Shown here: positions 1 to 64,000 of the stretch, piece after piece
How the letters are laid out: each line of letters starts with the position of its first letter
Position numbering within the stretch: the stretch's first letter is position 1
Assembly: GCF_000520975.1 (NCBI RefSeq)
Contig: NZ_JACB01000006.1
Location: 1 to 64,000 of the forward strand
DNA: 64,000 nt
Source: Aquimarina megaterium XH134
Lineage (GTDB): Bacteria; Bacteroidota; Bacteroidia; Flavobacteriales; Flavobacteriaceae
Direction of reading: 5' to 3'
The notes under the pieces: model-generated
Database searches by the model: none
Told to the model about the DNA's origin: nothing
The model's input: the letters and a program-made list of their open reading frames with translations, nothing else
Translations under genes and position numbers: made by a program

Positions 1-1971
1 ATATTCGTCTGATACACTTTTTCCGTTAGAATCACAGTATGTTATCGGTGTACTACAAGGCTCACATGATCCACCACAATCTACTCCCGTCTCATCTCCA
101 TTTTGGATACCATCATTACAGGTAGGGGTTGCTCCTAATTCTTTACTTCCTGCCTTAATAGTACCATAAGGCTCTGTACTATATGCATAATCTAATAATG
201 AATATGAGTTTCCGCTAGCATTTACCTGAAATCGAAGCCAACCGTGGTATTCTTTAGCATTTTTAATAAATCTAAATCCTGCATACCCAATTTGCCCATC
301 CCAATTGGTATATGAATTTGTTCTAATCTCATGTAAATCAGGGTATGCTCCTCCATCTACCCAATTACTAGTAGTACTAATTGGTGTATCTGCTGGTAAA
401 TTTGCAACCCTTTTTGTACTTCCTACAGTAATCATTGCAGCTTTATAGGTTTCGAACTGTAACGCAGGTTGACCACTTGGGTGCCCAGAAGCATTGTAAA
501 ATAATCCTCCGTAATTTGTTCCTCCACCCAAGGATGGAATATTAGCATCTGTAAATGGTTTCCATACCGTATTAGCATCAACTGTAAGATCACTATTATC
601 TACATAAACTACTTTAAAAGGATCATAAAATGAGAAATTAAACACTACTTTATCAGAATTTAATGTACTTGTCCCTCCTGAAATAATAGCATTTTTAAGA
701 GTAATTGTACCTGAAGTATTATCAGCAGATCCATGATTATTAGTGCTTCCACTATATTTTACTCTTAATTTCTTATTGTTTATTACCGTTATACTAGCTG
801 AAAATCCTTGAGGAAGGCTTGATGTAAAGTGCGTTCCTGGTGTTAATGTTCCAGAACTTAATGAAAAAGTACCTCCTTGTATATCTATATCATAAGAATC
901 ATCTACTAAGGTTCCATTATTAGATAATGATTCTTCAACCGTATTATTATTTACCACTAATGAAGCCCCAGTAAGATTTACCCCTGTAGCTGTCAGGTTA
1001 GCTGGTTGCCATAATGGTTTTCTTGTTGGGTGTTGTAATGCCGCGAGCATTCTGTCAATCTGTCCTTGTGTATACATTTTTGCACAACCTGCTGCTGCAT
1101 CATACCCCATATAATTTTCATAGTTAATCAAATTTCCACAATCACTGGCTCCGACAACGCATCCATCGTCCCCAGAATCCGTATCTTCTTTTGGTGTATC
1201 ACTAACATAATCTCCATTAGGGTCATCACATCCACCTTCAAAAGTATGTATTAAATTAAGCCAATGCCCAAACTCATGTGTAAATACAGATGCAAACTCT
1301 TTATTAGTATTACCATGTAAATATTGTCCGTTATAAACTACTCTTGCAATATTTGCATCAGACATTGTTGTATTTGGATACCATGCTACCCCAGAATTGT
1401 TCGAAACTCCATCACCATACAAATCACCTGTGATATACACATTCATATATTTATAATTGTCCCATCCATCTGAAGCAACAACAGGACTACTATAATTTCC
1501 CATTCCAGAAGCTACAGGATGAATAATTACTCCATTGGTACTACCTCCATCAGGATCAATTTTAGCCAATGCAAATCGTATACTTAGTGTTGATTTACGA
1601 CCATCAAAAACGGGGTCAATTGAATTAAAATCATCATTGAGTCCGTTAAAATCTTTATTTAACGCATCAAGAGCTCCTTTTATCTTATCATAATCAACGG
1701 TCTTCCCATGTTGAGTAGTACCATATACATGAACCACTACAGGTATAGTATACGTTTCTGCTGCTTTTTGAGAAAAAGCTTTACTCTGAACATAATTTTT
1801 GGTAAACTTATTGAAGTTTTCATATTCGGCTTTTGCTTTAGGATTTGCCGAAAAAATATACGCATTGGCATTACTTGCCTCACATCTTTTTGCATCTACT
1901 GGTTGTTGCGCCAGAAGAGACGAAACATAAGTAAATAGCATAGCTGCTAAAATAATAATTTTAGTTTTCAT
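1..1971 (-). CDS. Secreted M43-type (pappalysin-like) zinc metalloprotease, 3' end outside window
   Basis: The reading frame stays open for 657 codons from the ATG at 1971 to the left edge, so the C-terminus is missing. The N-terminus is a signal peptide (hydrophobic run ending in LLAQ). The catalytic motif HEFGHWLNLIH lies at about residues 232-242, with zinc ligands His232, His236 and His242 and general base Glu233. It is followed by a Met-turn-like NYMGYD, which is the M43 pattern. The C-terminal half is beta-rich and ends in the window with a Cys-rich stretch (NGDETGVDCGG) and a segment starting YCDSNGKSVSDEY, which resembles the start of a GEVED domain. A T9SS sorting domain probably follows beyond the edge (inference). 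The role is probably extracellular protein degradation. Confidence 0.85.
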   Translation of the reverse strand, partial: MKTKIIILAAMLFTYVSSLLAQQPVDAKRCEASNANAYIFSANPKAKAEYENFNKFTKNYVQSKAFSQKAAETYTIPVVVHVYGTTQHGKTVDYDKIKGALDALNKDFNGLNDDFNSIDPVFDGRKSTLSIRFALAKIDPDGGSTNGVIIHPVASGMGNYSSPVVASDGWDNYKYMNVYITGDLYGDGVSNNSGVAWYPNTTMSDANIARVVYNGQYLHGNTNKEFASVFTHEFGHWLNLIHTFEGGCDDPNGDYVSDTPKEDTDSGDDGCVVGASDCGNLINYENYMGYDAAAGCAKMYTQGQIDRMLAALQHPTRKPLWQPANLTATGVNLTGASLVVNNNTVEESLSNNGTLVDDSYDIDIQGGTFSLSSGTLTPGTHFTSSLPQGFSASITVINNKKLRVKYSGSTNNHGSADNTSGTITLKNAIISGGTSTLNSDKVVFNFSFYDPFKVVYVDNSDLTVDANTVWKPFTDANIPSLGGGTNYGGLFYNASGHPSGQPALQFETYKAAMITVGSTKRVANLPADTPISTTSNWVDGGAYPDLHEIRTNSYTNWDGQIGYAGFRFIKNAKEYHGWLRFQVNASGNSYSLLDYAYSTEPYGTIKAGSKELGATPTCNDGIQNGDETGVDCGGSCEPCSTPITYCDSNGKSVSDEY

Positions 1972-2155
1972 AATCGTATTGATTTTGTGTTATAGTTAAT
2001 TACGAAAATTAAAACTATTGAAGCATTTAGGGTTATACTATTATAACCAAACACTATACTATGTTATCTGTTTCACACTATTTTAACATTTATACTGTCA
2101 AAAATACAAGGCTAAAGCATAATTACTGTTGATTTTTAACAAAAAAAAAGAATGT

Positions 2156-2187
2156 AAATAGGCACCCAATAATAAAGGTGCCTATTT
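2156..2187 (-). terminator. Intrinsic terminator of the curlin-repeat gene
   Basis: An 11-bp perfect stem (AAATAGGCACC / GGTGCCTATTT) encloses a 10-nt loop about 50 nt past the stop of the minus-strand curlin gene. On the minus strand it is followed at a short distance by a T-rich run. Confidence 0.7.
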
Positions 2188-2237
2188 GTTTTATTAGCTT
2201 GCTAATTATTGATAAAGTGAATCTAATTTGTAATAAA

Positions 2238-3836
2238 TCATTGTGAAATAACCGAGCTATTACCATTTCCTTCTTGAATTATCGTTACCGATAACGAAGT
2301 ACCTTCTTGAGAAGCAGTTAAGCTATTAGCATCGCCAATTTGTTTTGTATTAAGAGTATTAGAATTTCCGATCTGAGTAGCATATGTAGTATTAAATGAT
2401 CCATCCTGAGCAGAAATTACTCCATTCTCTTTTCCTTGTTGTAATTGGGATAAGAAATTTTGTTCACCATCTTGAGTGGCAATAGCACTGTTAAAGTGTC
2501 CCCCATCCAGAGTTTGCTCTACAGTATTAAAAAAACCATTTTGTGTACTCGTCATTTCATGAGCACCTCCCCAATTATTAGCAGTAGCTATGACACTATT
2601 TCCTTCTCCTTTCTGGGTTTGGGTGCTCCTAATACCATCTCCTTCTATTAGCACTTCACCCCTATTAAAAGCCCCTTCTTGATATTGCTCAACGTTGGAT
2701 TCATACTCACCATATACGGTAGCGGTAGACTTGTTATAATTTCCCGTTTGTCGTTGGGATACGGTAGTGTTAAAACTATAAACAATAGTAGTAGAAGCAT
2801 CATTTCCTATACCTTCTTGCCTTTGATTCACATAGCTTCTAATCTCCAGATTTGCATAAACATAATTACTTTCTCCTACCTGATTCTGAGAAATACTGCC
2901 GGGGATTGCACCTCCTTCAGGCATTCCATCATTAAAAGCCTGTGCTATATTTCCTATCCCATTCTGATGTTGACGAATAATCGTGGGTTTTGTATTTCCT
3001 TGATAAGCAAAAGCTTGATTAAATTCTCCCGTTTGACTTTGCTCAATACGATATATATTATATTGGATTGCGGTGGCTGTATTGTAATTACCATTTTGAA
3101 ACTGAGTGATTTTACGTTCTCCAAAACTGAAACTCGAAGATTGGTGATTAGCAATCAATGTATTTCCTAATCCAATTTGTTCTTGAAAAATACTATTTTG
3201 ACTAAAATCTTCTTCTTGAGTTGCTATAGCACTATTATTCTCTCCATATTGGTACTGCTCAATACTATTTTGACCAAAACCTTCTTTTTGAGTTGCTATA
3301 GCATTATTTAATATCCCTTGTTGATCTTGTATAATCTGGCCACCTTCAGTTTGAGATTGATTTGCCTGTGCTATATTATAGTTTCCATTCTGGGATTGAG
3401 TAATAGTACTGTTTACACCATATCCATTTTTTCCTATAGATGCGATCACCATGTTATTATTCCCTATCTGTATTTGTTCGATTCTACTTTCTGAAGAATA
3501 ACTACCTATTTCTGCTTCTGCATTATTTGATACCCCTAATTGATTTTGATACACTTCATTAAAGTCTCCTTGCTCAATAGCATATGCCTTATTTTGATCG
3601 CCGGTTTGGATTTGACGAATAATACCATTACCCATTATTTCATTTTCTATACCTTGCTCTACTCTTGCACTATTATAATTACCATCCTGAACTATTGTTA
3701 AAGTATTGTTTACTCCTTTTTGGGAAATTTCTGTTTCATTTCCTTTTCCTGTTTGATCGACATCTATAACATTGTTTTGAGCAAAAGTGAATGCTACACT
3801 TAATAAAGCCGAAAAACCTAATATTGTTTTTTTCAT
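2238..3836 (-). CDS. Curlin-repeat (CsgA/CsgB-like) secreted amyloid protein
   Basis: This 532-residue protein has a signal peptide (MKKTILGFSALLSVAFTFAQ) followed almost entirely by degenerate repeats of about 22 residues. The recurring pattern is Q-x-G-x-x-N-x-A-x-x-x-Q, for example QDGNYNSARVEQ and QNGNYNTATAIQ. This spacing of Gln, Gly and Asn is the curlin repeat of CsgA/CsgB, which stack as beta-arcs in functional amyloid. E. coli CsgA has five repeats, whereas this protein appears to have more than twenty. No csgE, csgF or csgG homologue lies in the window, so export genes would have to be elsewhere. A role in extracellular matrix or adhesion is inferred from the family. Confidence 0.85.
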   Translation of the reverse strand: MKKTILGFSALLSVAFTFAQNNVIDVDQTGKGNETEISQKGVNNTLTIVQDGNYNSARVEQGIENEIMGNGIIRQIQTGDQNKAYAIEQGDFNEVYQNQLGVSNNAEAEIGSYSSESRIEQIQIGNNNMVIASIGKNGYGVNSTITQSQNGNYNIAQANQSQTEGGQIIQDQQGILNNAIATQKEGFGQNSIEQYQYGENNSAIATQEEDFSQNSIFQEQIGLGNTLIANHQSSSFSFGERKITQFQNGNYNTATAIQYNIYRIEQSQTGEFNQAFAYQGNTKPTIIRQHQNGIGNIAQAFNDGMPEGGAIPGSISQNQVGESNYVYANLEIRSYVNQRQEGIGNDASTTIVYSFNTTVSQRQTGNYNKSTATVYGEYESNVEQYQEGAFNRGEVLIEGDGIRSTQTQKGEGNSVIATANNWGGAHEMTSTQNGFFNTVEQTLDGGHFNSAIATQDGEQNFLSQLQQGKENGVISAQDGSFNTTYATQIGNSNTLNTKQIGDANSLTASQEGTSLSVTIIQEGNGNSSVISQ

Positions 3837-4256
3837 CGTACTATTTTTTAATATTAAAAATTGATTTTAAGAATCTGTATTAATCAAATCAATGTTTACG
3901 ATAAAACTTTAAAAATAGAAGTTAAGGGGATTTTGTTACCTTAAATTTACGATTAAAAAAAAGTAGAAAAAACAGATATTTTATGTTTTCGACAAAAGGT
4001 GTTAAAACATGAAGGTTATAATTTTTGCGTAAGTTATTTCATTCATTATCATTAACTTACAAAATATCAAAGATTACATAATTTGGATTTAACAGGACCT
4101 TCTTTTACACGTTAGGGATAGTAGTGGCATCCTTTTTTGTTATCCTTAAATCTCTAAAAAAAACACTCTAGTGATTACAAAAAAGATATAACGAATAGCC
4201 CGACCCTGATTAAAAACCAGGGTAACGCCATCATTATTTTAATATATGCAAGAACC
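3837..4256. other. 420-bp intergenic region with two inverted repeats
   Basis: No gene is visible. It should contain the curlin gene promoter on the minus strand. GTAAGTTA (4029-4036) and TAACTTAC (4053-4060) form an 8-bp inverted repeat with a 16-nt spacer and may be an operator. ACCCTG (4203-4208) and CAGGGT (4218-4223) form a short hairpin just past the stop of the M20 dipeptidase gene; it could end that transcript but has only a weak T tract. Confidence 0.4.
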
Positions 4257-5645
4257 TTACTTACTTAGTTCTGTAAAATATTTATAGAAATACGGAATCG
4301 TTTCTATTCCTTTTAGGTAATTCCATACTCCAAAATGTTCATTAGGAGAATGTATTGCATCACTATCTAAGCCAAATCCCATTAGGATTGTTTTACTTTT
4401 TAATTCTTTTTCGAATAAAGAAACAATAGGAATACTACCCCCGCTACGTTGTGGTATTGGTGTTTTACCAAAGGTATCCTGATATGCTTTACTAGCTGCT
4501 TTATATCCAGTGTTATCTATTGGGGTTACATATCCTTGCCCACCATGATGCGGAGTTACTTTTACTGTTACTGCGTCTGGTGCTATGTTTTCAAAATGAT
4601 TTTTAAACAATTCTGTAATTTCTTCCCAATCTTGATTAGGAACCAAACGCATAGAAATTTTGGCATAGGCTTTACTGGCAATTACTGTCTTTGCTCCTTC
4701 TCCTGTATAGCCACCCCAGATTCCGTTTACATCTAATGTAGGTCGAATAGAATTGCGTTCATTGGTTGTATATCCTTCTTCTCCATACACTGCATTGATA
4801 TCTAATGATTTTTTATAGGCATCAAGAGAAAAAGGTGCTTTTGCCATTTCGGCTCTTTCTTCTGTAGAAAGATTTTCGACTTTATCATAAAAGCCAGGAA
4901 TGGTAATATGATTATTTTCATCATGCAAAGAAGCAATCATTTTGGTTAATATATTGATTGGATTTGCTACTGCGCCACCATATAAACCACTATGTAAATC
5001 TCTATTGGGTCCTGTTACTTCGACTTCGACATAACTTAACCCTCTTAATCCGGTAGTAATAGAAGGAACATCTTTGGCGATCATTCCTGTATCACTAATT
5101 AAGATTACATCATTAGCTAGTTTATCCTGATTACGTTCTACAAACCAACTTAAACTTTTACTTCCTACTTCTTCTTCTCCTTCGATCATAAATTTTACAT
5201 TACACGGCAACTGATTCGTCTTGGTCATAATTTCTAATGCCTTTACGTGCATATACATCTGCCCTTTATCATCACAAGATCCTCTGGCAAAAATGGCTCC
5301 CTCGGGATGGATCTCTGTCTTTTTAATTACTGGCTCGAAAGGAGGATTATCCCATAAATCTATCGGGTCTGGTGGTTGTACATCATAATGCCCATAAACC
5401 AATACTGTCGGAAGGTTTTTATCTATAATTTTTTCTCCATACACTATCGGATATCCAGGAGTTTCGCATATTTCTACAGCATCACATCCAGCATCTTTAA
5501 GGCTTTTGCTAATTTCTGATGCTGTTTTGATCACATCATCTTTATATGCTGTATCTGCACTAACAGATGGAATTTTAAGTAGCTCGAAAAGCTCATTTAT
5601 AAATCGATCTTTATGTTCTTGAACGTAAGATTGTATGTTTTGCAT
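4257..5645 (-). CDS. M20 family metallo-dipeptidase (carnosinase/CPG2 type)
   Basis: The 462-residue protein has no signal peptide and is probably a cytosolic dipeptidase. It carries the M20 metal-site motifs in order: GHYDVQP (His86, Asp88), RGSCDDKG (bridging Asp near 125), EGEEEVGS (catalytic and ligand Glu near 158-159), an Asp in SDTGM, and a C-terminal DAIHSPNEHF that supplies the last His. The lid domain lies between roughly residues 200 and 340. Length and motifs match the bacterial dipeptidases usually annotated as M20/M25/M40. The exact substrate cannot be read from the sequence. It stands alone and is divergent from the hydroxylase-like gene. Confidence 0.9.
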   Translation of the reverse strand: MQNIQSYVQEHKDRFINELFELLKIPSVSADTAYKDDVIKTASEISKSLKDAGCDAVEICETPGYPIVYGEKIIDKNLPTVLVYGHYDVQPPDPIDLWDNPPFEPVIKKTEIHPEGAIFARGSCDDKGQMYMHVKALEIMTKTNQLPCNVKFMIEGEEEVGSKSLSWFVERNQDKLANDVILISDTGMIAKDVPSITTGLRGLSYVEVEVTGPNRDLHSGLYGGAVANPINILTKMIASLHDENNHITIPGFYDKVENLSTEERAEMAKAPFSLDAYKKSLDINAVYGEEGYTTNERNSIRPTLDVNGIWGGYTGEGAKTVIASKAYAKISMRLVPNQDWEEITELFKNHFENIAPDAVTVKVTPHHGGQGYVTPIDNTGYKAASKAYQDTFGKTPIPQRSGGSIPIVSLFEKELKSKTILMGFGLDSDAIHSPNEHFGVWNYLKGIETIPYFYKYFTELSK

Positions 5646-5723
5646 GAATCTGAGTTTATTTTCGCCTAAAAGTAGTAAAAATGAAGTAAATTAGTTGTTC
5701 TCTATTTAAGTATATCTGCTAAT

Positions 5724-6413
5724 ATGAATGCATTTTTGAAGCTTCCCTTTTTATTTTCTGAAAATCGCCTTCTGAAAGACTTAAAACATTGTCAATCCTA
5801 TTCTTTTACTTCTCATTTCAATACTGATGATTATTCTGGTAATTGGAAATCTATTGCTCTTAGATCTCTTAATGGGGATATGAATCAAATTTACGCGCAC
5901 TCGTCTGGTGCTCATAATTACAAAAACACTCCTCTATTGGATCATTGTCCTTATTTTAAGGAAATAACTACGCTTTTTGAGTGCGAAAAAGAATCTATTC
6001 GTCTACTCAATCTTTCACCTAATAGTAACATAAAAGAACATACAGATCATAATTTGGGATATGAAGATAGAAGTTTTAGAGTTCATATTCCGATCACAAC
6101 AAATCGGGATGTTCATTTTTATATACATCATCAAGAAGTAACTATGGCTGTTGGCGAATGTTGGTACGGAAACTTTAATCTACCACATCGGGTAGAAAAC
6201 AAAGGAGCAACCGATCGTATTCATTTAATTATAGATTGCATTCGTAATAAATGGTCGGATCAATTATTTGCTGAAGCTGGTTATGATTTTACGGCAGAAA
6301 ATCAACCTCATCAATATTCTAAAGCAACTAAACTGAAAATGATCGAAGAATTAAAAACCATGAATACCGAAAGATCAAAAGCATTGATCGATCACCTAAA
6401 ATCAGAATTGTAG
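5724..6413 (+). CDS. Aspartyl/asparaginyl beta-hydroxylase-like 2OG-Fe(II) protein
   Basis: The 229-residue protein has the cupin-type layout of the Asp/Asn beta-hydroxylase family. A metal-binding HTDH (His106 to His109) is followed by a conserved RVHIP strand (residues 119-123), an N-L-P-H-R segment with the distal His155, and an Arg (165) suited to bind 2-oxoglutarate. Known members hydroxylate Asp/Asn side chains or small molecules using Fe(II), oxygen and 2-oxoglutarate. The substrate here is unknown. There is no signal peptide. The gene stands alone just upstream of tRNA-Leu. Confidence 0.75.
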   Translation: MNAFLKLPFLFSENRLLKDLKHCQSYSFTSHFNTDDYSGNWKSIALRSLNGDMNQIYAHSSGAHNYKNTPLLDHCPYFKEITTLFECEKESIRLLNLSPNSNIKEHTDHNLGYEDRSFRVHIPITTNRDVHFYIHHQEVTMAVGECWYGNFNLPHRVENKGATDRIHLIIDCIRNKWSDQLFAEAGYDFTAENQPHQYSKATKLKMIEELKTMNTERSKALIDHLKSEL

Positions 6414-6584
6414 AGATCAAAAAAGTGAGAAGATTTTAAAGAAAACATCCTGGTTTCTTAAATTGTTACTTATTACTTTTCATATTCTTCAAAAAAAATA
6501 ATTTAAGTTCTTTGAGATTTATAAGGAATATGTATATTTGCACTCGCTTTTACAGAAAGTCCTAAGTGTTGTAAAAGTTTTAAT

Positions 6585-6666
6585 GCGGGCGTGGTGGAAT
6601 TGGTAGACACGCTAGACTTAGGATCTAGTGCCGCGAGGTGTGAGAGTTCGAGTCTCTCCGCCCGCA
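6585..6666 (+). tRNA. tRNA-Leu (anticodon UAG)
   Basis: The 82-nt gene folds as a class II tRNA. The acceptor arms GCGGGCG and CGCCCGC pair perfectly. The anticodon stem CTAGA/TCTAG encloses loop CTTAGGA with anticodon TAG. A long variable arm follows, and the T arm is GAGAG-TTCGAGT-CTCTC. The discriminator base is A and CCA is not encoded. A related 3'-end fragment lies at 14661-14691. Confidence 0.97.
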
Positions 6667-6670
6667 CAGC

Positions 6671-6703
6671 AAAAAAAGCTTCTCTTAATCGAGAAGCTTT
6701 TTT
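6671..6703 (+). terminator. Intrinsic terminator after tRNA-Leu
   Basis: AAAAAAGCTTCTC and GAGAAGCTTTTTT form a 13-bp stem with a 6-nt loop and a T-rich right arm. It begins four bases after the tRNA. Confidence 0.9.
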
Positions 6704-6818
6704 ATTTGAGCACAATTTTTTTGCTGCTTTTTGACCCTTAATTGGAATTGCAATCAAATATTATCTCATGATTTTTAGTTGAATTAAATAATTAGCTATT
6801 TCTTCTAAAATTTACTTT

Positions 6819-7655
6819 CTATAATAACTTTTCCAAAACCTCTTTTGCCTTCTCATAATTATAGTTTTTATCATCTTTGAGAATTAATATTAACTGTTCT
6901 TTTGCTTTTAAAACATCTGATTTTTTAATGTACAACAATGCCTTATACCAATATGCTCTAGAATAATCAACCATTCCGCTTTGCTGCAACTGGTCGAAGT
7001 ACTCTAATGCTTTTTGATAATTTTCTAATTCGAGATGCGAAATCCCTAGATAAGAAAAAACATAAGGATTCATTTCGGTATTACCTTGTCTTTTAGTTTG
7101 TTCTATACTTCTATTAAATGCAGAAATTGCTTCTTCATATTTTTGATCTTCAAATAACAATGTCGCTTTTGCCAGCTCTTGATCGGTATCGCTCTGAACG
7201 ATTAAAGAAGGTAGTTGGTCCCAATCACTATAAACCGAATATAGTTTTTTGAGGTCCTGATTTCCTGTGAATTTCATAATTAAAAAAATCAAGAAAACAG
7301 CTGCAATAGTACTTGCATAATAGATCCACTTTCTGTTATTTGTTTTCGGTTTAGAATACTTTTTATCAAAAAATTGATCTGCAGATTCCTGAATTGTATT
7401 TTTCATCGTCATAAATTCAGAACTTCTACGATACGAACTAATTTTAGAAATGTCTTCTTTTAGAAATGTCTTAGAATTCATTAAAACCCATTCTTCAGCA
7501 TTAATTGATGCTTTAACCGATTTATTAAGTTCAACTTCTTCTTTTAATAGATCATTAGATTGCATCTTTTTTTCAAATAGAAGTTTTTCGTCTTCATTCA
7601 TTGCTCCCTTCACATAAGCATCAATCTGATCATATATTTCTTTATCAAACTTCAT
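6819..7655 (-). CDS. Membrane-anchored TPR protein, putative anti-sigma partner
   Basis: The 278-residue protein begins with a cytoplasmic helical segment (MKFDKEIYDQIDAYVKGAMNEDEKLLFE) typical of Bacteroidota anti-sigma-like proteins. One transmembrane helix follows near residues 109-127 (WIYYASTIAAVFLIFLIMKF), and then a periplasmic domain with tetratricopeptide-like helices (about 155-270). Its start overlaps the end of the upstream ECF sigma gene by 11 bp, so the two are translationally coupled. By analogy it probably tethers or controls that sigma factor. It has no recognisable zinc-finger anti-sigma motif, so the anti-sigma role is inferred from architecture and position. Confidence 0.7.
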   Translation of the reverse strand: MKFDKEIYDQIDAYVKGAMNEDEKLLFEKKMQSNDLLKEEVELNKSVKASINAEEWVLMNSKTFLKEDISKISSYRRSSEFMTMKNTIQESADQFFDKKYSKPKTNNRKWIYYASTIAAVFLIFLIMKFTGNQDLKKLYSVYSDWDQLPSLIVQSDTDQELAKATLLFEDQKYEEAISAFNRSIEQTKRQGNTEMNPYVFSYLGISHLELENYQKALEYFDQLQQSGMVDYSRAYWYKALLYIKKSDVLKAKEQLILILKDDKNYNYEKAKEVLEKLL

Positions 7656-8211
7656 AATAACTCTTAATTACTTTAGTAAATCGCTTATCTGATTTAATCA
7701 TTGCCAGAAGTTTGCTTCTACACTTAAAAACACGTTGTCTGGCAGTATTTACATTAGCATACTCTAATTCTTTTATAATTTCTTCGTACGACATATCATT
7801 AAAAAAAAGAGAAAGAATCTCTTTACAATTTTCAGATAAGGTGTTAAATTTTTCTCTGTATAATTCCATTTGTTCTTGTTCTAACATGAACATTACAGGG
7901 TTCATTTCTTTATCTACTAGTGTATGTACTTGTTGATTCATTACCTGTCTTTTTTGTAATTCTAGTTCTCTTCGCCACATATTCTTACTAATTGTAAATA
8001 AATATGCTTCAAAACAGTCTATCTTTAGCCTTCTCTGTTGTACGCCTACAATAATGTACAATAATGATTCCTGAAAAATATCTTTGGCCTGATCTATTGT
8101 TCCTTTATTTTGATTAACAAATCTCAATGTCTTCGGAAAAAATCGTTCATATATTTCGGATATGATCTTATTATCTTGTTCTAACAAGGCATTAATAAAT
8201 CGTTTACTCAT
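7645..8211 (-). CDS. ECF-type RNA polymerase sigma-70 factor
   Basis: This 188-residue protein has region 2 (QAKDIFQESLLYIIVGVQQRRLKIDCFEAYLFTISKNMWRREL in pieces around residues 45-90) and region 4 with a helix-turn-helix (CKEILSLFFNDMSYEEIIKELEYANVNTARQRVFKCRSKL). The reading frame extends upstream to 8307, but the extra 32 residues are not sigma-like. The Met at 8211 (MSKRFINALLEQDNKIISEIYERF) gives a normal ECF N-terminus, so I choose it. It overlaps the downstream TPR gene and is divergent from the subtilase and CHAT genes, which are plausible targets (inference). Confidence 0.88.
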   Translation of the reverse strand: MSKRFINALLEQDNKIISEIYERFFPKTLRFVNQNKGTIDQAKDIFQESLLYIIVGVQQRRLKIDCFEAYLFTISKNMWRRELELQKRQVMNQQVHTLVDKEMNPVMFMLEQEQMELYREKFNTLSENCKEILSLFFNDMSYEEIIKELEYANVNTARQRVFKCRSKLLAMIKSDKRFTKVIKSYYEV

Positions 8212-8412
8212 CCCATTGATATTTGATAATATAATATTAAACTTACAAAAACTAAAGAATATACACCCGACCTTATCCTCAACACATCCTATATTACTTA
8301 CTCTCAAATAGATATATATTGATAATGACCTGCTAAATAGAGTTCATATAATTTGGGTAATAAATTCTTAATTTACACACTATAGTATATATACTATTAA
8401 AAACCCAATACC

Positions 8413-9669
8413 ATGAAAAGCGCTAAATCATTTTTAAAACTTATAATACTATGTTTCATGATCACAAGTTGCAAGGATGATAATGGAGCTTTTTTATATG
8501 AAGACGCCAGCAAAAATCAAGATGCTATTGATAAAAACAAATCAAATATACATCCTATAAAAATACCTGAACAATTAAAAAATGAACTCATCGTTGAATT
8601 TACCGATACAACGACTGAAGCAGATCAAAATGCTTTAAGACAAAAATATAATGTTATTGACTATAAGGCGTGTAGCTGTAATAATAAACGTGTGCAAAAA
8701 TGGGTATTTGATCAAAATTCTTATACTGAAGGAAGAAAAGATGATATTGCCCAAGAAGGTGGTGTAGAAGGTACCGATTATCAATTTTATTATTATAATG
8801 AAAACATAACTCCTAACCTTATCGCAACAAATCAACCTGTAGGGCTAATAAATTCTTCTATCAGACCTGTTAATGATATAAACCCGGTAACCATAGCCAT
8901 CATAGATACAGGAATTGACTTGAACATGCTACAGAATACACAACCTTTCTTATATAATAATGGATCCCATGGATCTTCATGCAATACCAACTACGAGGTT
9001 TCTGGATGGGATTTTGTTAACCATGATAACAATATGTTTGATGATAATGGTCATGGAACTATTGTAGCTGATATTATTATGAAAAAACTAAAAGATAATA
9101 ATATAAATGATTATCAAATACTTGCTATAAAAGCGTTTGATAAGGATGGCGCAGGAACCACCTTTGATATTCTTTGTAGTTATTTATATGCTGTTAGCAA
9201 ACCCGAAGTCTCTGTTATTAATATGAGTTTTGGCTGGTATCAATACCCAAGTGATCTACTTTCTAAGTTCATTGATGCAAACACAAATATCTTACATCTT
9301 ACTTCTGCTGGCAATAGTGATAATGACAATGACAATTTAGATCATTTTCCATCTTCAATTTATCATAATAATGTATTATCTATAGGAAGTTATCATGAAC
9401 ACAATGATCATTTTAAAAAATCTAACTTCTCTAATTATGGTATACTTAGTGTAGATTTTTTATCAAAAGGCGAAAAGGTGTCTTTCTACAATCATACTGT
9501 AGAAGGAACTTCCTTTGCAACTCCATTTGTAGCAGTAAAAGCTATGAAATATTACATGCAAGGCTATAGAACACCACAACAGATTATTGATCAATTAAGA
9601 ATTAATGCTTATATACTTAATAACGAAAATCTATTATCTGTCTATTTCAAAGACAGAGTAATTAAATAA
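8413..9669 (+). CDS. Subtilisin-family (S8) serine protease lipoprotein
   Basis: The 418-residue protein has a lipoprotein signal with lipobox ITSC (Cys20), so it is probably attached to a membrane. Residues about 50-130 look like an inhibitor or propeptide domain (ELIVEFTDTT...). The protease domain has the full triad: Asp165 in IIDTGID, His214 in NGHGT and Ser367 in GTSFATP. Asn301 in SAGNSD is the oxyanion residue. It is transcribed divergently from the sigma/TPR pair and is followed 134 bp later by the CHAT-protease gene. It could process the CHAT protein or a shared target (inference). Confidence 0.88.
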   Translation: MKSAKSFLKLIILCFMITSCKDDNGAFLYEDASKNQDAIDKNKSNIHPIKIPEQLKNELIVEFTDTTTEADQNALRQKYNVIDYKACSCNNKRVQKWVFDQNSYTEGRKDDIAQEGGVEGTDYQFYYYNENITPNLIATNQPVGLINSSIRPVNDINPVTIAIIDTGIDLNMLQNTQPFLYNNGSHGSSCNTNYEVSGWDFVNHDNNMFDDNGHGTIVADIIMKKLKDNNINDYQILAIKAFDKDGAGTTFDILCSYLYAVSKPEVSVINMSFGWYQYPSDLLSKFIDANTNILHLTSAGNSDNDNDNLDHFPSSIYHNNVLSIGSYHEHNDHFKKSNFSNYGILSVDFLSKGEKVSFYNHTVEGTSFATPFVAVKAMKYYMQGYRTPQQIIDQLRINAYILNNENLLSVYFKDRVIK

Positions 9670-9803
9670 TTTCTATAGGCCATACTTTATCTGTGTATTT
9701 CTTTCGGTAGCGGTTTCAGTGATTCTTATAAAATTACCTGGATAGCTTTTCTATTCTATATTAAAAGTTAACTATTTTTAGTTTTTACTTAACAATTTTA
9801 TTC

Positions 9804-12587
9804 ATGAATAACAACTTATGTTTACGGCCTACGGATTATTTCATTTTTAGCTTTATATGTATGTTGTGTTATTTCGGAAATGCACAAACCTCAAAAACTC
9901 TTGTCGTAGAACATTATGAAAAAATAGAAAAATCTAATCATTCGTATCTATCTAAGATTGAAAGAATTAATCAATTATTAGAATTAGAAAAAATGAGTAT
10001 AGATTCTTTAACATTAAGTGATCTATATCATAGATATAGCAAACTCAATTTTAGGAATAAAGATTACAAACATGCAATTATACATGGTAAAAAAGCTTTG
10101 GAAATCCAAAAAGAATTTACAGATTCTCTCCCGCAATTAATCAATAACACTTATAATAATCTTGCTTACTACTACTGGTATTCTGAAGATAAAACCAATG
10201 CTATCAAAACTTTTAAAACGCTTATCAAACAGCCTTTCAAGGATAAATTTACGATTAGAGCATATGCCATAAATTTAGCTAAACTGCTTATTGAAAGAGG
10301 AGATTATTATACATTATTAGATTATTTGCAAGAAGCAGAACATACCATCATGAAACAAAATAACTCATTGCTCAATAGAGAACTGTATAGCGTATACTTG
10401 AGTTTCTCCAATGTATATTCCAGAACCAACAAAATTGAACATTATTATAAAGCTATTGAATATCTAAAAAAAACTGAAAAAACAATTTCTCATTTACCAG
10501 ATCAAAAATTAATCAAAACAAAAATCATTATCAATAATCGATATGGTAGTATTTATGATGAACTAAAAGAATACAATAAGGCCATAAGTTATTACGGCAA
10601 GGCCTTATCTCTAAGCCTGAAAACCCAAAAAAAAGACTCATTAAATATTGCTAAAATATATAATAATCTGGGATACATTTATATTGGTATAAATAAACCT
10701 GAAATTGCATTTAAGTATTATCAAAACTCATTAATATACAACCCATACCACACTTCGGCATTTGATAACCTGGGAGATTATTACTTGAATCAAGGAAGTT
10801 TCGAGCAAGCATTAATCCATTATCAAAAAGCTATAAGTTTCAATTGTTATGAATATGACAAACTCAATTTTTATGAACTCCCTTCTATAGAAGTTCTTCA
10901 ACAATCTGATAACAAAATAGAATTAGTCAATGATTTAACAGATAAAGCTAAAGCCTGGTTACAATTCTATACTAAAACTAAAAACAAAGAATACTTAGAG
11001 TATGCCCTAACAACAATATTCAGAGCAGATGAATTAATTGACATTATACGGTCTGCAAGCTATGAGCAACAATCCAAATTCTTTTGGCGTAAAAGAGGAG
11101 TGGATCTTTATATGTTAGCTACTTCTATTAGCTATCAACTTAATCAACCAGAAAATGCTTTTTATTTTATAGAAAAAAGTAAATCTTTATCATTATTAGA
11201 AAACCTGACACATGAAGAAGCTAAGAAATTAGGTGGGCTACCAGAAGTATTACAAGAAAAAGAACACGTATTAAAACACGAAATATTACTGGCTAGCCAA
11301 AAAATAATTGATGAAATTTCTTTCACCAAAAAAGACAGGCAATCATTGGTTTTTAAGAAAAAAAGAAATTACGAAGAGTTTCTAAAATCTTTAGAAAAAG
11401 AATACCCTAATTATTATAATTACAAAAAGAAAATCGACTTAGTTTCTTATAAAGAAACACAACAAAAAGTTACTGAAACTAATACTGTAATAATTCAATA
11501 TATTCTTTCTGATGAGGAAGGATATGGTATGTATATCGCTTCTGATACCCCCCATCTGTTTACGATTCCTAATGTTCGAGTTTTACAAAAAGAAATCCTT
11601 GATCTACGTAAACTTCTACAGCGACCTTTATTTTCTATTAAGGACCAAAATTTATATAAAGCACTATCCTTTAGTATTTTTAAAAAATTGTTTCCATTTA
11701 TAGATACCTTAAAATTGTATAAGAAGAATAAAAAAATAATCATTATTCCGGATCATACACTTCAATACCTTCCATTTGAAACCTTAATCACGAATAATGA
11801 CAATACCAATATTGTAGACAACTACTTTATCAACGATTTCGAAATTAGTTATTTATACTCTATATCCTTATCTAAAAGCGCTGAACATATTAATAAATCT
11901 CCTACTCAAAACCTTATTGGTTTTGCTCCTATACATTTTGAGAAACACAAACTTGTTGATTTAAAAAAGAGTGAGGAGAAAATGAAAAAAATCCAGCGTT
12001 TATTTGGAGGAAATATGTTAACAAAAAAAAATGCATCTAAAAGTAATTTCATAAAAGAATCCTCTACTTATAAAACCATCCATCTATCTACCCATGCGAG
12101 TTCTATGGGTAATCAAGATCCATGGATCGCTTTTTATGATGAAAAATTATATCTCAATGAATTATATTTTATTAAAACACAAGCAGAATTAGTCATTCTG
12201 GATGCATGTAAGACTGGCATCGGAGCATTACAACCCGGAGAAGGAACTATGAGTATTACTAGGGGGTTTTTTCATGCAGGGGCCAAAAGTGTTGTTTCTT
12301 CCCTATGGAATACCAATGAAAAATCTAATAATGAAATTATTCTTAATTTCTATAACTATTTAAAAAAAGGAATATCTAAATCATCTGCACTACGCAATGC
12401 TAAACTTGACTACCTAAAAACTCATCAAGGATCTGAGGTTTCTCCCTATTTTTGGGGACCTCTAATAGTCCAGGGCAATATAGATTCAATACAATTATCT
12501 GCTAATTCGCAAACATCTTTGTGGATATACATTCTTCTTTCTGGAGTATTGTTGTTGATCACACTATATCTAAGAAGGAAATTTTAA
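9804..12587 (+). CDS. TPR-CHAT protein: caspase-like cysteine protease with signal and C-terminal membrane anchor
   Basis: The 927-residue protein has an N-terminal signal-like helix (about 12-28) and tetratricopeptide repeats to about residue 470. A coiled or linker region follows (470-560), then a CHAT domain (about 560-895), and one C-terminal membrane helix (906-921, LWIYILLSGVLLLITLYL) with a basic tail. The CHAT catalytic pair is visible: His764 in HLSTHAS and Cys802 in LDACKTG, followed by the conserved GEGTMSITRGFFHAGAKSVV region. CHAT proteases are relatives of caspases and separase, and several act in bacterial cell-death or defence systems. Here the layout suggests an extracytoplasmic, membrane-tethered protease. 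The substrate is unknown. Confidence 0.88.
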   Translation: MNNNLCLRPTDYFIFSFICMLCYFGNAQTSKTLVVEHYEKIEKSNHSYLSKIERINQLLELEKMSIDSLTLSDLYHRYSKLNFRNKDYKHAIIHGKKALEIQKEFTDSLPQLINNTYNNLAYYYWYSEDKTNAIKTFKTLIKQPFKDKFTIRAYAINLAKLLIERGDYYTLLDYLQEAEHTIMKQNNSLLNRELYSVYLSFSNVYSRTNKIEHYYKAIEYLKKTEKTISHLPDQKLIKTKIIINNRYGSIYDELKEYNKAISYYGKALSLSLKTQKKDSLNIAKIYNNLGYIYIGINKPEIAFKYYQNSLIYNPYHTSAFDNLGDYYLNQGSFEQALIHYQKAISFNCYEYDKLNFYELPSIEVLQQSDNKIELVNDLTDKAKAWLQFYTKTKNKEYLEYALTTIFRADELIDIIRSASYEQQSKFFWRKRGVDLYMLATSISYQLNQPENAFYFIEKSKSLSLLENLTHEEAKKLGGLPEVLQEKEHVLKHEILLASQKIIDEISFTKKDRQSLVFKKKRNYEEFLKSLEKEYPNYYNYKKKIDLVSYKETQQKVTETNTVIIQYILSDEEGYGMYIASDTPHLFTIPNVRVLQKEILDLRKLLQRPLFSIKDQNLYKALSFSIFKKLFPFIDTLKLYKKNKKIIIIPDHTLQYLPFETLITNNDNTNIVDNYFINDFEISYLYSISLSKSAEHINKSPTQNLIGFAPIHFEKHKLVDLKKSEEKMKKIQRLFGGNMLTKKNASKSNFIKESSTYKTIHLSTHASSMGNQDPWIAFYDEKLYLNELYFIKTQAELVILDACKTGIGALQPGEGTMSITRGFFHAGAKSVVSSLWNTNEKSNNEIILNFYNYLKKGISKSSALRNAKLDYLKTHQGSEVSPYFWGPLIVQGNIDSIQLSANSQTSLWIYILLSGVLLLITLYLRRKF

Positions 12588-12646
12588 TATTGTATAGTTA
12601 TTTATAGTGTTTTGTTTTATGGTAAAAAATCCATTTTTTTAATAGA

Positions 12647-12674
12647 AAAGCCTATCCAAAAAAGGATAGGCTTT
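12647..12674. terminator. Bidirectional terminator between convergent genes
   Basis: AAAGCCTATCC and GGATAGGCTTT form an 11-bp stem with an A6 loop. It lies between the converging CHAT gene and the T9SS-sorted gene, with A/T-rich flanks on both sides, so it can serve both. Confidence 0.8.
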
Positions 12675-12693
12675 ATTGATATTATTTCATATT

Positions 12694-14025
12694 CTAAAAT
12701 ATTATTTTCTGTGTCTTTTGATCAACTCCATTTGATATCTTAACAAAATACAACCCTCTTGAATAAGTTGATAAATCCAATTTTGATTGATTTGCTTCTA
12801 AAGTTTTTTCTATAATATATTTTCCGGATATGTCATATACTTGTATTTTTTTAGTTCCCTCTAAGCCTAAAGTATTTATATTAAATACACCCGAGCTACT
12901 AGGGTTAGGGTATATATTCATATCAAATAAATCAGCCTGAGATTTACCCTGCCCTCCCGATAAACTGCTTATGCTACCAATAGGGTTGCAGTTACTATAA
13001 GAAACGTAAACCATACCTGTAGAGACTGGAGCTGACCATGGGTTACACCCGCTACGTCCTTGTAGTTTTATTCTATACTTAACAACTGTACCTGCACTTG
13101 AAGGATTTCCTGAACCAAAATCAGGAGTGATTTCATTCATTTCAAAACCCATCTCTTTCGTTAAAAGACCTGGTTGCGGTCCAAACGAATAGTAGCGCTC
13201 AATAGTCCATTTATATTCTGTTCCCGGCATTGGATTAGAAACCCTAAAAGTGTTAGATTTCCCTGAACAATATTTTACTGGTTTTATAATACCTTTTACT
13301 AAAGGTGTGAATGGTGGAGCTGGGGTAATCACTTTATTATATGTAGGCCCATCTCCACAAATACTATTAACCGGTGTTACAAAAACCTGTATAGGATCTA
13401 TACCAAAATAATTATTTGGTACAGTAACTAAAAATGGTTGTATTCCATTAGATGTTCCTACTATTGGTATTGGTACCCCTCCAAAATGAATTTCCCATTT
13501 ATATGGCTTATCATTTTTAATAGAATGGTGTAATATTGTAAACGCCACATTGTTGCTTTTACAAAAAGATCCTATAGATGTGACTTCAGTAATCGGGGTT
13601 GCTCCACGAATTATTTCAATAGGAAGTGTGGTCCAATATCCTTTGCAATAATTAGCAGGATCATTTTTGACCCCATGAATACTACGCACTCTTATTTGAG
13701 TAACCGCATAGTTATCGAGGTATAAAGTTGCATACGAATATTTATTAGTACCTCTTTTTAAAGGAGTATTATGCTTATCTAATAATTCCCATTCATATTC
13801 TAAAAAATTAGCCCAGTTAGGTCCAGTATGTAGCCATGTAAATGTATATTTATTATTCAAACACAGTAGACCAGGGCCTGATATTTGTGGAATATATGCT
13901 GCACAGTGCATATCCAATCTATTGTCTTCGGCCTCTATTTTTATTAGTGAATCGTTGTTTTTACTCATACCCATAAAGGAAATACAAGCAAACAAAAATG
14001 TAAAAAGTAGTTTATTGGTTTTCAT
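12694..14025 (-). CDS. Secreted beta-sandwich protein with T9SS type A sorting domain
   Basis: The 443-residue protein has a signal peptide (to about residue 22) and several beta-sandwich, PKD/Ig-like segments. Typical strands are GPGLLCLNNKYTFTWL and VKYCSGKSNTFRVSNPMPG. At the C-terminus (about 365-443) is a T9SS type A sorting domain: MNIYPNPSSSGVFNI, KIQVYDISGKYI, LDLSTYSRGLYFVKISNG and the terminal KIIF. It is therefore exported across the outer membrane by the type IX system and cleaved or anchored there. No catalytic motif is visible, and binding or adhesion is a guess. It converges on the CHAT gene. Confidence 0.85.
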   Translation of the reverse strand: MKTNKLLFTFLFACISFMGMSKNNDSLIKIEAEDNRLDMHCAAYIPQISGPGLLCLNNKYTFTWLHTGPNWANFLEYEWELLDKHNTPLKRGTNKYSYATLYLDNYAVTQIRVRSIHGVKNDPANYCKGYWTTLPIEIIRGATPITEVTSIGSFCKSNNVAFTILHHSIKNDKPYKWEIHFGGVPIPIVGTSNGIQPFLVTVPNNYFGIDPIQVFVTPVNSICGDGPTYNKVITPAPPFTPLVKGIIKPVKYCSGKSNTFRVSNPMPGTEYKWTIERYYSFGPQPGLLTKEMGFEMNEITPDFGSGNPSSAGTVVKYRIKLQGRSGCNPWSAPVSTGMVYVSYSNCNPIGSISSLSGGQGKSQADLFDMNIYPNPSSSGVFNINTLGLEGTKKIQVYDISGKYIIEKTLEANQSKLDLSTYSRGLYFVKISNGVDQKTQKIIF

Positions 14026-14087
14026 AATTAAAAGTTTAATGTGTTTTAAGAATACCTACTCTTTTAAAGGCTTTTCGGTTTCCGCCT

Positions 14088-14109
14088 CTTTAGTATTTCT
14101 ATACTAAAG
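14088..14109 (-). promoter_or_regulatory. Perfect 9-bp hairpin upstream of the T9SS-sorted gene
   Basis: CTTTAGTAT and ATACTAAAG with a 4-nt loop lie 63 bp upstream of the gene starting at 14025. No T run follows on either strand, so it is more likely an operator or a 5'-leader stem than a terminator. Confidence 0.4.
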
Positions 14110-14303
14110 GGGGAGAAAGAAGATTTCATTACCCAGTTTTTTGAAAAAAAAGTTATTTTTTTCAACTTAAATTAGTGCTTGCATTCCTAGCAGAAAGGTA
14201 TATTCTAATAATATACCCCTAAAGAGTTTTTTGTTGGAATTATTAGTGACTTTGTTTATCTTTTGGTGTCTCAATATATACAACAACAAAATCATATTAT
14301 AAA

Positions 14304-14651
14304 ATGAAAAAGATTCTTTTAATTTTAACGGTAGTATTAACAGCTAGTTTTACCTCTATAAATAATAATGATATCGTAGAAGCACAGGTAACCTATAGTG
14401 GACAATCTGATAAAGCGTATTATTTTACTAATAAGGATACAGGAAAGGTGCTCGAATTTACTTTTGTAAGTAAAAAAGCAATCTCTAAGTACGATTTAAG
14501 TACAAAAAAACTTACAGGAAAAGAGTTTATAATTACTTATGAAATTGATAACATAGAAATTGTAAGCAAGGATACACAAGTGAAACAATACAAAAAACGT
14601 TTAATTCTTATCGATATAAAGATGACAGACAGCGAAGTAGTTAATAACTAA
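14304..14651 (+). CDS. Small secreted protein of unknown function
   Basis: The 115-residue product has a signal peptide (MKKILLILTVVLTASFTSINN) and a mature part of about 95 residues. The mature part has alternating hydrophobic strands (TYSGQSDKAYYFTNKDTGKV, LEFTFVSKKAI, FIITYEI), suggesting a small beta-barrel or sandwich. I do not recognise the family. Its stop codon lies ten bases before the tRNA 3'-end relic, so it is the last gene of the possible island. Confidence 0.65.
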   Translation: MKKILLILTVVLTASFTSINNNDIVEAQVTYSGQSDKAYYFTNKDTGKVLEFTFVSKKAISKYDLSTKKLTGKEFIITYEIDNIEIVSKDTQVKQYKKRLILIDIKMTDSEVVNN

Positions 14652-14660
14652 CAAAATCTT

Positions 14661-14691
14661 AGGTGAGAGAGTTTGAGTCTCTCTGCCCGTA
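14661..14691 (+). pseudogene. Relic of a tRNA 3' end (T arm plus acceptor strand)
   Basis: These 31 bases match the last 31 bases of tRNA-Leu (6636-6666) with four differences, three of them C to T. The T arm GAGAG-TTTGAGT-CTCTC is intact, followed by an acceptor-like TGCCCGT and A. The rest of the tRNA is absent because the preceding bases belong to a protein gene. The fragment is in the same orientation as the intact gene and is followed four bases later by a strong terminator. This is what an attachment-site duplicate of a tRNA-integrating element would look like. Confidence 0.6.
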
Positions 14692-14694
14692 TAA

Positions 14695-14743
14695 AAAAAA
14701 TAAGAAACCTGTAAATAATTGATTTACAGGTTTCTTATTTTTT
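14695..14743 (+). terminator. Long intrinsic terminator after the tRNA relic
   Basis: A 22-bp perfect stem (left arm 14695-14716, right arm 14722-14743) with a 5-nt loop ends in a T-rich arm. It would have ended the original tRNA transcript and now lies behind the small secreted protein gene. Confidence 0.85.
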
Positions 14744-14977
14744 ACCCAAATCTTTCACTTATATTATTATCAGCACTTTATAGTTTTTTTGATTATGAAT
14801 AATTATGCTTATCTATTTATGAGGCAAAAAACGGACTAATTACTAGTGTACGGTTTGTAAGCGAATGATGGTATAAAAATTAAGCTAAAACTCAGACAAT
14901 ATGATTTATTGATAATTACCTCTACATAAGCGCTACAGCTTAAGTTTTTACTGCTATTTGTATCCCTAAGGACAAAA

Positions 14978-15009
14978 AAACTCTCCATACCAAAGGATAT
15001 GGAGAGTTT
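14978..15009 (-). terminator. Terminator-like hairpin pointing in the minus direction
   Basis: AAACTCTCCATA and TATGGAGAGTTT form a 12-bp stem with an 8-nt loop. The T run is on the minus strand, so it would end a transcript coming from higher coordinates. No minus-strand gene is visible between here and 15322. It may belong to an unannotated small RNA, or be a leftover of a lost gene. Confidence 0.5.
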
Positions 15010-15228
15010 ACATTAACACTATGGTCATAAAACAAAAAACACGCTTTATTAATTTTAATAAAGTATACTCTAATTTCTGATTTCCTCTTTAGATACTCTT
15101 ATCAACACCCTATAAAACGAGGTTTATGATACGTACCTGTATATTTTAAAAAATCGATTATCGATTATTTTTTTGCGTGAATATCAAATTGTAGCAAAAA
15201 AATGAAAAATAAAACAAAAATCTATTCC

Positions 15229-15292
15229 TATTTAGATTCGTTCTTAATAAATTTGCAACAAATATATATCTTATTTTAATTCAATCTAAATA
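15229..15292 (+). promoter_or_regulatory. Promoter with flanking inverted repeat, candidate iron-responsive operator
   Basis: TATTTAGATT (15229-15238) and its exact reverse complement AATCTAAATA (15283-15292) flank a Bacteroidota -7 element TAAATTTG at 15248-15255. The same half-site with one base changed (TATTTAGAAT) flanks the promoter of the hmuR-like gene at 31742-31800. Binding by a Fur- or DtxR-type iron regulator is inferred from the two targets. Confidence 0.55.
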
Positions 15293-15322
15293 AGGATTAA
15301 TAATTTTTTAAAATATTCAAAA

Positions 15323-16228
15323 ATGAAACAATTAACACTTACATCACTTTTATTATTAGTTGCAGTATGTACTATAAATGCTCAGGGTAAGAAAAAGCAA
15401 GATAAAAATGCTATAAAAAAAATGTGTGGTTGCTACGAAGTAACTTTCAATTTTGCAGAAACCTTTCAATATAGTAATGATTCTCTTTACAAACCTTCAA
15501 AAACAAAAATTGCCAAAGGGTTAGAATGGGCTCAATTGGTTGAAGAGGATAAAAACAAAGTTTCTATTCAGCATCTGTTACAAGTAGGGGATCCTTCAAA
15601 ACCTCATATTGTAAAACATTGGCGACAAGATTGGATATATGAAAACACCGATTTCTATATGTTTAACGGTAATAATTCCTGGAACTATGAAAGTAAGCCT
15701 GAATCTGAGGTAAAAGGGCAATGGACTCAAAAAGTATTTCAGGTAGACGATAGTCCTCGCTATGAAGGTTCTGCAACCTGGGTACATGTAGATGGAAAAA
15801 GTTTTTGGGAAAACAGAACAGATGCTCCACTACCAAGACGAGAATACACTAAAAGAAGTGATTATAATGTAACTGTTAGAGGGAACAGACATGAGATTAC
15901 TAAAGACGGTTGGATCCACGATCAAAATAATGATAAAGTAATACGCGAAGCAGGCAAAGCCGATGTTATTTTAGCTAAGGAAAAAGGCTATAATACTTAT
16001 GTAAAAGTAGACGATAGCCGATGTAAAGCTGCGGCAAACTGGTGGAAAGAAAACAACCAAAAATGGGCTTTGGTTCGTAATAAATGGGAAAAGGTCTTTA
16101 GTAGAAATGCCAATTTAGTACTAGAAGCTAAAGTCGATAATAAACCACTATACAAGCATTTATTTTCTGATGAATACACAAAAGAACAAGATATTAATAA
16201 AGTCATTGAATCTTTTGTAGTTCAATAA
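15323..16228 (+). CDS. DUF6607-like secreted protein, first gene of iron/heme uptake operon
   Basis: The 301-residue protein has a signal peptide ending near NAQ (residue 20) and a Cys-containing motif KKMCGCYEVTFNFAETF around residues 32-50. The rest is rich in Trp, Tyr and charged residues (HWRQDWIYENTDFYMFNGNN). I assign it to the DUF6607 type from the CGCYEVTF motif and its place next to a TonB receptor; this assignment is from memory. The molecular function is unknown. A decayed relative with the same CGCY motif sits beside the heme receptor operon at 31.9 kb, which links the family to heme or iron uptake. Confidence 0.7.
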   Translation: MKQLTLTSLLLLVAVCTINAQGKKKQDKNAIKKMCGCYEVTFNFAETFQYSNDSLYKPSKTKIAKGLEWAQLVEEDKNKVSIQHLLQVGDPSKPHIVKHWRQDWIYENTDFYMFNGNNSWNYESKPESEVKGQWTQKVFQVDDSPRYEGSATWVHVDGKSFWENRTDAPLPRREYTKRSDYNVTVRGNRHEITKDGWIHDQNNDKVIREAGKADVILAKEKGYNTYVKVDDSRCKAAANWWKENNQKWALVRNKWEKVFSRNANLVLEAKVDNKPLYKHLFSDEYTKEQDINKVIESFVVQ

Positions 16229-16276
16229 GAATAATCATGACCGCAACCACAACCACAATAAATAAATAATATAATC

Positions 16277-18730
16277 ATGTCAGTCATTAAAAAATTACCC
16301 CTATTGCTACTTCTATGTAGTTTAAATTTAATGTATAGTCAAGCCACCATACAAGGTGTTGTAAAAAGTGAATCTAATGAAGCGATTCCTTATGCAAATG
16401 TTTTTATTAAAGGATCTAGTCTAGGTGCACAAGCACAAGAAGATGGTACTTTTACGATTACCAATGTTCCTTTTGCCACTCATGAGATAGTAGCCAGTGC
16501 TGTTGGATATACCGAACTTAGTCAAAAGAAAGATGTATCAGGAGATATCTCGAATCTTATTTTTGTATTGCAAAATGATACCCAGTTAGAAGAGGTTGAA
16601 CTTTTTGGTTCTAGAAATAAAAGAGCAGAAAAATTAGAAACACTCACCAGGCTACCTTTACAGCCCAATGAGCAATTACAGAGTATTTCTATACTGTCTC
16701 ATAAACTTATTGATCAGCAAAATGCTTTAACGCTAAGCGAGGTTACCAAAAATGTTGCTGGTGTGTATACATTTGCCACATACGGAAATATAAGAGAAAG
16801 TATGTCTTTAAGAGGATATAGAGGTATTCCCTTATTAAAAAATGGAGTTAGAATTAATTCAGATTTCAGAGGAGTTGGTGTTATTACCGATATGGCAGGT
16901 GTCGATAATATTCAGGTACTAAAAGGAATTTCTGCAATTAGTCAAGGTTTAGGAGGTGATTTGGGTTCTGTAGGAGGAGTCATAAATGTTGTAACCAAAA
17001 CTCCTAAGTTTTATAGCGGAGGCGAAATAAGTTTAAGACTTGGTAGTTTTGGCAAAGTACGCCCCACATTTGATTTTTATGGTCCTTTAGACAAAAAGGA
17101 AACCATTGCTTTTAGAGTAGCAGGTTCATATGATAGAGCAGATAGTTATAGAGTAAAAGTGAATTCGGAGCGTTTTTATATAAACCCTTCTCTTGCATGG
17201 CAACCTAATGAAAAGACCTCTATAGTTCTCGAAATGGATTACATGGATGATAGTAGAACTCCGGATCAAGGAACTATTAATTTAGGAGATTATGCAACAA
17301 ATAACATTTTAAAATTACCAAATGATAAATTTTTAGGTTTCGAATCAGATAGAAATAATTCTGTAAATACCACTTATGCAGTACGTTTTGAGCGAGAAAT
17401 AAATGATGACCTAAGCATAAAAGCTGGATATTTTGCTTCAGATTTAGAAACGTATGCAGAGACTTCTTATGCTTTTCAGGGAGGCGGAAGATCTGGATTA
17501 CCAGAGCTACTTAATACACAAAGATATCGAGAGTATTATGCTCAGGGAAGAAGTGATAAAAATAGTGTTTTACAAATAGATTTGGTTGGTAAAGACATTA
17601 AAACAGGTTTTTTAACACATACATTTCAGGCAGGGATAGATTATAGAAATACTACTTTTGACAATACGGCTTATACGGCTAACTATCCCGATAATGATAA
17701 TGACCCCGATAACGATCCTCCTACGTATATAGATATTATCGATGTCACCCAACCTATCAATAATATTTTACCTGATGGGGTTACGGTAACACCAAACCCT
17801 GCAAGAGCTACAGGATCTAAAACAAAGTCATATGGATTTACTGTCCAGGATAAGATTTCTGTTACAAAATGGGTAGATCTCTTTTTAGGTTTACGATATA
17901 CCTCATTAGAAAGAACCAAAGGTAATTTTATAGGAAGAAGTTTGACTGGAGCAAAACGAGATGATGCCTTTAATCCTTTAGTAGGATTAAATATCAAACC
18001 TACAGAAAATATTATTATTTTTGGTTCCTATGCCAGTAGCTCTAATCCTATGACTTCTTTTTACCGGGATATTAATGGCAAAGAGTTAGGCACAGAACGT
18101 TGGGATCAATTTGAAACAGGTATTAAATCGGTATGGTTAGACAAAGCTTTACGTTTTAACGTAACTTATTTTTCGACCTACAGCAAAAATTTAAACTTGC
18201 AAGCAATTGACCCGGCAGGTAATTTCTTAGGATATTATTTACAAGGAGGAGAAGATACCAGAAGTGGTGTTGAAATAGAATTAATAGGTAGAGTATTGCC
18301 CAATTTAGAAATAATAGGGGGTTATTCTTATTTAGATGCCAAATATAAAAATCATGTATCATATTATTTTAATTCTAGTCCTATAAATACACCTAGTCAT
18401 ACAGCAAATTTTTGGGTACGTTATAACTTCCAAAAATATGTAAAAGGTCTGTCTTTAGGTGCTGGAGCTTACTATTTAGGAGAACGCCCACATAATGTAT
18501 GGTCTAGAAATTACACACATACCGGAGTCGTTCCTGGTGTTAGGCCTTTTGACTTAAAAGCATATACTACGGTAAATGTACAAGCATCATATAAATTTAA
18601 TAGTAAATTAAGTTTAGATGTTTTCGGAAATAATGTTTTTAATGAAATTGGATATAATGCGTATCGTACTGTATATCTTAACAGGATTCAACCTGCTAGT
18701 TTTGGGACGGTATTGCGATATAAATTTTAA
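16277..18730 (+). CDS. TonB-dependent outer-membrane receptor with CarboxypepD_reg-like N-domain
   Basis: The 817-residue protein has a signal peptide (to about 22). A carboxypeptidase regulatory-like domain follows (23-105, IQGVVKSESNEAIPYANVFIKG), then a plug domain (about 130-245, including LRGYRGIPLLKNGVR and GLGGDLGSVGGVINVVTKTP), and a 22-stranded barrel ending in a terminal aromatic strand (FGTVLRYKF). The plug and barrel resemble ferrisiderophore receptors. It lies between the DUF6607-like gene and genes for a PepSY-reductase, so a siderophore or heme substrate that needs reduction is likely (inference). Confidence 0.92.
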   Translation: MSVIKKLPLLLLLCSLNLMYSQATIQGVVKSESNEAIPYANVFIKGSSLGAQAQEDGTFTITNVPFATHEIVASAVGYTELSQKKDVSGDISNLIFVLQNDTQLEEVELFGSRNKRAEKLETLTRLPLQPNEQLQSISILSHKLIDQQNALTLSEVTKNVAGVYTFATYGNIRESMSLRGYRGIPLLKNGVRINSDFRGVGVITDMAGVDNIQVLKGISAISQGLGGDLGSVGGVINVVTKTPKFYSGGEISLRLGSFGKVRPTFDFYGPLDKKETIAFRVAGSYDRADSYRVKVNSERFYINPSLAWQPNEKTSIVLEMDYMDDSRTPDQGTINLGDYATNNILKLPNDKFLGFESDRNNSVNTTYAVRFEREINDDLSIKAGYFASDLETYAETSYAFQGGGRSGLPELLNTQRYREYYAQGRSDKNSVLQIDLVGKDIKTGFLTHTFQAGIDYRNTTFDNTAYTANYPDNDNDPDNDPPTYIDIIDVTQPINNILPDGVTVTPNPARATGSKTKSYGFTVQDKISVTKWVDLFLGLRYTSLERTKGNFIGRSLTGAKRDDAFNPLVGLNIKPTENIIIFGSYASSSNPMTSFYRDINGKELGTERWDQFETGIKSVWLDKALRFNVTYFSTYSKNLNLQAIDPAGNFLGYYLQGGEDTRSGVEIELIGRVLPNLEIIGGYSYLDAKYKNHVSYYFNSSPINTPSHTANFWVRYNFQKYVKGLSLGAGAYYLGERPHNVWSRNYTHTGVVPGVRPFDLKAYTTVNVQASYKFNSKLSLDVFGNNVFNEIGYNAYRTVYLNRIQPASFGTVLRYKF

Positions 18731-18740
18731 ATTTAAAAAA

Positions 18741-20234
18741 ATGAATACTATAAAATTATTAGCCGCATTTCTTTTGTTTGTTAATGTTATACAAGCTCAG
18801 ACAAAAAATGTTTTTTTAGAAAGAGAATTCTGGAAGACTAATCCTTCAATAGAAGTTATAGACCAGAAAATTACAGAAGGTAATAGTGCAACAGTATTAA
18901 ACAAAAATGGATTTGATGCTGTAGTATATGCTATTTTAGAAAACGCAGATAATGCAATAATAAAACACTTGCTTTCTAAAAAAGGGAATGGCGTTAACAA
19001 GTTAACCCATGATAAACGAACCTATGTATTTTGGGCAGCTTATAAAGGAAATCTTGAATTGGTAAAACATCTCATTAATAATAATGCCAGATTAGATTTA
19101 AAAGATTCACACAATTTTTCACCATTAACTTTTGCTGCCGTCGCAGGACAAACTAATACAGAAATCTACGATGTGTTTATAAAAAACGGGATTGATGTTA
19201 AAAGTGATTTAGATGAAAAAGGAGCCAATGCTTTATTACTATTAATTGGTCATTTAAAAGATTTTGAACTTGTAGATTATTTTGTAGGCAAAGGACTTAA
19301 TCTTGATAGTATAGACAACCATGGAAACGGAGCTTTTAACTATACAGCTTATAAGGGCAACAAAACCATGTTGGAGTTATTAATAAAAAAGGGATTGCCT
19401 TATAAAAATCCAAGTGCCAACGGGGATAACGCTATTTTGGCAGCTACTATAGGCTCACGTAGCGGTTATAATCCATTGAGTTTTATCAAGTACTTAGAAG
19501 GTTTAGGCATTAACCCGAACATTACTAATAAAGATGGAATAACACCACTGCATAACATCGCTTATGGTAATAAAGACTTAAACACATTCAACTACTTTTT
19601 AGATAAAGGGGTAAATAGTAATCAAAAGGATGATAAAGGTAATACTCCTTTGTTAAATGCATCTCATAGCAATACCTTAGAGGTAGTAAAATTATTGGTA
19701 AAAAAGACAAATGATGTAAATACCACTAATAAAGAGGGGCATTCTGCGTTAACCAATGCTATAAAAAACAACACAATAGATGTAGTTGATTTTTTAATAA
19801 GTCAAAAAGCCGATGTAAATGTTATCGATTCTAAAGGAAATAATTTGGTATACTACACACTAAAATCGTATAATCCCAACAAGGTTGATCAATTCAAAAA
19901 GAAAATAGTCGCTTTGACTAAAAAAGGATTTGATATTGCCAAGCCTCAAAAAAATGGAAATACATTATATCATTTAGCTATAGAGAAAAACGATCTGGAG
20001 TTATTAAAAATGATTCCTGATTATAATATCGATATCAATGCTAAGAATAAAGAGGGAATTACAGTCTTACATAAAGCAGCAATGAGTGCTAAGAATAATA
20101 AAATCTTAACATATTTATTATCTATTGGAGCCGATAAGACCATTAAAACTGATTTTGAAGAATCTGTATTTGATTTGGCAAGTGAAAATGAAGTATTAAA
20201 GGGAAACAACGTAGATTTAAATTTCTTAAAATAA
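18741..20234 (+). CDS. Secreted ankyrin-repeat protein
   Basis: The 497-residue protein starts at the ATG at 18741, which begins a good signal peptide (MNTIKLLAAFLLFVNVIQAQ). An upstream in-frame start at 18618 would lie inside the receptor gene and lacks a signal. The mature part is a run of ankyrin repeats (for example THDKRTYVFWAAYKGNLELV, DGITPLHNIAYGNKDLNTF, KDDKGNTPLLNASHSNTLEVV) to the C-terminus. Ankyrin proteins with export signals are rare among iron-uptake operons. It could be a periplasmic scaffold or protector for the neighbouring proteins. Confidence 0.88.
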   Translation: MNTIKLLAAFLLFVNVIQAQTKNVFLEREFWKTNPSIEVIDQKITEGNSATVLNKNGFDAVVYAILENADNAIIKHLLSKKGNGVNKLTHDKRTYVFWAAYKGNLELVKHLINNNARLDLKDSHNFSPLTFAAVAGQTNTEIYDVFIKNGIDVKSDLDEKGANALLLLIGHLKDFELVDYFVGKGLNLDSIDNHGNGAFNYTAYKGNKTMLELLIKKGLPYKNPSANGDNAILAATIGSRSGYNPLSFIKYLEGLGINPNITNKDGITPLHNIAYGNKDLNTFNYFLDKGVNSNQKDDKGNTPLLNASHSNTLEVVKLLVKKTNDVNTTNKEGHSALTNAIKNNTIDVVDFLISQKADVNVIDSKGNNLVYYTLKSYNPNKVDQFKKKIVALTKKGFDIAKPQKNGNTLYHLAIEKNDLELLKMIPDYNIDINAKNKEGITVLHKAAMSAKNNKILTYLLSIGADKTIKTDFEESVFDLASENEVLKGNNVDLNFLK

Positions 20235-20235
20235 A

Positions 20236-20730
20236 ATGAAAAAAATAGTAACATTTAAACTGTTTCCGATAATAGCATTTGCCATTTTTACAGTATTTGG
20301 GTTTAAAAGTACTACAGATAGTAATACTTATAAATGCATGATACAAATGACAAATTATACGGGAGAAGGTGCATATATCGTTATTTCTTTATTAGACCCG
20401 AACGGAAACTACGAAAAAACACTATTTGTACAAGGTGATGATGAAGAATGGTACCATGATATTACAGATTGGTGGAAATTCTATGGAAAAAAACGTCAAG
20501 ACATTGATGCGATCACAGGAGCAACTGTAAGTGGCGGTGGACGATCTATCAATATTATTGAAATTGAAAACGATAAGATAGACTCTGGCTATAAGATACG
20601 TTTTGAATCCGCTGTAGAAGATCAAGAGTATTATAAAGATGATGTAGAGTTTGAGTTAACATCTGAAACTGTAAAAAGTAAAGTTGAAGGAAAAGGATTT
20701 ATACGATATATTCGTATGATGCCACAATAA
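20236..20730 (+). CDS. DUF2271-like periplasmic protein
   Basis: The 164-residue product has a signal peptide (to about 23) and the pattern of the DUF2271 family: a beta-strand YIVISLLDPNGNYEKTLFVQGDD, a WWK segment and the motif DAITGATVSGGG. DUF2271 genes often sit next to PepSY-domain reductases and TonB receptors, as here. It starts one base after the ankyrin gene stops, so the two are coupled. The likely role is as a periplasmic accessory in iron release (inference). Confidence 0.75.
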   Translation: MKKIVTFKLFPIIAFAIFTVFGFKSTTDSNTYKCMIQMTNYTGEGAYIVISLLDPNGNYEKTLFVQGDDEEWYHDITDWWKFYGKKRQDIDAITGATVSGGGRSINIIEIENDKIDSGYKIRFESAVEDQEYYKDDVEFELTSETVKSKVEGKGFIRYIRMMPQ

Positions 20731-20742
20731 CAATACGATTAA

Positions 20743-22944
20743 ATGACAATTTCAATTTGGAGATATAGCCACCTTGCTTTGGCTATATCTTCATTTGCTT
20801 TTATACTTATAGCCTCTTTAACAGGGATTATTTTAGCATTCGAACCTATATCGAATCAGCTAGAGCCTTATGCTGCAAACAACACAAAAAATCTCACTCT
20901 TGCACAAACCATAACAGTATTGCAAAAACATTATGATGAAATAATTGAAATTGAAATTGATAATAATGATTTTGTATCAGCCTCGGTAATTACCAAAGAA
21001 GGAAAAAACAAAACCTTTTATGTCGACCCGCTAACTGGTAAAAAAGTAGGTGATATTATCGAAAAAGCTCCCGTCTTTAAGTTTGCGACCAATCTACATC
21101 GTTCTTTATTTCTAAAAAGTACTGGTCGTTTTTTTGTGGGACTAGTTTCTTTTATATTATTTTTAATTGCAACAACCGGAGTTCTTTTAATTATTAAAAG
21201 ACAACAAGGTATACGTCGTTTTTTTTCTAAAGTTATAAAGGAGAATTTTGAACAATATTACCACATACAAATAGGCCGATTAACATTAATTCCTATCATT
21301 ATAATAGCCCTAACTGGTGTATACTTGTCACTAGAAAAATTTTCACTGCTACCATCCAATATCGTTAAACATCAAATAGATTTTGAGAATATAAAAGAAA
21401 TTCCCAAACAGCAAATCAAAGATTTTGAAGTTTTTAATCAAATGCAGTTAAAACATGTTAGAAAAGTAGAATTCCCTTTTTCTGATGATCCCGAGGATTA
21501 TTTTCATATAAAACTATCTGATAGAGAATTGAATATTAATCAATTTACAGGCGATGTATTAAGCGAAGTAGAGTATCCTTTTAATACATTACTATCACAT
21601 TGGAGCTTGGTGTTACATACAGGTCAAGGAAGTATCCTATGGTCTGTCATCCTACTTATTTCTAGCTGCTCTATTTTGTTCTTTATGTATTCAGGTTTTT
21701 TAATGACTCTAAAACGAAGAAAGAAAAGTCTGGTACTAAAAAATGTTTATCATAAAGACAAATCTGAATACATCATCTTGGTTGGGTCAGAAACCGGAAA
21801 CACATTTGATTATGCAAGACTCTTCTATGATGCTTTAATTGATTTGGGAAAAACGGTCTTTATTTCAGAATTAAACAAGTATTCCTCCTATAAAAAAGCA
21901 GAGCATTTAGTCGTATTTACAGCAACTTATGGTAAGGGAGAACCTCCTACAAATGCAAAGAGCTTTGAGCAATCTTTTAAAAAAATCGAACCTAAAAAAG
22001 AAATGAAATTTTCGGTTGTCGGTTTCGGTTCATTAGCGTATCCTGATTTTTGTAAGTACGCGATAGACATTGACAAAATGTTACAATCTCATCCAAAATT
22101 TAAATCGATTGCAGAACTATACTCTATACATAACCAATCTTATGAATCTTTTAAAAACTGGTCTTTAAAATGGGGAGAAAAGATTGATTTACCCATACAA
22201 GTAAAACAGTTACAAAAGACCACAAAATCTAAAAACAATAAACGGTTCTCTATTGTTCATAGATCGCCACTCAATAATGATAACACCTTCATACTTCGTT
22301 TACGTCCAGAAGAAAAAATACGGTTTACATCAGGAGATTTACTAGCTTTTTATCCAGAAGGCAATGCTGTCGAACGCCTGTACTCTATTGGTAAAATTGA
22401 TGACGATATTCTTTTGAGTATTAAAAAGCATGAATTCGGAATATGTTCGACTTATTTTAGTAAGCTTAGTAAAAATGATAGCATTACGGCATCAATAAAG
22501 CGAAATCCTGATTTTAATTTCCCAACCTATGCAAAAGAGGTTATTATGATTGCAAACGGAACAGGAATAGCTCCTTTTTTAGGAATGATTAGTAAAAACA
22601 ATAAGAAAATAAAAACACATCTATTTTGGGGAGGAAGAAATAAACAATCTAATGAATTGTATAACGAAATAATTCAGGACAGTTTAAAAGACAATAATTT
22701 AACTACTTTTTATCCTGCCTATTCTAGAGCTCAACCAGAAAAAATATATGTACAACATGTACTAAAAAGAAATGGTAATCTAATTACAAAAACATTAGAC
22801 AAAAACGGAGTTATACTAATTTGTGGATCTGTTATCATGCAAAAAGAGGTTATTAATCTCTTAGATAAAATATGTAGAGAATTTAATAATAAACCAATAA
22901 GTCATTATCAAAATAAAGGACAGCTTAAAATGGATTGTTACTAA
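20743..22944 (+). CDS. PepSY membrane protein fused to flavodoxin/FAD-NAD(P)H reductase
   Basis: The 733-residue protein has an N-terminal PepSY-associated membrane region (helices near 10-35, 128-155, 178-198 and 295-318). A flavodoxin-like FMN domain follows (about 345-480, VGSETGNTFDYARLFYDAL and TATYGKGEPPTNA), then a ferredoxin-reductase module (about 500-733) with RLYSIG for FAD, GTGIAPFLG for the nucleotide and FWGGRN. The family passes electrons from NAD(P)H across the inner membrane, in several known cases to reduce ferric siderophores. It closes the operon that begins at 15323. Confidence 0.88.
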   Translation: MTISIWRYSHLALAISSFAFILIASLTGIILAFEPISNQLEPYAANNTKNLTLAQTITVLQKHYDEIIEIEIDNNDFVSASVITKEGKNKTFYVDPLTGKKVGDIIEKAPVFKFATNLHRSLFLKSTGRFFVGLVSFILFLIATTGVLLIIKRQQGIRRFFSKVIKENFEQYYHIQIGRLTLIPIIIIALTGVYLSLEKFSLLPSNIVKHQIDFENIKEIPKQQIKDFEVFNQMQLKHVRKVEFPFSDDPEDYFHIKLSDRELNINQFTGDVLSEVEYPFNTLLSHWSLVLHTGQGSILWSVILLISSCSILFFMYSGFLMTLKRRKKSLVLKNVYHKDKSEYIILVGSETGNTFDYARLFYDALIDLGKTVFISELNKYSSYKKAEHLVVFTATYGKGEPPTNAKSFEQSFKKIEPKKEMKFSVVGFGSLAYPDFCKYAIDIDKMLQSHPKFKSIAELYSIHNQSYESFKNWSLKWGEKIDLPIQVKQLQKTTKSKNNKRFSIVHRSPLNNDNTFILRLRPEEKIRFTSGDLLAFYPEGNAVERLYSIGKIDDDILLSIKKHEFGICSTYFSKLSKNDSITASIKRNPDFNFPTYAKEVIMIANGTGIAPFLGMISKNNKKIKTHLFWGGRNKQSNELYNEIIQDSLKDNNLTTFYPAYSRAQPEKIYVQHVLKRNGNLITKTLDKNGVILICGSVIMQKEVINLLDKICREFNNKPISHYQNKGQLKMDCY

Positions 22945-22977
22945 TTTTTAGAACTCTTAATATATTCTAATCAAAAA

Positions 22978-23007
22978 AAAACCTGACAAGTTAAACTCAT
23001 CAGGTTT
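22978..23007 (+). terminator. Terminator of the iron-uptake operon
   Basis: AAACCTGA and TCAGGTTT pair across a 13-nt loop, beginning 35 bp after the reductase stop. The A-rich left flank suggests it could work in both directions. Confidence 0.65.
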
Positions 23008-23125
23008 ATAAATAGACACTAAATTAAGGGCAACCTTTACAAATCAAATCATTACTACTTATTATTATTAACCCCTTAATTTCCTCTATTTTTAAAGACA
23101 TCTAGTTCAAGGCCTACCCAAAAAA

Positions 23126-23581
23126 CTATCCCTCTTTATTTTCACCACTTTCGTAACCCATTGTGATGTTATCTATTGCATTTTTTAATGTAGTATCAAT
23201 TTCTTTTAGGGCACCATCAATTTTGGAAGAATAATATTTATATTCTCTACCATTAAAACGCAATGTAGTAATTGGCTTATCTCTCACTTTTTTAAAAGTC
23301 AAATCTTCGTATGAACCTTTATTTAGCATCGTTTGTAACGCTCTAAGTTCCTGTTCTTCTAGTTTAGCTTTTATATTTCCTTTTACAGAAACGTGGTGTA
23401 TTCCCGAGTAAGAGACCGAGCCATCTTCATATATCCATACATCATACACCGGGCATTTTCCCATACAAGATCCTTTTGAATAATATACCAGCGCTTTATC
23501 TTTTGATGTATTTACAGCAGCATTTTTGGTGGATTGACAAGAGAAACTTACCATTATTAATATTATCATTACATATTTCAT
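23126..23581 (-). CDS. DUF6438-like lipoprotein
   Basis: The 151-residue protein has a lipobox (VSFSC, Cys15). It also has a conserved GSCMGKCPVYDVWIYEDGSVSYSG block (about 37-60), which resembles DUF6438 proteins of Bacteroidota. The two cysteines in CMGKC could form a disulfide or bind metal. The function is unknown. It lies 63 bp downstream of the metallopeptidase-like lipoprotein gene on the same strand and may be co-transcribed. Confidence 0.65.
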   Translation of the reverse strand: MKYVMIILIMVSFSCQSTKNAAVNTSKDKALVYYSKGSCMGKCPVYDVWIYEDGSVSYSGIHHVSVKGNIKAKLEEQELRALQTMLNKGSYEDLTFKKVRDKPITTLRFNGREYKYYSSKIDGALKEIDTTLKNAIDNITMGYESGENKEG

Positions 23582-23644
23582 ACACTATCTTTTTTAAGTA
23601 GTAGTGGTTTGAATGACCAAATCACTGCTACAATTTTTATCATT

Positions 23645-24637
23645 CTAATGCTTGTGAATACTACAGTGTGTTTTATTTTTATTACCGAAAGTATTTGCAT
23701 TTTTCCATGATCCGGGCAATGGTAGGAAGCTTCTACTACTTTTTGCGATATTTCCTCTTATATAATTTCGCAGTTTTATCATTTCTGCATTATCATACAT
23801 CATCTGGATCTTTTTTTCTGCTCTACTGCTTCCATTTACTCCTCCTGCTCTGGTCACAAACGTTGCAAAGATCTCTGCGATATCTTCTCCGGGATTGGTA
23901 GAAGCATATTGCGTTACATAGCGTTCTTTGTATTTATCATAAAATTTTTGTGCATCATTTTGATTATTCACTTTTCGAAATTCTTCCCAGATATCGGCCC
24001 AATGATTTTGATATAGTTTATTGATATTAGAATTATCTCTGGAGCATCCTTCTCCTGTAAAGAAATTTTTGCAATCGCCTTGAGATACAGAAGAATCAAC
24101 CTGTACTTTATCCAAAGTGATGATATGTCCAAATTCGTGCACTATAGTATAGGCCAGTTCTCCTCTTGCATTAAATCCTCCTTGATATGCAAAATCTATC
24201 GCGATACCCATCTGCCATTTCGAGAGGTCCTGTGTTCTTTCTACTACATATCCAGCGGTTCCATCATTCTCGCCAGCAAAAATTACAAATTCACTCATTT
24301 TTGATCTATAATCGGGCGGAACAATTTTTTTTACCAAGTCCCATATTTCCTCATGCTTTTTAGTATCTTTTTGAAACTCTAACAGTTTCCCAGTTACTTT
24401 ATAATCTTTTTCTTTTATGATTTTATCGCCATCAACTTTATAAAGAGTTATACTTCCACCATCACCACTAGTCCCACTGTCAGTTCCTGTATCGCCACCA
24501 GTAGTACCTTGGGTATCTGTATTCGAATTCGGCTGTGGGCCGGCTGCATCATCATCTTTGCTGCAGGATTGAATAGAAATTGTCGCTATACTCAGAAAAA
24601 TGATCAGTATATAATTCCATTTTTTCACGTTCTTCAT
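23645..24637 (-). CDS. Lipoprotein with HExxH zinc-metallopeptidase-like domain
   Basis: The 330-residue protein has a lipobox (SIQSC, about Cys25) and a low-complexity Thr/Gly/Asp/Ser linker (35-60). A domain with VHEFGHIITLD (about 165-175) supplies a gluzincin-like HExxH, and the later PGEDIAEIFATFV could give the third, acidic ligand. This is the pattern of extracytoplasmic zinc peptidases. The family is otherwise not recognised. It lies upstream of the DUF6438-like lipoprotein gene. Confidence 0.7.
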   Translation of the reverse strand: MKNVKKWNYILIIFLSIATISIQSCSKDDDAAGPQPNSNTDTQGTTGGDTGTDSGTSGDGGSITLYKVDGDKIIKEKDYKVTGKLLEFQKDTKKHEEIWDLVKKIVPPDYRSKMSEFVIFAGENDGTAGYVVERTQDLSKWQMGIAIDFAYQGGFNARGELAYTIVHEFGHIITLDKVQVDSSVSQGDCKNFFTGEGCSRDNSNINKLYQNHWADIWEEFRKVNNQNDAQKFYDKYKERYVTQYASTNPGEDIAEIFATFVTRAGGVNGSSRAEKKIQMMYDNAEMIKLRNYIRGNIAKSSRSFLPLPGSWKNANTFGNKNKTHCSIHKH

Positions 24638-24904
24638 GGTTTATTTTGGGTTAAAAATTAAACGTCCTTTCTTACACAACAGTGAACTTCTAAAACACCC
24701 TATTTTTTTATTTACTTTTTTTTAAAATCTTCTAAAAAAAATTTAGAAATAGGGTAAAAGCAAAATATACTGTTGTTATAGTATATGGAGATATCATTAC
24801 AATAAAAGCTTAAGTAAAAGGCATTAGTAGAAAGAAAAAACAACATCTTTCTATACTTTTTCTTTAAATACCGTAGTTTTGAAAAAAAGCTAAGTATTTC
24901 TAAG

Positions 24905-25423
24905 ATGTCAGAAAAACAAAAGTCTGTTTGTGATGAAAAAAACTTTAGAATAATTTTTGATAATCATTCTGAAGTGATCCTGAATTTCATTTATTATAAG
25001 TGTGGAGATATGAAACAGGCAGAAGACATAACGCAGGATGCTTTTGTAAAACTTTGGAAAAATTGCAAGAAAGTACTTTTTGGTAAAGCAAAATCATTTT
25101 TAATGAAAGTAGCTCAAAACGCTTTTTTTAATGAGCTGAATCATGAAAAAGTAATCCTAAAATACAATCAGCAAAGCTTCTCTTCTATTCAATATGATTA
25201 TAGTCCCGAGTTTTTAATGGAAGAAAAAGAGTTCATGGTAAAATTACAACGTAGTATTTCTGAACTCCCGCCAAAGCAAAGAGAAGTCTTTCTATTAAGC
25301 AGAAAAGACAAGAAAACCTATAAAGAAATTGCCGAGATTATTGGGTTAACCCAAAAAGCAGTAGAGCGAAGAATGCATTTAGCATTATTAGAATTAAGAG
25401 AAAAATTAGGGCGCGCGGTTTAA
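24905..25423 (+). CDS. FecI-like ECF sigma factor
   Basis: The 172-residue protein has region 2 (NFIYYKCGDMKQAEDITQDAFVKLWKN in part) and region 4 (LPPKQREVFLLSRKDKKTYKEIAEIIGLTQKAVERRMHLAL in part). It is followed after 15 bp by a FecR-like anti-sigma gene and then a TonB receptor, the standard cell-surface-signalling arrangement. A possible -7 element TAGTTTTG lies at 24874-24881, 24 bp before the start codon. Confidence 0.93.
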   Translation: MSEKQKSVCDEKNFRIIFDNHSEVILNFIYYKCGDMKQAEDITQDAFVKLWKNCKKVLFGKAKSFLMKVAQNAFFNELNHEKVILKYNQQSFSSIQYDYSPEFLMEEKEFMVKLQRSISELPPKQREVFLLSRKDKKTYKEIAEIIGLTQKAVERRMHLALLELREKLGRAV

Positions 25424-25438
25424 CAAGAGAATAAAAAA

Positions 25439-26347
25439 ATGGAAAAGTCAGATAACATAGATGTTTTTTTAGCCAAATGGGCCAGCGGTGAATTATCCGA
25501 AGAAGAAATCAATGCTTTCAAAAAATCTAAGGATTATATTTTATACGAAACTATTCTAGAAGGAACAAAGTTACTCGAAGTCCCAACGGTAGATAGAGAA
25601 AAACTTTTTGATCGTATTCAAGAAGATATCTCTAAAGAGAAAAAAGTAATCTCTTTAATTCCTGGGTGGGCATATGCAATTGCTGCAAGTATTGCACTTA
25701 TTCTGGGCTACACTTTATTTTTTAATCAAAACATTACACATCAATCCGGATTTGGAGAACGACTAGCAATAACACTTCCTGATGGTTCTGAAGCAATTTT
25801 GAATGCCAAATCAAAACTATACTATAAAAAAGGAAGCTGGGAAAATACAGAACGAATCGTATTTTTAGATGGAGAAGCCTTTTTTAAAGTGAAAAAAGGA
25901 AATACATTTACCGTAAAATCTGATAACAACTCTGTATCGGTATTAGGCACACAATTTAACGTTAATGCTTCTTCTAAATTTTTTGAGGTAATCTGTTACG
26001 AAGGTAAAGTGAAAGTAGAAAATGGAATTTCTTCGAAAATTATTACCAAAGGACAAGCAGTAAGAAGTATTGATTCATCATTCGAAGAATGGGAATTAAA
26101 TGATACTGCTCCTTCATGGACTGCAGGAGAAAGTAGCTTTGTCAACACCCCATTACAACAGGTGATATCTGCTCTCGAAAAACAATATAAAATTACTATT
26201 AAAAGTGAGCGTATTGGTATCGATCAGCGATACAGTGGTGGGTTTGCCCATGATAATTTGCAAAATGCTTTGCATACTATTTTTGATGCAATGGATATTA
26301 AGTTTATTTTTATAGACAAGAATACTGTAGAATTGTCTAAAGAATAA
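25439..26347 (+). CDS. FecR-like transmembrane anti-sigma factor
   Basis: The 302-residue protein has a cytoplasmic N-terminal helix region (about 1-70) that would bind the sigma factor. One membrane helix follows (about 75-95, WAYAIAASIALILGYTLFF), then the periplasmic FecR domain (LPDGSEAILNAKSKLYYKKG, VLGTQFNVNA) and a C-terminal STN-contacting domain. It relays ligand binding by the receptor encoded immediately downstream. The stop codon abuts the receptor start. Confidence 0.93.
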   Translation: MEKSDNIDVFLAKWASGELSEEEINAFKKSKDYILYETILEGTKLLEVPTVDREKLFDRIQEDISKEKKVISLIPGWAYAIAASIALILGYTLFFNQNITHQSGFGERLAITLPDGSEAILNAKSKLYYKKGSWENTERIVFLDGEAFFKVKKGNTFTVKSDNNSVSVLGTQFNVNASSKFFEVICYEGKVKVENGISSKIITKGQAVRSIDSSFEEWELNDTAPSWTAGESSFVNTPLQQVISALEKQYKITIKSERIGIDQRYSGGFAHDNLQNALHTIFDAMDIKFIFIDKNTVELSKE

Positions 26348-28906
26348 ATGAAATACCACTTTTTATTGCTTATTTTTCTTTTTTTTCTAACTGCAAATGC
26401 TCAAGAAAAAAAGAAAGACATACATTATATTGACCTCTCATTAGACGGTTTTCTAACCGAAATGGAAGGGCTTTTTGATGTAAAATTTTCTTATAACACC
26501 TCGTCATTCACAGACATAACGATCACCGTAGATCAAGATGCTATATCTTTAGACGAAATTATAGCAATAATATCTAGTCAATTTCCCATACATTTTACGC
26601 AAGTTGATGAACGGTACTACGTTGTTAAACTTAATAAAACAACTTCTTTTTGTGGATATCTAACCGATGAAACCCACACCCCTATTGAGGGAGCAACTAT
26701 ACTTAACGAAGTAAAAAAAACAGGGACCTCATCTGATGATAAAGGTTTTTTTTCTTTAAAAGATAATAGCATATCAGATACTTTAACTATTTCATATCTT
26801 GGATATAAAACCATTGCTATCCCTCTTAAAAAAGTAATCAACAAAAAATGTGACACCTACATTCTGTCTCCCGAAGATTTTGTGTTAAACGAAGTCATAA
26901 TAAAAGAATATCTAACCTCTGGAATAGTAAAAACCAGAGATGGCTCGGTTAAAATTCAACCAAATAATTTAAATATAATTTCGGGATTATCTGAGCCCGA
27001 TATTTTGCAAAATATTCAACTATTACCTGGGATCGAAAGTCCGCTCGAAACCGCTTCGGGGATTTATATAAGAGGTGGTACTCCCGATCAAAACCTAATT
27101 CTATGGGACGGTATTAAAATGTATAATTCTGATCACTTTTTTGGGCTTATTTCTGCTTTCAATCCATACATCACCAAAGATATTACCATATACAAAAGTG
27201 GAACCCAACCTATTTATGGAGATCGGGTCTCGGGAGTTATTGACATCAAAACAGATCAAACTGTACCCGATACAACACAAGGAGGTATAGGAATTAATAT
27301 GACTCATGCCGATGGGTATTTAAAACTTCCTATTTCTAAAAAAACTGCTGTTTTACTATCGGCCAGAAGATCTATTACCGATGTTATTGATACTCCAACA
27401 ATTAACACTTACTCTAACCGGGCTTTTCAGAATACAAGTATTACTGATAACAGATCTATTTTTGATCCTGAATCTTCAGAAAATAAAGAGCTATTTTATT
27501 TTACCGATGTAACCCTAAAATTAATTGCCAATCTTTCTAAAAAACACGATATCTCTATTTCTAATTTGTTTACTCAAAACAAACTTGATTATTCTTTTAA
27601 GGATTCTCAATTTGCAGATATGTCACAAGATAAGCTGGCTATTAAAAATTTTGGAACAAATATTTCCTGGGATAGCAAGTGGGGTTCTCGATTCTCTACA
27701 AAAACACAATTTTCATATTCTGAATATGTACTCGAATACCAGGGGAGAAATCTCTTTATTAATCAAGATCTAACTATCGAAAAAGAAAATGCCATCGAAG
27801 AATACGGAGTGTTATTTCATTCTGACTGGACTATTAATCCTCATTTCACTTTTTCTAATGGATATCAATTCTACCATAATCAGGTAGCATTTTATCTAAA
27901 AGAAAATGATGCTGAAGTTGGAAATTATCAAGAGAATCCTACTCATAGTTTTTATTCTCAATTACAATATAGTTCTCCCAAAACATGGTTGATTAGTCTT
28001 GGGGTAAGAGGAAATTATTACGCTGCATTACAATCTACTTTTATCGAACCCAGATTCTATGTAGAACGAAAAATAGGAAAGCATTTTAGGGTTAAAGGAT
28101 CTGCAGAAGTCAAAAATCAATCTATTAGCCAGGTGATTGAGTTTGCTACTTTTAATTTTGGTCTCGAAAATCAGTTATGGGTCGCAGCGCAAGAAGATGA
28201 TATCCCATTGTTGAGAAGTCAACAATACACGCTGGGCACTCTTTTTCATAAAAAAAATTGGAACATTGAGATAGACACCTATTACAAAAAGATAAAAGGA
28301 CTTACTTCGCTAACCAGAGGGTTTGAGTCTACTTCTGGTGATCTGTCTGAAGGAGAAAGTATCTCTACGGGAATAGATCTATTAATTAAAAAGAAAGCAG
28401 GTAAGTACTCTACCTGGCTTGGGTATTCATTTTCTGATACCGAGTTCATATTTAATACCCTTAATCAGGGTAAAGCGTTTAAAGGAAATAATAATATCAC
28501 GCATTCTGTTTCTTGGTCTCATGCTTATCAGTGGAAGAAATTTCAGTTTTCTTTGGGGTGGAAATATCGTACCGGTACCCCATATACTCCTGCATTAGGA
28601 TTTACAATAGTAGATAATCAACCCATTGTTCAATACGGTGCTATAAATTCTAAGTCACTACCCGATTATCACAGACTGGATTTTTCTGTAGTATATGATT
28701 TTAACTGGTCATCAAAAAATGATAGAATAAAAAGCCGCCTGGGCTTCTCTTTATTAAACCTATATGGGAGAAAAAATATTTTAGATCGAAGTTATCCACT
28801 CTATCAATTAACCGATAGTGAAAATAATATTTCTTACGAATTAAGAGAAATCAATAAATCTTCTCTTAATATTACTCCTAATGTTACATTTAGACTAAGT
28901 TTTTAA
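26348..28906 (+). CDS. FecA-type TonB-dependent receptor with STN signalling domain
   Basis: The 852-residue protein has a signal peptide (to about 18) and an STN/secretin-TonB N-terminal domain (about 22-98, LDGFLTEMEGLFDVKFSYN) that contacts FecR. A CarboxypepD-like domain follows (about 100-175), then a plug (about 195-300, GIYIRGGTPDQNLILWDG) and a barrel ending in an aromatic strand (NVTFRLSF). The ATG directly follows the FecR stop codon. No SusD partner follows, so the ligand may be an iron complex or a peptide rather than a polysaccharide. Confidence 0.92.
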   Translation: MKYHFLLLIFLFFLTANAQEKKKDIHYIDLSLDGFLTEMEGLFDVKFSYNTSSFTDITITVDQDAISLDEIIAIISSQFPIHFTQVDERYYVVKLNKTTSFCGYLTDETHTPIEGATILNEVKKTGTSSDDKGFFSLKDNSISDTLTISYLGYKTIAIPLKKVINKKCDTYILSPEDFVLNEVIIKEYLTSGIVKTRDGSVKIQPNNLNIISGLSEPDILQNIQLLPGIESPLETASGIYIRGGTPDQNLILWDGIKMYNSDHFFGLISAFNPYITKDITIYKSGTQPIYGDRVSGVIDIKTDQTVPDTTQGGIGINMTHADGYLKLPISKKTAVLLSARRSITDVIDTPTINTYSNRAFQNTSITDNRSIFDPESSENKELFYFTDVTLKLIANLSKKHDISISNLFTQNKLDYSFKDSQFADMSQDKLAIKNFGTNISWDSKWGSRFSTKTQFSYSEYVLEYQGRNLFINQDLTIEKENAIEEYGVLFHSDWTINPHFTFSNGYQFYHNQVAFYLKENDAEVGNYQENPTHSFYSQLQYSSPKTWLISLGVRGNYYAALQSTFIEPRFYVERKIGKHFRVKGSAEVKNQSISQVIEFATFNFGLENQLWVAAQEDDIPLLRSQQYTLGTLFHKKNWNIEIDTYYKKIKGLTSLTRGFESTSGDLSEGESISTGIDLLIKKKAGKYSTWLGYSFSDTEFIFNTLNQGKAFKGNNNITHSVSWSHAYQWKKFQFSLGWKYRTGTPYTPALGFTIVDNQPIVQYGAINSKSLPDYHRLDFSVVYDFNWSSKNDRIKSRLGFSLLNLYGRKNILDRSYPLYQLTDSENNISYELREINKSSLNITPNVTFRLSF

Positions 28907-28927
28907 ATCATTGTTTCTTTATATATA

Positions 28928-28956
28928 AAAAACTCCTCAAGTTTTGAGGAGTTTTT
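28928..28956 (+). terminator. Terminator of the FecI-FecR-receptor operon
   Basis: AAAAACTCCTCAA and TTGAGGAGTTTTT form a 13-bp stem with a 3-nt loop, 21 bp after the receptor stop. It can also act for minus-strand transcripts. Confidence 0.85.
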
Positions 28957-29016
28957 ATCATGAGTATAAAGAATTAGTTTAAATAGGCTAGTTCATAATT
29001 TTTTGCATCAATAGCA

Positions 29017-29634
29017 TTACTCAAAAGATGTTTCTCCTTTGTTAGGATTATACACATAATTAAATGTATAATATTGTGACTTTTTAGAAGTATCCTCATC
29101 CTGATAATAACTCAGTATTTCTACTTTTGCATAGTTACCGTTACGAGTTTTAAAAACAAGTATTTTTCCAGGAATTGGAGAGATCAAATGACTTGGAGGT
29201 CCAGCATAATTATACCAACCTTTATCACTTCCTGTAGGGATCGCAAATGCAGCATCTGCATCTTGACTAAAAGTTACATCTTTTGCACTGGTTACACCTG
29301 CAAATGTACCAGTAACTACTGCTGCTCCTACAGTACCATTACGTGCGGGTTCTTCTGCAACACCAGTAACTGTTCCTCCATTAATTGCTATGGTAGTACC
29401 TCTAAATGCAACATCCCAATCGGTATCACTGGTAGTTATTTTTCCTGTCTCAAAATCAAATTTGGTAAATGCCCCTCCTATAGGGTTTCCAGTTCCCTGA
29501 CCACCTGTTTGTATAGCTTCAAGGTTAGAAATTTTCTCAGATTTAACAGGTACTGGAGTAGGTGCATCATCATCGCTGCTACACGAAATAAGTACTGTAC
29601 TAAGTACTAAAAATAATATTGATAATTTTTTCAT
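29017..29634 (-). CDS. hmuY: HmuY-like heme-binding lipoprotein
   Basis: The 205-residue protein begins at the ATG at 29634 (MKKLSILFLVLSTVLISCSSDDD) with lipobox LISC. An alternative ATG lies two codons upstream, and a longer frame to 29742 would run into the receptor gene. The mature part matches the HmuY beta-fold: FTKFDFETGKITTSDTDWDVAFRGTTIAINGG, then GWYNY and a C-terminal ILVFKTRNGNYAKVEILSYY block. HmuY captures heme at the cell surface and hands it to HmuR. It follows the receptor gene by 19 bp, which fits an hmuR-hmuY operon. Confidence 0.85.
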   Translation of the reverse strand: MKKLSILFLVLSTVLISCSSDDDAPTPVPVKSEKISNLEAIQTGGQGTGNPIGGAFTKFDFETGKITTSDTDWDVAFRGTTIAINGGTVTGVAEEPARNGTVGAAVVTGTFAGVTSAKDVTFSQDADAAFAIPTGSDKGWYNYAGPPSHLISPIPGKILVFKTRNGNYAKVEILSYYQDEDTSKKSQYYTFNYVYNPNKGETSFE

Positions 29635-29653
29635 TGTCATGACATTTAAAATA

Positions 29654-31738
29654 TTAAAATTGATAGTTAAGTTTTGCATATAATTGTATCCCAGGTAAAG
29701 TGGGAATGTTATCTTCGGTATAATCAAAAAGATTGTTTGCACCTATTTGTAGTGTAAATTTTTCATAAAAGGTCTTACTGGCTGCAATATTTGCTGTCAC
29801 AAATCCATCAACAAAGCTGGTGTCATAATCATCTATAAGATCATTACCGTTAGTATCAAACAAGGCATATTTACTTCTATATAAAAGCCTTAGGTTTATA
29901 TTCGCTTTCGCGGAAACGATATCATAAAAAACTTTAAAGTTTGCATTATGTCTCGAGCGATTCACAAGTCCAAAATATTCTGATCTCGAGACTACAACTG
30001 TTTGGTTAGTTTCGGGATCACGAGCAAATACTTCGCCATTTTTCACTTGTTTTTCTTTTTCTTTATCAAAGGCATAGAGTAGTTGGTAACCTGCACTCAA
30101 TCTTACATTATCAGTTATCCTGTAATTAGTATTAAATTCTAGACCTGTAGTGTATATTTTATCAAAATTGAAATAGCTAAACACGTTTTGCCCATTGGTT
30201 TTACGAGCAATAACACGAGTATCGATAAGGTTTTTAAAATCGTTTCTAAAGAAATTGAGTTCTGCATTCCATCGCTTTTCTTTATAAGTTAATCCTGCAT
30301 TATATCCTATAGAACTCTCTGCTTCAAGGGGATCTTGTAGCGATGATTCGGGAACAACTACATCAAGAATTTGACCCTGCGCCTGTAGTTCGTTTAATTT
30401 TTCTAAAGCCACATTATACCCCAATACAGTATAGCCGACAGCAGAGTTTGTAAAGTCAAAATAAAGCTGTCTAAAATCCGGAGCTTTAAAACCATATCCT
30501 ACAGAAGCTTTAGCAGCCAACGCATCTGTGATTTTATACCGTAATGCAAGCTTAGGACTAAACTGGTTGCTATATTCTGAATGATTATCAAAACGTGCTC
30601 CCGCAATGATGTTTAATCGCTCAATAAGATGCAAATCATATTGAGCATACGCATATTGAGAATTAAAATCTACTTGCATATCAAAAAAAGTACGATCCAA
30701 CTGGTCGTATTGAAAGCCCACCCCGAGGGTAAGTTTACTTCTATCTTTAAAAGCGTAGGTAGTTCGTATTTCTGGACGTAATAAACGCTGATCAAAATCA
30801 CTATCACTTACTATATCGCCAGAACTAGAGTCTGCCAGTTCTTCTTTGGCATTGTAATTCGTATAATAAAACTCGTATTGAGTAGTTAGATGATCACTCC
30901 ATTTGTGATCGAGACGTATGTGGCTATTCCATTCCTGTTCTTCGCTGTCTCCTTCAAAACTTGTAGTATTGGTGGTAAATCCAGCATCCTGGTATTGCGT
31001 ATATAAACGACCAGACAGAAATAACGAAAACTGATCAGAAAAATCATAATATAACCTGCCGTTAAATGTATAATTCTCGAATGGGTTTACAGTCTGTCCC
31101 GCAGTATCAGGAGTAAGATCATAACCTTCACTAGAAAATCGATTTGCAAAAACACCATAACCAAGTTTCTTAATACGTTGCTTAATATCTACATTAATAT
31201 CCTGCTGGATATAACTGCCTATTCGATAAGAAGCATTACCCGATAACACATCGCTTTTTGGTTTCTCGGTAATGATATTAATTACACCTCCCAAAGCTTC
31301 AGAACCATAAAGACTACTTGATGGCCCTTTAACCACTTCTACTTGTTTTATATTACCAACGGTTAATCTGTTTACATCAAAATTTCCTGCTTTTCTACCC
31401 ACCAGAGGAACACCATCTATAAGAATTAAAATATAATCTGAAGCAATACCTTGTATTTGTACTCCTTCGAAACCGCTTTCATCGGCAACAGTTATAATTC
31501 CTGTTTGCTCATTTAGGATTTCATTAAGTCTAATGGTTCCCGATTGCTTAATGGTTTCCTGAGAAACAATAGTAACTGGTAAAGGCAGAGAAGAAAGCTG
31601 TCTTTTTGTTCGGGTAGCTGTAAGAACTACTTCTTGTAGCTCATTAACCAAAGTAGTATCTATAGTTTTTTCTTGCGTATATCCATTTACAACAACAAAA
31701 CCTGCTAAAACACAGATTATCAGATTCTCAAACTTCAT
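29654..31738 (-). CDS. hmuR: HmuR-like TonB-dependent heme receptor
   Basis: The 694-residue protein has a signal peptide (to about 21) and a TonB-box region (LQEVVLTATRTKRQLSSLP). A plug follows (about 45-155, ILILIDGVPLVGRK, VEVVKGPSSSLYGSEALGGVINIIT), then a barrel ending in LYAKLNYQF. It belongs to the CirA/HmuR-like group. The HmuY gene directly downstream indicates heme as ligand. Its promoter shares an inverted repeat with the operon at 15323. Confidence 0.85.
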   Translation of the reverse strand: MKFENLIICVLAGFVVVNGYTQEKTIDTTLVNELQEVVLTATRTKRQLSSLPLPVTIVSQETIKQSGTIRLNEILNEQTGIITVADESGFEGVQIQGIASDYILILIDGVPLVGRKAGNFDVNRLTVGNIKQVEVVKGPSSSLYGSEALGGVINIITEKPKSDVLSGNASYRIGSYIQQDINVDIKQRIKKLGYGVFANRFSSEGYDLTPDTAGQTVNPFENYTFNGRLYYDFSDQFSLFLSGRLYTQYQDAGFTTNTTSFEGDSEEQEWNSHIRLDHKWSDHLTTQYEFYYTNYNAKEELADSSSGDIVSDSDFDQRLLRPEIRTTYAFKDRSKLTLGVGFQYDQLDRTFFDMQVDFNSQYAYAQYDLHLIERLNIIAGARFDNHSEYSNQFSPKLALRYKITDALAAKASVGYGFKAPDFRQLYFDFTNSAVGYTVLGYNVALEKLNELQAQGQILDVVVPESSLQDPLEAESSIGYNAGLTYKEKRWNAELNFFRNDFKNLIDTRVIARKTNGQNVFSYFNFDKIYTTGLEFNTNYRITDNVRLSAGYQLLYAFDKEKEKQVKNGEVFARDPETNQTVVVSRSEYFGLVNRSRHNANFKVFYDIVSAKANINLRLLYRSKYALFDTNGNDLIDDYDTSFVDGFVTANIAASKTFYEKFTLQIGANNLFDYTEDNIPTLPGIQLYAKLNYQF

Positions 31739-31741
31739 TTT

Positions 31742-31800
31742 TATTTAGAATGTTTCTTAATAGAGTGCAAATATATATTTATTTTTATTTATTCTAAATA
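31742..31800 (-). promoter_or_regulatory. hmuR promoter with flanking inverted repeat, candidate iron-responsive operator
   Basis: TATTTAGAAT (31742-31751) and ATTCTAAATA (31791-31800) are exact reverse complements flanking a minus-strand -7 element TATATTTG (31768-31775). The arrangement copies the promoter at 15229-15292. It suggests one iron- or heme-responsive regulator for both uptake operons. Confidence 0.55.
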
Positions 31801-31846
31801 AACTTAACTATTTTTGTTATTAAATTACAGAAATAACCTACAAATG

Positions 31847-32130
31847 ATGAAAACGACATTTTGTACATTTTTGGGAATAGCATTACGATCTATAGCAATT
31901 ACTTAAGTAGAAAAAAGCAATTAGAATGTAATCCCATTAAAGAGATATGTGGTTGTTACAAAGTTATATTTAGAAATCCCGAAACATTTGCTACCCTAAT
32001 CGATTATAAAAAACAAGGATATCCAGAGAGCTTTTTTGTTATTGGTACATGTAACAAAATATATGATTACCCGATTACCCCACCTTCGGACCTCACTGAG
32101 ATGCTGAAACAAGTTCAAATAAGCTCGTGA
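31847..32130 (+). pseudogene. Frameshifted, truncated DUF6607-like gene
   Basis: An ATG at 31847 opens a signal-peptide-like stretch (MKTTFCTFLGIALRSIAIT) that stops at once. The adjacent frame then reads KKQLECNPIKEICGCYKVIFRNPETF, which aligns with KKKQDKNAIKKMCGCYEVTFNFAETF of the DUF6607-like protein at 15323. After about 40 more residues the similarity ends and the frame runs into a repeat (32089-32134) that supplies the stop. The gene has lost about 200 C-terminal residues and has a frameshift near 31900. Its neighbour is the hmuR-like gene, divergently placed. Confidence 0.75.
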
Positions 32131-32134
32131 GGTC
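32089..32134. repeat. Imperfect palindromic repeat
   Basis: GACCTCAC (32089-32096) and GTGAGGTC (32127-32134) are inverted repeats. The outer arms match the ends of the 33-bp palindromes at 37.3, 38.6 and 41.0 kb, but the inner 30 bases differ. It terminates the DUF6607 relic. Confidence 0.5.
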
Positions 32135-33181
32135 TGATAAAAAAGACGATTATCAATAAAACTTAATCTTTGGTTTATGCTAACAAAAAATCCTTAAAAA
32201 TAGATCTCTAAACAAATTTCAACAAGCCATTCCTATATTTACCTCTATACCGTAACTTCTTACAACCAACCTTATAAAACATGCAATATAAATCACTGAA
32301 TTATAGATTTTTATACTAGCATTATGGGATTTAATATGGAAATAGTGCAAAAAATATTTAAAAAAAAGGAGAAATATCTTACGGGAAACCGTAATTATTT
32401 GAAAGCTTCTTACTATATTGTGCTTTAGGAAAATAGAACTACTAAAAAAGATAAAATAGTTCGTTTTATATTTTTTAGACACAAATTATCGAATAGAAAT
32501 TATATATAAGGATTTAGGGTTAAATCATTCAGAAATCATATCCTTTTTTGAGCTATTTACTCTAAAAACATCCTTATAATGGTTGGTTTACATTAAATCA
32601 ATCGTTATTCAGACCCTGCTTTTGTTGGCTCGCCAAAGTTTTACAATTGCGGGGTTGTTTCTGTTTTATAACTACCTATTCAGTAGTTTTTTACGATTGA
32701 TCAAAGCTGTAATTGCTGCTCTTTCTAAGTCAACAATCTCAGTTATTTTAAGTATTACCTCAAATTTAAAGCTAATAAACGACAATTCCTTGTGGATTTC
32801 CGTAATAAAAGCGTTAAACTAATGTGAATCTGGTATTTAAAAAATTTAAATATCTGATTTTGAGATTTTTACATTTAAAACATCTCATCGCATTATCTGG
32901 TAGGTAATATTTCCCCATTAGCTAGAGACTTCAGCATAGTCCCTAATACCCAAGAATTAAGGATGCCAAAGGGTATTAGTATTTTTAATATGAGTTAGCT
33001 TATCATTCAGAACTTGATCCAGAATCTACAATTGGAGTAACGTTTTAGTGCTCCTTCGACAAGCTCAGGGTGACAAAGGATAATAAATATCGAATACTGA
33101 ATAACGAATGTCGAATAATAAATGTAAAAGTAACTCTCTGTCACCCTGAGCTTGTCGAAGGGTAAACTTCTATCAAAAAAC
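32135..33181. other. 1-kb gene-poor region with repeats
   Basis: I find no convincing gene. CTAATACCC (32943-32951) and GGGTATTAG (32971-32979) form a hairpin followed by a short T run on the plus strand. On the minus strand around 32672-32820 there is a start-less open stretch of about 48 codons (FITEIHKELSFISFKFEVIL...) that could be a gene relic, but I cannot name it. A long inverted-repeat element lies at 33053-33161. The region separates the heme locus from the two-component genes. Confidence 0.5.
33053..33161. repeat. 109-bp element with 23-bp perfect terminal inverted repeats
   Basis: The ends (33053-33075, beginning CCTTCGACAAGCTCAGGG, and 33139-33161) are perfect reverse complements. 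The interior is AT-rich with short repeated words (ATAATAAAT, CGAATA, GAATGTCGAATA). No coding capacity exists. It resembles a small non-autonomous or intergenic palindromic element. It lies just downstream of the response-regulator gene. Confidence 0.75.
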
Positions 33182-33850
33182 CTATAAAAGACCTAAATCT
33201 TTGGTCATTGCCACCAGGTGAATGGCATTTTTTGCTTTAAAATTATATTTTAATTTATTAAGTCGCTTCTCTATAGAGCTTGTACTATTAGGTGAAATTT
33301 GATTTTTCTTAAAATGATTCCCTATCTCTTCCTGGGTAAGGCCATCAGACAAATGCTTTAATAACAAAATATCATAATCCTGGAGTTCGAAAACATTATT
33401 CTTACTCATTGCACTTTCTAATTGTGGGGATACGTATCGAATGTTGTTAAACACATCGGTAACCGATTTTACCAATTCGTTTAGTCCATAGCGTCCTTTG
33501 CATACATAACCATCTATGTGCTGTTCTGCAAAAAACGATTTAATTTTACCGGGTCTATCTTCCATAGAATATATAATAACTTTAACATTAGGTTGGATCT
33601 CTCGTATGGCTTCTACAAGTTCAATCCCCGAAGCCAATTTTCGTTCTCTGTGGCTCTCTTTAAACGAAAGATCTGTGATCAACAGATCAAAAGGGGCATG
33701 ATCACTAATTGCTCTTCTAAATTTTAAAAGAGCATCATCACAATATTGTGCTTGTTGTATTTCATCAATCCCAGTTCTTTCTCGAAGAATATGTGCGATA
33801 CCATGGCTAATACTACCAAGATCTTCTGTGACTAAAACTTTCTTAAACAT
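33182..33850 (-). CDS. LuxR/NarL-type response regulator
   Basis: The 222-residue protein has a receiver domain (about 1-125) with phospho-acceptor Asp60 in LLITDLS, then a C-terminal LuxR-type helix-turn-helix (about 150-215, LLKHLSDGLTQEEIGNHF and SIEKRLNKLKYNFKAKNAIHLV). It follows the histidine kinase gene by 16 bp on the same strand, and the two should form a signalling pair. Target genes are not evident. Confidence 0.93.
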   Translation of the reverse strand: MFKKVLVTEDLGSISHGIAHILRERTGIDEIQQAQYCDDALLKFRRAISDHAPFDLLITDLSFKESHRERKLASGIELVEAIREIQPNVKVIIYSMEDRPGKIKSFFAEQHIDGYVCKGRYGLNELVKSVTDVFNNIRYVSPQLESAMSKNNVFELQDYDILLLKHLSDGLTQEEIGNHFKKNQISPNSTSSIEKRLNKLKYNFKAKNAIHLVAMTKDLGLL

Positions 33851-33866
33851 AAGCTCTATATTATAA

Positions 33867-35822
33867 TTAATTCGGAAAATTTATCTTCGCTTTAAAGCCT
33901 TTTCCTTTTGCTGAATCAAAGATAAATGATCCTCCGATCGTTTTTATACGGTTTTCCGTATTTTGGAGTCCGTTACTATATATTATTTCTTCTGAAGCTA
34001 CGCCAACACCGGTGTCAGCATACGTTATTACTACACCTTTGGGTGTTTTCTTAAATGTGATCGCCACCAGTTCGGCATGACTATGTTTTTTCATATTTAC
34101 CATTAATTCTTGCAAAGTACGGTGTACAATGATCTTTTTTTCTGGATTTATCGCCTGCCAGTTGATCTCATCTATATCTTTAATAATAATCTTGGTACCA
34201 TTGGTACTATAACTACTTAACATACCATTAAGTTCGGTAGCATATTCTTCTCCTGTTTTAAAACTATTATGCTCCCTAGAGATATCCCGGGTGGTATTGT
34301 ATATTTCTTCTAATTTATCTAAGACCCCAGGGTCATTTTGATCATTTTGCATCTGCATCATCACCTGGTATACATCATTGGCCAACTCATCATGCAATTT
34401 TTTAGAGATACGTGCTTCTGCATTATATACCTCCCGTATTTTTTCTCGGCGTAGTCGTTGCCTGTATAAATAAAACAACAGCCCTCCTATTAAAAAAACA
34501 AACAGTGTACTAAACACATAAATCACCTGTTGCCGTTCTTTTCTGGCCGTTTCTGCTTTTAGAATCAGGTTTTCGTTGGTGAGTTTATCGTTTTCATAGC
34601 GGGTTACCGCATAGATCTCCCGGTTGCTTTGGTTTACCTCTTGTATTTTTTTATGAATTCGATCATACTCTTTTGCCTCTTCATTGGTTTTCTCTTTTAG
34701 CTTAAATATAAATCCTAAGGACTCAAGAATTAATGCTAAACTATGCTGTTGTTTTGAGTCTTTATAAGCAGTTTCTGCATATTTTAAAGCTTGTATTTTA
34801 TCTTTATCCAAATAATATGTAGCAAGGTAAATACTATTAGCTATAACTCCTTGAACATCTTGTATTTCTTTTCGCATTTCTAAAGCCTTGAGGAGGAGTT
34901 TTTCAGAACCCTCATTGTCTTTATTTTCTAACCATTGTATATATCCTAAATTACTTAACACTCTTGCATGTTCTCTTTGATCTTGTTGTACTACAGTATT
35001 ACTCACCAATGTTTTTAATATCGATATTGCTTGTTTATATTTCCCTTGATCAGCCAATATATTGGCTTTTGTATTTTTAAAAATTAAAATATTTTTAATT
35101 CCTATAGTTTTTACTGATATACTATCATTCCCAAGAGCCATAGCCTTTGAATTATATTTTATAGCTTCTCTATAGTTTTTTTGTTCTCTATTCGCTACTG
35201 AAATAATATGATAGAGCCCTGCAAGATTTCTTAAGTCTGAGGTACGTTCTAAATAAGTTACTCCGTCCACTGCTGTCGTTTTACTTCCTGAATGATCTCC
35301 TAAAGAGGTTTGGATATTTGCCATATTCAATAAACTTCTACCAGCTCCAATTGTATCCTCTATTATCCTGTATAATTTAAATTTTTCATTGTAGTAGTTA
35401 AAAGCCTCTGCCAACTGATTATCATTTTTATAGTATATACTAAGTTTATTCAAGGCATTTATTATATACATAGTATCTTGATTATACTTTGCCATAGTAT
35501 AAAATTGATGGGCATATGTAATAGCACTATCATACTGTCTAACTTTACCTAACAACCATGTTTTTTGCATTAACCCATCATAAATTAAAGAATCTTGTTT
35601 AGATAATAGTATTCCTTTTAAGTATGAACTAACATGCTGTAAACGTTCTGGTATGGATAAAGAATCTGCCTTACTAAGGTTATAATATCGAGCAAGACTA
35701 TCTAACTGAGATTGTGAAAAAGAAGTTTTTGCTTCTGCCTGGCCAAAAACAGGTATACTACTGCATAAAAGTAGTAGTATAATCGTTATAATATAGAAGG
35801 AATCGACACGCCAAAGTTTCAT
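33867..35822 (-). CDS. TPR-containing sensor histidine kinase (HisKA_3/HATPase)
   Basis: The 651-residue protein has a signal peptide (to about 28) and tetratricopeptide repeats in the periplasm (about 90-380). One transmembrane helix follows (433-454), then a dimerisation domain with phospho-acceptor His477 in KKLHDELAN, and an ATPase domain (about 560-650, ELMVNMKKHSHAELV with its N box, DTGVGV, GLQNTENRIKTIGG). This is the NarX-like class common in Bacteroidota. A tiny lipoprotein gene lies 90 bp upstream on the same strand. Confidence 0.93.
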   Translation of the reverse strand: MKLWRVDSFYIITIILLLLCSSIPVFGQAEAKTSFSQSQLDSLARYYNLSKADSLSIPERLQHVSSYLKGILLSKQDSLIYDGLMQKTWLLGKVRQYDSAITYAHQFYTMAKYNQDTMYIINALNKLSIYYKNDNQLAEAFNYYNEKFKLYRIIEDTIGAGRSLLNMANIQTSLGDHSGSKTTAVDGVTYLERTSDLRNLAGLYHIISVANREQKNYREAIKYNSKAMALGNDSISVKTIGIKNILIFKNTKANILADQGKYKQAISILKTLVSNTVVQQDQREHARVLSNLGYIQWLENKDNEGSEKLLLKALEMRKEIQDVQGVIANSIYLATYYLDKDKIQALKYAETAYKDSKQQHSLALILESLGFIFKLKEKTNEEAKEYDRIHKKIQEVNQSNREIYAVTRYENDKLTNENLILKAETARKERQQVIYVFSTLFVFLIGGLLFYLYRQRLRREKIREVYNAEARISKKLHDELANDVYQVMMQMQNDQNDPGVLDKLEEIYNTTRDISREHNSFKTGEEYATELNGMLSSYSTNGTKIIIKDIDEINWQAINPEKKIIVHRTLQELMVNMKKHSHAELVAITFKKTPKGVVITYADTGVGVASEEIIYSNGLQNTENRIKTIGGSFIFDSAKGKGFKAKINFPN

Positions 35823-35912
35823 TCCCCTAAAATACTAAATATATTGGGTGTACAATAGTATAAAATCTACTACATACACCCAATTTAATAATTATTATTC
35901 AATAAGGAATCA

Positions 35913-36074
35913 TTAATTCCCTCCATTATCTTCATCATTATTAACTTGTCCATCATCACCTGTAGCAACTGTCTCAACAGAGATGTCTTCTGTATCGTTA
36001 ATATTATCTGCAGTACAAGATGCAAGGTTTGCCGTGATAAAAAGGGTCATAAGTAGGTATAAAAAAGTTCTCAT
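35913..36074 (-). CDS. Tiny 53-residue lipoprotein
   Basis: Reading the minus strand from the ATG at 36074 gives a signal sequence MRTFLYLLMTLFITANLASC with lipobox LASC (Cys20). It is followed by 33 acidic and polar residues (TADNINDTED..., DGQVNNDEDNGGN). No known family. It lies directly upstream of the kinase gene on the same strand and may be exported as a small accessory or sensed component; that role is a guess. Confidence 0.65.
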   Translation of the reverse strand: MRTFLYLLMTLFITANLASCTADNINDTEDISVETVATGDDGQVNNDEDNGGN

Positions 36075-36106
36075 AATATTTTATTTTTTTAAGATTTAAC
36101 ATGGGG

Positions 36107-36146
36107 ATTGCTGCCTGGTTCTATACCAGGGATTTGGGATAGCAAT
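36107..36146. promoter_or_regulatory. Nested hairpin upstream of the small lipoprotein gene
   Basis: CCTGGT (36114-36119) and ACCAGG (36125-36130) form an inner stem. ATTGCT (36107-36112) and AGCAAT (36141-36146) form an outer stem with asymmetric spacing. The structure lies 33 bp before the lipoprotein start and may be in its leader or be an operator. Confidence 0.35.
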
Positions 36147-36351
36147 CAAATAGTGCGGGAATATTCCCTCATTTTTTCGGAAAGTTGAAATCCGGTGCGG
36201 TAGTGTTTAGCCACTTTCCTTTTGAGCTTTTACCATCGCGCTACGGATTTCCGTAACATCTAAATCCATACATTTACTATGTTAGCAAAATGAAACTGGA
36301 ACTAATTGTTGAAGCGAATTTATAAAGACCCCAAGTCTATTTCCGTAAACA

Positions 36352-36395
36352 ATTCCAAGGATTCCAAAGATTCCATTGAAATCCTAAAGATTCCA
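36352..36395 (+). repeat. Short direct repeats with 9-10 bp period
   Basis: ATTCCA occurs at 36352, 36361, 36370 and 36390, with a degenerate copy near 36381, immediately upstream of the gene at 36403. The helical-turn-like period suggests a multimeric binding site or a leader repeat. The rest of 36147-36351 shows nothing I can name. Confidence 0.5.
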
Positions 36396-36402
36396 ATAAC
36401 CT

Positions 36403-36957
36403 ATGCCTATGAGAACAAAAACAAGTGTGACGTACAAGAATGAGATTCTTGAAAAGTACAAAAGGGAAAAAGGTGGAGAAATGAACTGTTATCTCCAAGA
36501 ACCAACCCGAAAACAAATTAAAGAAGCCTGCTTATGGCTGTTAAACCGTAGAAATGAGAAGTATGATGAAAGTATTCTAAATCGTTTTTTTCAATTTGAA
36601 GAAGGAGAAAACAAAGCATACGCTATCGAACGTGTTCACGGTGACAAATTCAAACCCATTGTAAATTTTTTAACAGGAGAAACAAAATCAACCACTCCTG
36701 CTAACCTAGAGTTAATCGCATGGCTTATCGATTTTAAGCCAAGACCCTTATCTATTTACTTAAAATCAAATACCGAGAATGAAGTAACATTAAGTGAGTC
36801 ATTTCAGAAAGAAGAAAATGCCTACTATCTTAAAAATGAAAACCAAGTTGTAGACATTATTCCTGAGACCAAAGTGATCGAAAAAACAGATAAGAGTATT
36901 ACCATTATCTCTCAGATCAATCCCACGCTTAGGATTACGACTATCGTATCCTTATGA
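36403..36957 (+). CDS. Conserved-looking protein of unknown function
   Basis: The 184-residue soluble protein has no signal peptide. Residues 12-110 look like a compact helical domain (YKREKGGEMNCYLQEPTRKQIKEACLWLLNRR, KFKPIVNFLTGETKSTTPANLELIAWLIDFKPRPL). The C-terminal 70 residues are less ordered and end in beta-like LRITTIVSL. An alternative ATG lies two codons downstream. It is transcribed away from the two-component genes. I do not recognise a family. Confidence 0.6.
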   Translation: MPMRTKTSVTYKNEILEKYKREKGGEMNCYLQEPTRKQIKEACLWLLNRRNEKYDESILNRFFQFEEGENKAYAIERVHGDKFKPIVNFLTGETKSTTPANLELIAWLIDFKPRPLSIYLKSNTENEVTLSESFQKEENAYYLKNENQVVDIIPETKVIEKTDKSITIISQINPTLRITTIVSL

Positions 36958-37161
36958 TGAGGAATCCCGTAAAAGACCCGTTAAACTTGTACTAAATCAA
37001 GTCTAGTATAAGTCGAACAAGTCAACAATAACCAGTGTAGTCATAGAGTGTCTGTCAAAATGTAATTGGAAAAACATGATTTTATAATCATTGACAAGAC
37101 CCTGACTAACATTTTTTAACAGAGTTTATTCAAGGAATAGGATCAACTCAACCCTAAGTGT

Positions 37162-37216
37162 AAGACTCCATAGGTACATACTGAACATGATTCGGTATTC
37201 CTGTGGGGTCTTTTTT
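37162..37216 (+). terminator. Long hairpin terminator
   Basis: AAGACTCCATAGG (37162-37174) pairs with CCTGTGGGGTCTT (37200-37212) using G-U pairs. An inner ATACTGAA/TTCGGTAT pair extends the stem. A T6 tract follows. It lies about 200 bp after the unknown gene at 36403. Confidence 0.75.
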
Positions 37217-37263
37217 AATGATGAATACTGGTTATCGGTATAGTATATACATCCTATTTAACC

Positions 37264-37296
37264 AGACCTCACAGGTCTCTAAGATCTGTGAGGTCT
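37264..37296. repeat. 33-bp palindromic repeat, copy 1
   Basis: Arms of 15 bp (left AGACCTCACAGGTCT) surround a 3-nt loop, with one mismatch in the right arm. Copies 2 and 3 lie at 38648-38680 and 41036-41068. Confidence 0.85.
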
Positions 37297-37393
37297 AAAA
37301 TCCTACCAGATACCAAAACACGTCAATACACAACATTATAAATTCAACTATCTGTTTTGAGCATATTTATACAAAACTTTTCAAAATAGAGTT

Positions 37394-37421
37394 TTGCTAA
37401 TCAAATTTCGCTGTATCTTTG
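37394..37421 (+). promoter_or_regulatory. Bacteroidota-type promoter of moeA
   Basis: TTG at 37394-37396 and TATCTTTG at 37414-37421 are separated by 17 bp, matching the -33/-7 consensus. The longer in-frame start for moeA would fall on this promoter, so translation must begin at 37442. Confidence 0.7.
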
Positions 37422-37441
37422 TGTACACAACGAAATTACCT

Positions 37442-38617
37442 ATGATAGCTGTAGAAAAAGCCCTTGAACTCATCAATAATAGCATCAAAAAAACAGATGT
37501 TATCACTACAACACCGATATCAAAAGCATTGGGATATGTACTGGCAAAAGATATTAAGTCTCCCATCAATATGCCACCTTTTAGACAATCTGCAATGGAC
37601 GGATATGCATTGGGATCTGTCGAAGAGAAAAAATTTGATCTAATCGGTGAAGTAAAAGCCGGCGACGATACCGATCCTAATCTCGAGCAAGGTAAAGCAA
37701 TTAGAATTTTTACCGGTGCCCCTGTACCATCGGGAGCAAAGGCCGTTATCATGCAAGAAAAGGTAGAAATACAAAATAACCAGGTACTACTACAAGAGGT
37801 TGTACCGTCTAATGCTAATATTCGCCCTCTTGGCGAGCAAATAAAAAAAGACGATATCGCACTCTTAGAAGGAACTACAATTACCGCTGCCGGTGTAGGA
37901 TATCTAGCGTCTTTGGGAATCACTCATGTACAGGTCTATCAAAAACCTTCTATAGCAATCATCGCTACAGGAAATGAATTAGTACCACCAGGGCAAACTC
38001 TTAAATATGGACAAATCTATGAGAGTAATTCGATCATGCTATCGACTGCTTTGACTAAGGTAGGATTTGCCGATATATCTTATTTTAAGGTAGAAGATGA
38101 ATATGATATTACTCTTGCTCTTTTAGAAAATACAATAGCTCATTATGATGCGGTTTTAATTTCTGGCGGAATATCGGTTGGGGATTATGATTTTGTAGGT
38201 AAAGCACTAAGAGCATTAGATGTCGATGAAATTTTTTATAAAGTAAAGCAAAAGCCAGGAAAGCCACTTTATTTTGCCAAAAAACAAGGTACAACCATAT
38301 TTGCGTTACCCGGTAACCCTGCTTCTTCACTAAGTTGTTTTTATATCTATGTATTACCTGCATTGCTCAAAATCTCAGGATATAAAGAGTATAGTTTAAA
38401 ACGAACTACCGCTAGTTCTAATCTCAAATACACAAAAAAAGGCCAAAGAGCAGAGTTTTTAAAAGCATATTCCCAAAAAGACAAAGTAACTATCCTTGAT
38501 GGACAGGCATCTTCTATGCTACGATCTTTTGCCCAGGCCAATGCCTTGGTTTATCTTCCCGAAAACGTAACAGAAGTTAATATTGGTGATATAGTACAGG
38601 TAATTAATTTGCCATAA
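37442..38617 (+). CDS. moeA: Molybdopterin molybdenumtransferase MoeA
   Basis: The 391-residue protein inserts molybdate into adenylated molybdopterin. It has the N-terminal signature PPFRQSAMDGYAL (about 46-58) and the MoCF-binding core with SGGISVGDYDFV (about 240) and ALPGNPASS (about 285). The size is normal for MoeA. The start at 37442 is fixed by the promoter just upstream. It opens the cofactor cluster and is followed by a ModE-like regulator. Confidence 0.95.
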   Translation: MIAVEKALELINNSIKKTDVITTTPISKALGYVLAKDIKSPINMPPFRQSAMDGYALGSVEEKKFDLIGEVKAGDDTDPNLEQGKAIRIFTGAPVPSGAKAVIMQEKVEIQNNQVLLQEVVPSNANIRPLGEQIKKDDIALLEGTTITAAGVGYLASLGITHVQVYQKPSIAIIATGNELVPPGQTLKYGQIYESNSIMLSTALTKVGFADISYFKVEDEYDITLALLENTIAHYDAVLISGGISVGDYDFVGKALRALDVDEIFYKVKQKPGKPLYFAKKQGTTIFALPGNPASSLSCFYIYVLPALLKISGYKEYSLKRTTASSNLKYTKKGQRAEFLKAYSQKDKVTILDGQASSMLRSFAQANALVYLPENVTEVNIGDIVQVINLP

Positions 38618-38647
38618 AATCCTCGAGTATATAAGGTAATTAGAATT

Positions 38648-38680
38648 AGACCTCACAGGTCTTAGAGACCTGTGAGGTCT
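38648..38680. repeat. 33-bp palindromic repeat, copy 2
   Basis: A perfect palindrome: AGACCTCACAGGTCT, loop TAG, then the reverse complement. It lies 30 bp after the moeA stop and before the ModE-like gene. It may act as a terminator-like hairpin although no T run follows. Confidence 0.9.
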
Positions 38681-38776
38681 GGTTAAGCTTATACCATTTT
38701 TGATCTAAAAAATCTTTTAAAAGAAAAAAACTCTAAAAAAATCGTTGTATCTTTGAAAACCTAACGGTTTTATGAT

Positions 38777-39112
38777 ATGGATTATGTAATAAAAAGTAGA
38801 ATTTGGATAGAATCTGAGCACGGTGTGTTTTTAGGTGAAGGAAGAGTAAAATTATTAAAAGCGATCGCACAAACAGGTTCATTAAGCAAGGCAGCCAGTG
38901 CGTTAGAAATGTCATATAAAAAAGCCTGGAACTTATTAGACAGCATGAACAAATCTACCAAAGAACCTTTGGTGATTACTTCTACTGGTGGTAAAGGCGG
39001 TGGCGGAGCCAATCTTACTCCGTATGGTGAGAAAGTCATTGAAACATTTGATAACATTAATCAAAAATGCTGGGAGTTTCTGGATAAAGAGTTAAAACAA
39101 ATCTCACTATAA
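38777..39112 (+). CDS. ModE-like winged-helix DNA-binding protein
   Basis: The 111-residue protein matches the N-terminal DNA-binding domain of ModE: FLGEGRVKLLKAIAQTGSLSKAASALEMSYKKAWNLLDSMN, followed by a Gly-rich wing GGKGGGGANLTPYG. It lacks the C-terminal molybdate-binding (Mop) domains, so it cannot sense molybdate in the E. coli way. A TATCTTTG -7 element lies at 38748-38755. It probably regulates the cofactor cluster or molybdate uptake (inference). Confidence 0.88.
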   Translation: MDYVIKSRIWIESEHGVFLGEGRVKLLKAIAQTGSLSKAASALEMSYKKAWNLLDSMNKSTKEPLVITSTGGKGGGGANLTPYGEKVIETFDNINQKCWEFLDKELKQISL

Positions 39113-39128
39113 CCATTTTAACGTTTAT

Positions 39129-39713
39129 ATGATTGACCCAAAAAATATAACAGGAATTATCCTTGCCGGAGGAAAGAGTTCTCGAATGGGACGAGAAAAA
39201 GGATTGATCCTACTCGATGGCAAACCTTTTATTCAGCATAGTATTGATGTATTGAGCCCATTGGTTAATACCATACTTATTGTTAGTAGTAATTCTGATT
39301 ATGATGCTTTTGGGGTCAAAAGAGTTGAAGATATTATAGTTGAATCTGGGCCGTTAGCAGGGCTACACTCTGGATTAATGCATAGTAATACAGAACATAA
39401 TTTGGTTATTAGCTGTGATGTTCCTTTAGTAACGACCGAATTCTTAAAAAAGCTGCTATCTCATGAAAAAGAAGATTACGATATCGTTCAATTTGAAGCC
39501 GACGGAAAAAGTATTCCACTAATCGCATTATATAAAAAACAATGTGCAGATCGATGTCAAGAATTACTAGCGAATGGAGAGCGACGTTTACGTAAACTTA
39601 TTTCAGTAGTAAAAACAAAAACCATTACCGTACTTGAAAAAGAGCGTCTTTTGGTAACTAATATGAATACCATTGAGGATTTAAAAACAATTACAAATGC
39701 AATTGACCATTAA
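39129..39713 (+). CDS. mobA: Molybdenum cofactor guanylyltransferase MobA
   Basis: The 194-residue protein has the nucleotidyltransferase signature ILAGGKSSRMGREKGLILLDGKPF (in part, residues 10-32) and ISCDVPLV for the metal site near residue 98. MobA attaches GMP to Mo-molybdopterin to make the guanine dinucleotide cofactor used by the DMSO-reductase family. So the organism should have an enzyme of that family, although none lies in this window. Its end overlaps moaD by 17 bp. Confidence 0.93.
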   Translation: MIDPKNITGIILAGGKSSRMGREKGLILLDGKPFIQHSIDVLSPLVNTILIVSSNSDYDAFGVKRVEDIIVESGPLAGLHSGLMHSNTEHNLVISCDVPLVTTEFLKKLLSHEKEDYDIVQFEADGKSIPLIALYKKQCADRCQELLANGERRLRKLISVVKTKTITVLEKERLLVTNMNTIEDLKTITNAIDH

Positions 39714-39933
39714 ATATTTTGGTATGCTGGCCGAGGCCACAACAACTAATGAAGAATACTTACAAACCGAGGTTTGTTCGGTTTCTCAATTAGTAAAAAA
39801 GCTAAAAAATCAATACCCAAAATTAGATAATACTGATTTTAAAGTGGCTATTGATCAACAATTAGTTGACCAAAGTCATATTATTAACTCAGAAGTAGAA
39901 GTAGCTTTGTTGCCGCCATTCGCTGGTGGATAA
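39697..39933 (+). CDS. moaD: Molybdopterin synthase small subunit MoaD
   Basis: The 78-residue protein has the ubiquitin-like fold pattern (MQLTIKYFGMLAEAT, VEVALLPPFAGG). It ends in the Gly-Gly that is adenylated and thiocarboxylated for sulfur transfer. It overlaps mobA and is followed by the activating enzyme gene 23 bp later. Confidence 0.95.
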   Translation: MQLTIKYFGMLAEATTTNEEYLQTEVCSVSQLVKKLKNQYPKLDNTDFKVAIDQQLVDQSHIINSEVEVALLPPFAGG

Positions 39934-39956
39934 TTTAATTATTCAAAATATAGATC

Positions 39957-41063
39957 ATGAATTCTTTTAATCCCAGATATCATAGACAAATCATCTTGCC
40001 CGAGATCGGCACCGCTGGTCAGGAAAAACTAGATACTGCAAAAGTATTAGTTATCGGGGCGGGTGGACTGGGGTGTCCTGTACTACAATATCTTACAGCA
40101 GCAGGAGTAGGCACAATTGGTATTGTTGATTTTGATACCGTAGATATCTCTAACTTACATCGCCAGATTCTATATGGCACCGATTCTTTGGGAACAAATA
40201 AGGCCGTAGCAGCAAAACAGCGCCTTACAGATCTTAATCCTACAGTAACTATTAATACATATACAGAAAAACTAACTCCAAAAAATGCCATATCTCTTTT
40301 TTCTGAATATAATATTATTGTTGATGGGACTGATAATTTCTCTACCCGATACCTAGTTAATGATGCTTGTATTATCACCGATAAACCGTTGGTATATGGA
40401 GCTATTTTTAAGTATGAAGGGCAAGTATCTGTATTTAATTATCAAAATGGTCCTTCTTATCGATGCTTATTCCCTGAACCTCCAAAAGCAGGAAGTGTTC
40501 CTTCTTGCTCAGAGATAGGAGTTCTGGGAGTATTACCAGGTATTATTGGTAGTATGCAAGCCAACGAGGTTCTTAAAATTATTTTAGACCTGGGTGATGT
40601 ACTTAACGGAAAACTGTTAATGTACAATTGCTTAACTACACAATTCTCATCTTTTACTATTAATCGAGTTACAGCAGAAGTATCCAAAGTACTCGATTCT
40701 GCAAATCGATTTGAAACTAATGATTATGACCTTTTTTGTGGTGTGAAGCAAATTTCAGAAATCACTGCCCAAGAAGCTTTTTTAGTAAAAAACGCCCAAT
40801 TTATAGATGTTCGTGAGACTCATGAGCAACCAAAAATTGAATATTTAAACCCTATTTATATCCCATTAGGTAGTCTTAAACAAAAATTAGATACTATTTC
40901 TAAGCAAAAAGAAACGATAGTTTTTTGTCAATCCGGTATTCGAAGTAAAAAAGCTTTAGATGTCTTACTTCAGAATGGATTCAGAAACATATCTCATATA
41001 AAAGGAGGGGCTATTGCTTTACATGAAATCATACCAGACCTCACAGGTCTTAGAGACCTGTGA
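39957..41063 (+). CDS. moeB: MoeB/MOCS3-like adenylyltransferase-rhodanese fusion
   Basis: The 368-residue protein has an E1-like domain (about 1-245) with GAGGLGCP (residues 35-41), a conserved Cys184 in PSCSEIGVLG and the SNLHRQ motif. A C-terminal rhodanese domain (270-360) carries catalytic Cys324 in FCQSGIRS. It should adenylate MoaD and supply sulfur, as human MOCS3 does. The usual zinc-site CYRC is SYRC here (Ser168), and the second Cys pair is not visible. The last eight residues (DLTGLRDL) and the stop codon are encoded by a palindromic repeat. Confidence 0.9.
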   Translation: MNSFNPRYHRQIILPEIGTAGQEKLDTAKVLVIGAGGLGCPVLQYLTAAGVGTIGIVDFDTVDISNLHRQILYGTDSLGTNKAVAAKQRLTDLNPTVTINTYTEKLTPKNAISLFSEYNIIVDGTDNFSTRYLVNDACIITDKPLVYGAIFKYEGQVSVFNYQNGPSYRCLFPEPPKAGSVPSCSEIGVLGVLPGIIGSMQANEVLKIILDLGDVLNGKLLMYNCLTTQFSSFTINRVTAEVSKVLDSANRFETNDYDLFCGVKQISEITAQEAFLVKNAQFIDVRETHEQPKIEYLNPIYIPLGSLKQKLDTISKQKETIVFCQSGIRSKKALDVLLQNGFRNISHIKGGAIALHEIIPDLTGLRDL

Positions 41064-41068
41064 GGTCT
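41036..41068. repeat. 33-bp palindromic repeat, copy 3, overlapping the moeB 3' end
   Basis: A perfect palindrome identical to copy 2. It begins in codon 360 of moeB and supplies that gene's last eight codons and its TGA stop. Confidence 0.9.
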
Positions 41069-41104
41069 AAAGACATTTGGATTAAAAAGATCTAAAAAAT
41101 AACT

Positions 41105-41548
41105 ATGGAAAAAAAGAAACCAAAAAATGTATTTGTACAAGGTCCTATTTCGTCAGAATTTATAGGAACATCTATTGCAAAACATCAAACTAAAACCAGT
41201 ATAGGAGCCCATAACATATTTCTGGGGCAGGTTCGTGCAGATGAAATTGATGGTAAGATCGTTACGGCTATTGACTATACTGCTTATGAAGAAATGGCAA
41301 ATCAAAAGTTTTATGAAATACGAGAGGCCACTTTCGAAAAATTTGACCTTACTTGTATGCATATTTACCATAGCTTAGGGACAGTAAATGCCGGAGAGAT
41401 TTGTCTTTTTGTGTTTGTGTCTTCCCCGAGAAGAAAAGTAGTTTTTAAAGCTCTAGAATACGTGGTTGAAGCTATTAAAGCTGATGTTCCTGTTTTTGGA
41501 AAAGAAATTTTTGAAGATCAAACACATCAATGGAAACAGAATAGTTAG
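41105..41548 (+). CDS. moaE: Molybdopterin synthase large subunit MoaE
   Basis: The 147-residue protein has the MoaE pattern: GAHNIFLGQVRADEIDGK, IDYTAYEEMA, IYHSLGTVNAGEICLFVFVSSPRRK, and catalytic Lys in IKADVPVFGKEIF. With MoaD it converts cyclic pyranopterin monophosphate to molybdopterin. It sits 41 bp behind moeB. Confidence 0.95.
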   Translation: MEKKKPKNVFVQGPISSEFIGTSIAKHQTKTSIGAHNIFLGQVRADEIDGKIVTAIDYTAYEEMANQKFYEIREATFEKFDLTCMHIYHSLGTVNAGEICLFVFVSSPRRKVVFKALEYVVEAIKADVPVFGKEIFEDQTHQWKQNS

Positions 41549-41886
41549 TCCTGTTTTATGAATTCTAAAAAAACAAGAATCGAAAAAGAAATGACGAATG
41601 AAACAAAATAACTTATGGTTTGTCATTCCAGCGTAGGCTGGAATCCAAAATAAAACTGAATGTTAAAACCGCAAAGATTAATATTCTTTCGGTTCATACT
41701 AATTAAGAAGAATTGAATGGATTTAGTTTCTGATTGCCATGATTAGATCACGTTATGGATCCCAGCCTACGCTGGGATAACAAAGTAAGATAGAAAATAA
41801 TATGTTTGCCATTCTGATGTATCCCAGATTGGCATTCCAATATAGTTAGTATAGAAATGCTAATTATAAAAATTGAAATATAAAAC
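41549..41886. other. Intergenic region carrying an inverted-repeat element
   Basis: No gene is present. About half of the 338 bp is the inverted-repeat-bounded element at 41622-41781. The remainder is AT-rich and leads to the moaC-moaB start. A further degenerate copy of the repeat end may lie near 41809-41842 (CCATTCTGATGTATCCCAGA). Confidence 0.5.
41622..41781. repeat. 160-bp element with imperfect 25-bp terminal inverted repeats
   Basis: The left end (41622-41646, containing CCAGCGTAGGCTGG) and the right end (41757-41781, containing CCAGCCTACGCTGG) are reverse complements with a few mismatches. The core of each end is itself palindromic. No open reading frame lies between them. It separates moaE from moaC-moaB and looks like a small mobile or intergenic repeat. 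Confidence 0.7.
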
Positions 41887-42798
41887 ATGGTAGACATCAC
41901 TCATAAAACATCTACATTAAGAATTGCAACAGCTCAAGCAATTGTAAAGGTTAGTAAACCCGAAACTATAGAGGCAATAGAACAAGGCACTGTTCCAAAG
42001 GGAGACGTATTTGCAATGAGTAAAGCAGCTGGATTGCTTGGTGTAAAAAAGACTCCGGATTTACTTCCAGATTGTCATCCATTACCAATTGAATATACTG
42101 GAATTGAGTATACCATTGAAGGATTAGAAATCACAGTTTTGGTTACTATAAAAACGATTTATAAAACCGGTGTAGAGGTAGAAGCTATGCATGGAGCAAG
42201 TATTGTAGCTCTAAATATGTATGATATGCTTAAACCTATTGATAAAGGTGTCGAGATTCATCATATCAAATTGCTCAATAAAAAAGGAGGGAAATCTGAT
42301 TATAAAGATAAATTTAGAAGAGATCTTAAAGCTGCTGTTATTGTTTGTTCTGATACTATTTCTGAAGGAAAGAAAGAGGACAAAGCTGGTAAAGCTATCA
42401 TTGCAAAATTAGAGCAATGCGAAGTTGATATTTTAGATTATGTAATCATTCCCGATGAGGCCGAAATCATACAGGAAAATGCAAAACAGTATCAACAGCA
42501 AGGAGCAGATCTCATTATTTATACCGGGGGTACCGGCCTCTCTAAACGAGATGTTACTCCGGATGCTTTACGACCGCTTTTAGATCGAACCATTCCTGGT
42601 ATCGAAGAGGCCGTACGCAAATATGGGCAAGATCGTATGCCCTACTCTATGTTATCTAGAAGTGTAGCAGGAACGATTAAAAACACCCTGGTATTAGCAT
42701 TACCAGGCTCTACTAATGGAGCAAAAGAGTCTATGGACGCTATTTTTCCTGAAGTATTACATGTGTTTAGAATTTTAAAAGGAGCGAGACATGACTAA
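41887..42798 (+). CDS. moaCB: Bifunctional MoaC-MoaB/MogA fusion
   Basis: The 303-residue protein joins two enzymes. Residues about 1-145 are MoaC (MVDITHKTSTLRIATA, LPDCHPLPI, TGVEVEAMHGASIVALNMYDMLKP), which with MoaA makes cyclic pyranopterin monophosphate. Residues about 155-303 are a MoaB/MogA domain (VIVCSDTISEG, IIYTGGTGLSKRDVTPDAL, LALPGSTNGAKESM), which adenylates molybdopterin before MoeA. Such fusions are known in Bacteroidota. It overlaps moaA by 8 bp. Confidence 0.93.
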   Translation: MVDITHKTSTLRIATAQAIVKVSKPETIEAIEQGTVPKGDVFAMSKAAGLLGVKKTPDLLPDCHPLPIEYTGIEYTIEGLEITVLVTIKTIYKTGVEVEAMHGASIVALNMYDMLKPIDKGVEIHHIKLLNKKGGKSDYKDKFRRDLKAAVIVCSDTISEGKKEDKAGKAIIAKLEQCEVDILDYVIIPDEAEIIQENAKQYQQQGADLIIYTGGTGLSKRDVTPDALRPLLDRTIPGIEEAVRKYGQDRMPYSMLSRSVAGTIKNTLVLALPGSTNGAKESMDAIFPEVLHVFRILKGARHD

Positions 42799-43795
42799 GT
42801 CAAACATACTTACCGATACCTTTGGCAGAAAACACAATTACCTGCGTATTTCGCTCACAGAGCGATGTAATCTTCGATGTACATACTGTATGCCAGCAGA
42901 TGGCATTCAATTATCCCCTAAAGATCACCTTATGACCTATGAGGAAATTTATACCATCGCCAAAGAATTTGTAAGTATGGGTGTTACCAAAATTCGGTTA
43001 ACAGGAGGAGAACCTTTGATACGCAAAGATGCTGCTCTTATTATGGAAAAACTCTCCTCGCTTCCTGTTCAATTAACATTAACTACTAATGGCGTGATTG
43101 TAGATAAATTTATAGATCACTTCAAAAAATGTGGTATTAAAACTCTTAATGTTAGCCTGGATTCTCTCGATACTCAAAAAAATAAAGAAATTACCCGTAG
43201 ATCATATTTCGAAAAAGTGTATCAGAATATCATTTTATTAGTTAAAGAAGGTTTTCTGGTAAAAGTGAATTGTGTCTTGATGAAAGGTTTTAATGATGAT
43301 GAAGTTATTGATTTTATTAATTTGAGTAAAAACCTACCTGTACATGTTCGATTTATCGAGTTTATGCCTTTTGATGGAAATCAATGGAATATGGAGAGAC
43401 TGGTTTCCTTACAAGAGATTCTCTCTAAAGTACATTCTAATTTCGAAAAGAATGATATTGTAAAACTCCAAGACGCCCCTAATGACACCACAAAAAGTTA
43501 TCAAATAAAAGGATATCAAGGCACTTTTGCTATCATAAGCTCTGTGACCAATCCATTTTGTGATGGTTGCAACAGAATTCGTCTAACTGCAAACGGGCAG
43601 ATAAAAAACTGTTTATTCTCTTCAAAAGAATCAGATCTTTTGACCAAACTAAGAGCAGGAGAATCAATAATCCCTATCATTCAAAATGCAGTACAAACCA
43701 AATTTAAAGTACGCAATGGGATGGATACATTGGAGAAATTTAACCAATCAGATATGCATTCTAATAATCGTAGCATGATTGCCATTGGAGGGTAG
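42791..43795 (+). CDS. moaA: GTP 3',8-cyclase MoaA
   Basis: The 334-residue radical SAM enzyme has CNLRCTYC (the SAM iron-sulfur cluster, about residues 26-33) and RLTGGEPL. The second cluster is bound by FCDGCNRIRLTANGQIKNC. The C-terminal Gly-Gly (AIGG) is needed for activity. It catalyses the first step of cofactor synthesis with the MoaC half of the preceding gene. Confidence 0.96.
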   Translation: MTKSNILTDTFGRKHNYLRISLTERCNLRCTYCMPADGIQLSPKDHLMTYEEIYTIAKEFVSMGVTKIRLTGGEPLIRKDAALIMEKLSSLPVQLTLTTNGVIVDKFIDHFKKCGIKTLNVSLDSLDTQKNKEITRRSYFEKVYQNIILLVKEGFLVKVNCVLMKGFNDDEVIDFINLSKNLPVHVRFIEFMPFDGNQWNMERLVSLQEILSKVHSNFEKNDIVKLQDAPNDTTKSYQIKGYQGTFAIISSVTNPFCDGCNRIRLTANGQIKNCLFSSKESDLLTKLRAGESIIPIIQNAVQTKFKVRNGMDTLEKFNQSDMHSNNRSMIAIGG

Positions 43796-43798
43796 TAT

Positions 43799-44764
43799 TT
43801 ATCTAACCATACAAACAGAGTTTATGTTTCCATGAAAATCATATTCTTTTACAGGATTGTCGGGGTCAATAATCCATTTTCCATCTACTATAAACTTGTA
43901 TTGATGCTTACCTCCCGAAAGCATTAAGGTATCTATCCATCCTTTTTTGGTTCGGGTCATTCTATACTTCTTTTTTGACCAATCATTAAATGATCCAGAT
44001 ATGATTACTTGTTTGGCGTTTAAAAACCCATTAAGAGTAAATTTTACAGGAACTTTAATATTAATTACCGAATTAAACCCATTAAATTCGTTCCTTTTCT
44101 TTTTGGGGTTATTGGGATCAACAATCCATTTTCCGTCAACTATAAATTTATATTGATACTCTCCTGGTTTTATTTTTAATGTTAACTCCCAACAATCTTC
44201 GGTTTTTGTCATCGTAAACAGATCTTCATTCCATTTATTAAAACTCCCACTCAAGACTATCTTTTTTGCATTTTCATATCCATTAAGTGTAAAGGTTACA
44301 TTACCTTCTTTATTAGGATAAGCTGTATACATTTTTAGATTATAAGAAGGTAAAACATATCCATTTTTTCTTACTCTAACTATATTACCATCTTTTCTCG
44401 AAGGTTCTGCCCAATATGCATTATTAATTACAAATTTAAATTCCCATGAGAATTCATCAGTAAAATCGCTTATTTTTTTCTTGAGTTCGTATCGATTCTC
44501 ATCAATTTGAATCATACTCCATTTCCTTTTTGACCAATTATTAAACTCACCAGATACTACAACATTTTTTATATCAAGATCTTCAAAATCAAGTATACTT
44601 CCATATTCGTCTGTAGTTACTTTTTTATAATCTCTTTTGTCAAAAGAAAATATTAATGTATCTCCTTCTATTCTATATCCTTTAAAAGGTTCGGTTTGGG
44701 CATAGGAGCTCTCTCCTGCAATAGCAAGAATTAAAAAAATAATATATAGTATACTTTTTTTCAA
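43799..44764 (-). CDS. Secreted protein with three AMPK-beta/CBM48-like modules
   Basis: The 321-residue protein has a signal peptide (to about 22) and three tandem modules of glycogen-binding-domain type. Each has a VVSGEFNNWS/VLSGSFNKWN/IISGSFNDWS strand and, in the last two, QYKFIVDGKWI-DP. These folds bind alpha-glucans or serve as protein-interaction modules. No catalytic domain follows. Its start overlaps the aspartic-protease-like gene by 4 bp, so the two are co-translated. Confidence 0.8.
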   Translation of the reverse strand: MKKSILYIIFLILAIAGESSYAQTEPFKGYRIEGDTLIFSFDKRDYKKVTTDEYGSILDFEDLDIKNVVVSGEFNNWSKRKWSMIQIDENRYELKKKISDFTDEFSWEFKFVINNAYWAEPSRKDGNIVRVRKNGYVLPSYNLKMYTAYPNKEGNVTFTLNGYENAKKIVLSGSFNKWNEDLFTMTKTEDCWELTLKIKPGEYQYKFIVDGKWIVDPNNPKKKRNEFNGFNSVINIKVPVKFTLNGFLNAKQVIISGSFNDWSKKKYRMTRTKKGWIDTLMLSGGKHQYKFIVDGKWIIDPDNPVKEYDFHGNINSVCMVR

Positions 44765-45744
44765 TTTCTTATAATTGGGTACTTCACAAAGTACAGTTTT
44801 TCTTTTTGATAATTAATTATAGTTCTTTTTTGTCGAAAAAACTCGTATCCCAAAACTCCATCGAGATCAGTTCCAAAAGCTTCGTTCATCTTATTTAAAT
44901 TAGTTAAAATTGTATTCATAGGACCAAAATAAATAGTTTCACTTAGTTTTACCTGAAACAATTTTCCTGCCATAACCTCTATGCTATGATTACCTGCGCC
45001 GGTTAATAGTAGTCTCTTTTTAGGATAAAAATATTTAAGTACTTTTCTTCCTATCTTTTTATTTATCTGGTTAAACTCTGCAGCACTATCTAATCCAAAT
45101 CGAACCTTTATTTCATCAATAAACCCATCTAGCAGAATAGTATGTTTTTTTAATCTAAAATCTATACTATCTATAATTTTCTCTGCATATACATTTTTAT
45201 CAAATCTAGATCCATACTTATCTACTTTGGTTAATGTAATTTGATTAAGATACATATCAATAAACACTTCATAATCTTTTAAAATACTATATCCAATTAT
45301 GCCTAATAAATTTATTTTTTTGGTTTTCTCTATATGAGCCAAATCAACTATATCAGAAACCCTATTCTTTAAACTTAAGTTTTGTAGTATAAATTCTTTA
45401 ACATTCTGTTCGAATGTATCATCTATAACTGCAATCACCCCAGAAGTTTGTTTTCTTTTACTAAAATACTGATCTCGATCAGAAAAATGTACTTTATTTA
45501 AGATCAATGCTTCAGATCCCGTATCGATAATAAAATTACCTTTCTTGTTTTGTATTTCTGCTTCGACTACTATTAGGTGATCAACAAGCTTAAAAGGAAT
45601 CCTTGCTGTATATTCGTTTAAAATTTCAGCTTTAGAAAAAATGATGTTATCATCTTCAGAGAAAAACTCGGGCTTATTATCGTATGCAAAAATTACAATA
45701 ACATTAATAAAATATAATAGTATGCCGACTAGGGTTCTCTTCAT
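44761..45744 (-). CDS. Secreted retropepsin/pepsin-like aspartic protease
   Basis: The 327-residue protein has a signal peptide (to about 20) and two Asp-centred motifs: IIDTGSEA (Asp74) and FGLDSAAEF (Asp219). The later LDGVLGYEFFRQKRTIINY block is typical of Bacteroidota clan AA proteases. The second site has DSA in place of DTG. It lies upstream of, and overlaps, the CBM48-like gene. Confidence 0.75.
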   Translation of the reverse strand: MKRTLVGILLYFINVIVIFAYDNKPEFFSEDDNIIFSKAEILNEYTARIPFKLVDHLIVVEAEIQNKKGNFIIDTGSEALILNKVHFSDRDQYFSKRKQTSGVIAVIDDTFEQNVKEFILQNLSLKNRVSDIVDLAHIEKTKKINLLGIIGYSILKDYEVFIDMYLNQITLTKVDKYGSRFDKNVYAEKIIDSIDFRLKKHTILLDGFIDEIKVRFGLDSAAEFNQINKKIGRKVLKYFYPKKRLLLTGAGNHSIEVMAGKLFQVKLSETIYFGPMNTILTNLNKMNEAFGTDLDGVLGYEFFRQKRTIINYQKEKLYFVKYPIIRN

Positions 45745-45841
45745 AAAAAATAAGACCCTAAATTCAAATACTTGTTACACTTTTTGAAGCTTCAACACTA
45801 ATTTTATTTCAATATTTAAGAAGGCTTCCTTATAGATATTC

Positions 45842-45885
45842 ATGACGGATATCATAGTTGTTTTATGCTATCTACTTTATTTTTA
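45842..45885 (+). promoter_or_regulatory. Crp/Fnr-type site and -7 element upstream of uspA-cls-patatin-crp
   Basis: ATGACGGATATCAT (45842-45855) fits TGAYA-NN-TRTCA with one mismatch. The -7 element TATTTTTA ends at 45885, exactly 36.5 nt from the centre of the palindrome. The same distance recurs at seven other promoters. Because the regulator gene lies in this operon, autoregulation is possible. Confidence 0.7.
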
Positions 45886-45905
45886 GAACTATAAATCTTT
45901 TACAC

Positions 45906-46742
45906 ATGAAAAATATCCTTCTCCCTACCGACTTTTCAGACAATGCTAGAAATGCAATACATTATGCTTTAGAGTTTTTTAAAAATGAACTTTGCACTTT
46001 TCACCTCTTTAATGTACAGAAAGCATCTAAGTATACTACAGATGATCTTATGGCTGCTCCAGCTAATACCACAATACACCAATCGGTAATTAGCGATGCT
46101 AAAAAGAAACTTAGTCAAATAGTCGAAGAATTAACCGACCAATATCCAGACGAAAACTATACATTTAATACCATTACTGATTATGATGTCTTTATAGATG
46201 CCATACGACAAGTGGTTAAATCTAAGAATATCGATATAATCATTATGGGAACAAATGGTGCTACAGGAGCATCAGAGGTTGTGTTTGGGAGTAATACACT
46301 TAATGTTATTCGCAAAATAGACTGCCCTATAATTGCCATTCCTCAAGGACATAAATTTAAAGATCCAAAAACCATTTTATATGCGATAGACTACTGGGAT
46401 CATTTTAATACAGAAGGTATCGAGCCTTTAATGGATACTATCATAAAACATAAATCTTCTTTACGGGTTCTTAAAATTAAAGAAGATGATACTGTAACTG
46501 TAGCCGATTTTGATGACAAAAAACACATGAAAGAGTTTTTTAAAGAAATAAATCATACATTTCACTCTATTATTAATGTACCAACTGCTTTAGCTATTAA
46601 TAGTTTTGTGCAAATCATGGGTATTGATATGACGGCTATGTTTATCAAAAGAGAAACATTTTTAGATCGATTTTTTAAGGGGTCAGAAACGTCTAAAATA
46701 AGTTATGGAACACGAGTACCTCTCTTAATTATGCATAGTTGA
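45906..46742 (+). CDS. Universal stress protein (UspA family, two-domain)
   Basis: The 278-residue protein begins at the ATG at 45906 (MKNILLPTDFSDNARN). A longer frame from 45858 would cover the promoter. The first domain carries the ATP-binding-like MGTNGATGASEVVFGSNTLNVI (about 110-135). The C-terminal half is a degenerate second domain. It belongs to the same subfamily as the five tandem proteins at 56-61 kb. It heads an operon with cardiolipin synthase, patatin and a Crp/Fnr regulator. Confidence 0.9.
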   Translation: MKNILLPTDFSDNARNAIHYALEFFKNELCTFHLFNVQKASKYTTDDLMAAPANTTIHQSVISDAKKKLSQIVEELTDQYPDENYTFNTITDYDVFIDAIRQVVKSKNIDIIIMGTNGATGASEVVFGSNTLNVIRKIDCPIIAIPQGHKFKDPKTILYAIDYWDHFNTEGIEPLMDTIIKHKSSLRVLKIKEDDTVTVADFDDKKHMKEFFKEINHTFHSIINVPTALAINSFVQIMGIDMTAMFIKRETFLDRFFKGSETSKISYGTRVPLLIMHS

Positions 46743-46768
46743 TATGTTTATAAAACTCATACAATAAA

Positions 46769-48190
46769 ATGTTATTATATATTGCTACTACGCTTTATAT
46801 CCTGTTAGGAATTTTTATTGTTATACGACTCCTTTTAAATGGAATGCGGCCTACAAAAACATTGGCCTGGCTTCTTACTATTTTTACGATTCCTGTTGGT
46901 GGGATCTTTTTGTACTTAATGCTTGGTAGAAATCGTAGAAAAAATAAATTATTCCGATTAAAACATACATCAAAAGTAACTTCATACATCGCAAAAGCAT
47001 TGGATCAATATTCTTCAATAACAGAAGAAGAATATGCAGAACACCACAAAATCATTTCTCTAATTACCAAAAACTCTTACTTCGCTCCCTGCACAGGAAA
47101 TGACGTGAAATTGCTTAAAAATGGCGAAGCTACTTTTCAAGCTATATTTGACGCTTTAGAAAGTGCAGAGCATTTTATTCATTTAGAATATTACATTTTT
47201 GAAGAAGGTAAATTAACATCTGATCTTTTCGAGCTTTTTCAGAAAAAAGTAAAAAACGGAGTAAAAGTACGTGTATTATATGATGGTATAGGTAGTATGT
47301 CTTTGAGTAAAAAGTATATCAAAAAACTACAAAACATCGGGGTCGAAATCCATAAATTCTTGCCTATAAAATTTGGTAAATTTTTATCATCGATAAACTA
47401 TAGAAACCATCGTAAGATCATAGTAATAGACGGTAAGATTGCATTTACAGGAGGTATCAATGTATCTGATAAATACGTAAAAGGTGATGCTAACTTAGGG
47501 GTTTGGCATGATATGCATTTACAACTCAACGGACCCGTTGTTCATAGTCTTCAGGCTATTTTTGCAATGGATTGGTATATGATAAGTGCTAATGATGAAG
47601 TTCTGGACACTTCATATTTTCATACATATAAAAAGACAGAAGGTTCTACAGCTCAAATCGTACATAGTGGCCCGGATTCTGATTTTTCGGCAACCCAACA
47701 GATGTATTTTTCTATAATTAATGAAGCCAAAGACTATATCTATATTACAAACCCCTATATTATCCCCGGAGAATCCATTCTGGATGCACTAAAAGTAGCT
47801 TCAATGAGCGGAATTGATGTAAGGGTACTGCTTTCAGAAAAATCGGATAATGTTATAGTCAAATGGTGTATTCGTTCCTATTTTGAAGATCTGCTACAGG
47901 CGGGAGTAAAAATACACCTATTCTCAGAAGGCTTTTTACATAGTAAAACCATTGTCGCCGACAGTACCATATCATCTGTAGGAACAACTAATTTGGATGT
48001 TAGAAGTTTTGAACAAAACTATGAGGTAAATGCAGTAATCTACGACGATAATTTTGCTATAGAATTAAGAGATGATTTTTTGAGAGATATTAAAAATAGT
48101 AAGCAATTAGATTTTAACACTTTTATACAACGCCCCTGGAGTGAAAAATTAAAAGAAGGTTTTGCCAAAATCTTTAGTCCGGTTTTGTAA
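46769..48190 (+). CDS. cls: Cardiolipin synthase (phospholipase D family)
   Basis: The 473-residue membrane enzyme has two N-terminal membrane helices (about 1-20 and 33-53, LAWLLTIFTIPVGGIFLYLML). It has two HKD motifs: NHRKIIVIDG and LHSKTIVADS. It condenses phosphatidylglycerol into cardiolipin. The operon places it with a patatin lipase, suggesting membrane remodelling under the stress that activates the upstream promoter. Confidence 0.93.
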   Translation: MLLYIATTLYILLGIFIVIRLLLNGMRPTKTLAWLLTIFTIPVGGIFLYLMLGRNRRKNKLFRLKHTSKVTSYIAKALDQYSSITEEEYAEHHKIISLITKNSYFAPCTGNDVKLLKNGEATFQAIFDALESAEHFIHLEYYIFEEGKLTSDLFELFQKKVKNGVKVRVLYDGIGSMSLSKKYIKKLQNIGVEIHKFLPIKFGKFLSSINYRNHRKIIVIDGKIAFTGGINVSDKYVKGDANLGVWHDMHLQLNGPVVHSLQAIFAMDWYMISANDEVLDTSYFHTYKKTEGSTAQIVHSGPDSDFSATQQMYFSIINEAKDYIYITNPYIIPGESILDALKVASMSGIDVRVLLSEKSDNVIVKWCIRSYFEDLLQAGVKIHLFSEGFLHSKTIVADSTISSVGTTNLDVRSFEQNYEVNAVIYDDNFAIELRDDFLRDIKNSKQLDFNTFIQRPWSEKLKEGFAKIFSPVL

Positions 48191-48198
48191 ATTTATTG

Positions 48199-48984
48199 AT
48201 GAAAATGAAAGCATTTAAAAACATAGGAATAGTACTCTCTGGTGGAGGATTTAAAGGTGTTGCTCACATAGGAGTTATACATGCCCTTGAAGAAGCCGGA
48301 ATGACTGTCGATTTTGTTTCGGGTGCCAGTGCAGGAGCTATTGTAGGATCATTATATGCTGGTGGTTATGCTCCAGAGGAAATAAAAAACTTCTTTACCA
48401 AAACCCCTTTATTCAAATTAAATCGGTTCTCTCGAAAAAAAGCTGGTTTTTTAGATTCTGAAAAATTTTATAACGACCTGCTTACTTATTTCCCCGAAAA
48501 CTCCTTTGAATCCCTACATAAAAAATTATTCGTTACAGCTACTAATCTTATTGAGGGAACGACAAAAGTATTTAACACAGGAGAGTTGATAAAACCTTTG
48601 TTGGCATCTGCTGCATTTCCTGGTGTTTTTACTCCCGTAACCATTAATAATGAATTATATGCCGATGGTGGGATCTTGGTTAATTTCCCGGTATCATCGC
48701 TCAAAAAACATTGTGACCTGATTATTGGTGTAGATGTATCCCCGATCAGAAAACCAAAAATTTCTGATTTTAAGCATTCATACAACGTTATGCAACGCGC
48801 CTATTACCTTAGAGCTATGCCAAATGCCGAAGTTAAGTTTAACCTATGCGATATTATAATTCAACCTAAGAAATTGGTTAATCACGGTATTTTTAGCAGT
48901 AGTAGCTTGGATAAAATATATGATCTTGGATATCAGGAAGCAAAATTACAATTAGGATTATTCCTAAAAAATCTAGGAGGATGA
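48199..48984 (+). CDS. Patatin-like phospholipase
   Basis: The 261-residue protein has the patatin oxyanion loop SGGGFKGVAH (about 12-21) and the nucleophile motif GASAGA (Ser near 42). The catalytic Asp is in ADGG (about 153). It resembles RssA-type cytosolic lipases. The ATG at 48199 is preferred over a TTG one codon earlier. Its end overlaps the regulator gene by 4 bp. Confidence 0.92.
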   Translation: MKMKAFKNIGIVLSGGGFKGVAHIGVIHALEEAGMTVDFVSGASAGAIVGSLYAGGYAPEEIKNFFTKTPLFKLNRFSRKKAGFLDSEKFYNDLLTYFPENSFESLHKKLFVTATNLIEGTTKVFNTGELIKPLLASAAFPGVFTPVTINNELYADGGILVNFPVSSLKKHCDLIIGVDVSPIRKPKISDFKHSYNVMQRAYYLRAMPNAEVKFNLCDIIIQPKKLVNHGIFSSSSLDKIYDLGYQEAKLQLGLFLKNLGG

Positions 48985-49613
48985 TTAAAGAAATAAAAAA
49001 TAAATACGGTCACCTTTTTGAAGACGAATTGCTCGAAGAAATTAATCAGGTAGGAACTTTTAAAGAAATCCCCGAAGGTTTTGAGCTCATCAAACCCGGA
49101 AGCTATATTAAGTCTATGCCTTTGATCATTAGTGGTGCTATAAAAGTGCTTAGAGAAGATAATGATGGCGACGAATTATTATTATATTTTTTAGAACAAG
49201 GAGATACCTGTGCAATGACATTATCTTGCTGCCTGGGACATCATAAAAGTGAAATTAAAGCCATTGCCGAGACAGATACCAAATTAGTAATGATTCCTAT
49301 CGAAAAAATGGAGGAATGGACAACAAAATACAAATCCTGGAGAACCTTTGTTTTTAGTAGTTATCATAAACGATTAGTAGAAACCATTGAAACCATAGAC
49401 AGCATTGCTTTTCTAAATATGGATGATCGTTTATTAAAATACCTTAAGGACAAAACCAAAATCAGTCATGCTAAAATTATCAATACTACACATCAGCAAA
49501 TTGCATATGATCTTCATACGTCTAGAGTAGTAATTTCCCGGTTGCTTAAAAAACTTGAGAAAAAAAGTGTTGTTAAACTTAACAGAAACAATATCGAAGT
49601 ATTAGAAATGTAA
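48981..49613 (+). CDS. Crp/Fnr family transcription regulator
   Basis: The 210-residue protein has an effector domain (about 20-125, VIPEGFELIKPG-like start and a Cys-containing DTCAMTLSCCLGH stretch) and a C-terminal winged helix (HQQIAYDLHTSRVVISRLLKKLE). The recognition helix reads RVVISR, whereas FNR has VETISR. The Glu that reads TGA half-sites in FNR is therefore Val here, so a non-FNR site is expected. GTAAC palindromes upstream of the next operon are candidates. No N-terminal iron-sulfur Cys cluster is seen. Confidence 0.9.
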   Translation: MIKEIKNKYGHLFEDELLEEINQVGTFKEIPEGFELIKPGSYIKSMPLIISGAIKVLREDNDGDELLLYFLEQGDTCAMTLSCCLGHHKSEIKAIAETDTKLVMIPIEKMEEWTTKYKSWRTFVFSSYHKRLVETIETIDSIAFLNMDDRLLKYLKDKTKISHAKIINTTHQQIAYDLHTSRVVISRLLKKLEKKSVVKLNRNNIEVLEM

Positions 49614-49656
49614 GCTGTTGGTATTCTTAGTAAAGAATCCCTTTTAAACAAGCTTT

Positions 49657-49700
49657 GTAACAATTGTTACTGTATTGCAATAATAATTGCATTATTTTTG
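49657..49700 (+). promoter_or_regulatory. GTAAC-type Crp/Fnr site and -7 element of the persulfide dioxygenase gene
   Basis: GTAACAATTGTTAC (49657-49670) is a perfect 14-bp palindrome. The -7 element TATTTTTG (49693-49700) ends 36.5 nt from its centre. The site stands where a class-II activator would bind. The adjacent Crp/Fnr protein is the obvious candidate. Confidence 0.75.
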
Positions 49701-49765
49701 AAAAATAAATAATAAATGCATAGCTTCTCTTCCTAAAATCAAGAAAAGCTTAAAAAATAGAATAC

Positions 49766-51178
49766 ATGAAGATAGAACAAATATATACAGGATGTCTCGC
49801 TCAGGGAGCTTATTATATAGAAAGTAACGGTGAAGTAGCAATTATAGATCCTCTACGAGAAATTAAACCTTATATAGAAAAAGCGGATGAAGATAATGCA
49901 AAAATCAAGTATATTTTTGAAACTCATTTTCATGCAGATTTTGTAAGTGGTCATGTAACACTGGCCAAAGAAACTGGTGCTGATATTATATTCGGGCCTA
50001 GTGCTAACCCTTCTTTTGAAGCAACAATTGCTAAAGATGGGCAAGAATTTCGACTAGGAGAAATTACCATAATTGCACTACATACTCCAGGGCATACTAT
50101 GGAGAGTACGACTTATCTTCTTAAAGATGCTACAGGTAAAGATCATGCAATTTTTAGTGGAGACACCTTATTTCTTGGTGATGTTGGTCGCCCCGATCTC
50201 GCTCAAAAAGCAGCACATATGACTCAGGAAGAGTTGGCAGCAACACTTTATGACAGTTTACGCACCAAAATTATGCCTCTTGCAGATGATGTTATCGTAT
50301 ATCCTGCACACGGTGCTGGTTCTGCCTGTGGTAAAAACATGATGAAAGAGACAGTAGATACTTTGGGGAATCAAAAGAAAATGAATTATGCGCTTAGAGC
50401 AGATATGACTAAGGAAGAATTCGTAAAAGAAGTAACCGATGGGTTACTGCCTCCTCCTTTATATTTTCCACTTAATGTAAAAATGAATAAAGAAGGTTAT
50501 ACTGATATAGAAGAAGTAATTCAAAAAGGGACAAGACCGTTTTCTCCAAATGATTTTGAAGCTCTCGCCAATGAAACCGGAGCTATAGTTCTAGATGTAA
50601 GGCATCAGACCGAATATGTAAAAGGGCATATCCCCCGATCAATATTTATTGGTATCGATGGTGGATTTGCACCTTGGGTTGGAGCCTTAATTGCAGATGT
50701 ACAACAACCTATTTTATTAGTAACACCAGAAGGAAGAGTAGAAGAAACAATTACTCGGTTATCACGAGTAGGGTTTGATAATACCCTGGGATATCTCGAA
50801 GGTGGTTTCGAAGCCTGGAAAAAAGCAAGTAAAGACTATGACACCTTAACTTCAATCTCTGCATTAGAATTTAAAAATGCTTTAGAAGAAGAAGGTACTC
50901 CTGTTTTTGATGTACGTAAAGAAAGTGAATTTACTGCAGAACATATTGATGATGCACATAATACACCATTGGACTTTATTAATGATTATTTAGCTGAATT
51001 TCCTACCGATAAAACTTTCTATGTACATTGTGCGGGAGGATATCGCTCTGTAATTGCTGCATCTATACTAAAAAGTCGTGGTATTCATAACCTTATAGAT
51101 ATAGCCGGAGGTTTTAAGGACATAAAAGAAGTAGGCATTAAAACTACAGATTATGTGTGCCCATCTACAGTAAAGTAA
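49766..51178 (+). CDS. Metallo-beta-lactamase-fold persulfide dioxygenase with two rhodanese domains
   Basis: The 470-residue protein has a metal-binding THFHADFVSGH (about 53-63), a later TPGHT and SGDTLFLGDVGRPDL, and HGAGSACGKN, matching ETHE1/CstB-type enzymes. Two rhodanese domains follow. The first (about 270-360) lacks the catalytic Cys (LVTPEGR), and the second (about 370-465) has it in HCAGGYRS. It should oxidise persulfide to sulfite and transfer sulfur, thereby detoxifying sulfide. Two YeeE/YedE genes follow. Confidence 0.9.
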   Translation: MKIEQIYTGCLAQGAYYIESNGEVAIIDPLREIKPYIEKADEDNAKIKYIFETHFHADFVSGHVTLAKETGADIIFGPSANPSFEATIAKDGQEFRLGEITIIALHTPGHTMESTTYLLKDATGKDHAIFSGDTLFLGDVGRPDLAQKAAHMTQEELAATLYDSLRTKIMPLADDVIVYPAHGAGSACGKNMMKETVDTLGNQKKMNYALRADMTKEEFVKEVTDGLLPPPLYFPLNVKMNKEGYTDIEEVIQKGTRPFSPNDFEALANETGAIVLDVRHQTEYVKGHIPRSIFIGIDGGFAPWVGALIADVQQPILLVTPEGRVEETITRLSRVGFDNTLGYLEGGFEAWKKASKDYDTLTSISALEFKNALEEEGTPVFDVRKESEFTAEHIDDAHNTPLDFINDYLAEFPTDKTFYVHCAGGYRSVIAASILKSRGIHNLIDIAGGFKDIKEVGIKTTDYVCPSTVK

Positions 51179-51191
51179 AATATAACAGTTT

Positions 51192-51236
51192 TGTAACCAA
51201 GGTTACAGACAACTCGTTTTCAATTTAATTACTTTG
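51192..51236 (+). promoter_or_regulatory. GTAAC-type Crp/Fnr site and -7 element of the YeeE/YedE genes
   Basis: TGTAACCAAGGTTACA (51192-51207) has 7-bp arms around a 2-nt centre. A -7-like TTACTTTG ends at 51236, again 36.5 nt from the centre. It would give the transporter genes their own activated promoter. Confidence 0.7.
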
Positions 51237-51252
51237 CCAAAAAATTAATATA

Positions 51253-51810
51253 ATGAATTGGATTTACAATCCCTGGCCGTGGTATGTATCGGGACCACTA
51301 ATCGCATTAGTATTATTTTTGTTACTAATGGTTGGGAAAAGATTTGGTATGTCATCTAATCTAAGAACGATATGCACTATCTGTGGAGCAGGAAAAACAT
51401 CAGATTTTTTTAGATTCGACTGGAAGGCTCAACAATGGAACCTGATTGTGGTACTTGGTGTAATTATAGGAGGATTCATTGCCAATACTTTTTTATCGGT
51501 AGATAATTCTGTATCTATTGATCCAAAAGTAGTTTCGGACCTTCAATCCAAGGGGTTTAATAGTGCCGGAATAGAATACATGCCTGATATGTTATTTTCT
51601 AATGAAGCTTTAACAGATCCTAAAATACTCTTTTTACTCATAATCGGTGGACTATTTGTAGGTTTTGGAGCCAGATATGCTGGCGGGTGTACTTCGGGAC
51701 ATGCTATCTCTGGATTAAGCAATTTGCAACTACCTTCTCTTATTGCTGTGATTGGATTTTTTATTGGAGGACTAACTATGATACATTTTATTTTTCCTTT
51801 AATTTTTTAA
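51253..51810 (+). CDS. YeeE/YedE family sulfur transporter, half 1
   Basis: The 185-residue membrane protein has about five hydrophobic helices and the family motif FGARYAGGCTSGHAISGLS (about 135-153). It is half the length of fused YeeE/TsuA proteins, and the other half is encoded five bases downstream. Family members carry thiosulfate or persulfide-like sulfur across the membrane through conserved cysteines. Here the link to the persulfide dioxygenase suggests sulfur import or relay. Confidence 0.85.
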   Translation: MNWIYNPWPWYVSGPLIALVLFLLLMVGKRFGMSSNLRTICTICGAGKTSDFFRFDWKAQQWNLIVVLGVIIGGFIANTFLSVDNSVSIDPKVVSDLQSKGFNSAGIEYMPDMLFSNEALTDPKILFLLIIGGLFVGFGARYAGGCTSGHAISGLSNLQLPSLIAVIGFFIGGLTMIHFIFPLIF

Positions 51811-51814
51811 ACAT

Positions 51815-52228
51815 ATGCGTTCAATTATATATTTAGGTATTGGTATTTTCTTCGGAATTGTTTTATTCAAATCAGAAGCAGCATCGTGGTTTAGAATCTA
51901 TGAAATGTTTCAGTTTGGATCCTTTCATATGTACGGAATCATTGGTTCTGCGGTAGGATTAGGTATTATCATTACTCAAACTATAAAAAGATTTAAAATA
52001 AAGTCATTTTATGGCACCCCTATAACTTTTGCTCCTAAAGACAGAAGTTTCAAAAGATATATATATGGTGGTATCTTCTTTGGATTAGGGTGGGCTCTGG
52101 CAGGGGCATGTCCCGGACCTATGTTTGCTCTTTTGGGAGCTGGGTATTTACCAATTTTAATCGTACTTATCTCTTCTATACTGGGTACTTTACTATACGG
52201 AGTAGTTAAAAACAAACTACCCCACTAA
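51815..52228 (+). CDS. YeeE/YedE-like sulfur transporter, half 2 (DUF6691-like)
   Basis: The 137-residue membrane protein has about four helices and the Cys motif GWALAGACPGPMFALLG (about 92-108), complementary to half 1. The last 12 bases overlap the end of the convergent dehydrogenase gene. Confidence 0.85.
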   Translation: MRSIIYLGIGIFFGIVLFKSEAASWFRIYEMFQFGSFHMYGIIGSAVGLGIIITQTIKRFKIKSFYGTPITFAPKDRSFKRYIYGGIFFGLGWALAGACPGPMFALLGAGYLPILIVLISSILGTLLYGVVKNKLPH

Positions 52229-53221
52229 CTCCAGGGTTAATTCGTTTTTACCAGGCTCATTTTGTTGCCAGCAATTAATATTATAAATAGTTGTTTCTGC
52301 AATAGTAGTAAGTGCTTCTTTGGTAGCAAACGCCTGATGAGGCGTAAGAATTACATTAGGTAAATCAAGAAGTTGTTGTAGTGTTTTATCCTTAGGTTTA
52401 TTTTCAGAATGATCATAAAAAAAGATTCCGCTTTCATGTTCATACACATCTGCGCCATATCCAGCTATACTTTTTGATGCTAAAGCTTGCAATACATCTT
52501 GTGTATGCACTAATGCACCCCTTGCAATATTGATAAGTATCGCTTCTTTTTTCATTTGCTGAATTCGGTCCATATCTATAAGGTGATGCGTCTGAGAATT
52601 GAGTGGCGTACATAAAAAGATAATATCGGATTGCTTACATAAATTGTCAAGAGTCGCATATGATACTTGATACTTTTCTTCTAATTTTTTATCTTCATAT
52701 ATATCATGGCCTATGATCTCACAATTAAACCCGTACATGATTCTGGCAATTGTTTTTCCTATTCTACCGGTTCCAATAATACCAACAGTTTTTTTATTGA
52801 TATCAAAACCTACAAGGTGACTCAACGAAAAATTATATGTACTTACTTGGTGATTAGAAGATATGAGTTTACGGCTAAGCGCTAACAATAATGCTATTGC
52901 ATGTTCTGCTATGGTTTGCGGAGAATATCCGGCTGCATTAGCCACTTTGATCCCTAACTTTTTAGCTGTATTAATATTGACATTATCATATCCTGTAGAA
53001 CGAAGTGCTATATATTTAACTCCAAACTCTTTTAATCTTTCTAAAACCATAGAAGATCCATCATCTGCAGAGAAAATAGATATGGCATCAAAACCCAACG
53101 CGAGCTCAGCAGTTTTTGGAGTTAGTCGTTCTGGCACATATTTAATTTGATGCTTTTCATTATTTGCCTTTTCAAGAAAGGGAATTTCAAAGTCCTTGGC
53201 GCTATATATCAATATCTTCAT
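52217..53221 (-). CDS. D-lactate dehydrogenase-like 2-hydroxyacid dehydrogenase
   Basis: The 334-residue protein has the NAD-binding GIIGTGRIGKTIARI (about 148-162). Its catalytic residues are Arg in IARGALVHTQD, Glu in DVYEHESG and His in LTPHQAF. Among the family it most resembles fermentative D-lactate dehydrogenases (RSTGYDNVNINTA). It would reoxidise NADH when respiration is limited, fitting the neighbouring stress regulon. Its start overlaps the end of the upstream lipoprotein gene by 20 bp. Confidence 0.85.
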   Translation of the reverse strand: MKILIYSAKDFEIPFLEKANNEKHQIKYVPERLTPKTAELALGFDAISIFSADDGSSMVLERLKEFGVKYIALRSTGYDNVNINTAKKLGIKVANAAGYSPQTIAEHAIALLLALSRKLISSNHQVSTYNFSLSHLVGFDINKKTVGIIGTGRIGKTIARIMYGFNCEIIGHDIYEDKKLEEKYQVSYATLDNLCKQSDIIFLCTPLNSQTHHLIDMDRIQQMKKEAILINIARGALVHTQDVLQALASKSIAGYGADVYEHESGIFFYDHSENKPKDKTLQQLLDLPNVILTPHQAFATKEALTTIAETTIYNINCWQQNEPGKNELTLELVG

Positions 53222-53867
53222 TAGTAAGTTCTTCTATAATTAATAATTGTTGTCCCTTTAGTGCCCAAACCAGTACTTTAACATAGTCGGTTACTGCTTT
53301 TTTAATATTTTCGGGCTCTGTGATATCTATTGATCCTTTCCAAATTAATTCTCTTTCTTTATCTGGGCAAATGCAATAAAGTGAAGATTCTGCATGAAAA
53401 ATTTGATATTCTTCATAATAATCTTCATCATAATATATATCTTGATTTTCGTAATAGTCATCTCTAAAACTGTCAAATGTTTTATCTAGATTTCTATATG
53501 CTTTTACAACAGTTACTTTATCTTCGACTCCTAATACTTTAGAAAGTAAAATTGCATCAAAGCCGTTTTCTATAAGCTGAGACTCAAGAGCCATCATTTC
53601 TTTTTCGGTTTTTGGAGAAGTTGTAAAAGAACTCTCAAAATAATCCAAACTCCTTACAGCATTAACACCACTTTTCTTCAGTTCTGTTGCTAATTTCTTT
53701 TCGAATACTTTTCGGGCGCTTTCATCTGGAGTGATTCCGATAACCAGGACTTTTTGAGCTTCAAATGTATCAATATCAGGGCTTTTCCAGTTTTCGACTA
53801 ATTCACTAGATGAACAACTGTATAGTAATCCACTAATAATTAAAAGATATATATATAATTTGTTCAT
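53202..53867 (-). CDS. Lipoprotein of unknown function
   Basis: The 221-residue protein has a signal with lipobox (GLLYSCSSSE, Cys18). It also has a domain with VLVIGITPDESARKVFEKKLATELKKSGVNAV, a pattern seen in many Bacteroidota lipoproteins with a nucleotide-like alpha/beta fold. A run of acidic and Tyr residues (YYENQDIYYDEDYYEEYQ) is notable. The family is not named with confidence. It is the third gene of a minus-strand series that ends in the dehydrogenase. Confidence 0.7.
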   Translation of the reverse strand: MNKLYIYLLIISGLLYSCSSSELVENWKSPDIDTFEAQKVLVIGITPDESARKVFEKKLATELKKSGVNAVRSLDYFESSFTTSPKTEKEMMALESQLIENGFDAILLSKVLGVEDKVTVVKAYRNLDKTFDSFRDDYYENQDIYYDEDYYEEYQIFHAESSLYCICPDKERELIWKGSIDITEPENIKKAVTDYVKVLVWALKGQQLLIIEELTNEDIDI

Positions 53868-53886
53868 ATTTTCTTGGTATAGGTTA

Positions 53887-54408
53887 TTAAAATTTATGTA
53901 AGGTTTTCGGTTTTATAATTTTATCTAATCGTTCTACTACTATGCTGGTATATTCTGGTGCTTTTTCGATAATAGATTCGCCAGATATCACATCAACATC
54001 TTCTAAGGCTATATTACTACTTCCTACAGTTGATAGAATAATGAGCTTATCTAATTGACTTCGGTGATTTTTGATAAACTTTTTTACGTTTCTCGGTGGG
54101 CTCCCATACTCCCATGAATTAATAATAACCAAAGCATCCCACTTATCGATATCTACAGTAAACATCGTATACACATCTATTATCTTAAAATAAACTACAT
54201 CATTTTGATAATGCCTAATGATACCCTGAACCAAAGAATCTTTAAATCTGCTTCCTTGTGAAGCTATTAAGACTTTAGTTTCCAGATTAGCATCATTAAC
54301 TTCAAAAGGGATTACGGTATCCATAGAATAAGTATACTCATACCACACCCAAAACCCAGCAAAGAGTATCAAAACAGAAAATACTATAATCTTCAGTATA
54401 CGTTTCAT
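53887..54408 (-). CDS. Membrane-anchored flavodoxin-like protein
   Basis: The 173-residue protein has one N-terminal membrane helix (about 6-24, IIVFSVLILFAGFWVWYEY). An alpha/beta domain follows, with strand-loop segments VLIASQGSRFKD, ALVIINSWEYGSPPRNVKKFI and LIILSTVGSSN. The SWEYGSPP loop and the strand order resemble flavodoxins (FMN loops), but I cannot confirm cofactor binding. The redox role is inference. Confidence 0.55.
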   Translation of the reverse strand: MKRILKIIVFSVLILFAGFWVWYEYTYSMDTVIPFEVNDANLETKVLIASQGSRFKDSLVQGIIRHYQNDVVYFKIIDVYTMFTVDIDKWDALVIINSWEYGSPPRNVKKFIKNHRSQLDKLIILSTVGSSNIALEDVDVISGESIIEKAPEYTSIVVERLDKIIKPKTLHKF

Positions 54409-54450
54409 CTACTTATAATTGATTGTTTTTTTGATTCTTATTATATCACC

Positions 54451-54894
54451 TTAATTCAATAGACGTTTTTGTTTGCCTTCTTTCATTATGGTTTTTATCA
54501 AATCAAAAACCTTTCTTTTTGTTTCTTTATAATTGTTTAGGTATTTACTTACTGCCATTGTTAATTCCCAATGATCTTCTTTGTATTGTTTTTCCTCTAC
54601 AGGTTGATCAACTCCGTCTAACAATATGGTAAGTTCATTATGGTGATTAATTATTTTTTTTAGTAATGGGTCGAGGCCTTTCCTGCTAAGAGATAGTTCT
54701 TGTAATATCTTCCTACTTTTCTCAAAAATCTTTTTTGAAATTAGTTGTATTGTATGATTTTCTATAAGTTCATCTAAAAAGTGTTGTTCATCTTTGACAA
54801 ATTTAAGTTCTGATACCCAGTTTAGAGAAATTTCATGTAATTCTTCTGGGCTTCGCCATTCTACATATTTTACATTTGGTTGCTTTGCTTTCAT
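54451..54894 (-). CDS. Small helical protein, paralogue of the gene at 55526
   Basis: The 147-residue cytosolic protein is predominantly helical. Its N-terminal part (LNWVSELKFVKDEQHFLDELIENH) aligns with LKWKSSLRFIEGEIHFINQLLNSY of the 138-residue protein encoded at 55526-55942. The conserved W-S-x-L-x-F-x-x-x-E-x-x-F-x-x-x-L pattern suggests a metal- or partner-binding helix pair. No known family is recognised. It follows hsp20 on the same strand, separated by a terminator. Confidence 0.65.
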   Translation of the reverse strand: MKAKQPNVKYVEWRSPEELHEISLNWVSELKFVKDEQHFLDELIENHTIQLISKKIFEKSRKILQELSLSRKGLDPLLKKIINHHNELTILLDGVDQPVEEKQYKEDHWELTMAVSKYLNNYKETKRKVFDLIKTIMKEGKQKRLLN

Positions 54895-54926
54895 GATTTC
54901 TATTTTAAGGTGATCATTTTAGATAA

Positions 54927-54966
54927 AAAGACAGAGAATAATGTCCCAAATCTATTCTCTGTCTTT
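54927..54966 (-). terminator. Terminator of hsp20
   Basis: AAAGACAGAGAATA and TATTCTCTGTCTTT form a 14-bp stem with a 12-nt loop, 10 bp after the hsp20 stop. The T-rich side is on the minus strand. Confidence 0.85.
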
Positions 54967-54976
54967 CTTGTATAGA

Positions 54977-55420
54977 TTAATCTATTTCAATTATCTTTTT
55001 GGGTTGCTCTTTTGCTTCTTCCTTTTTTAAAAGATTGAGAGTAAGCACTCCATTTTTGTAGATAGCTTTAACCTTTTCATTCTGGTTTACGCTTGTAGGT
55101 AACTGTAATTTTCTATCGAACTCATTATAACTAAATTCTCTACGTGTATACTCTGTTTCCTCTTCTATTTCTTCTTTACTTTTTTGAGCCCAAATGTGTA
55201 ACACATCGTCTTCCATAGTCACTTCAATATCTTTCTTTGAAAAACCAGGAACTGCGAGTTCAATTTCAAAATTATCCTTGTTTTCTTTGACATTCATTGC
55301 AGGAAGATTTCTGTCTTTTACAAAAAAATCGTCTGCAAAAAAATCATCTGTATCTAACCATGTAGAAACACGGTCATTGATCCAGGGAAATCTGTTTTTG
55401 TTAAATTTAATTAATGACAT
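54977..55420 (-). CDS. Small heat shock protein Hsp20
   Basis: The 147-residue protein has the alpha-crystallin domain (about 38-130): MNVKENKDNFEIELAVPGFSKKDIEVTMEDDVLHIWAQK, a YTRREFSYNEFDRKLQLP segment and the ending AIYKNGVLTLNLLKKEEA (the A-x-x-x-n-GVL motif). It is an ATP-independent holdase. Its promoter carries the Crp/Fnr-type palindrome found at the stress protein genes. Confidence 0.95.
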   Translation of the reverse strand: MSLIKFNKNRFPWINDRVSTWLDTDDFFADDFFVKDRNLPAMNVKENKDNFEIELAVPGFSKKDIEVTMEDDVLHIWAQKSKEEIEEETEYTRREFSYNEFDRKLQLPTSVNQNEKVKAIYKNGVLTLNLLKKEEAKEQPKKIIEID

Positions 55421-55452
55421 AACGTTAAGGTTTATTAGAGTTATTATTACAT

Positions 55453-55496
55453 TAAAATTAAACTGATAACGGGCATTTTAAAATGACAATTATCAG
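55453..55496 (-). promoter_or_regulatory. Crp/Fnr-type site and -7 element of hsp20
   Basis: The plus-strand reading ATGACAATTATCAG (55483-55496) fits TGAYA-NN-TRTCA. On the minus strand, -7 element TAATTTTA ends at 55453, 36.5 nt from the palindrome centre. Confidence 0.7.
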
Positions 55497-55525
55497 TTTA
55501 TTAGCATTTTAACCTGTATTTAACG

Positions 55526-55942
55526 TTACTTCTTGTTCTTTTTTAAAACTCCGCCTGCATACAGAAAAACTTCAGATTTTAACCTGCTGAAATTTTTATA
55601 GAAGTCATCAAAAGTGCGCCTTACCAGAATATGATTTTTATAGTAAAAATTGTCACAAGAAATAGTATCGCATTCTAGCATACCTCCCAATTCGCTTTCA
55701 TGTGTTCTGATACCTTGACTTATCTCTTGTATTTCTTTCTCTATATCTACGATTTGCTGTTTAAACTCTTGTAATCGTTCAAAAAGATTCGGAGTAGTGG
55801 GTTCAAAAACATAAGAATTTAATAATTGATTGATAAAATGTATTTCACCTTCGATAAATCGAAGACTTGATTTCCATTTTAGGATATCAAAATGGATCTC
55901 TTTTAATTCTTTATCAGAGGTATTATCTGTTGCTGCCATCAT
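55526..55942 (-). CDS. Small helical protein, paralogue of the gene at 54451
   Basis: The 138-residue cytosolic protein begins with a possible MMAATDN and contains LKWKSSLRFIEGEIHFINQLL, matching the neighbour at 54451. A central coiled-coil-like stretch (FERLQEFKQQIVDIEKEIQEISQGI) follows. It lies 25 bp downstream of the eRF1-like gene. The two paralogues flank hsp20. Function unknown. Confidence 0.6.
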   Translation of the reverse strand: MMAATDNTSDKELKEIHFDILKWKSSLRFIEGEIHFINQLLNSYVFEPTTPNLFERLQEFKQQIVDIEKEIQEISQGIRTHESELGGMLECDTISCDNFYYKNHILVRRTFDDFYKNFSRLKSEVFLYAGGVLKKNKK

Positions 55943-55967
55943 TTTTTCTAGGTTTTAAATAAAAGCT

Positions 55968-56387
55968 TTAATGGGGGTACAAATCTTTTTTGAAATATGA
56001 TCTTATCAAAGCTTTGGTTTGATTATCGGTCATACTATCTGCTTTGAGCACATCTTTTACCTTTTCACCAATATCTTTATAGTTGGTTATTAATTCTTTA
56101 TTGAATTTTTCTCCTGTCTCTGCAGGCCCATAAATCACAATCCTATCTGCATCTTTTATAAGAGGGACAATCTTCTTAAAATAGGCTTTAAATTGGTGTT
56201 TCTCTCGTTCGAGATATTTACTATCCTGAACTACATCCTGTGGCCCGCCTTTAAGTCGTGTTCCCGAACCACCATGAATACGAAAGTTTTCAATTTCTGA
56301 TAGTATGGTTGTCATATCCTCACTATCTTCTTTAACAGAAATGACATGAGCCTTTTCTTTATCTATCCAAATTCCTATATGTTTCAT
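55968..56387 (-). CDS. eRF1-domain-like small protein
   Basis: The 139-residue protein has an N-terminal MKHIGIWIDKEKAHVISVKE and a later RIVIYGPAETGEKFNKELITN, similar to the bacterial archaeo-eukaryotic release-factor-like proteins. These proteins are found beside stress genes and may act on ribosomes. The assignment rests on these two strands and the size. It is 74 bp downstream of a universal stress protein gene. Confidence 0.55.
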   Translation of the reverse strand: MKHIGIWIDKEKAHVISVKEDSEDMTTILSEIENFRIHGGSGTRLKGGPQDVVQDSKYLEREKHQFKAYFKKIVPLIKDADRIVIYGPAETGEKFNKELITNYKDIGEKVKDVLKADSMTDNQTKALIRSYFKKDLYPH

Positions 56388-56461
56388 CTGTTTATTTTTT
56401 ATGGTTAAAGAGTATTCACAGCAATTACGAAATGTAAACTGCCTGATTATAGTATATCTAC

Positions 56462-57313
56462 TTAATTTGCTAAATCATGCAAGGCTAGTACAGGTACTTG
56501 CGAATGCTGTCCCAAATTTTTCACCATTGGTCTTGAAAATATACTTCCAAAAAAACTGTGTTTTCTATTGATAAAAGTAATCATATCACTCTCCCGGCTT
56601 TCTACAAAACTGCTAAGGCCTCCTTTTACATCTATATTATGCAGTGTATGAAAAGTATATTTTATACCATCTAGGTATTCTACGAGCAATCTCTTGTTGT
56701 TTTCTTGTTCTTCATCTAGATCATCATCATTAGTAACATGAAGAATTCTTATTTCAGCATTTGTGATTCGTGCTATTTCAATTAGATATTGAAGTTCTCT
56801 GCGCTTAATCTGAGTTCTATAATCTGTTGGAAATACAATTTCTTTTGGCTCCTTATAATTGGTGTTTTCTGGTATTGCCATAACGGGGCAATTTCTTACT
56901 TTTTCCATCACCAAAACTGTATTGCTACCGTAAATCAGATCTCCAGCATTAGTCGTCCCTTTGGTTCCCATAACGATCATTTCGATATCCTTTTTCTCTA
57001 CAGTATCTTTGATCGCACTCAATACATTATTGAATTGAGATATCATAAAAAACTTATGATTAGGATTATCATCTCTAAAACTCAACCTTTCTTCAATTTT
57101 ACTTAAGCCCTTTTCTGATTTCTCTTTGGCCTCTTCATAAAATCGTTCTCCTGGTTCGGGAATCATCATACTTTCTAACGCATAACCAGTTGCATTAAAC
57201 ACATTAAGTACATAAAAATCACATGTTTCGTTTTTATATAGCTCTATAGCATATAGTATAGCATTCCACGCGTTTTTTGAAAAATCCGTGGGTAACAAAA
57301 TCTTTTTTTTCAT
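56462..57313 (-). CDS. Universal stress protein, tandem copy 1
   Basis: The 283-residue two-domain protein starts at the ATG at 57313 (MKKKILLPTDFSKNAWNAILYA); a GTG lies one codon before it. The ATP-loop-like motif GTKGTTNAGDLIYGSNTVLVM (about 118-138) marks domain 1, while domain 2 lacks it. It is the most downstream of five tandem copies and has its own Crp/Fnr-type site. Confidence 0.92.
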   Translation of the reverse strand: MKKKILLPTDFSKNAWNAILYAIELYKNETCDFYVLNVFNATGYALESMMIPEPGERFYEEAKEKSEKGLSKIEERLSFRDDNPNHKFFMISQFNNVLSAIKDTVEKKDIEMIVMGTKGTTNAGDLIYGSNTVLVMEKVRNCPVMAIPENTNYKEPKEIVFPTDYRTQIKRRELQYLIEIARITNAEIRILHVTNDDDLDEEQENNKRLLVEYLDGIKYTFHTLHNIDVKGGLSSFVESRESDMITFINRKHSFFGSIFSRPMVKNLGQHSQVPVLALHDLAN

Positions 57314-57339
57314 CACTTAGGTCTTTAGGATTAGTCTTA

Positions 57340-57383
57340 TAAATGTATGGGTATAACCTTGTAAAAACTATGATAATTATCAG
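57340..57383 (-). promoter_or_regulatory. Crp/Fnr-type site and -7 element of tandem usp 1
   Basis: ATGATAATTATCAG (57370-57383) fits TGAYA-NN-TRTCA. The -7 element TACATTTA on the minus strand ends at 57340, 36.5 nt from the centre. The site overlaps the stop codon of the upstream usp gene. Confidence 0.7.
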
Positions 57384-58228
57384 CTTAACTCAGGAATAAC
57401 TAAGAAAGGAATAGTTGTATGAAATCCTATTTTTTTTATAACGGGTTCGTGTGTGATATTTTCTATAAGACTATGTTTATATTTTGACATGCATAGCATA
57501 TCAACATTCATCTCATCAATAAATTCATTAATAAGTTTTGCCTTTTGAGTAAATCGAGGAATCCAATGAATACAATAATTATAGTCTTTAAAATTTTCTT
57601 TAAGATTCTTAAGATTATGTTCTTGTATTTCGTCTAATTTTTCTTTTTCATGAATATGCATTATTCTAATATTTGAAGAAAATACCGTAACAATATCTAG
57701 AAGAGGTTTTAGAGACTCTATGTTATAGAGGCATTTAAAATCTGTAGCAAAAGCAATCTCTGTAGGTTTTTTAAAATCAAATTCATCTGGCACCGCCAGT
57801 ATCGTGCAATCCTTAATATTATTAATGACTTTAACCGTATTACTTCCTATAAGAACTTCTTTAGCACCACTGGCTCCCTTAGTTCCCATAACAACAAGAT
57901 CGATATTTTTACTTTTTATGGTTTTGTTAATGGTATCGGTAAGTTTTTTGGAAACAGAAATGGTCTCAAACGTATGTTTAAAATCTTCTGTATCCCTAAC
58001 TATAGAATGAAGTGTTTCGGTAAGCTTTTCTTGAGACTCATTACTTAATTCCTGATATAACAAATCTCCTTTGGTAGTATTAATTCTACTCGTTAAAACC
58101 GGAGTATCTACATCAAAAGTATTTAAAATATAGAATTGACATTCCTGATCTTGAAATAATCGGGTGGCATAAAAAAGTGCACCATAGGCATTATTAGAAA
58201 AATCTGTGGGAACAAGTATCCTTTTCAT
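57380..58228 (-). CDS. Universal stress protein, tandem copy 2
   Basis: The 282-residue protein has MKRILVPTDFSNNAYGALFYA at the N-terminus and GTKGASGAKEVLIGSNTVKVI (about 118-138) in domain 1, the expected nucleotide-binding loop. Its own promoter and operator lie at 58256-58299. Confidence 0.92.
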   Translation of the reverse strand: MKRILVPTDFSNNAYGALFYATRLFQDQECQFYILNTFDVDTPVLTSRINTTKGDLLYQELSNESQEKLTETLHSIVRDTEDFKHTFETISVSKKLTDTINKTIKSKNIDLVVMGTKGASGAKEVLIGSNTVKVINNIKDCTILAVPDEFDFKKPTEIAFATDFKCLYNIESLKPLLDIVTVFSSNIRIMHIHEKEKLDEIQEHNLKNLKENFKDYNYCIHWIPRFTQKAKLINEFIDEMNVDMLCMSKYKHSLIENITHEPVIKKIGFHTTIPFLVIPELS

Positions 58229-58255
58229 TTCTTTTCAGTTTTACAAATTATATCA

Positions 58256-58299
58256 TAAAACTAGCTTTATAATAGCAAGAATACTATGACAAATCTCAT
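58256..58299 (-). promoter_or_regulatory. Crp/Fnr-type site and -7 element of tandem usp 2
   Basis: ATGACAAATCTCAT (58286-58299) fits the consensus with one mismatch. The -7 element TAGTTTTA ends at 58256, 36.5 nt from the centre. Confidence 0.65.
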
Positions 58300-58313
58300 G
58301 TCTGTACAAACTC

Positions 58314-59168
58314 TTAAATCGCAGTATCAGCCGGGATCACTAAAAAAGGAATTATAGTATTAAATGTCATTTTTTTGATGATCGGTTCTTTTATTATTCT
58401 TTCTACAAAACTATGCTCATAATTAATCATTACCAGAATATCGATTTCTAGTTCTTCAATAAATTCCTGAATAGCATGTTCTACAGTTGAAAAATCAGGC
58501 ATGACATGAAAATCATATTTTACACGTTTAAAATAATGTTCTAATGAACTAGAATTATAATGTTGAGAAGGATCTAATTCGGGTTTATCATATATATGAA
58601 TCATCCTTACAGTTGCATTCTGACTTTTGGCAAATTCTAGTATTGGAGCGATCTCTGCCTTATGATACATTCGCTCAAAATCTGTTGCAAAAGCTATTGC
58701 CGAAATTTCTTTAAAATATGAATCATCAGGAATGATAAGGATAGGACAATGCGATACATTCTTAACTACTTTCTGCGTGGTACTCCCCAAAAAAAGATTT
58801 TTACTCCCGGTTGTTCCTTTGGTACCAATAATGATCATTCCAAAAGTGCTATCTTCTAAAAGCTTGTTCATGTTTTGAACCAAAGATCCTTTCTTACTTA
58901 TGGTTTTAAAAGTATGATGCAACCCCGGTTTAGAGTTATGGATATCTTCTAAAGTCATTTTCAGTCCTTGCTCAGATTCCATCTTAATCGCTTCATAAAG
59001 ATGACCAATACGCTGAGAACTCACGACACTTATAAGTTGTATTGGTTCTAGATCATACGTGTTTAACAAATAAAACTCACAAGGAACATTTCTATATAAC
59101 TCTATAGCATACAATATAGTATTCCAAGCATTATCAGAAAAATCTGTTGGGATTAGAATTTGTTTCAT
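58314..59168 (-). CDS. Universal stress protein, tandem copy 3
   Basis: The 284-residue protein begins MKQILIPTDFSDNAWNTILYA and carries GTKGTTGSKNLFLGSTTQKVV in domain 1. No Crp/Fnr-type palindrome is seen in the 40 bp before it, so it probably shares the transcript of copies 4 and 5. Domain 2 ends in a conserved IIKKMTFNTIIPFLVIP. Confidence 0.92.
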   Translation of the reverse strand: MKQILIPTDFSDNAWNTILYAIELYRNVPCEFYLLNTYDLEPIQLISVVSSQRIGHLYEAIKMESEQGLKMTLEDIHNSKPGLHHTFKTISKKGSLVQNMNKLLEDSTFGMIIIGTKGTTGSKNLFLGSTTQKVVKNVSHCPILIIPDDSYFKEISAIAFATDFERMYHKAEIAPILEFAKSQNATVRMIHIYDKPELDPSQHYNSSSLEHYFKRVKYDFHVMPDFSTVEHAIQEFIEELEIDILVMINYEHSFVERIIKEPIIKKMTFNTIIPFLVIPADTAI

Positions 59169-59208
59169 TTGTCTATATTTATCAGACCGGCAAGGTCTAG
59201 AGTTAATA

Positions 59209-60060
59209 TCACGCTATCCTTTCTATAGAAGGGATTACCAAAAAAGGAATATTGGTATGATAGGCTACTTGATTAATTACTGGTTTGAATAAAAGATTTT
59301 CAAAGAAAGAGTGTTTATTGTGAATCATGATCAATAAATCGATCTTGTACTTTTTCTGAAAATCTTCTACAGCTTCTAGTACATCCACTCCTTCTGCAAT
59401 GTGAAAAATATGAGTGATATTTTTAAAATACTTATCCAATTCTTCCTTAACCTTATGTTGTTCAGGCCCTAAAGCAACTCCATAATAAGCATTTAAAATA
59501 TTAAGTCTACAAATATATTTATCACAAATTTCTTTTACTAAAGGTAAATATTTATTATCAATACTAAGATTATAATCTGTTGGGAACAAAACATCTTTTG
59601 GTTTTTCAAATTCAAAACCGGAAGGAACTGCAATAACAGGACAATTCACTTTTTTTATCGTATACATAGTATGTGTCCCAATAAAAACTTCTTTGGCACC
59701 AGTAGCTCCTTTGGTACCCATTACTATGAGATCAATATTGTATTTTTCGACAACCGATTTGATTTCTCCTATCAGAGTATTAAAAACTGATAATCTAACA
59801 AAACTGTGTTTCGGGTTATCAAATTCTTCTTTGATTTTTTCTTCTGTTCGTTCGATATCACGTTTAGAATTTATCATTGCAATATCTTCCATGCCATACG
59901 GTGCAGGGTTCTCGATAAGATACCCTGTGTGATAGGATACTGGCGTAAATGTATTGAGTAAATAAAAAGTAGTTTCTTCCTCTCTAAACAAATTTAAAGC
60001 ATATCTAATCGCATTAAATGCATTATCAGAGAAATCGGTAGGTAATAAAATTCGTTTCAT
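59209..60060 (-). CDS. Universal stress protein, tandem copy 4
   Basis: The 283-residue protein begins MKRILLPTDFSDNAFNAIRYA and has GTKGATGAKEVFIGTHTMYTI in domain 1. It lies 12 bp after copy 5, so the two form an operon. Confidence 0.92.
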   Translation of the reverse strand: MKRILLPTDFSDNAFNAIRYALNLFREEETTFYLLNTFTPVSYHTGYLIENPAPYGMEDIAMINSKRDIERTEEKIKEEFDNPKHSFVRLSVFNTLIGEIKSVVEKYNIDLIVMGTKGATGAKEVFIGTHTMYTIKKVNCPVIAVPSGFEFEKPKDVLFPTDYNLSIDNKYLPLVKEICDKYICRLNILNAYYGVALGPEQHKVKEELDKYFKNITHIFHIAEGVDVLEAVEDFQKKYKIDLLIMIHNKHSFFENLLFKPVINQVAYHTNIPFLVIPSIERIA

Positions 60061-60072
60061 CTCTATATAATT

Positions 60073-60921
60073 TTAATATCGTTGTAAGTTTTGCATCACT
60101 AAAAAAGGAATCCTAATATGTAGTCCTATTTTATCAATTGTAGATCGATCTAAAAGATTTTCTAAATAAGAGCGCCTTGAGTTTACCATTACCAAAAAGT
60201 CTATTTCATTACGTTCTATAAACTGATTTATAGCATGGGTAAGATCCTCTGCTATCTCTTGATGAAATATTAATTCTGCATTAGGTAATGATTCTTTTAA
60301 GAAATGCTTATTATCTTCTTGTCTGATAGAAAGTTTGTCAAAGTTCGAGATATATAAAAAATTAATAATAGATCTGAAGCTTTTAGTTAATGTACTAAAC
60401 AATTTTAGTTCTCTTCGCTTAAATGGCAATTGATAATTTGTAGGAAATAGAATATTTTTTGGCGAATTGTAACTACAATCACTTGGGATTGCCAATACAG
60501 GACATTTTACATATTTAAGAACCTGTAGGGTATTGCTCCCAAAGGTAAGCTTTCGATCATTAGTTTCTCCTCTTGTTCCCATAATCAGAATATCCATATT
60601 TTCTTTATCTACCAGATCATTAGCCTCATCGGTTAGACTCCCAAACATGGATAGTAATTTATACTCATGTCTAGGATTAGGTGAAATATTCTTTATTTCT
60701 GAAAGCACTTTCTCTAGTGCCATATTAGAGCTTTTGTATACTTTTTCTTTTAGTTCATCAAAAATTTCGCGAGAAACTACGGTGTTATGATCGTATACCT
60801 CATCGGCATAAGCATGTAGAATAAAGAAATCACACCGCTCATATTTAAAAAGTTCAACAGCATATCGTAAAGCATTCATGGCATTTTCTGAAAAATCTGT
60901 AGGAATCAATATTTTTCTCAT
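60073..60921 (-). CDS. Universal stress protein, tandem copy 5
   Basis: The 282-residue protein starts at the ATG at 60921 (MRKILIPTDFSENAMNALRYA). A longer frame from 60951 would run through the promoter. Its domain-1 loop is GTRGETNDRKLTFGSNTLQVL, which lacks the usual G-x-x-x-x-G spacing of other copies. It leads the transcript of copies 5, 4 and 3 and is divergent from the copper ATPase gene. Confidence 0.92.
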   Translation of the reverse strand: MRKILIPTDFSENAMNALRYAVELFKYERCDFFILHAYADEVYDHNTVVSREIFDELKEKVYKSSNMALEKVLSEIKNISPNPRHEYKLLSMFGSLTDEANDLVDKENMDILIMGTRGETNDRKLTFGSNTLQVLKYVKCPVLAIPSDCSYNSPKNILFPTNYQLPFKRRELKLFSTLTKSFRSIINFLYISNFDKLSIRQEDNKHFLKESLPNAELIFHQEIAEDLTHAINQFIERNEIDFLVMVNSRRSYLENLLDRSTIDKIGLHIRIPFLVMQNLQRY

Positions 60922-60948
60922 CGTTTGCTTTTTTTGATATGTTATACT

Positions 60949-60992
60949 CAAAACTAGGTAATTGCAGATGCAAAAACTATGATTTTTGTCAG
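60949..60992 (-). promoter_or_regulatory. Crp/Fnr-type site and -7 element of tandem usp 5-4-3
   Basis: ATGATTTTTGTCAG (60979-60992) has one strong TGTCA half and a weaker ATGAT half. The -7 element TAGTTTTG ends at 60949, 36.5 nt from the centre. It is divergent from the site at 61003-61016, with 24 bp between the centres. Confidence 0.65.
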
Positions 60993-61002
60993 TTGAAGAA
61001 TC

Positions 61003-61046
61003 ATGACATTTGTCATATTATATAAATGCATACTTTTTCATATTTG
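61003..61046 (+). promoter_or_regulatory. Crp/Fnr-type site and -7 element of the copper ATPase gene
   Basis: ATGACATTTGTCAT (61003-61016) has perfect 6-bp arms. The -7-like CATATTTG ends at 61046, 36.5 nt from the centre. The start codon follows at 61062. Confidence 0.7.
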
Positions 61047-61061
61047 TAGCAAACAAATTCT

Positions 61062-63458
61062 ATGTCAGAGCATACTTGTTTTCACTGTGGAGATGATTGT
61101 AGTAAGACGGTAATCAAATTTGATCAAAAAACATTCTGCTGTAATGGGTGCAAAACTGTATTTGAAATTTTTTCGACTCATGATTTATCCTGTTATTATG
61201 ACTTACAGTCTGCTCCTGGCGCCATTCCTGAAGAAATTCAAGGAAAATACGATTATCTCGACACTCCTTCTATTGCTGAAAAACTAATAGAATTTAATGA
61301 TGGTAATACTCAAATCATCACACTATATATTCCACACATGCATTGTAGTTCCTGCATTTGGATATTAGAAAATCTACATAAGCTTCAACCAGCGATTACA
61401 GCATCTCAGGTTAATTTCCCTAAAAAAACAGTTCGTATTACCTTTAATAGTGATCGTGTTTCCCTCAAGGCATTGGTCATTTTACTTAATTCTATAGGCT
61501 ATGAACCCTATATTAGCCTGGATGACTACTCTACAGGAGAGACACAAATAAATCGAAGTTTGATTTATAAACTTGGTATTGCTGGTTTTGCTTTCGGAAA
61601 TGTAATGTTTTTATCGTTTCCAGAATATTTTGAAGTGTCAGAATACTGGTTAGAACAATACAAACACGTTTTTCGTTGGTTAATGTTTACTTTTTCATTG
61701 CCCGTTGTATTTTATGCTGCACAAGACTACTTTATTTCTGCCTATAAAGGATTACGGTCTAAAATATTAAATATTGATATTCCCATCGCTTTGGGGATTC
61801 TGGTTCTTTTTTTAAGAAGTACTACAGAAATAATTTTTGATTGGGGTACTGGTTTCTTTGACAGCCTCACCGGACTGGTATTTTTTCTGTTGCTAGGAAA
61901 ATTTTTCCAGCAAAAAACCTATTCCTTTTTATCTTTCGAAAGAGATTATAAATCTTATTTCCCAATTGCGGTAACAAGAATTGCCTTTACACAACACAAA
62001 AAAGAAAGAAAAGAAGAAAATATACAAGTTTACGATATTAAAAAAGGTGATCGACTATTGATCAGAAATGGCGAATTAATCCCTGTAGATGCAATTCTTA
62101 TCGAAGGTGATGCTCAAATTGATTACAGTTTTGTAACTGGCGAAAGTGAATCGGTTACCAAACAATCGGGCGATACTCTTTTTGCCGGAGGCAGACAACT
62201 TTATGGAGCTATAGAAATCGAAGTTTTAAAATCTGTAGAACAAAGCTATCTTACCCAATTATGGAGTAATGATGTATTTAATAAAGATAAAACAGCTTCA
62301 TTTACCAATCTTACCGATGCAATAAGTAAATATTTCACGATTACAATCCTATGTATTGCCGTACTCGCTACTTCTTTTTGGTTATTTGTTGATCCCTCAA
62401 AAGCAGCACAGGTATTCACAGCTGTACTTATTATCGCTTGTCCATGTGCATTAGCATTAGCAAGACCGTTTGCCTTGGGTAATATCCTTCGCATCTTCGG
62501 AAAAAACAAATTCTATCTTAAAAATGCAGATGTTATAGAACGATTAGCCAGGGTAGATACCATGATTTTTGACAAAACCGGTACCATAACTACTACAATT
62601 ACAAGCGAAGTGACTTATGAAGGAATGAAACTAACACCCGAAGAAGAATCCTTGCTTAAAAACACCTTACGAGCATCAAATCACCCTCTTAGCAGAACAC
62701 TTTATAATATATTAGCAGAACACGATATTCTAACCTTAGATGAATATCATGAACATATCGGAAAAGGAATTGAGGGTAAACTTGAAGAAGACACTATCAA
62801 AATAGGGTCTGCAAATTTTGTAGGACAGGACATTAATTCTGAAATCACAAACACTACGGTTCATATTAGTACTAATGAACAATATAAAGGCCATTACGTT
62901 TTTCACAATCAATATAGAAAGGGAGTTAAAAAAGTATTTGATCAATTATCTAAAGATTACAAACTCGCTATTTTATCAGGAGACAATAAAGGAGAAAAAG
63001 AGTATTTAAAAAAACTACTCCCTAAAAACACTTCTTTACTTTTTGATCAAAAACCAAACGATAAGCTAAACTATATCAAATCATTACAACAACATAATCA
63101 AAACGTCATCATGGTTGGAGATGGATTAAATGATGCCGGAGCTTTAGCCCAAAGTGATGTAGGTATTGCTGTTTCAGAAAATGTAAATGTATTTTCTCCT
63201 GCATGTGATGCCATTCTTGATGCTTCAAAATTTGATACTATATCCGTTTATCTTAACCTATCAAAAAAAGCGATTGCGATTATTAAATCAAGTTTCGTTC
63301 TATCATTTTTATATAATATTATAGGTCTATACTTTGCTGTTACCGGTCAACTCTCTCCTGTTATAGCAGCAATACTAATGCCATTAAGTTCTATCTCTAT
63401 TGTTGCATATGTTACCTTGCTTACAAACTGGTCCGGAAGAAAATTAATATCAAAATAA
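61062..63458 (+). CDS. ccoI: CcoI-like copper-transporting P-type ATPase
   Basis: The 798-residue protein has an N-terminal Cys-rich domain (CFHCGDDCSK, FCCNGCK) and an HMA metal-binding CSSC (HMHCSSCIWI). Membrane helices follow, then a phosphatase TGES motif, the CPC ion-path motif IACPCALALARP, phosphorylation motif DKTGTIT and GDGLNDAGAL. The N-terminal domain and the CPC site match CcoI, which loads copper into cbb3 oxidase. No cco oxidase genes lie in the window. A Crp/Fnr-type promoter fits low-oxygen expression. Confidence 0.88.
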   Translation: MSEHTCFHCGDDCSKTVIKFDQKTFCCNGCKTVFEIFSTHDLSCYYDLQSAPGAIPEEIQGKYDYLDTPSIAEKLIEFNDGNTQIITLYIPHMHCSSCIWILENLHKLQPAITASQVNFPKKTVRITFNSDRVSLKALVILLNSIGYEPYISLDDYSTGETQINRSLIYKLGIAGFAFGNVMFLSFPEYFEVSEYWLEQYKHVFRWLMFTFSLPVVFYAAQDYFISAYKGLRSKILNIDIPIALGILVLFLRSTTEIIFDWGTGFFDSLTGLVFFLLLGKFFQQKTYSFLSFERDYKSYFPIAVTRIAFTQHKKERKEENIQVYDIKKGDRLLIRNGELIPVDAILIEGDAQIDYSFVTGESESVTKQSGDTLFAGGRQLYGAIEIEVLKSVEQSYLTQLWSNDVFNKDKTASFTNLTDAISKYFTITILCIAVLATSFWLFVDPSKAAQVFTAVLIIACPCALALARPFALGNILRIFGKNKFYLKNADVIERLARVDTMIFDKTGTITTTITSEVTYEGMKLTPEEESLLKNTLRASNHPLSRTLYNILAEHDILTLDEYHEHIGKGIEGKLEEDTIKIGSANFVGQDINSEITNTTVHISTNEQYKGHYVFHNQYRKGVKKVFDQLSKDYKLAILSGDNKGEKEYLKKLLPKNTSLLFDQKPNDKLNYIKSLQQHNQNVIMVGDGLNDAGALAQSDVGIAVSENVNVFSPACDAILDASKFDTISVYLNLSKKAIAIIKSSFVLSFLYNIIGLYFAVTGQLSPVIAAILMPLSSISIVAYVTLLTNWSGRKLISK

Positions 63459-64000
63459 TGATGAATACTTCTGATGACCATAATCCAATTCAACATTTTC
63501 AGCAATGGTTTTATGAGGTAGATAAAGCTCATCCCGAGGATGAAGCTAATGCAATGTTACTCTCCACCATCGGGGTAGATGGTTTTCCCAAAAGTAGAAT
63601 TGTATTATTAAAACGCTTCACCTGGGAGGGTTTTATCTTTTTTACTAACTATAACAGTGAGAAAGGAAAGGCCATAGCGCAAAACAATAAAGTTTCTATC
63701 GCCTTTAATTGGACAGCAGCAAAAAAGAAAGTCTTAATTGAAGGAGAAACAGAAAAAATTGCCAGCAACTTATCAGAAGGATATTTCGAATCACGACCAG
63801 AAGGTAGTAAATTAGGAGCCTGGGCTTCTGATCAAAGTAAAGTAGTTTCTTCGCGCAAAATACTTGAAGACCAACTAAAACACTACGAAACCAAATTCAA
63901 GAATCAAATTATTCCAAAGCCAGAACATTGGGGAGGATACTTAATTAGACCCAATAGGTTTAAATTTATAGAATATAATCAGATAGAAAGGTTTATCCAT
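63458..64000 (+). CDS. pdxH: Pyridoxamine 5'-phosphate oxidase PdxH, 3' end outside window
   Basis: The first 181 codons are in the window. The start ATG overlaps the ATPase stop (TAATG), with a second ATG one codon later. Motifs include AMLLSTIGVDGFPKSRIVLLKRF, FFTNYNSEKGKAI and PEHWGGYLIRPNRFKFIEYN, which bind FMN and substrate. The enzyme makes pyridoxal phosphate using oxygen. It may be co-transcribed with the ATPase gene. Confidence 0.93.
   Translation, partial: MMNTSDDHNPIQHFQQWFYEVDKAHPEDEANAMLLSTIGVDGFPKSRIVLLKRFTWEGFIFFTNYNSEKGKAIAQNNKVSIAFNWTAAKKKVLIEGETEKIASNLSEGYFESRPEGSKLGAWASDQSKVVSSRKILEDQLKHYETKFKNQIIPKPEHWGGYLIRPNRFKFIEYNQIERFIH

Follow-up and report, generated by a model that had tools for sequence, protein, structure and literature searches.

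Release of sigma factors of the RseA/DegS/RseP type involves a periplasmic protease and an anti-sigma factor that spans the membrane once and has a domain in the periplasm. In the CRISPR-associated type III-E system (Craspase), which comprises Csx29, Csx30 and CASP-sigma, the TPR-CHAT protease Csx29 cleaves a sigma inhibitor, as set out in the available part of the source, where RseA and DegS are also mentioned (PMC10028731). In Myxococcus, the available text on the DdvS-DdvA pair gives DdvS as the ECF sigma factor and DdvA as its anti-sigma factor (PMC4374960), and EACC2-caspase neighbourhoods, in which a caspase-fold protease, an ECF sigma factor and a TPR (DUF1822) gene occur together, are outlined in the accessible portion of a further study (PMC8195603). 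Here, we describe a module that looks like a membrane-based cousin of the CRISPR-associated switch, and of which no description was found in paper titles and the openings of abstracts, a search scope that most subscription papers lie outside.

Architecture of the locus

The window, i.e. the whole stretch of 64,000 nt analyzed from Aquimarina megaterium XH134 (contig NZ_JACB01000006.1, positions 1 to 64,000), carries all four genes named by an earlier sequence-only reading, as seen in the ORF list. The minus strand holds the TPR partner gene (6819..7655; 278 aa, a single-pass membrane protein) and the ECF sigma gene (7645..8211; 188 aa from an ATG), which overlap, as that reading had noted, the length being 11 nt; sigma and partner genes overlap in 39 of 67 pairs, with 4 nt as the commonest length. 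The sigma factor reaches 53.7 bits with TIGR02937 (sigma70-ECF), above the curated cut-off of 42.9, and stays below the cut-offs of two Pfam sigma models. An alternative TTG start extends its ORF to position 8307.

The partner has TPR_16 and TPR_2 matches above the Pfam cut-off and a TM segment at residues 111-129 (7269..7325, minus strand), assigned by hydropathy and the positive-inside rule, with six K/R before and two after it. One mid-protein TM was found by hydropathy scan in 41 of 42 partner homologues; 39 of the 41 have a K/R excess on its N-terminal side, and the N-terminus is predicted to lie in the cytoplasm with the TPRs in the periplasm. The predicted features thus include the single TM, the cytoplasmic N-terminus and the coupled gene of a membrane anti-sigma factor. 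The N-termini of five of ten partners tested gave weak NCBIfam anti-sigma matches (E 4e-4 to 0.2, none above cut-off); that of the window partner is not among the five, the full window protein has one such match at E 0.092, and the anti-sigma families of Pfam do not match the partner N-termini. On these weak hits, the partner is a putative anti-sigma factor.

On the plus strand, a candidate ECF-type promoter, GGGTAAT-N17-ACTAT (8355..8383), faces the operon that encodes a subtilase (S8) lipoprotein (8413..9669; 418 aa) and a TPR-CHAT protease (9804..12587; 927 aa). The subtilase has a lipobox with Cys20, an S8 domain (Peptidase_S8, 2.8e-24) and the triad Asp165/His214/Ser367 proposed earlier, which is invariant in all 21 aligned subtilases from this slot of the module. 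Structural models were made of the full-length subtilase and of the CHAT protein. The AlphaFold model of the former (mean pLDDT 80.4) matches unprocessed prosubtilisins from residues 53-56 onward, and this alignment outlines an S8 propeptide-like domain at residues about 53-126 (8569..8790, plus strand), whose Cys87-x-Cys89 pair is likewise invariant (21/21). The KDDN tail after Cys20 resembles surface-export signals and could thereby direct the lipoprotein to a site outside the periplasm.

The TPR-CHAT protein matches the CHAT family (1.5e-44) and TPR families, its CHAT domain (Pfam PF12770) spanning residues 639-891 (11718..12476, plus strand). The His764 and Cys802 that the sequence-only reading had picked out are both invariant in 56 of 56 aligned CHAT proteins, and hence CHAT domain, His and Cys are all present. 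Hydropathy places a C-terminal TM anchor at 12516..12572 (plus strand; tail LRRKF), and a C-terminal TM was found by the same type of scan in 51 of the 56; together with the mid-protein TM of the partners, this upholds the membrane anchoring claimed for both proteins. The CHAT protein is predicted to be secreted and anchored C-terminally in the inner membrane, so that its body and the partner TPRs would share the periplasmic side. A convergent neighbor (12694..14025, minus strand) with a T9SS sorting tail (Por_Secre_tail, 8.7e-16) is a possible associated cargo outside the core set.

Conservation of the gene set

When the subtilase was the only query, 397 genomes of the family yielded 29 loci beyond the window, in which a CHAT-domain gene adjoins the subtilase in 29/29, the sigma gene is present in 28/29 and the TPR partner in 27/29; where sigma or partner is absent, the sequence stops at the end of the segment read for that locus or of the contig. 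Of 20 weaker S8 hits examined as controls across an identical span, CHAT and sigma were absent from all, and a weak partner match was seen in one. Because the loci are related, these counts are not independent. The four-gene unit, whose recurrence elsewhere had been left to be checked, is therefore a conserved module of marine Flavobacteria, and chance neighborhood, in favor of which nothing speaks except the variable gene order, is ruled out by the contrast between the 29 loci, of which all have CHAT and 28 have sigma, and the 20 controls, of which none has either. The order of the genes differs between loci.

Viewed from the CHAT side, sigma and partner both lie within six ORFs for 67 of 95 CHAT ORFs (87 loci), 94 of which are matched by a profile of the CHAT domain alone. 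Sigma, partner or both are out of range for the other 28; some of these sit at contig ends, and others, e.g., L010 and L011 in one genome, seem to be true singletons. The divergence of CHAT and partner is correlated over 37 loci (distance correlation 0.75; 0/999 permutations as high), which may reflect shared history alone.

The subtilase catalytic domain is, judged by the sequences, an optional part of the module. The 27 modules of a sister CHAT clade have only a short lipoprotein in the slot, which lacks this domain, and the propeptide profile finds standalone slot proteins in 13 of 52 cases at E <0.01 in one pass and in 20 of 52 after iteration, where the 52 are every 95-260 aa protein encoded one or two genes upstream of CHAT. 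Some of the 52 are not slot proteins; one in L078 (119 aa), for example, looks LytTR-like by eye. The module suggests that subtilisin propeptides are kept as free-standing lipoproteins beside a protease, where they would act on their own. Phylum-wide, 274 of 395 genomes match the subtilase profile (A7) at E 1e-20; among the matches listed, those with E <1e-70 (window excluded) come from four genomes, all of the same family. The remaining phylum matches that were examined mainly cover the catalytic domain. One distant subtilase-bearing module is found in a Lewinella record (L082).

A candidate promoter motif directed at the protease operon

GGGTAA is a candidate ECF-type motif directed at the protease operon: of 51 divergent intergenic regions, 37 carry it in the orientation facing this operon, with 3.2 expected from shuffles, and one carries it on the opposite strand. 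All 11 operons of loci L126-L135 have it ahead of their first gene, as do all 10 that remain without L132, which repeats L028. The motif is absent from all ten convergent loci (L136-L145) and occurs in two of seven further operons (L026, L027, L030, L054, L082), in one case before the partner gene, hence motif-based control is not universal. In the stretches of L126-L165, GGGTAA precedes 13 of 257 other ORFs, of which six are first genes of a module operon, five are other genes of module loci, one of these being the T9SS-tail gene of L132, and two lie in control loci. The fuller motif GGGTAAY-N16..19-ACYAT has 15 sites genome-wide vs. 19 for a reversed control, and this pattern thus revealed no regulon outside the module.

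Relation to described sigma switches

The model of the CHAT protein (mean pLDDT 90.7) has Csx29 as its best structural match (Foldseek E 3.9e-16; VIA Z 31.9, rmsd 4.3, 469 residues). DdvA also matches, with E 1.1e-11 (Z 23.3, rmsd 11.5, 577 residues; model 101-891 on DdvA 362-991, in a structure titled transmembrane anti-sigma factor), a Z that may largely be due to TPRs, since TPR-only proteins also score high, e.g., 4g2v with Z 24.1. A profile of the CHAT domain finds, among PDB sequences, the TPR-CHAT proteins of Craspase (E 1.7e-4 to 0.006), DdvA (E 0.011) and one further chain (E 4.6).

With Craspase the module shares the TPR-CHAT fold and the ECF sigma factor, and the His and Cys of the window protein align with a His and Cys that we take to be catalytic in the Craspase proteins. 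The available part of the Craspase source has a sigma inhibitor as protease substrate, whereas the module's candidate inhibitor is a TM-TPR protein, the CHAT protein is predicted to be secreted and membrane-anchored, and the module has an S8 or propeptide lipoprotein in addition. No Cas7-11 and CRISPR array accompany the module: besides the 927 aa CHAT protein, positions 1-30000 of the window hold no ORF >852 aa, and positions 1-25000 hold no array-like repeats. Like DdvS-DdvA, the module combines an ECF sigma factor with a transmembrane anti-sigma-like protein, and the C-terminal part of DdvA matches the TPR-CHAT model; in DdvA, however, anti-sigma, TM and TPR-CHAT parts are joined in one protein, whereas the module distributes them over two genes with a lipoprotein gene between. 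The EACC2 neighborhoods likewise join a caspase-fold protease, an ECF sigma factor and a TPR gene, but with a caspase in the place of CHAT and, in the accessible portion of that report, no S8 lipoprotein (PMC8195603); with Pfam at E 0.1, the window proteins match neither a caspase family nor DUF1822. The predicted single-pass anti-sigma-like protein with its periplasmic domain and a periplasmic protease recall RseA/DegS/RseP, except that a caspase-fold TPR-CHAT protein, encoded within the module, takes the place of DegS.

Proposed mechanism and alternatives

Tentatively, and at just short of an even chance, we favor a self-reinforcing membrane ECF sigma switch, in which the periplasmic CHAT protease of the sigma factor's own operon would act on the anti-sigma factor, with the propeptide lipoprotein as sensor or brake. 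The sigma factor would be held by the translationally coupled, single-pass anti-sigma-like protein with its periplasmic TPR domain, and the opposite operon would supply the S8-propeptide lipoprotein, to which a subtilase domain is added in the window's clade, and the TPR-CHAT protease. CHAT would recognize the partner via TPR contacts and make a site-1 cut in its periplasmic part; the sigma factor, then freed, would transcribe the subtilase-CHAT operon. Where present, the subtilase domain may process the lipoprotein, the CHAT protein or co-expressed surface cargo. We infer both the target and the direction of cleavage; as precedents for CHAT acting on the partner to release sigma, the Csx29/Csx30/CASP-sigma set may serve mechanistically and DdvA as a fusion-type case, within what the available parts of their sources describe.

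Rather unlikely, in our view, is a pure output role, in which the TPR anti-sigma factor senses the signal and the sigma factor induces lipoprotein and CHAT as envelope effectors, e.g., for processing of T9SS cargo, with CHAT never touching the anti-sigma factor. The motif facing the protease operon would fit this, as would the T9SS-tail proteins within or beside the module: eight of the ten loci L126-L135 have, between the sigma and subtilase genes, a further gene of 662-969 aa, with Por_Secre_tail in both such genes scanned (L126, L128), the same tail is found on 10 of 94 flanking proteins, and GGGTAA also stands upstream of the L132 T9SS-tail gene (783 aa), downstream of CHAT. The strict pairing of CHAT with sigma and partner, the correlated divergence of CHAT and partner and the DdvA and Csx29 precedents suggest, however, that CHAT contacts the anti-sigma factor. 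A linear cascade, in which the subtilase matures or activates CHAT, which then acts, is improbable: both catalytic centers are invariant in the aligned sets and the subtilase adjoins CHAT in every one of the 29 loci besides the window, but the 27-module sister clade has only the short slot protein, so CHAT needs no subtilase there, and activation of CHAT by the subtilase, as the sequence-only reading had suggested, does not hold as a general mechanism.

CHAT proteases are present in other defense systems, and the earlier reading had raised a defense or cell-death role. We regard an anti-phage or cell-death system with CHAT as effector as very improbable. The number of CHAT matches per genome is very uneven (0 to 15 across 52 genomes of the genus), which would favor this reading, and caspases, ECF sigma factors and TPR proteins are linked in the accessible part of PMC8195603. 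PADLOC, on the other hand, has no match for sigma, partner or CHAT and no system match for the module to a known anti-phage system; the window subtilase has two generic matches (IetS and subtilase, about 25 bits each). Among 94 flanking proteins, taken from 118 selected after 24 were left out (mostly module genes and close duplicates from related loci), 22 families were matched, each in only one or two proteins. Single matches among these include three to components of one system, MADS (mad2, mad3, mad8), counted over the pooled proteins and not assigned to individual ones; ten of the 94 proteins were scanned again, with no match at 1e-5. The check for a defense island thus found no defense context in the module or these flanks, and every part of the module except the sigma factor is predicted to be exported or membrane-bound.

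Implications

Returning to the sigma switch, the module may be a membrane-bound relative, perhaps ancestral, of the type III-E TPR-CHAT/sigma-inhibitor/ECF-sigma cassette, in which a caspase-like periplasmic CHAT protein would be dedicated to the site-1 cleavage of its own anti-sigma factor and be controlled by a subtilisin propeptide turned signaling domain, an extension that we consider doubtful. If true, the proposed mechanism would offer a related case outside CRISPR for investigating how cleavage of a sigma inhibitor by a TPR-CHAT protease arose, and would point to a general envelope-signaling role for caspase-like CHAT proteases outside CRISPR and cell death.

Gene Set and Its Conservation

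The four genes that the sequence-only reading had placed here were confirmed from open reading frames (ORFs) and family matches, namely, on the minus strand, an ECF sigma gene (ATG at 8211 to 7645), which shares 11 nt with the gene of a membrane TPR protein, its anti-sigma-like partner (6819-7655), and, facing them on the plus strand, the genes of a subtilase lipoprotein (8413-9669) and a TPR-CHAT protease (9804-12587). Sigma and partner genes overlap in 39 of 67 pairs, most commonly by 4 nt, as expected for translational coupling. The genome carries nine CHAT genes, six of which, including that of the window, adjoin genes for a sigma factor and a membrane TPR protein, while the other three, two in tandem (L010) and one alone (L011), have no such pair. 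Of the named relatives found, Aquimarina sp. Aq78 comes closest, with 89% identity in the CHAT protein. CHAT copy number in the genus is highly uneven, with matches at E 1e-40 in 44/52 genomes and at most 15 matches per genome.

A genome collection scanned with three CHAT sequences yielded 79 loci, which together with the window and seven stretches carrying its paralogues gave 87 loci with 95 CHAT ORFs; a CHAT-domain-only profile matches 94 of these ORFs, and both sigma and partner lie within six ORFs for 67. Because this survey was CHAT-driven, a subtilase-only search was also run on 397 genomes of the family; 148 had some match at E 1e-3, and 30 loci were returned, one per genome and window included (weakest, 3.6e-24). 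The whole-protein CHAT profile matches the 1.5 kb flanks of all 30, a match that there rests on the TPRs. Wider stretches, read for the 29 non-window loci in two batches (17 + 12), established that the gene set proposed from the window is conserved elsewhere: a CHAT-domain ORF adjoins the subtilase in 29/29, with sigma present in 28/29 and partner in 27/29, the incomplete loci being a 4.2 kb contig (L250) and a fetched stretch that stops at the sigma gene (L133). Three extra copies from these genomes (L127, L129, and L132) each have CHAT, sigma and partner. In 20 lower-scoring subtilase hits, examined across stretches of equal span, there was no CHAT, no sigma and one weak partner match. The two locus sets partly overlap and share several contigs (e.g., L132 = L028, L144 = L026, L145 = L030). 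The catalytic residues are likewise conserved, as Asp165/His214/Ser367 together with Asn301 are invariant in 21/21 aligned subtilases from the position before CHAT, and His764/Cys802 in 56/56 aligned CHAT proteins.

The Protein Encoded Upstream of CHAT

The gene before CHAT, here termed the slot, encodes a full subtilase lipoprotein in many modules and a short protein, usually a lipoprotein, in many others. A profile built on the propeptide regions of 23 subtilases from the slot matches 13/52 short upstream proteins at E <0.01 in a single pass, with 0/495 other small ORFs and 0/1040 shuffled sequences below E 1; upon iteration it matches 20/52, and no control at 0.01. From residue 56 on, the modelled structure of the window subtilase superposes on unprocessed pro-subtilisin E (Z 28.5, rmsd 2.9, 300 residues), which identifies its N-terminal domain as a propeptide. 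A Cys-x-Cys pair in this region (residues 87 and 89 of the protein encoded at 8413-9669) is invariant in 21/21 slot subtilases and is possibly redox- or metal-sensitive. At least two acidic residues occur at +2 to +6 after the lipobox Cys in 12/20 subtilase and 27/42 short slot proteins, counting only proteins where a crude pattern, which misplaces some, located the lipobox; we take these residues to resemble the surface-export signals of Bacteroidota lipoproteins.

In a tree of 56 CHAT proteins, 17 subtilase modules form one clade (SH-aLRT 98) and 27 modules with short slot proteins another (SH-aLRT 92). Two state changes suffice for slot type, assigned by protein length; the subtilase of a distant Lewinella module lies outside, on a long branch. 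The subtilase domain is thus an optional part of the module. Under either loss or gain of the catalytic domain, the short form has been kept through deep divergence; the propeptide-like domain thus seems to be useful by itself, and CHAT in general does not require a subtilase.

A Candidate Promoter

Divergent intergenic regions of roughly 60 bases or more numbered 51, many of them from close relatives so that counts are not independent; 37 of these have GGGTAA on the protease strand, against an expectation of 3.2, and one has it on the opposite strand. Most placed sites (32/38) lie 55-75 nt upstream of the start codon, and a weaker AAC(T/C)AT-type element follows some 17-18 nt downstream; the window has the candidate promoter GGGTAAT-N17-ACTAT at 8355-8383 on the protease-operon strand. 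In loci L126-L135 the motif precedes the first operon gene in 11/11 operons (10/10 excluding L132, which repeats L028), even when that gene precedes the subtilase gene and encodes 130-969 aa. It is missing from all ten convergent loci L136-L145 and is found in 2/7 operons of L026, L027, L030, L054, and L082, one of the two preceding the partner gene. As background, it precedes 13/257 other ORFs, six of these being the same first operon genes and two lying in control loci, and a genome-wide scan gave no excess of sites. We read the placement of the motif, which faces the lipoprotein-CHAT operon, as indicating that in divergent-type modules sigma would drive this operon itself.

Topology and Comparison With Known Systems

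Hydropathy predicts a single mid-protein transmembrane (TM) segment in 41/42 partners, with a K/R excess on its N-terminal side in 39/41, and a C-terminal TM segment in 51/56 CHAT proteins. With a simple hydropathy cut-off, just 18/56 CHAT proteins show an N-terminal signal; that of the window, although it starts with a hydrophobic stretch of the signal-peptide type, is not among them. These TM predictions most likely place the partner TPRs and the TPR-CHAT body facing each other in the periplasm. Across ten partners, the N-termini gave weak NCBIfam anti-sigma matches in five and no Pfam anti-sigma match; we accordingly treat the partner as a putative anti-sigma factor.

The structure model of the window CHAT protein (mean pLDDT 90.7) has its best match in Csx29, from the Cas7-11 complex (Foldseek E 3.9e-16; VIA Z 31.9, rmsd 4.3, 469 residues), followed by separase. 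It is also matched by DdvA, titled a transmembrane anti-sigma factor in the PDB (Foldseek E 1.1e-11; Z 23.3, rmsd 11.5, 577 residues), and pure TPR proteins reach Z 24 against the same model. In a sequence search of the PDB, the CHAT-domain profile matches no chains besides the Craspase TPR-CHAT proteins, DdvA (E 0.011) and a single further chain (E 4.6), and the window His/Cys align with those of Craspase proteins in the five alignments displayed. According to three reports, Csx29 cleaves the sigma-factor inhibitor Csx30 (PMC10028731), the ECF sigma DdvS turns active upon inactivation of the anti-sigma DdvA (PMC4374960), and some caspase neighbourhoods include genes for an ECF sigma and a TPR protein (PMC8195603). 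DdvA as a fused form, Csx29/Csx30 as a CRISPR form and the window module as a split membrane form thus have one theme in common, in which a TPR-CHAT protein works with an inhibitor of an ECF sigma. A search of a paper library turned up no description of the module; its parts all belong to kinds already known, and there is precedent for the theme.

Neighbouring Genes

Small peptides that contain Cys and have a double-glycine leader, frequently LNKxEQKxIxGG-like, cluster near CHAT genes, with 12 within 2 kb (L011, L012, L015, L032, L034, L037, L050, L055, and L056) and five elsewhere, the near bases being 24% of non-CHAT bases, in counts from which three false matches were discarded by eye and whose loci are not independent. 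Within 3 kb they accompany 8/43 short-slot CHAT genes with sigma vs. 0/19 subtilase ones, and none lies near the window module. Near the L036 module, a protein of 679 aa is peptidase/ABC exporter-like by eye, and 94 flanking proteins include VKOR in three cases and thioredoxin in two; genes of this sort could serve in exporting the double-glycine peptides. Downstream of short-slot CHAT genes, at a distance of one to three ORFs, are genes for very long proteins of ~1740-1790 aa, those of L038 and L048 being RHS/YD-like by eye and those of L035, L042, and L043 grouped by length only. Between sigma and subtilase, 8/10 of loci L126-L135 have a gene of 662-969 aa, and the two that were scanned carry a T9SS sorting tail.

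Mechanism and Biological Role

Our best reading, to which we give not quite an even chance, is a self-reinforcing switch, in which the partner would hold sigma, sigma would drive the lipoprotein-CHAT operon, and CHAT would cut the partner and so free more sigma. The main rival, in which CHAT and the lipoprotein are merely outputs of sigma, shares the step suggested by the promoter motif and dispenses with the action of CHAT on the partner; the theme common to DdvA, Csx29/Csx30 and the window module supports that action, although it does not prove it, and we consider the rival rather unlikely. A role for the switch in defence, raised from the sequence by way of CHAT proteases, was not borne out by its context: no defence island was seen, PADLOC gave no match for the sigma, partner and CHAT of the window, and its matches among flanking proteins are thinly scattered, some of them, reported for the flank set as a whole, being to MADS components. 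T9SS tails occur in 10/94 flanking proteins, a crude tail pattern matches 11/277 proteins near the module vs. 4/677 farther away, and one T9SS-tail gene near the module (L132) has its own GGGTAA, which together suggest a link of the module to surface cargo.
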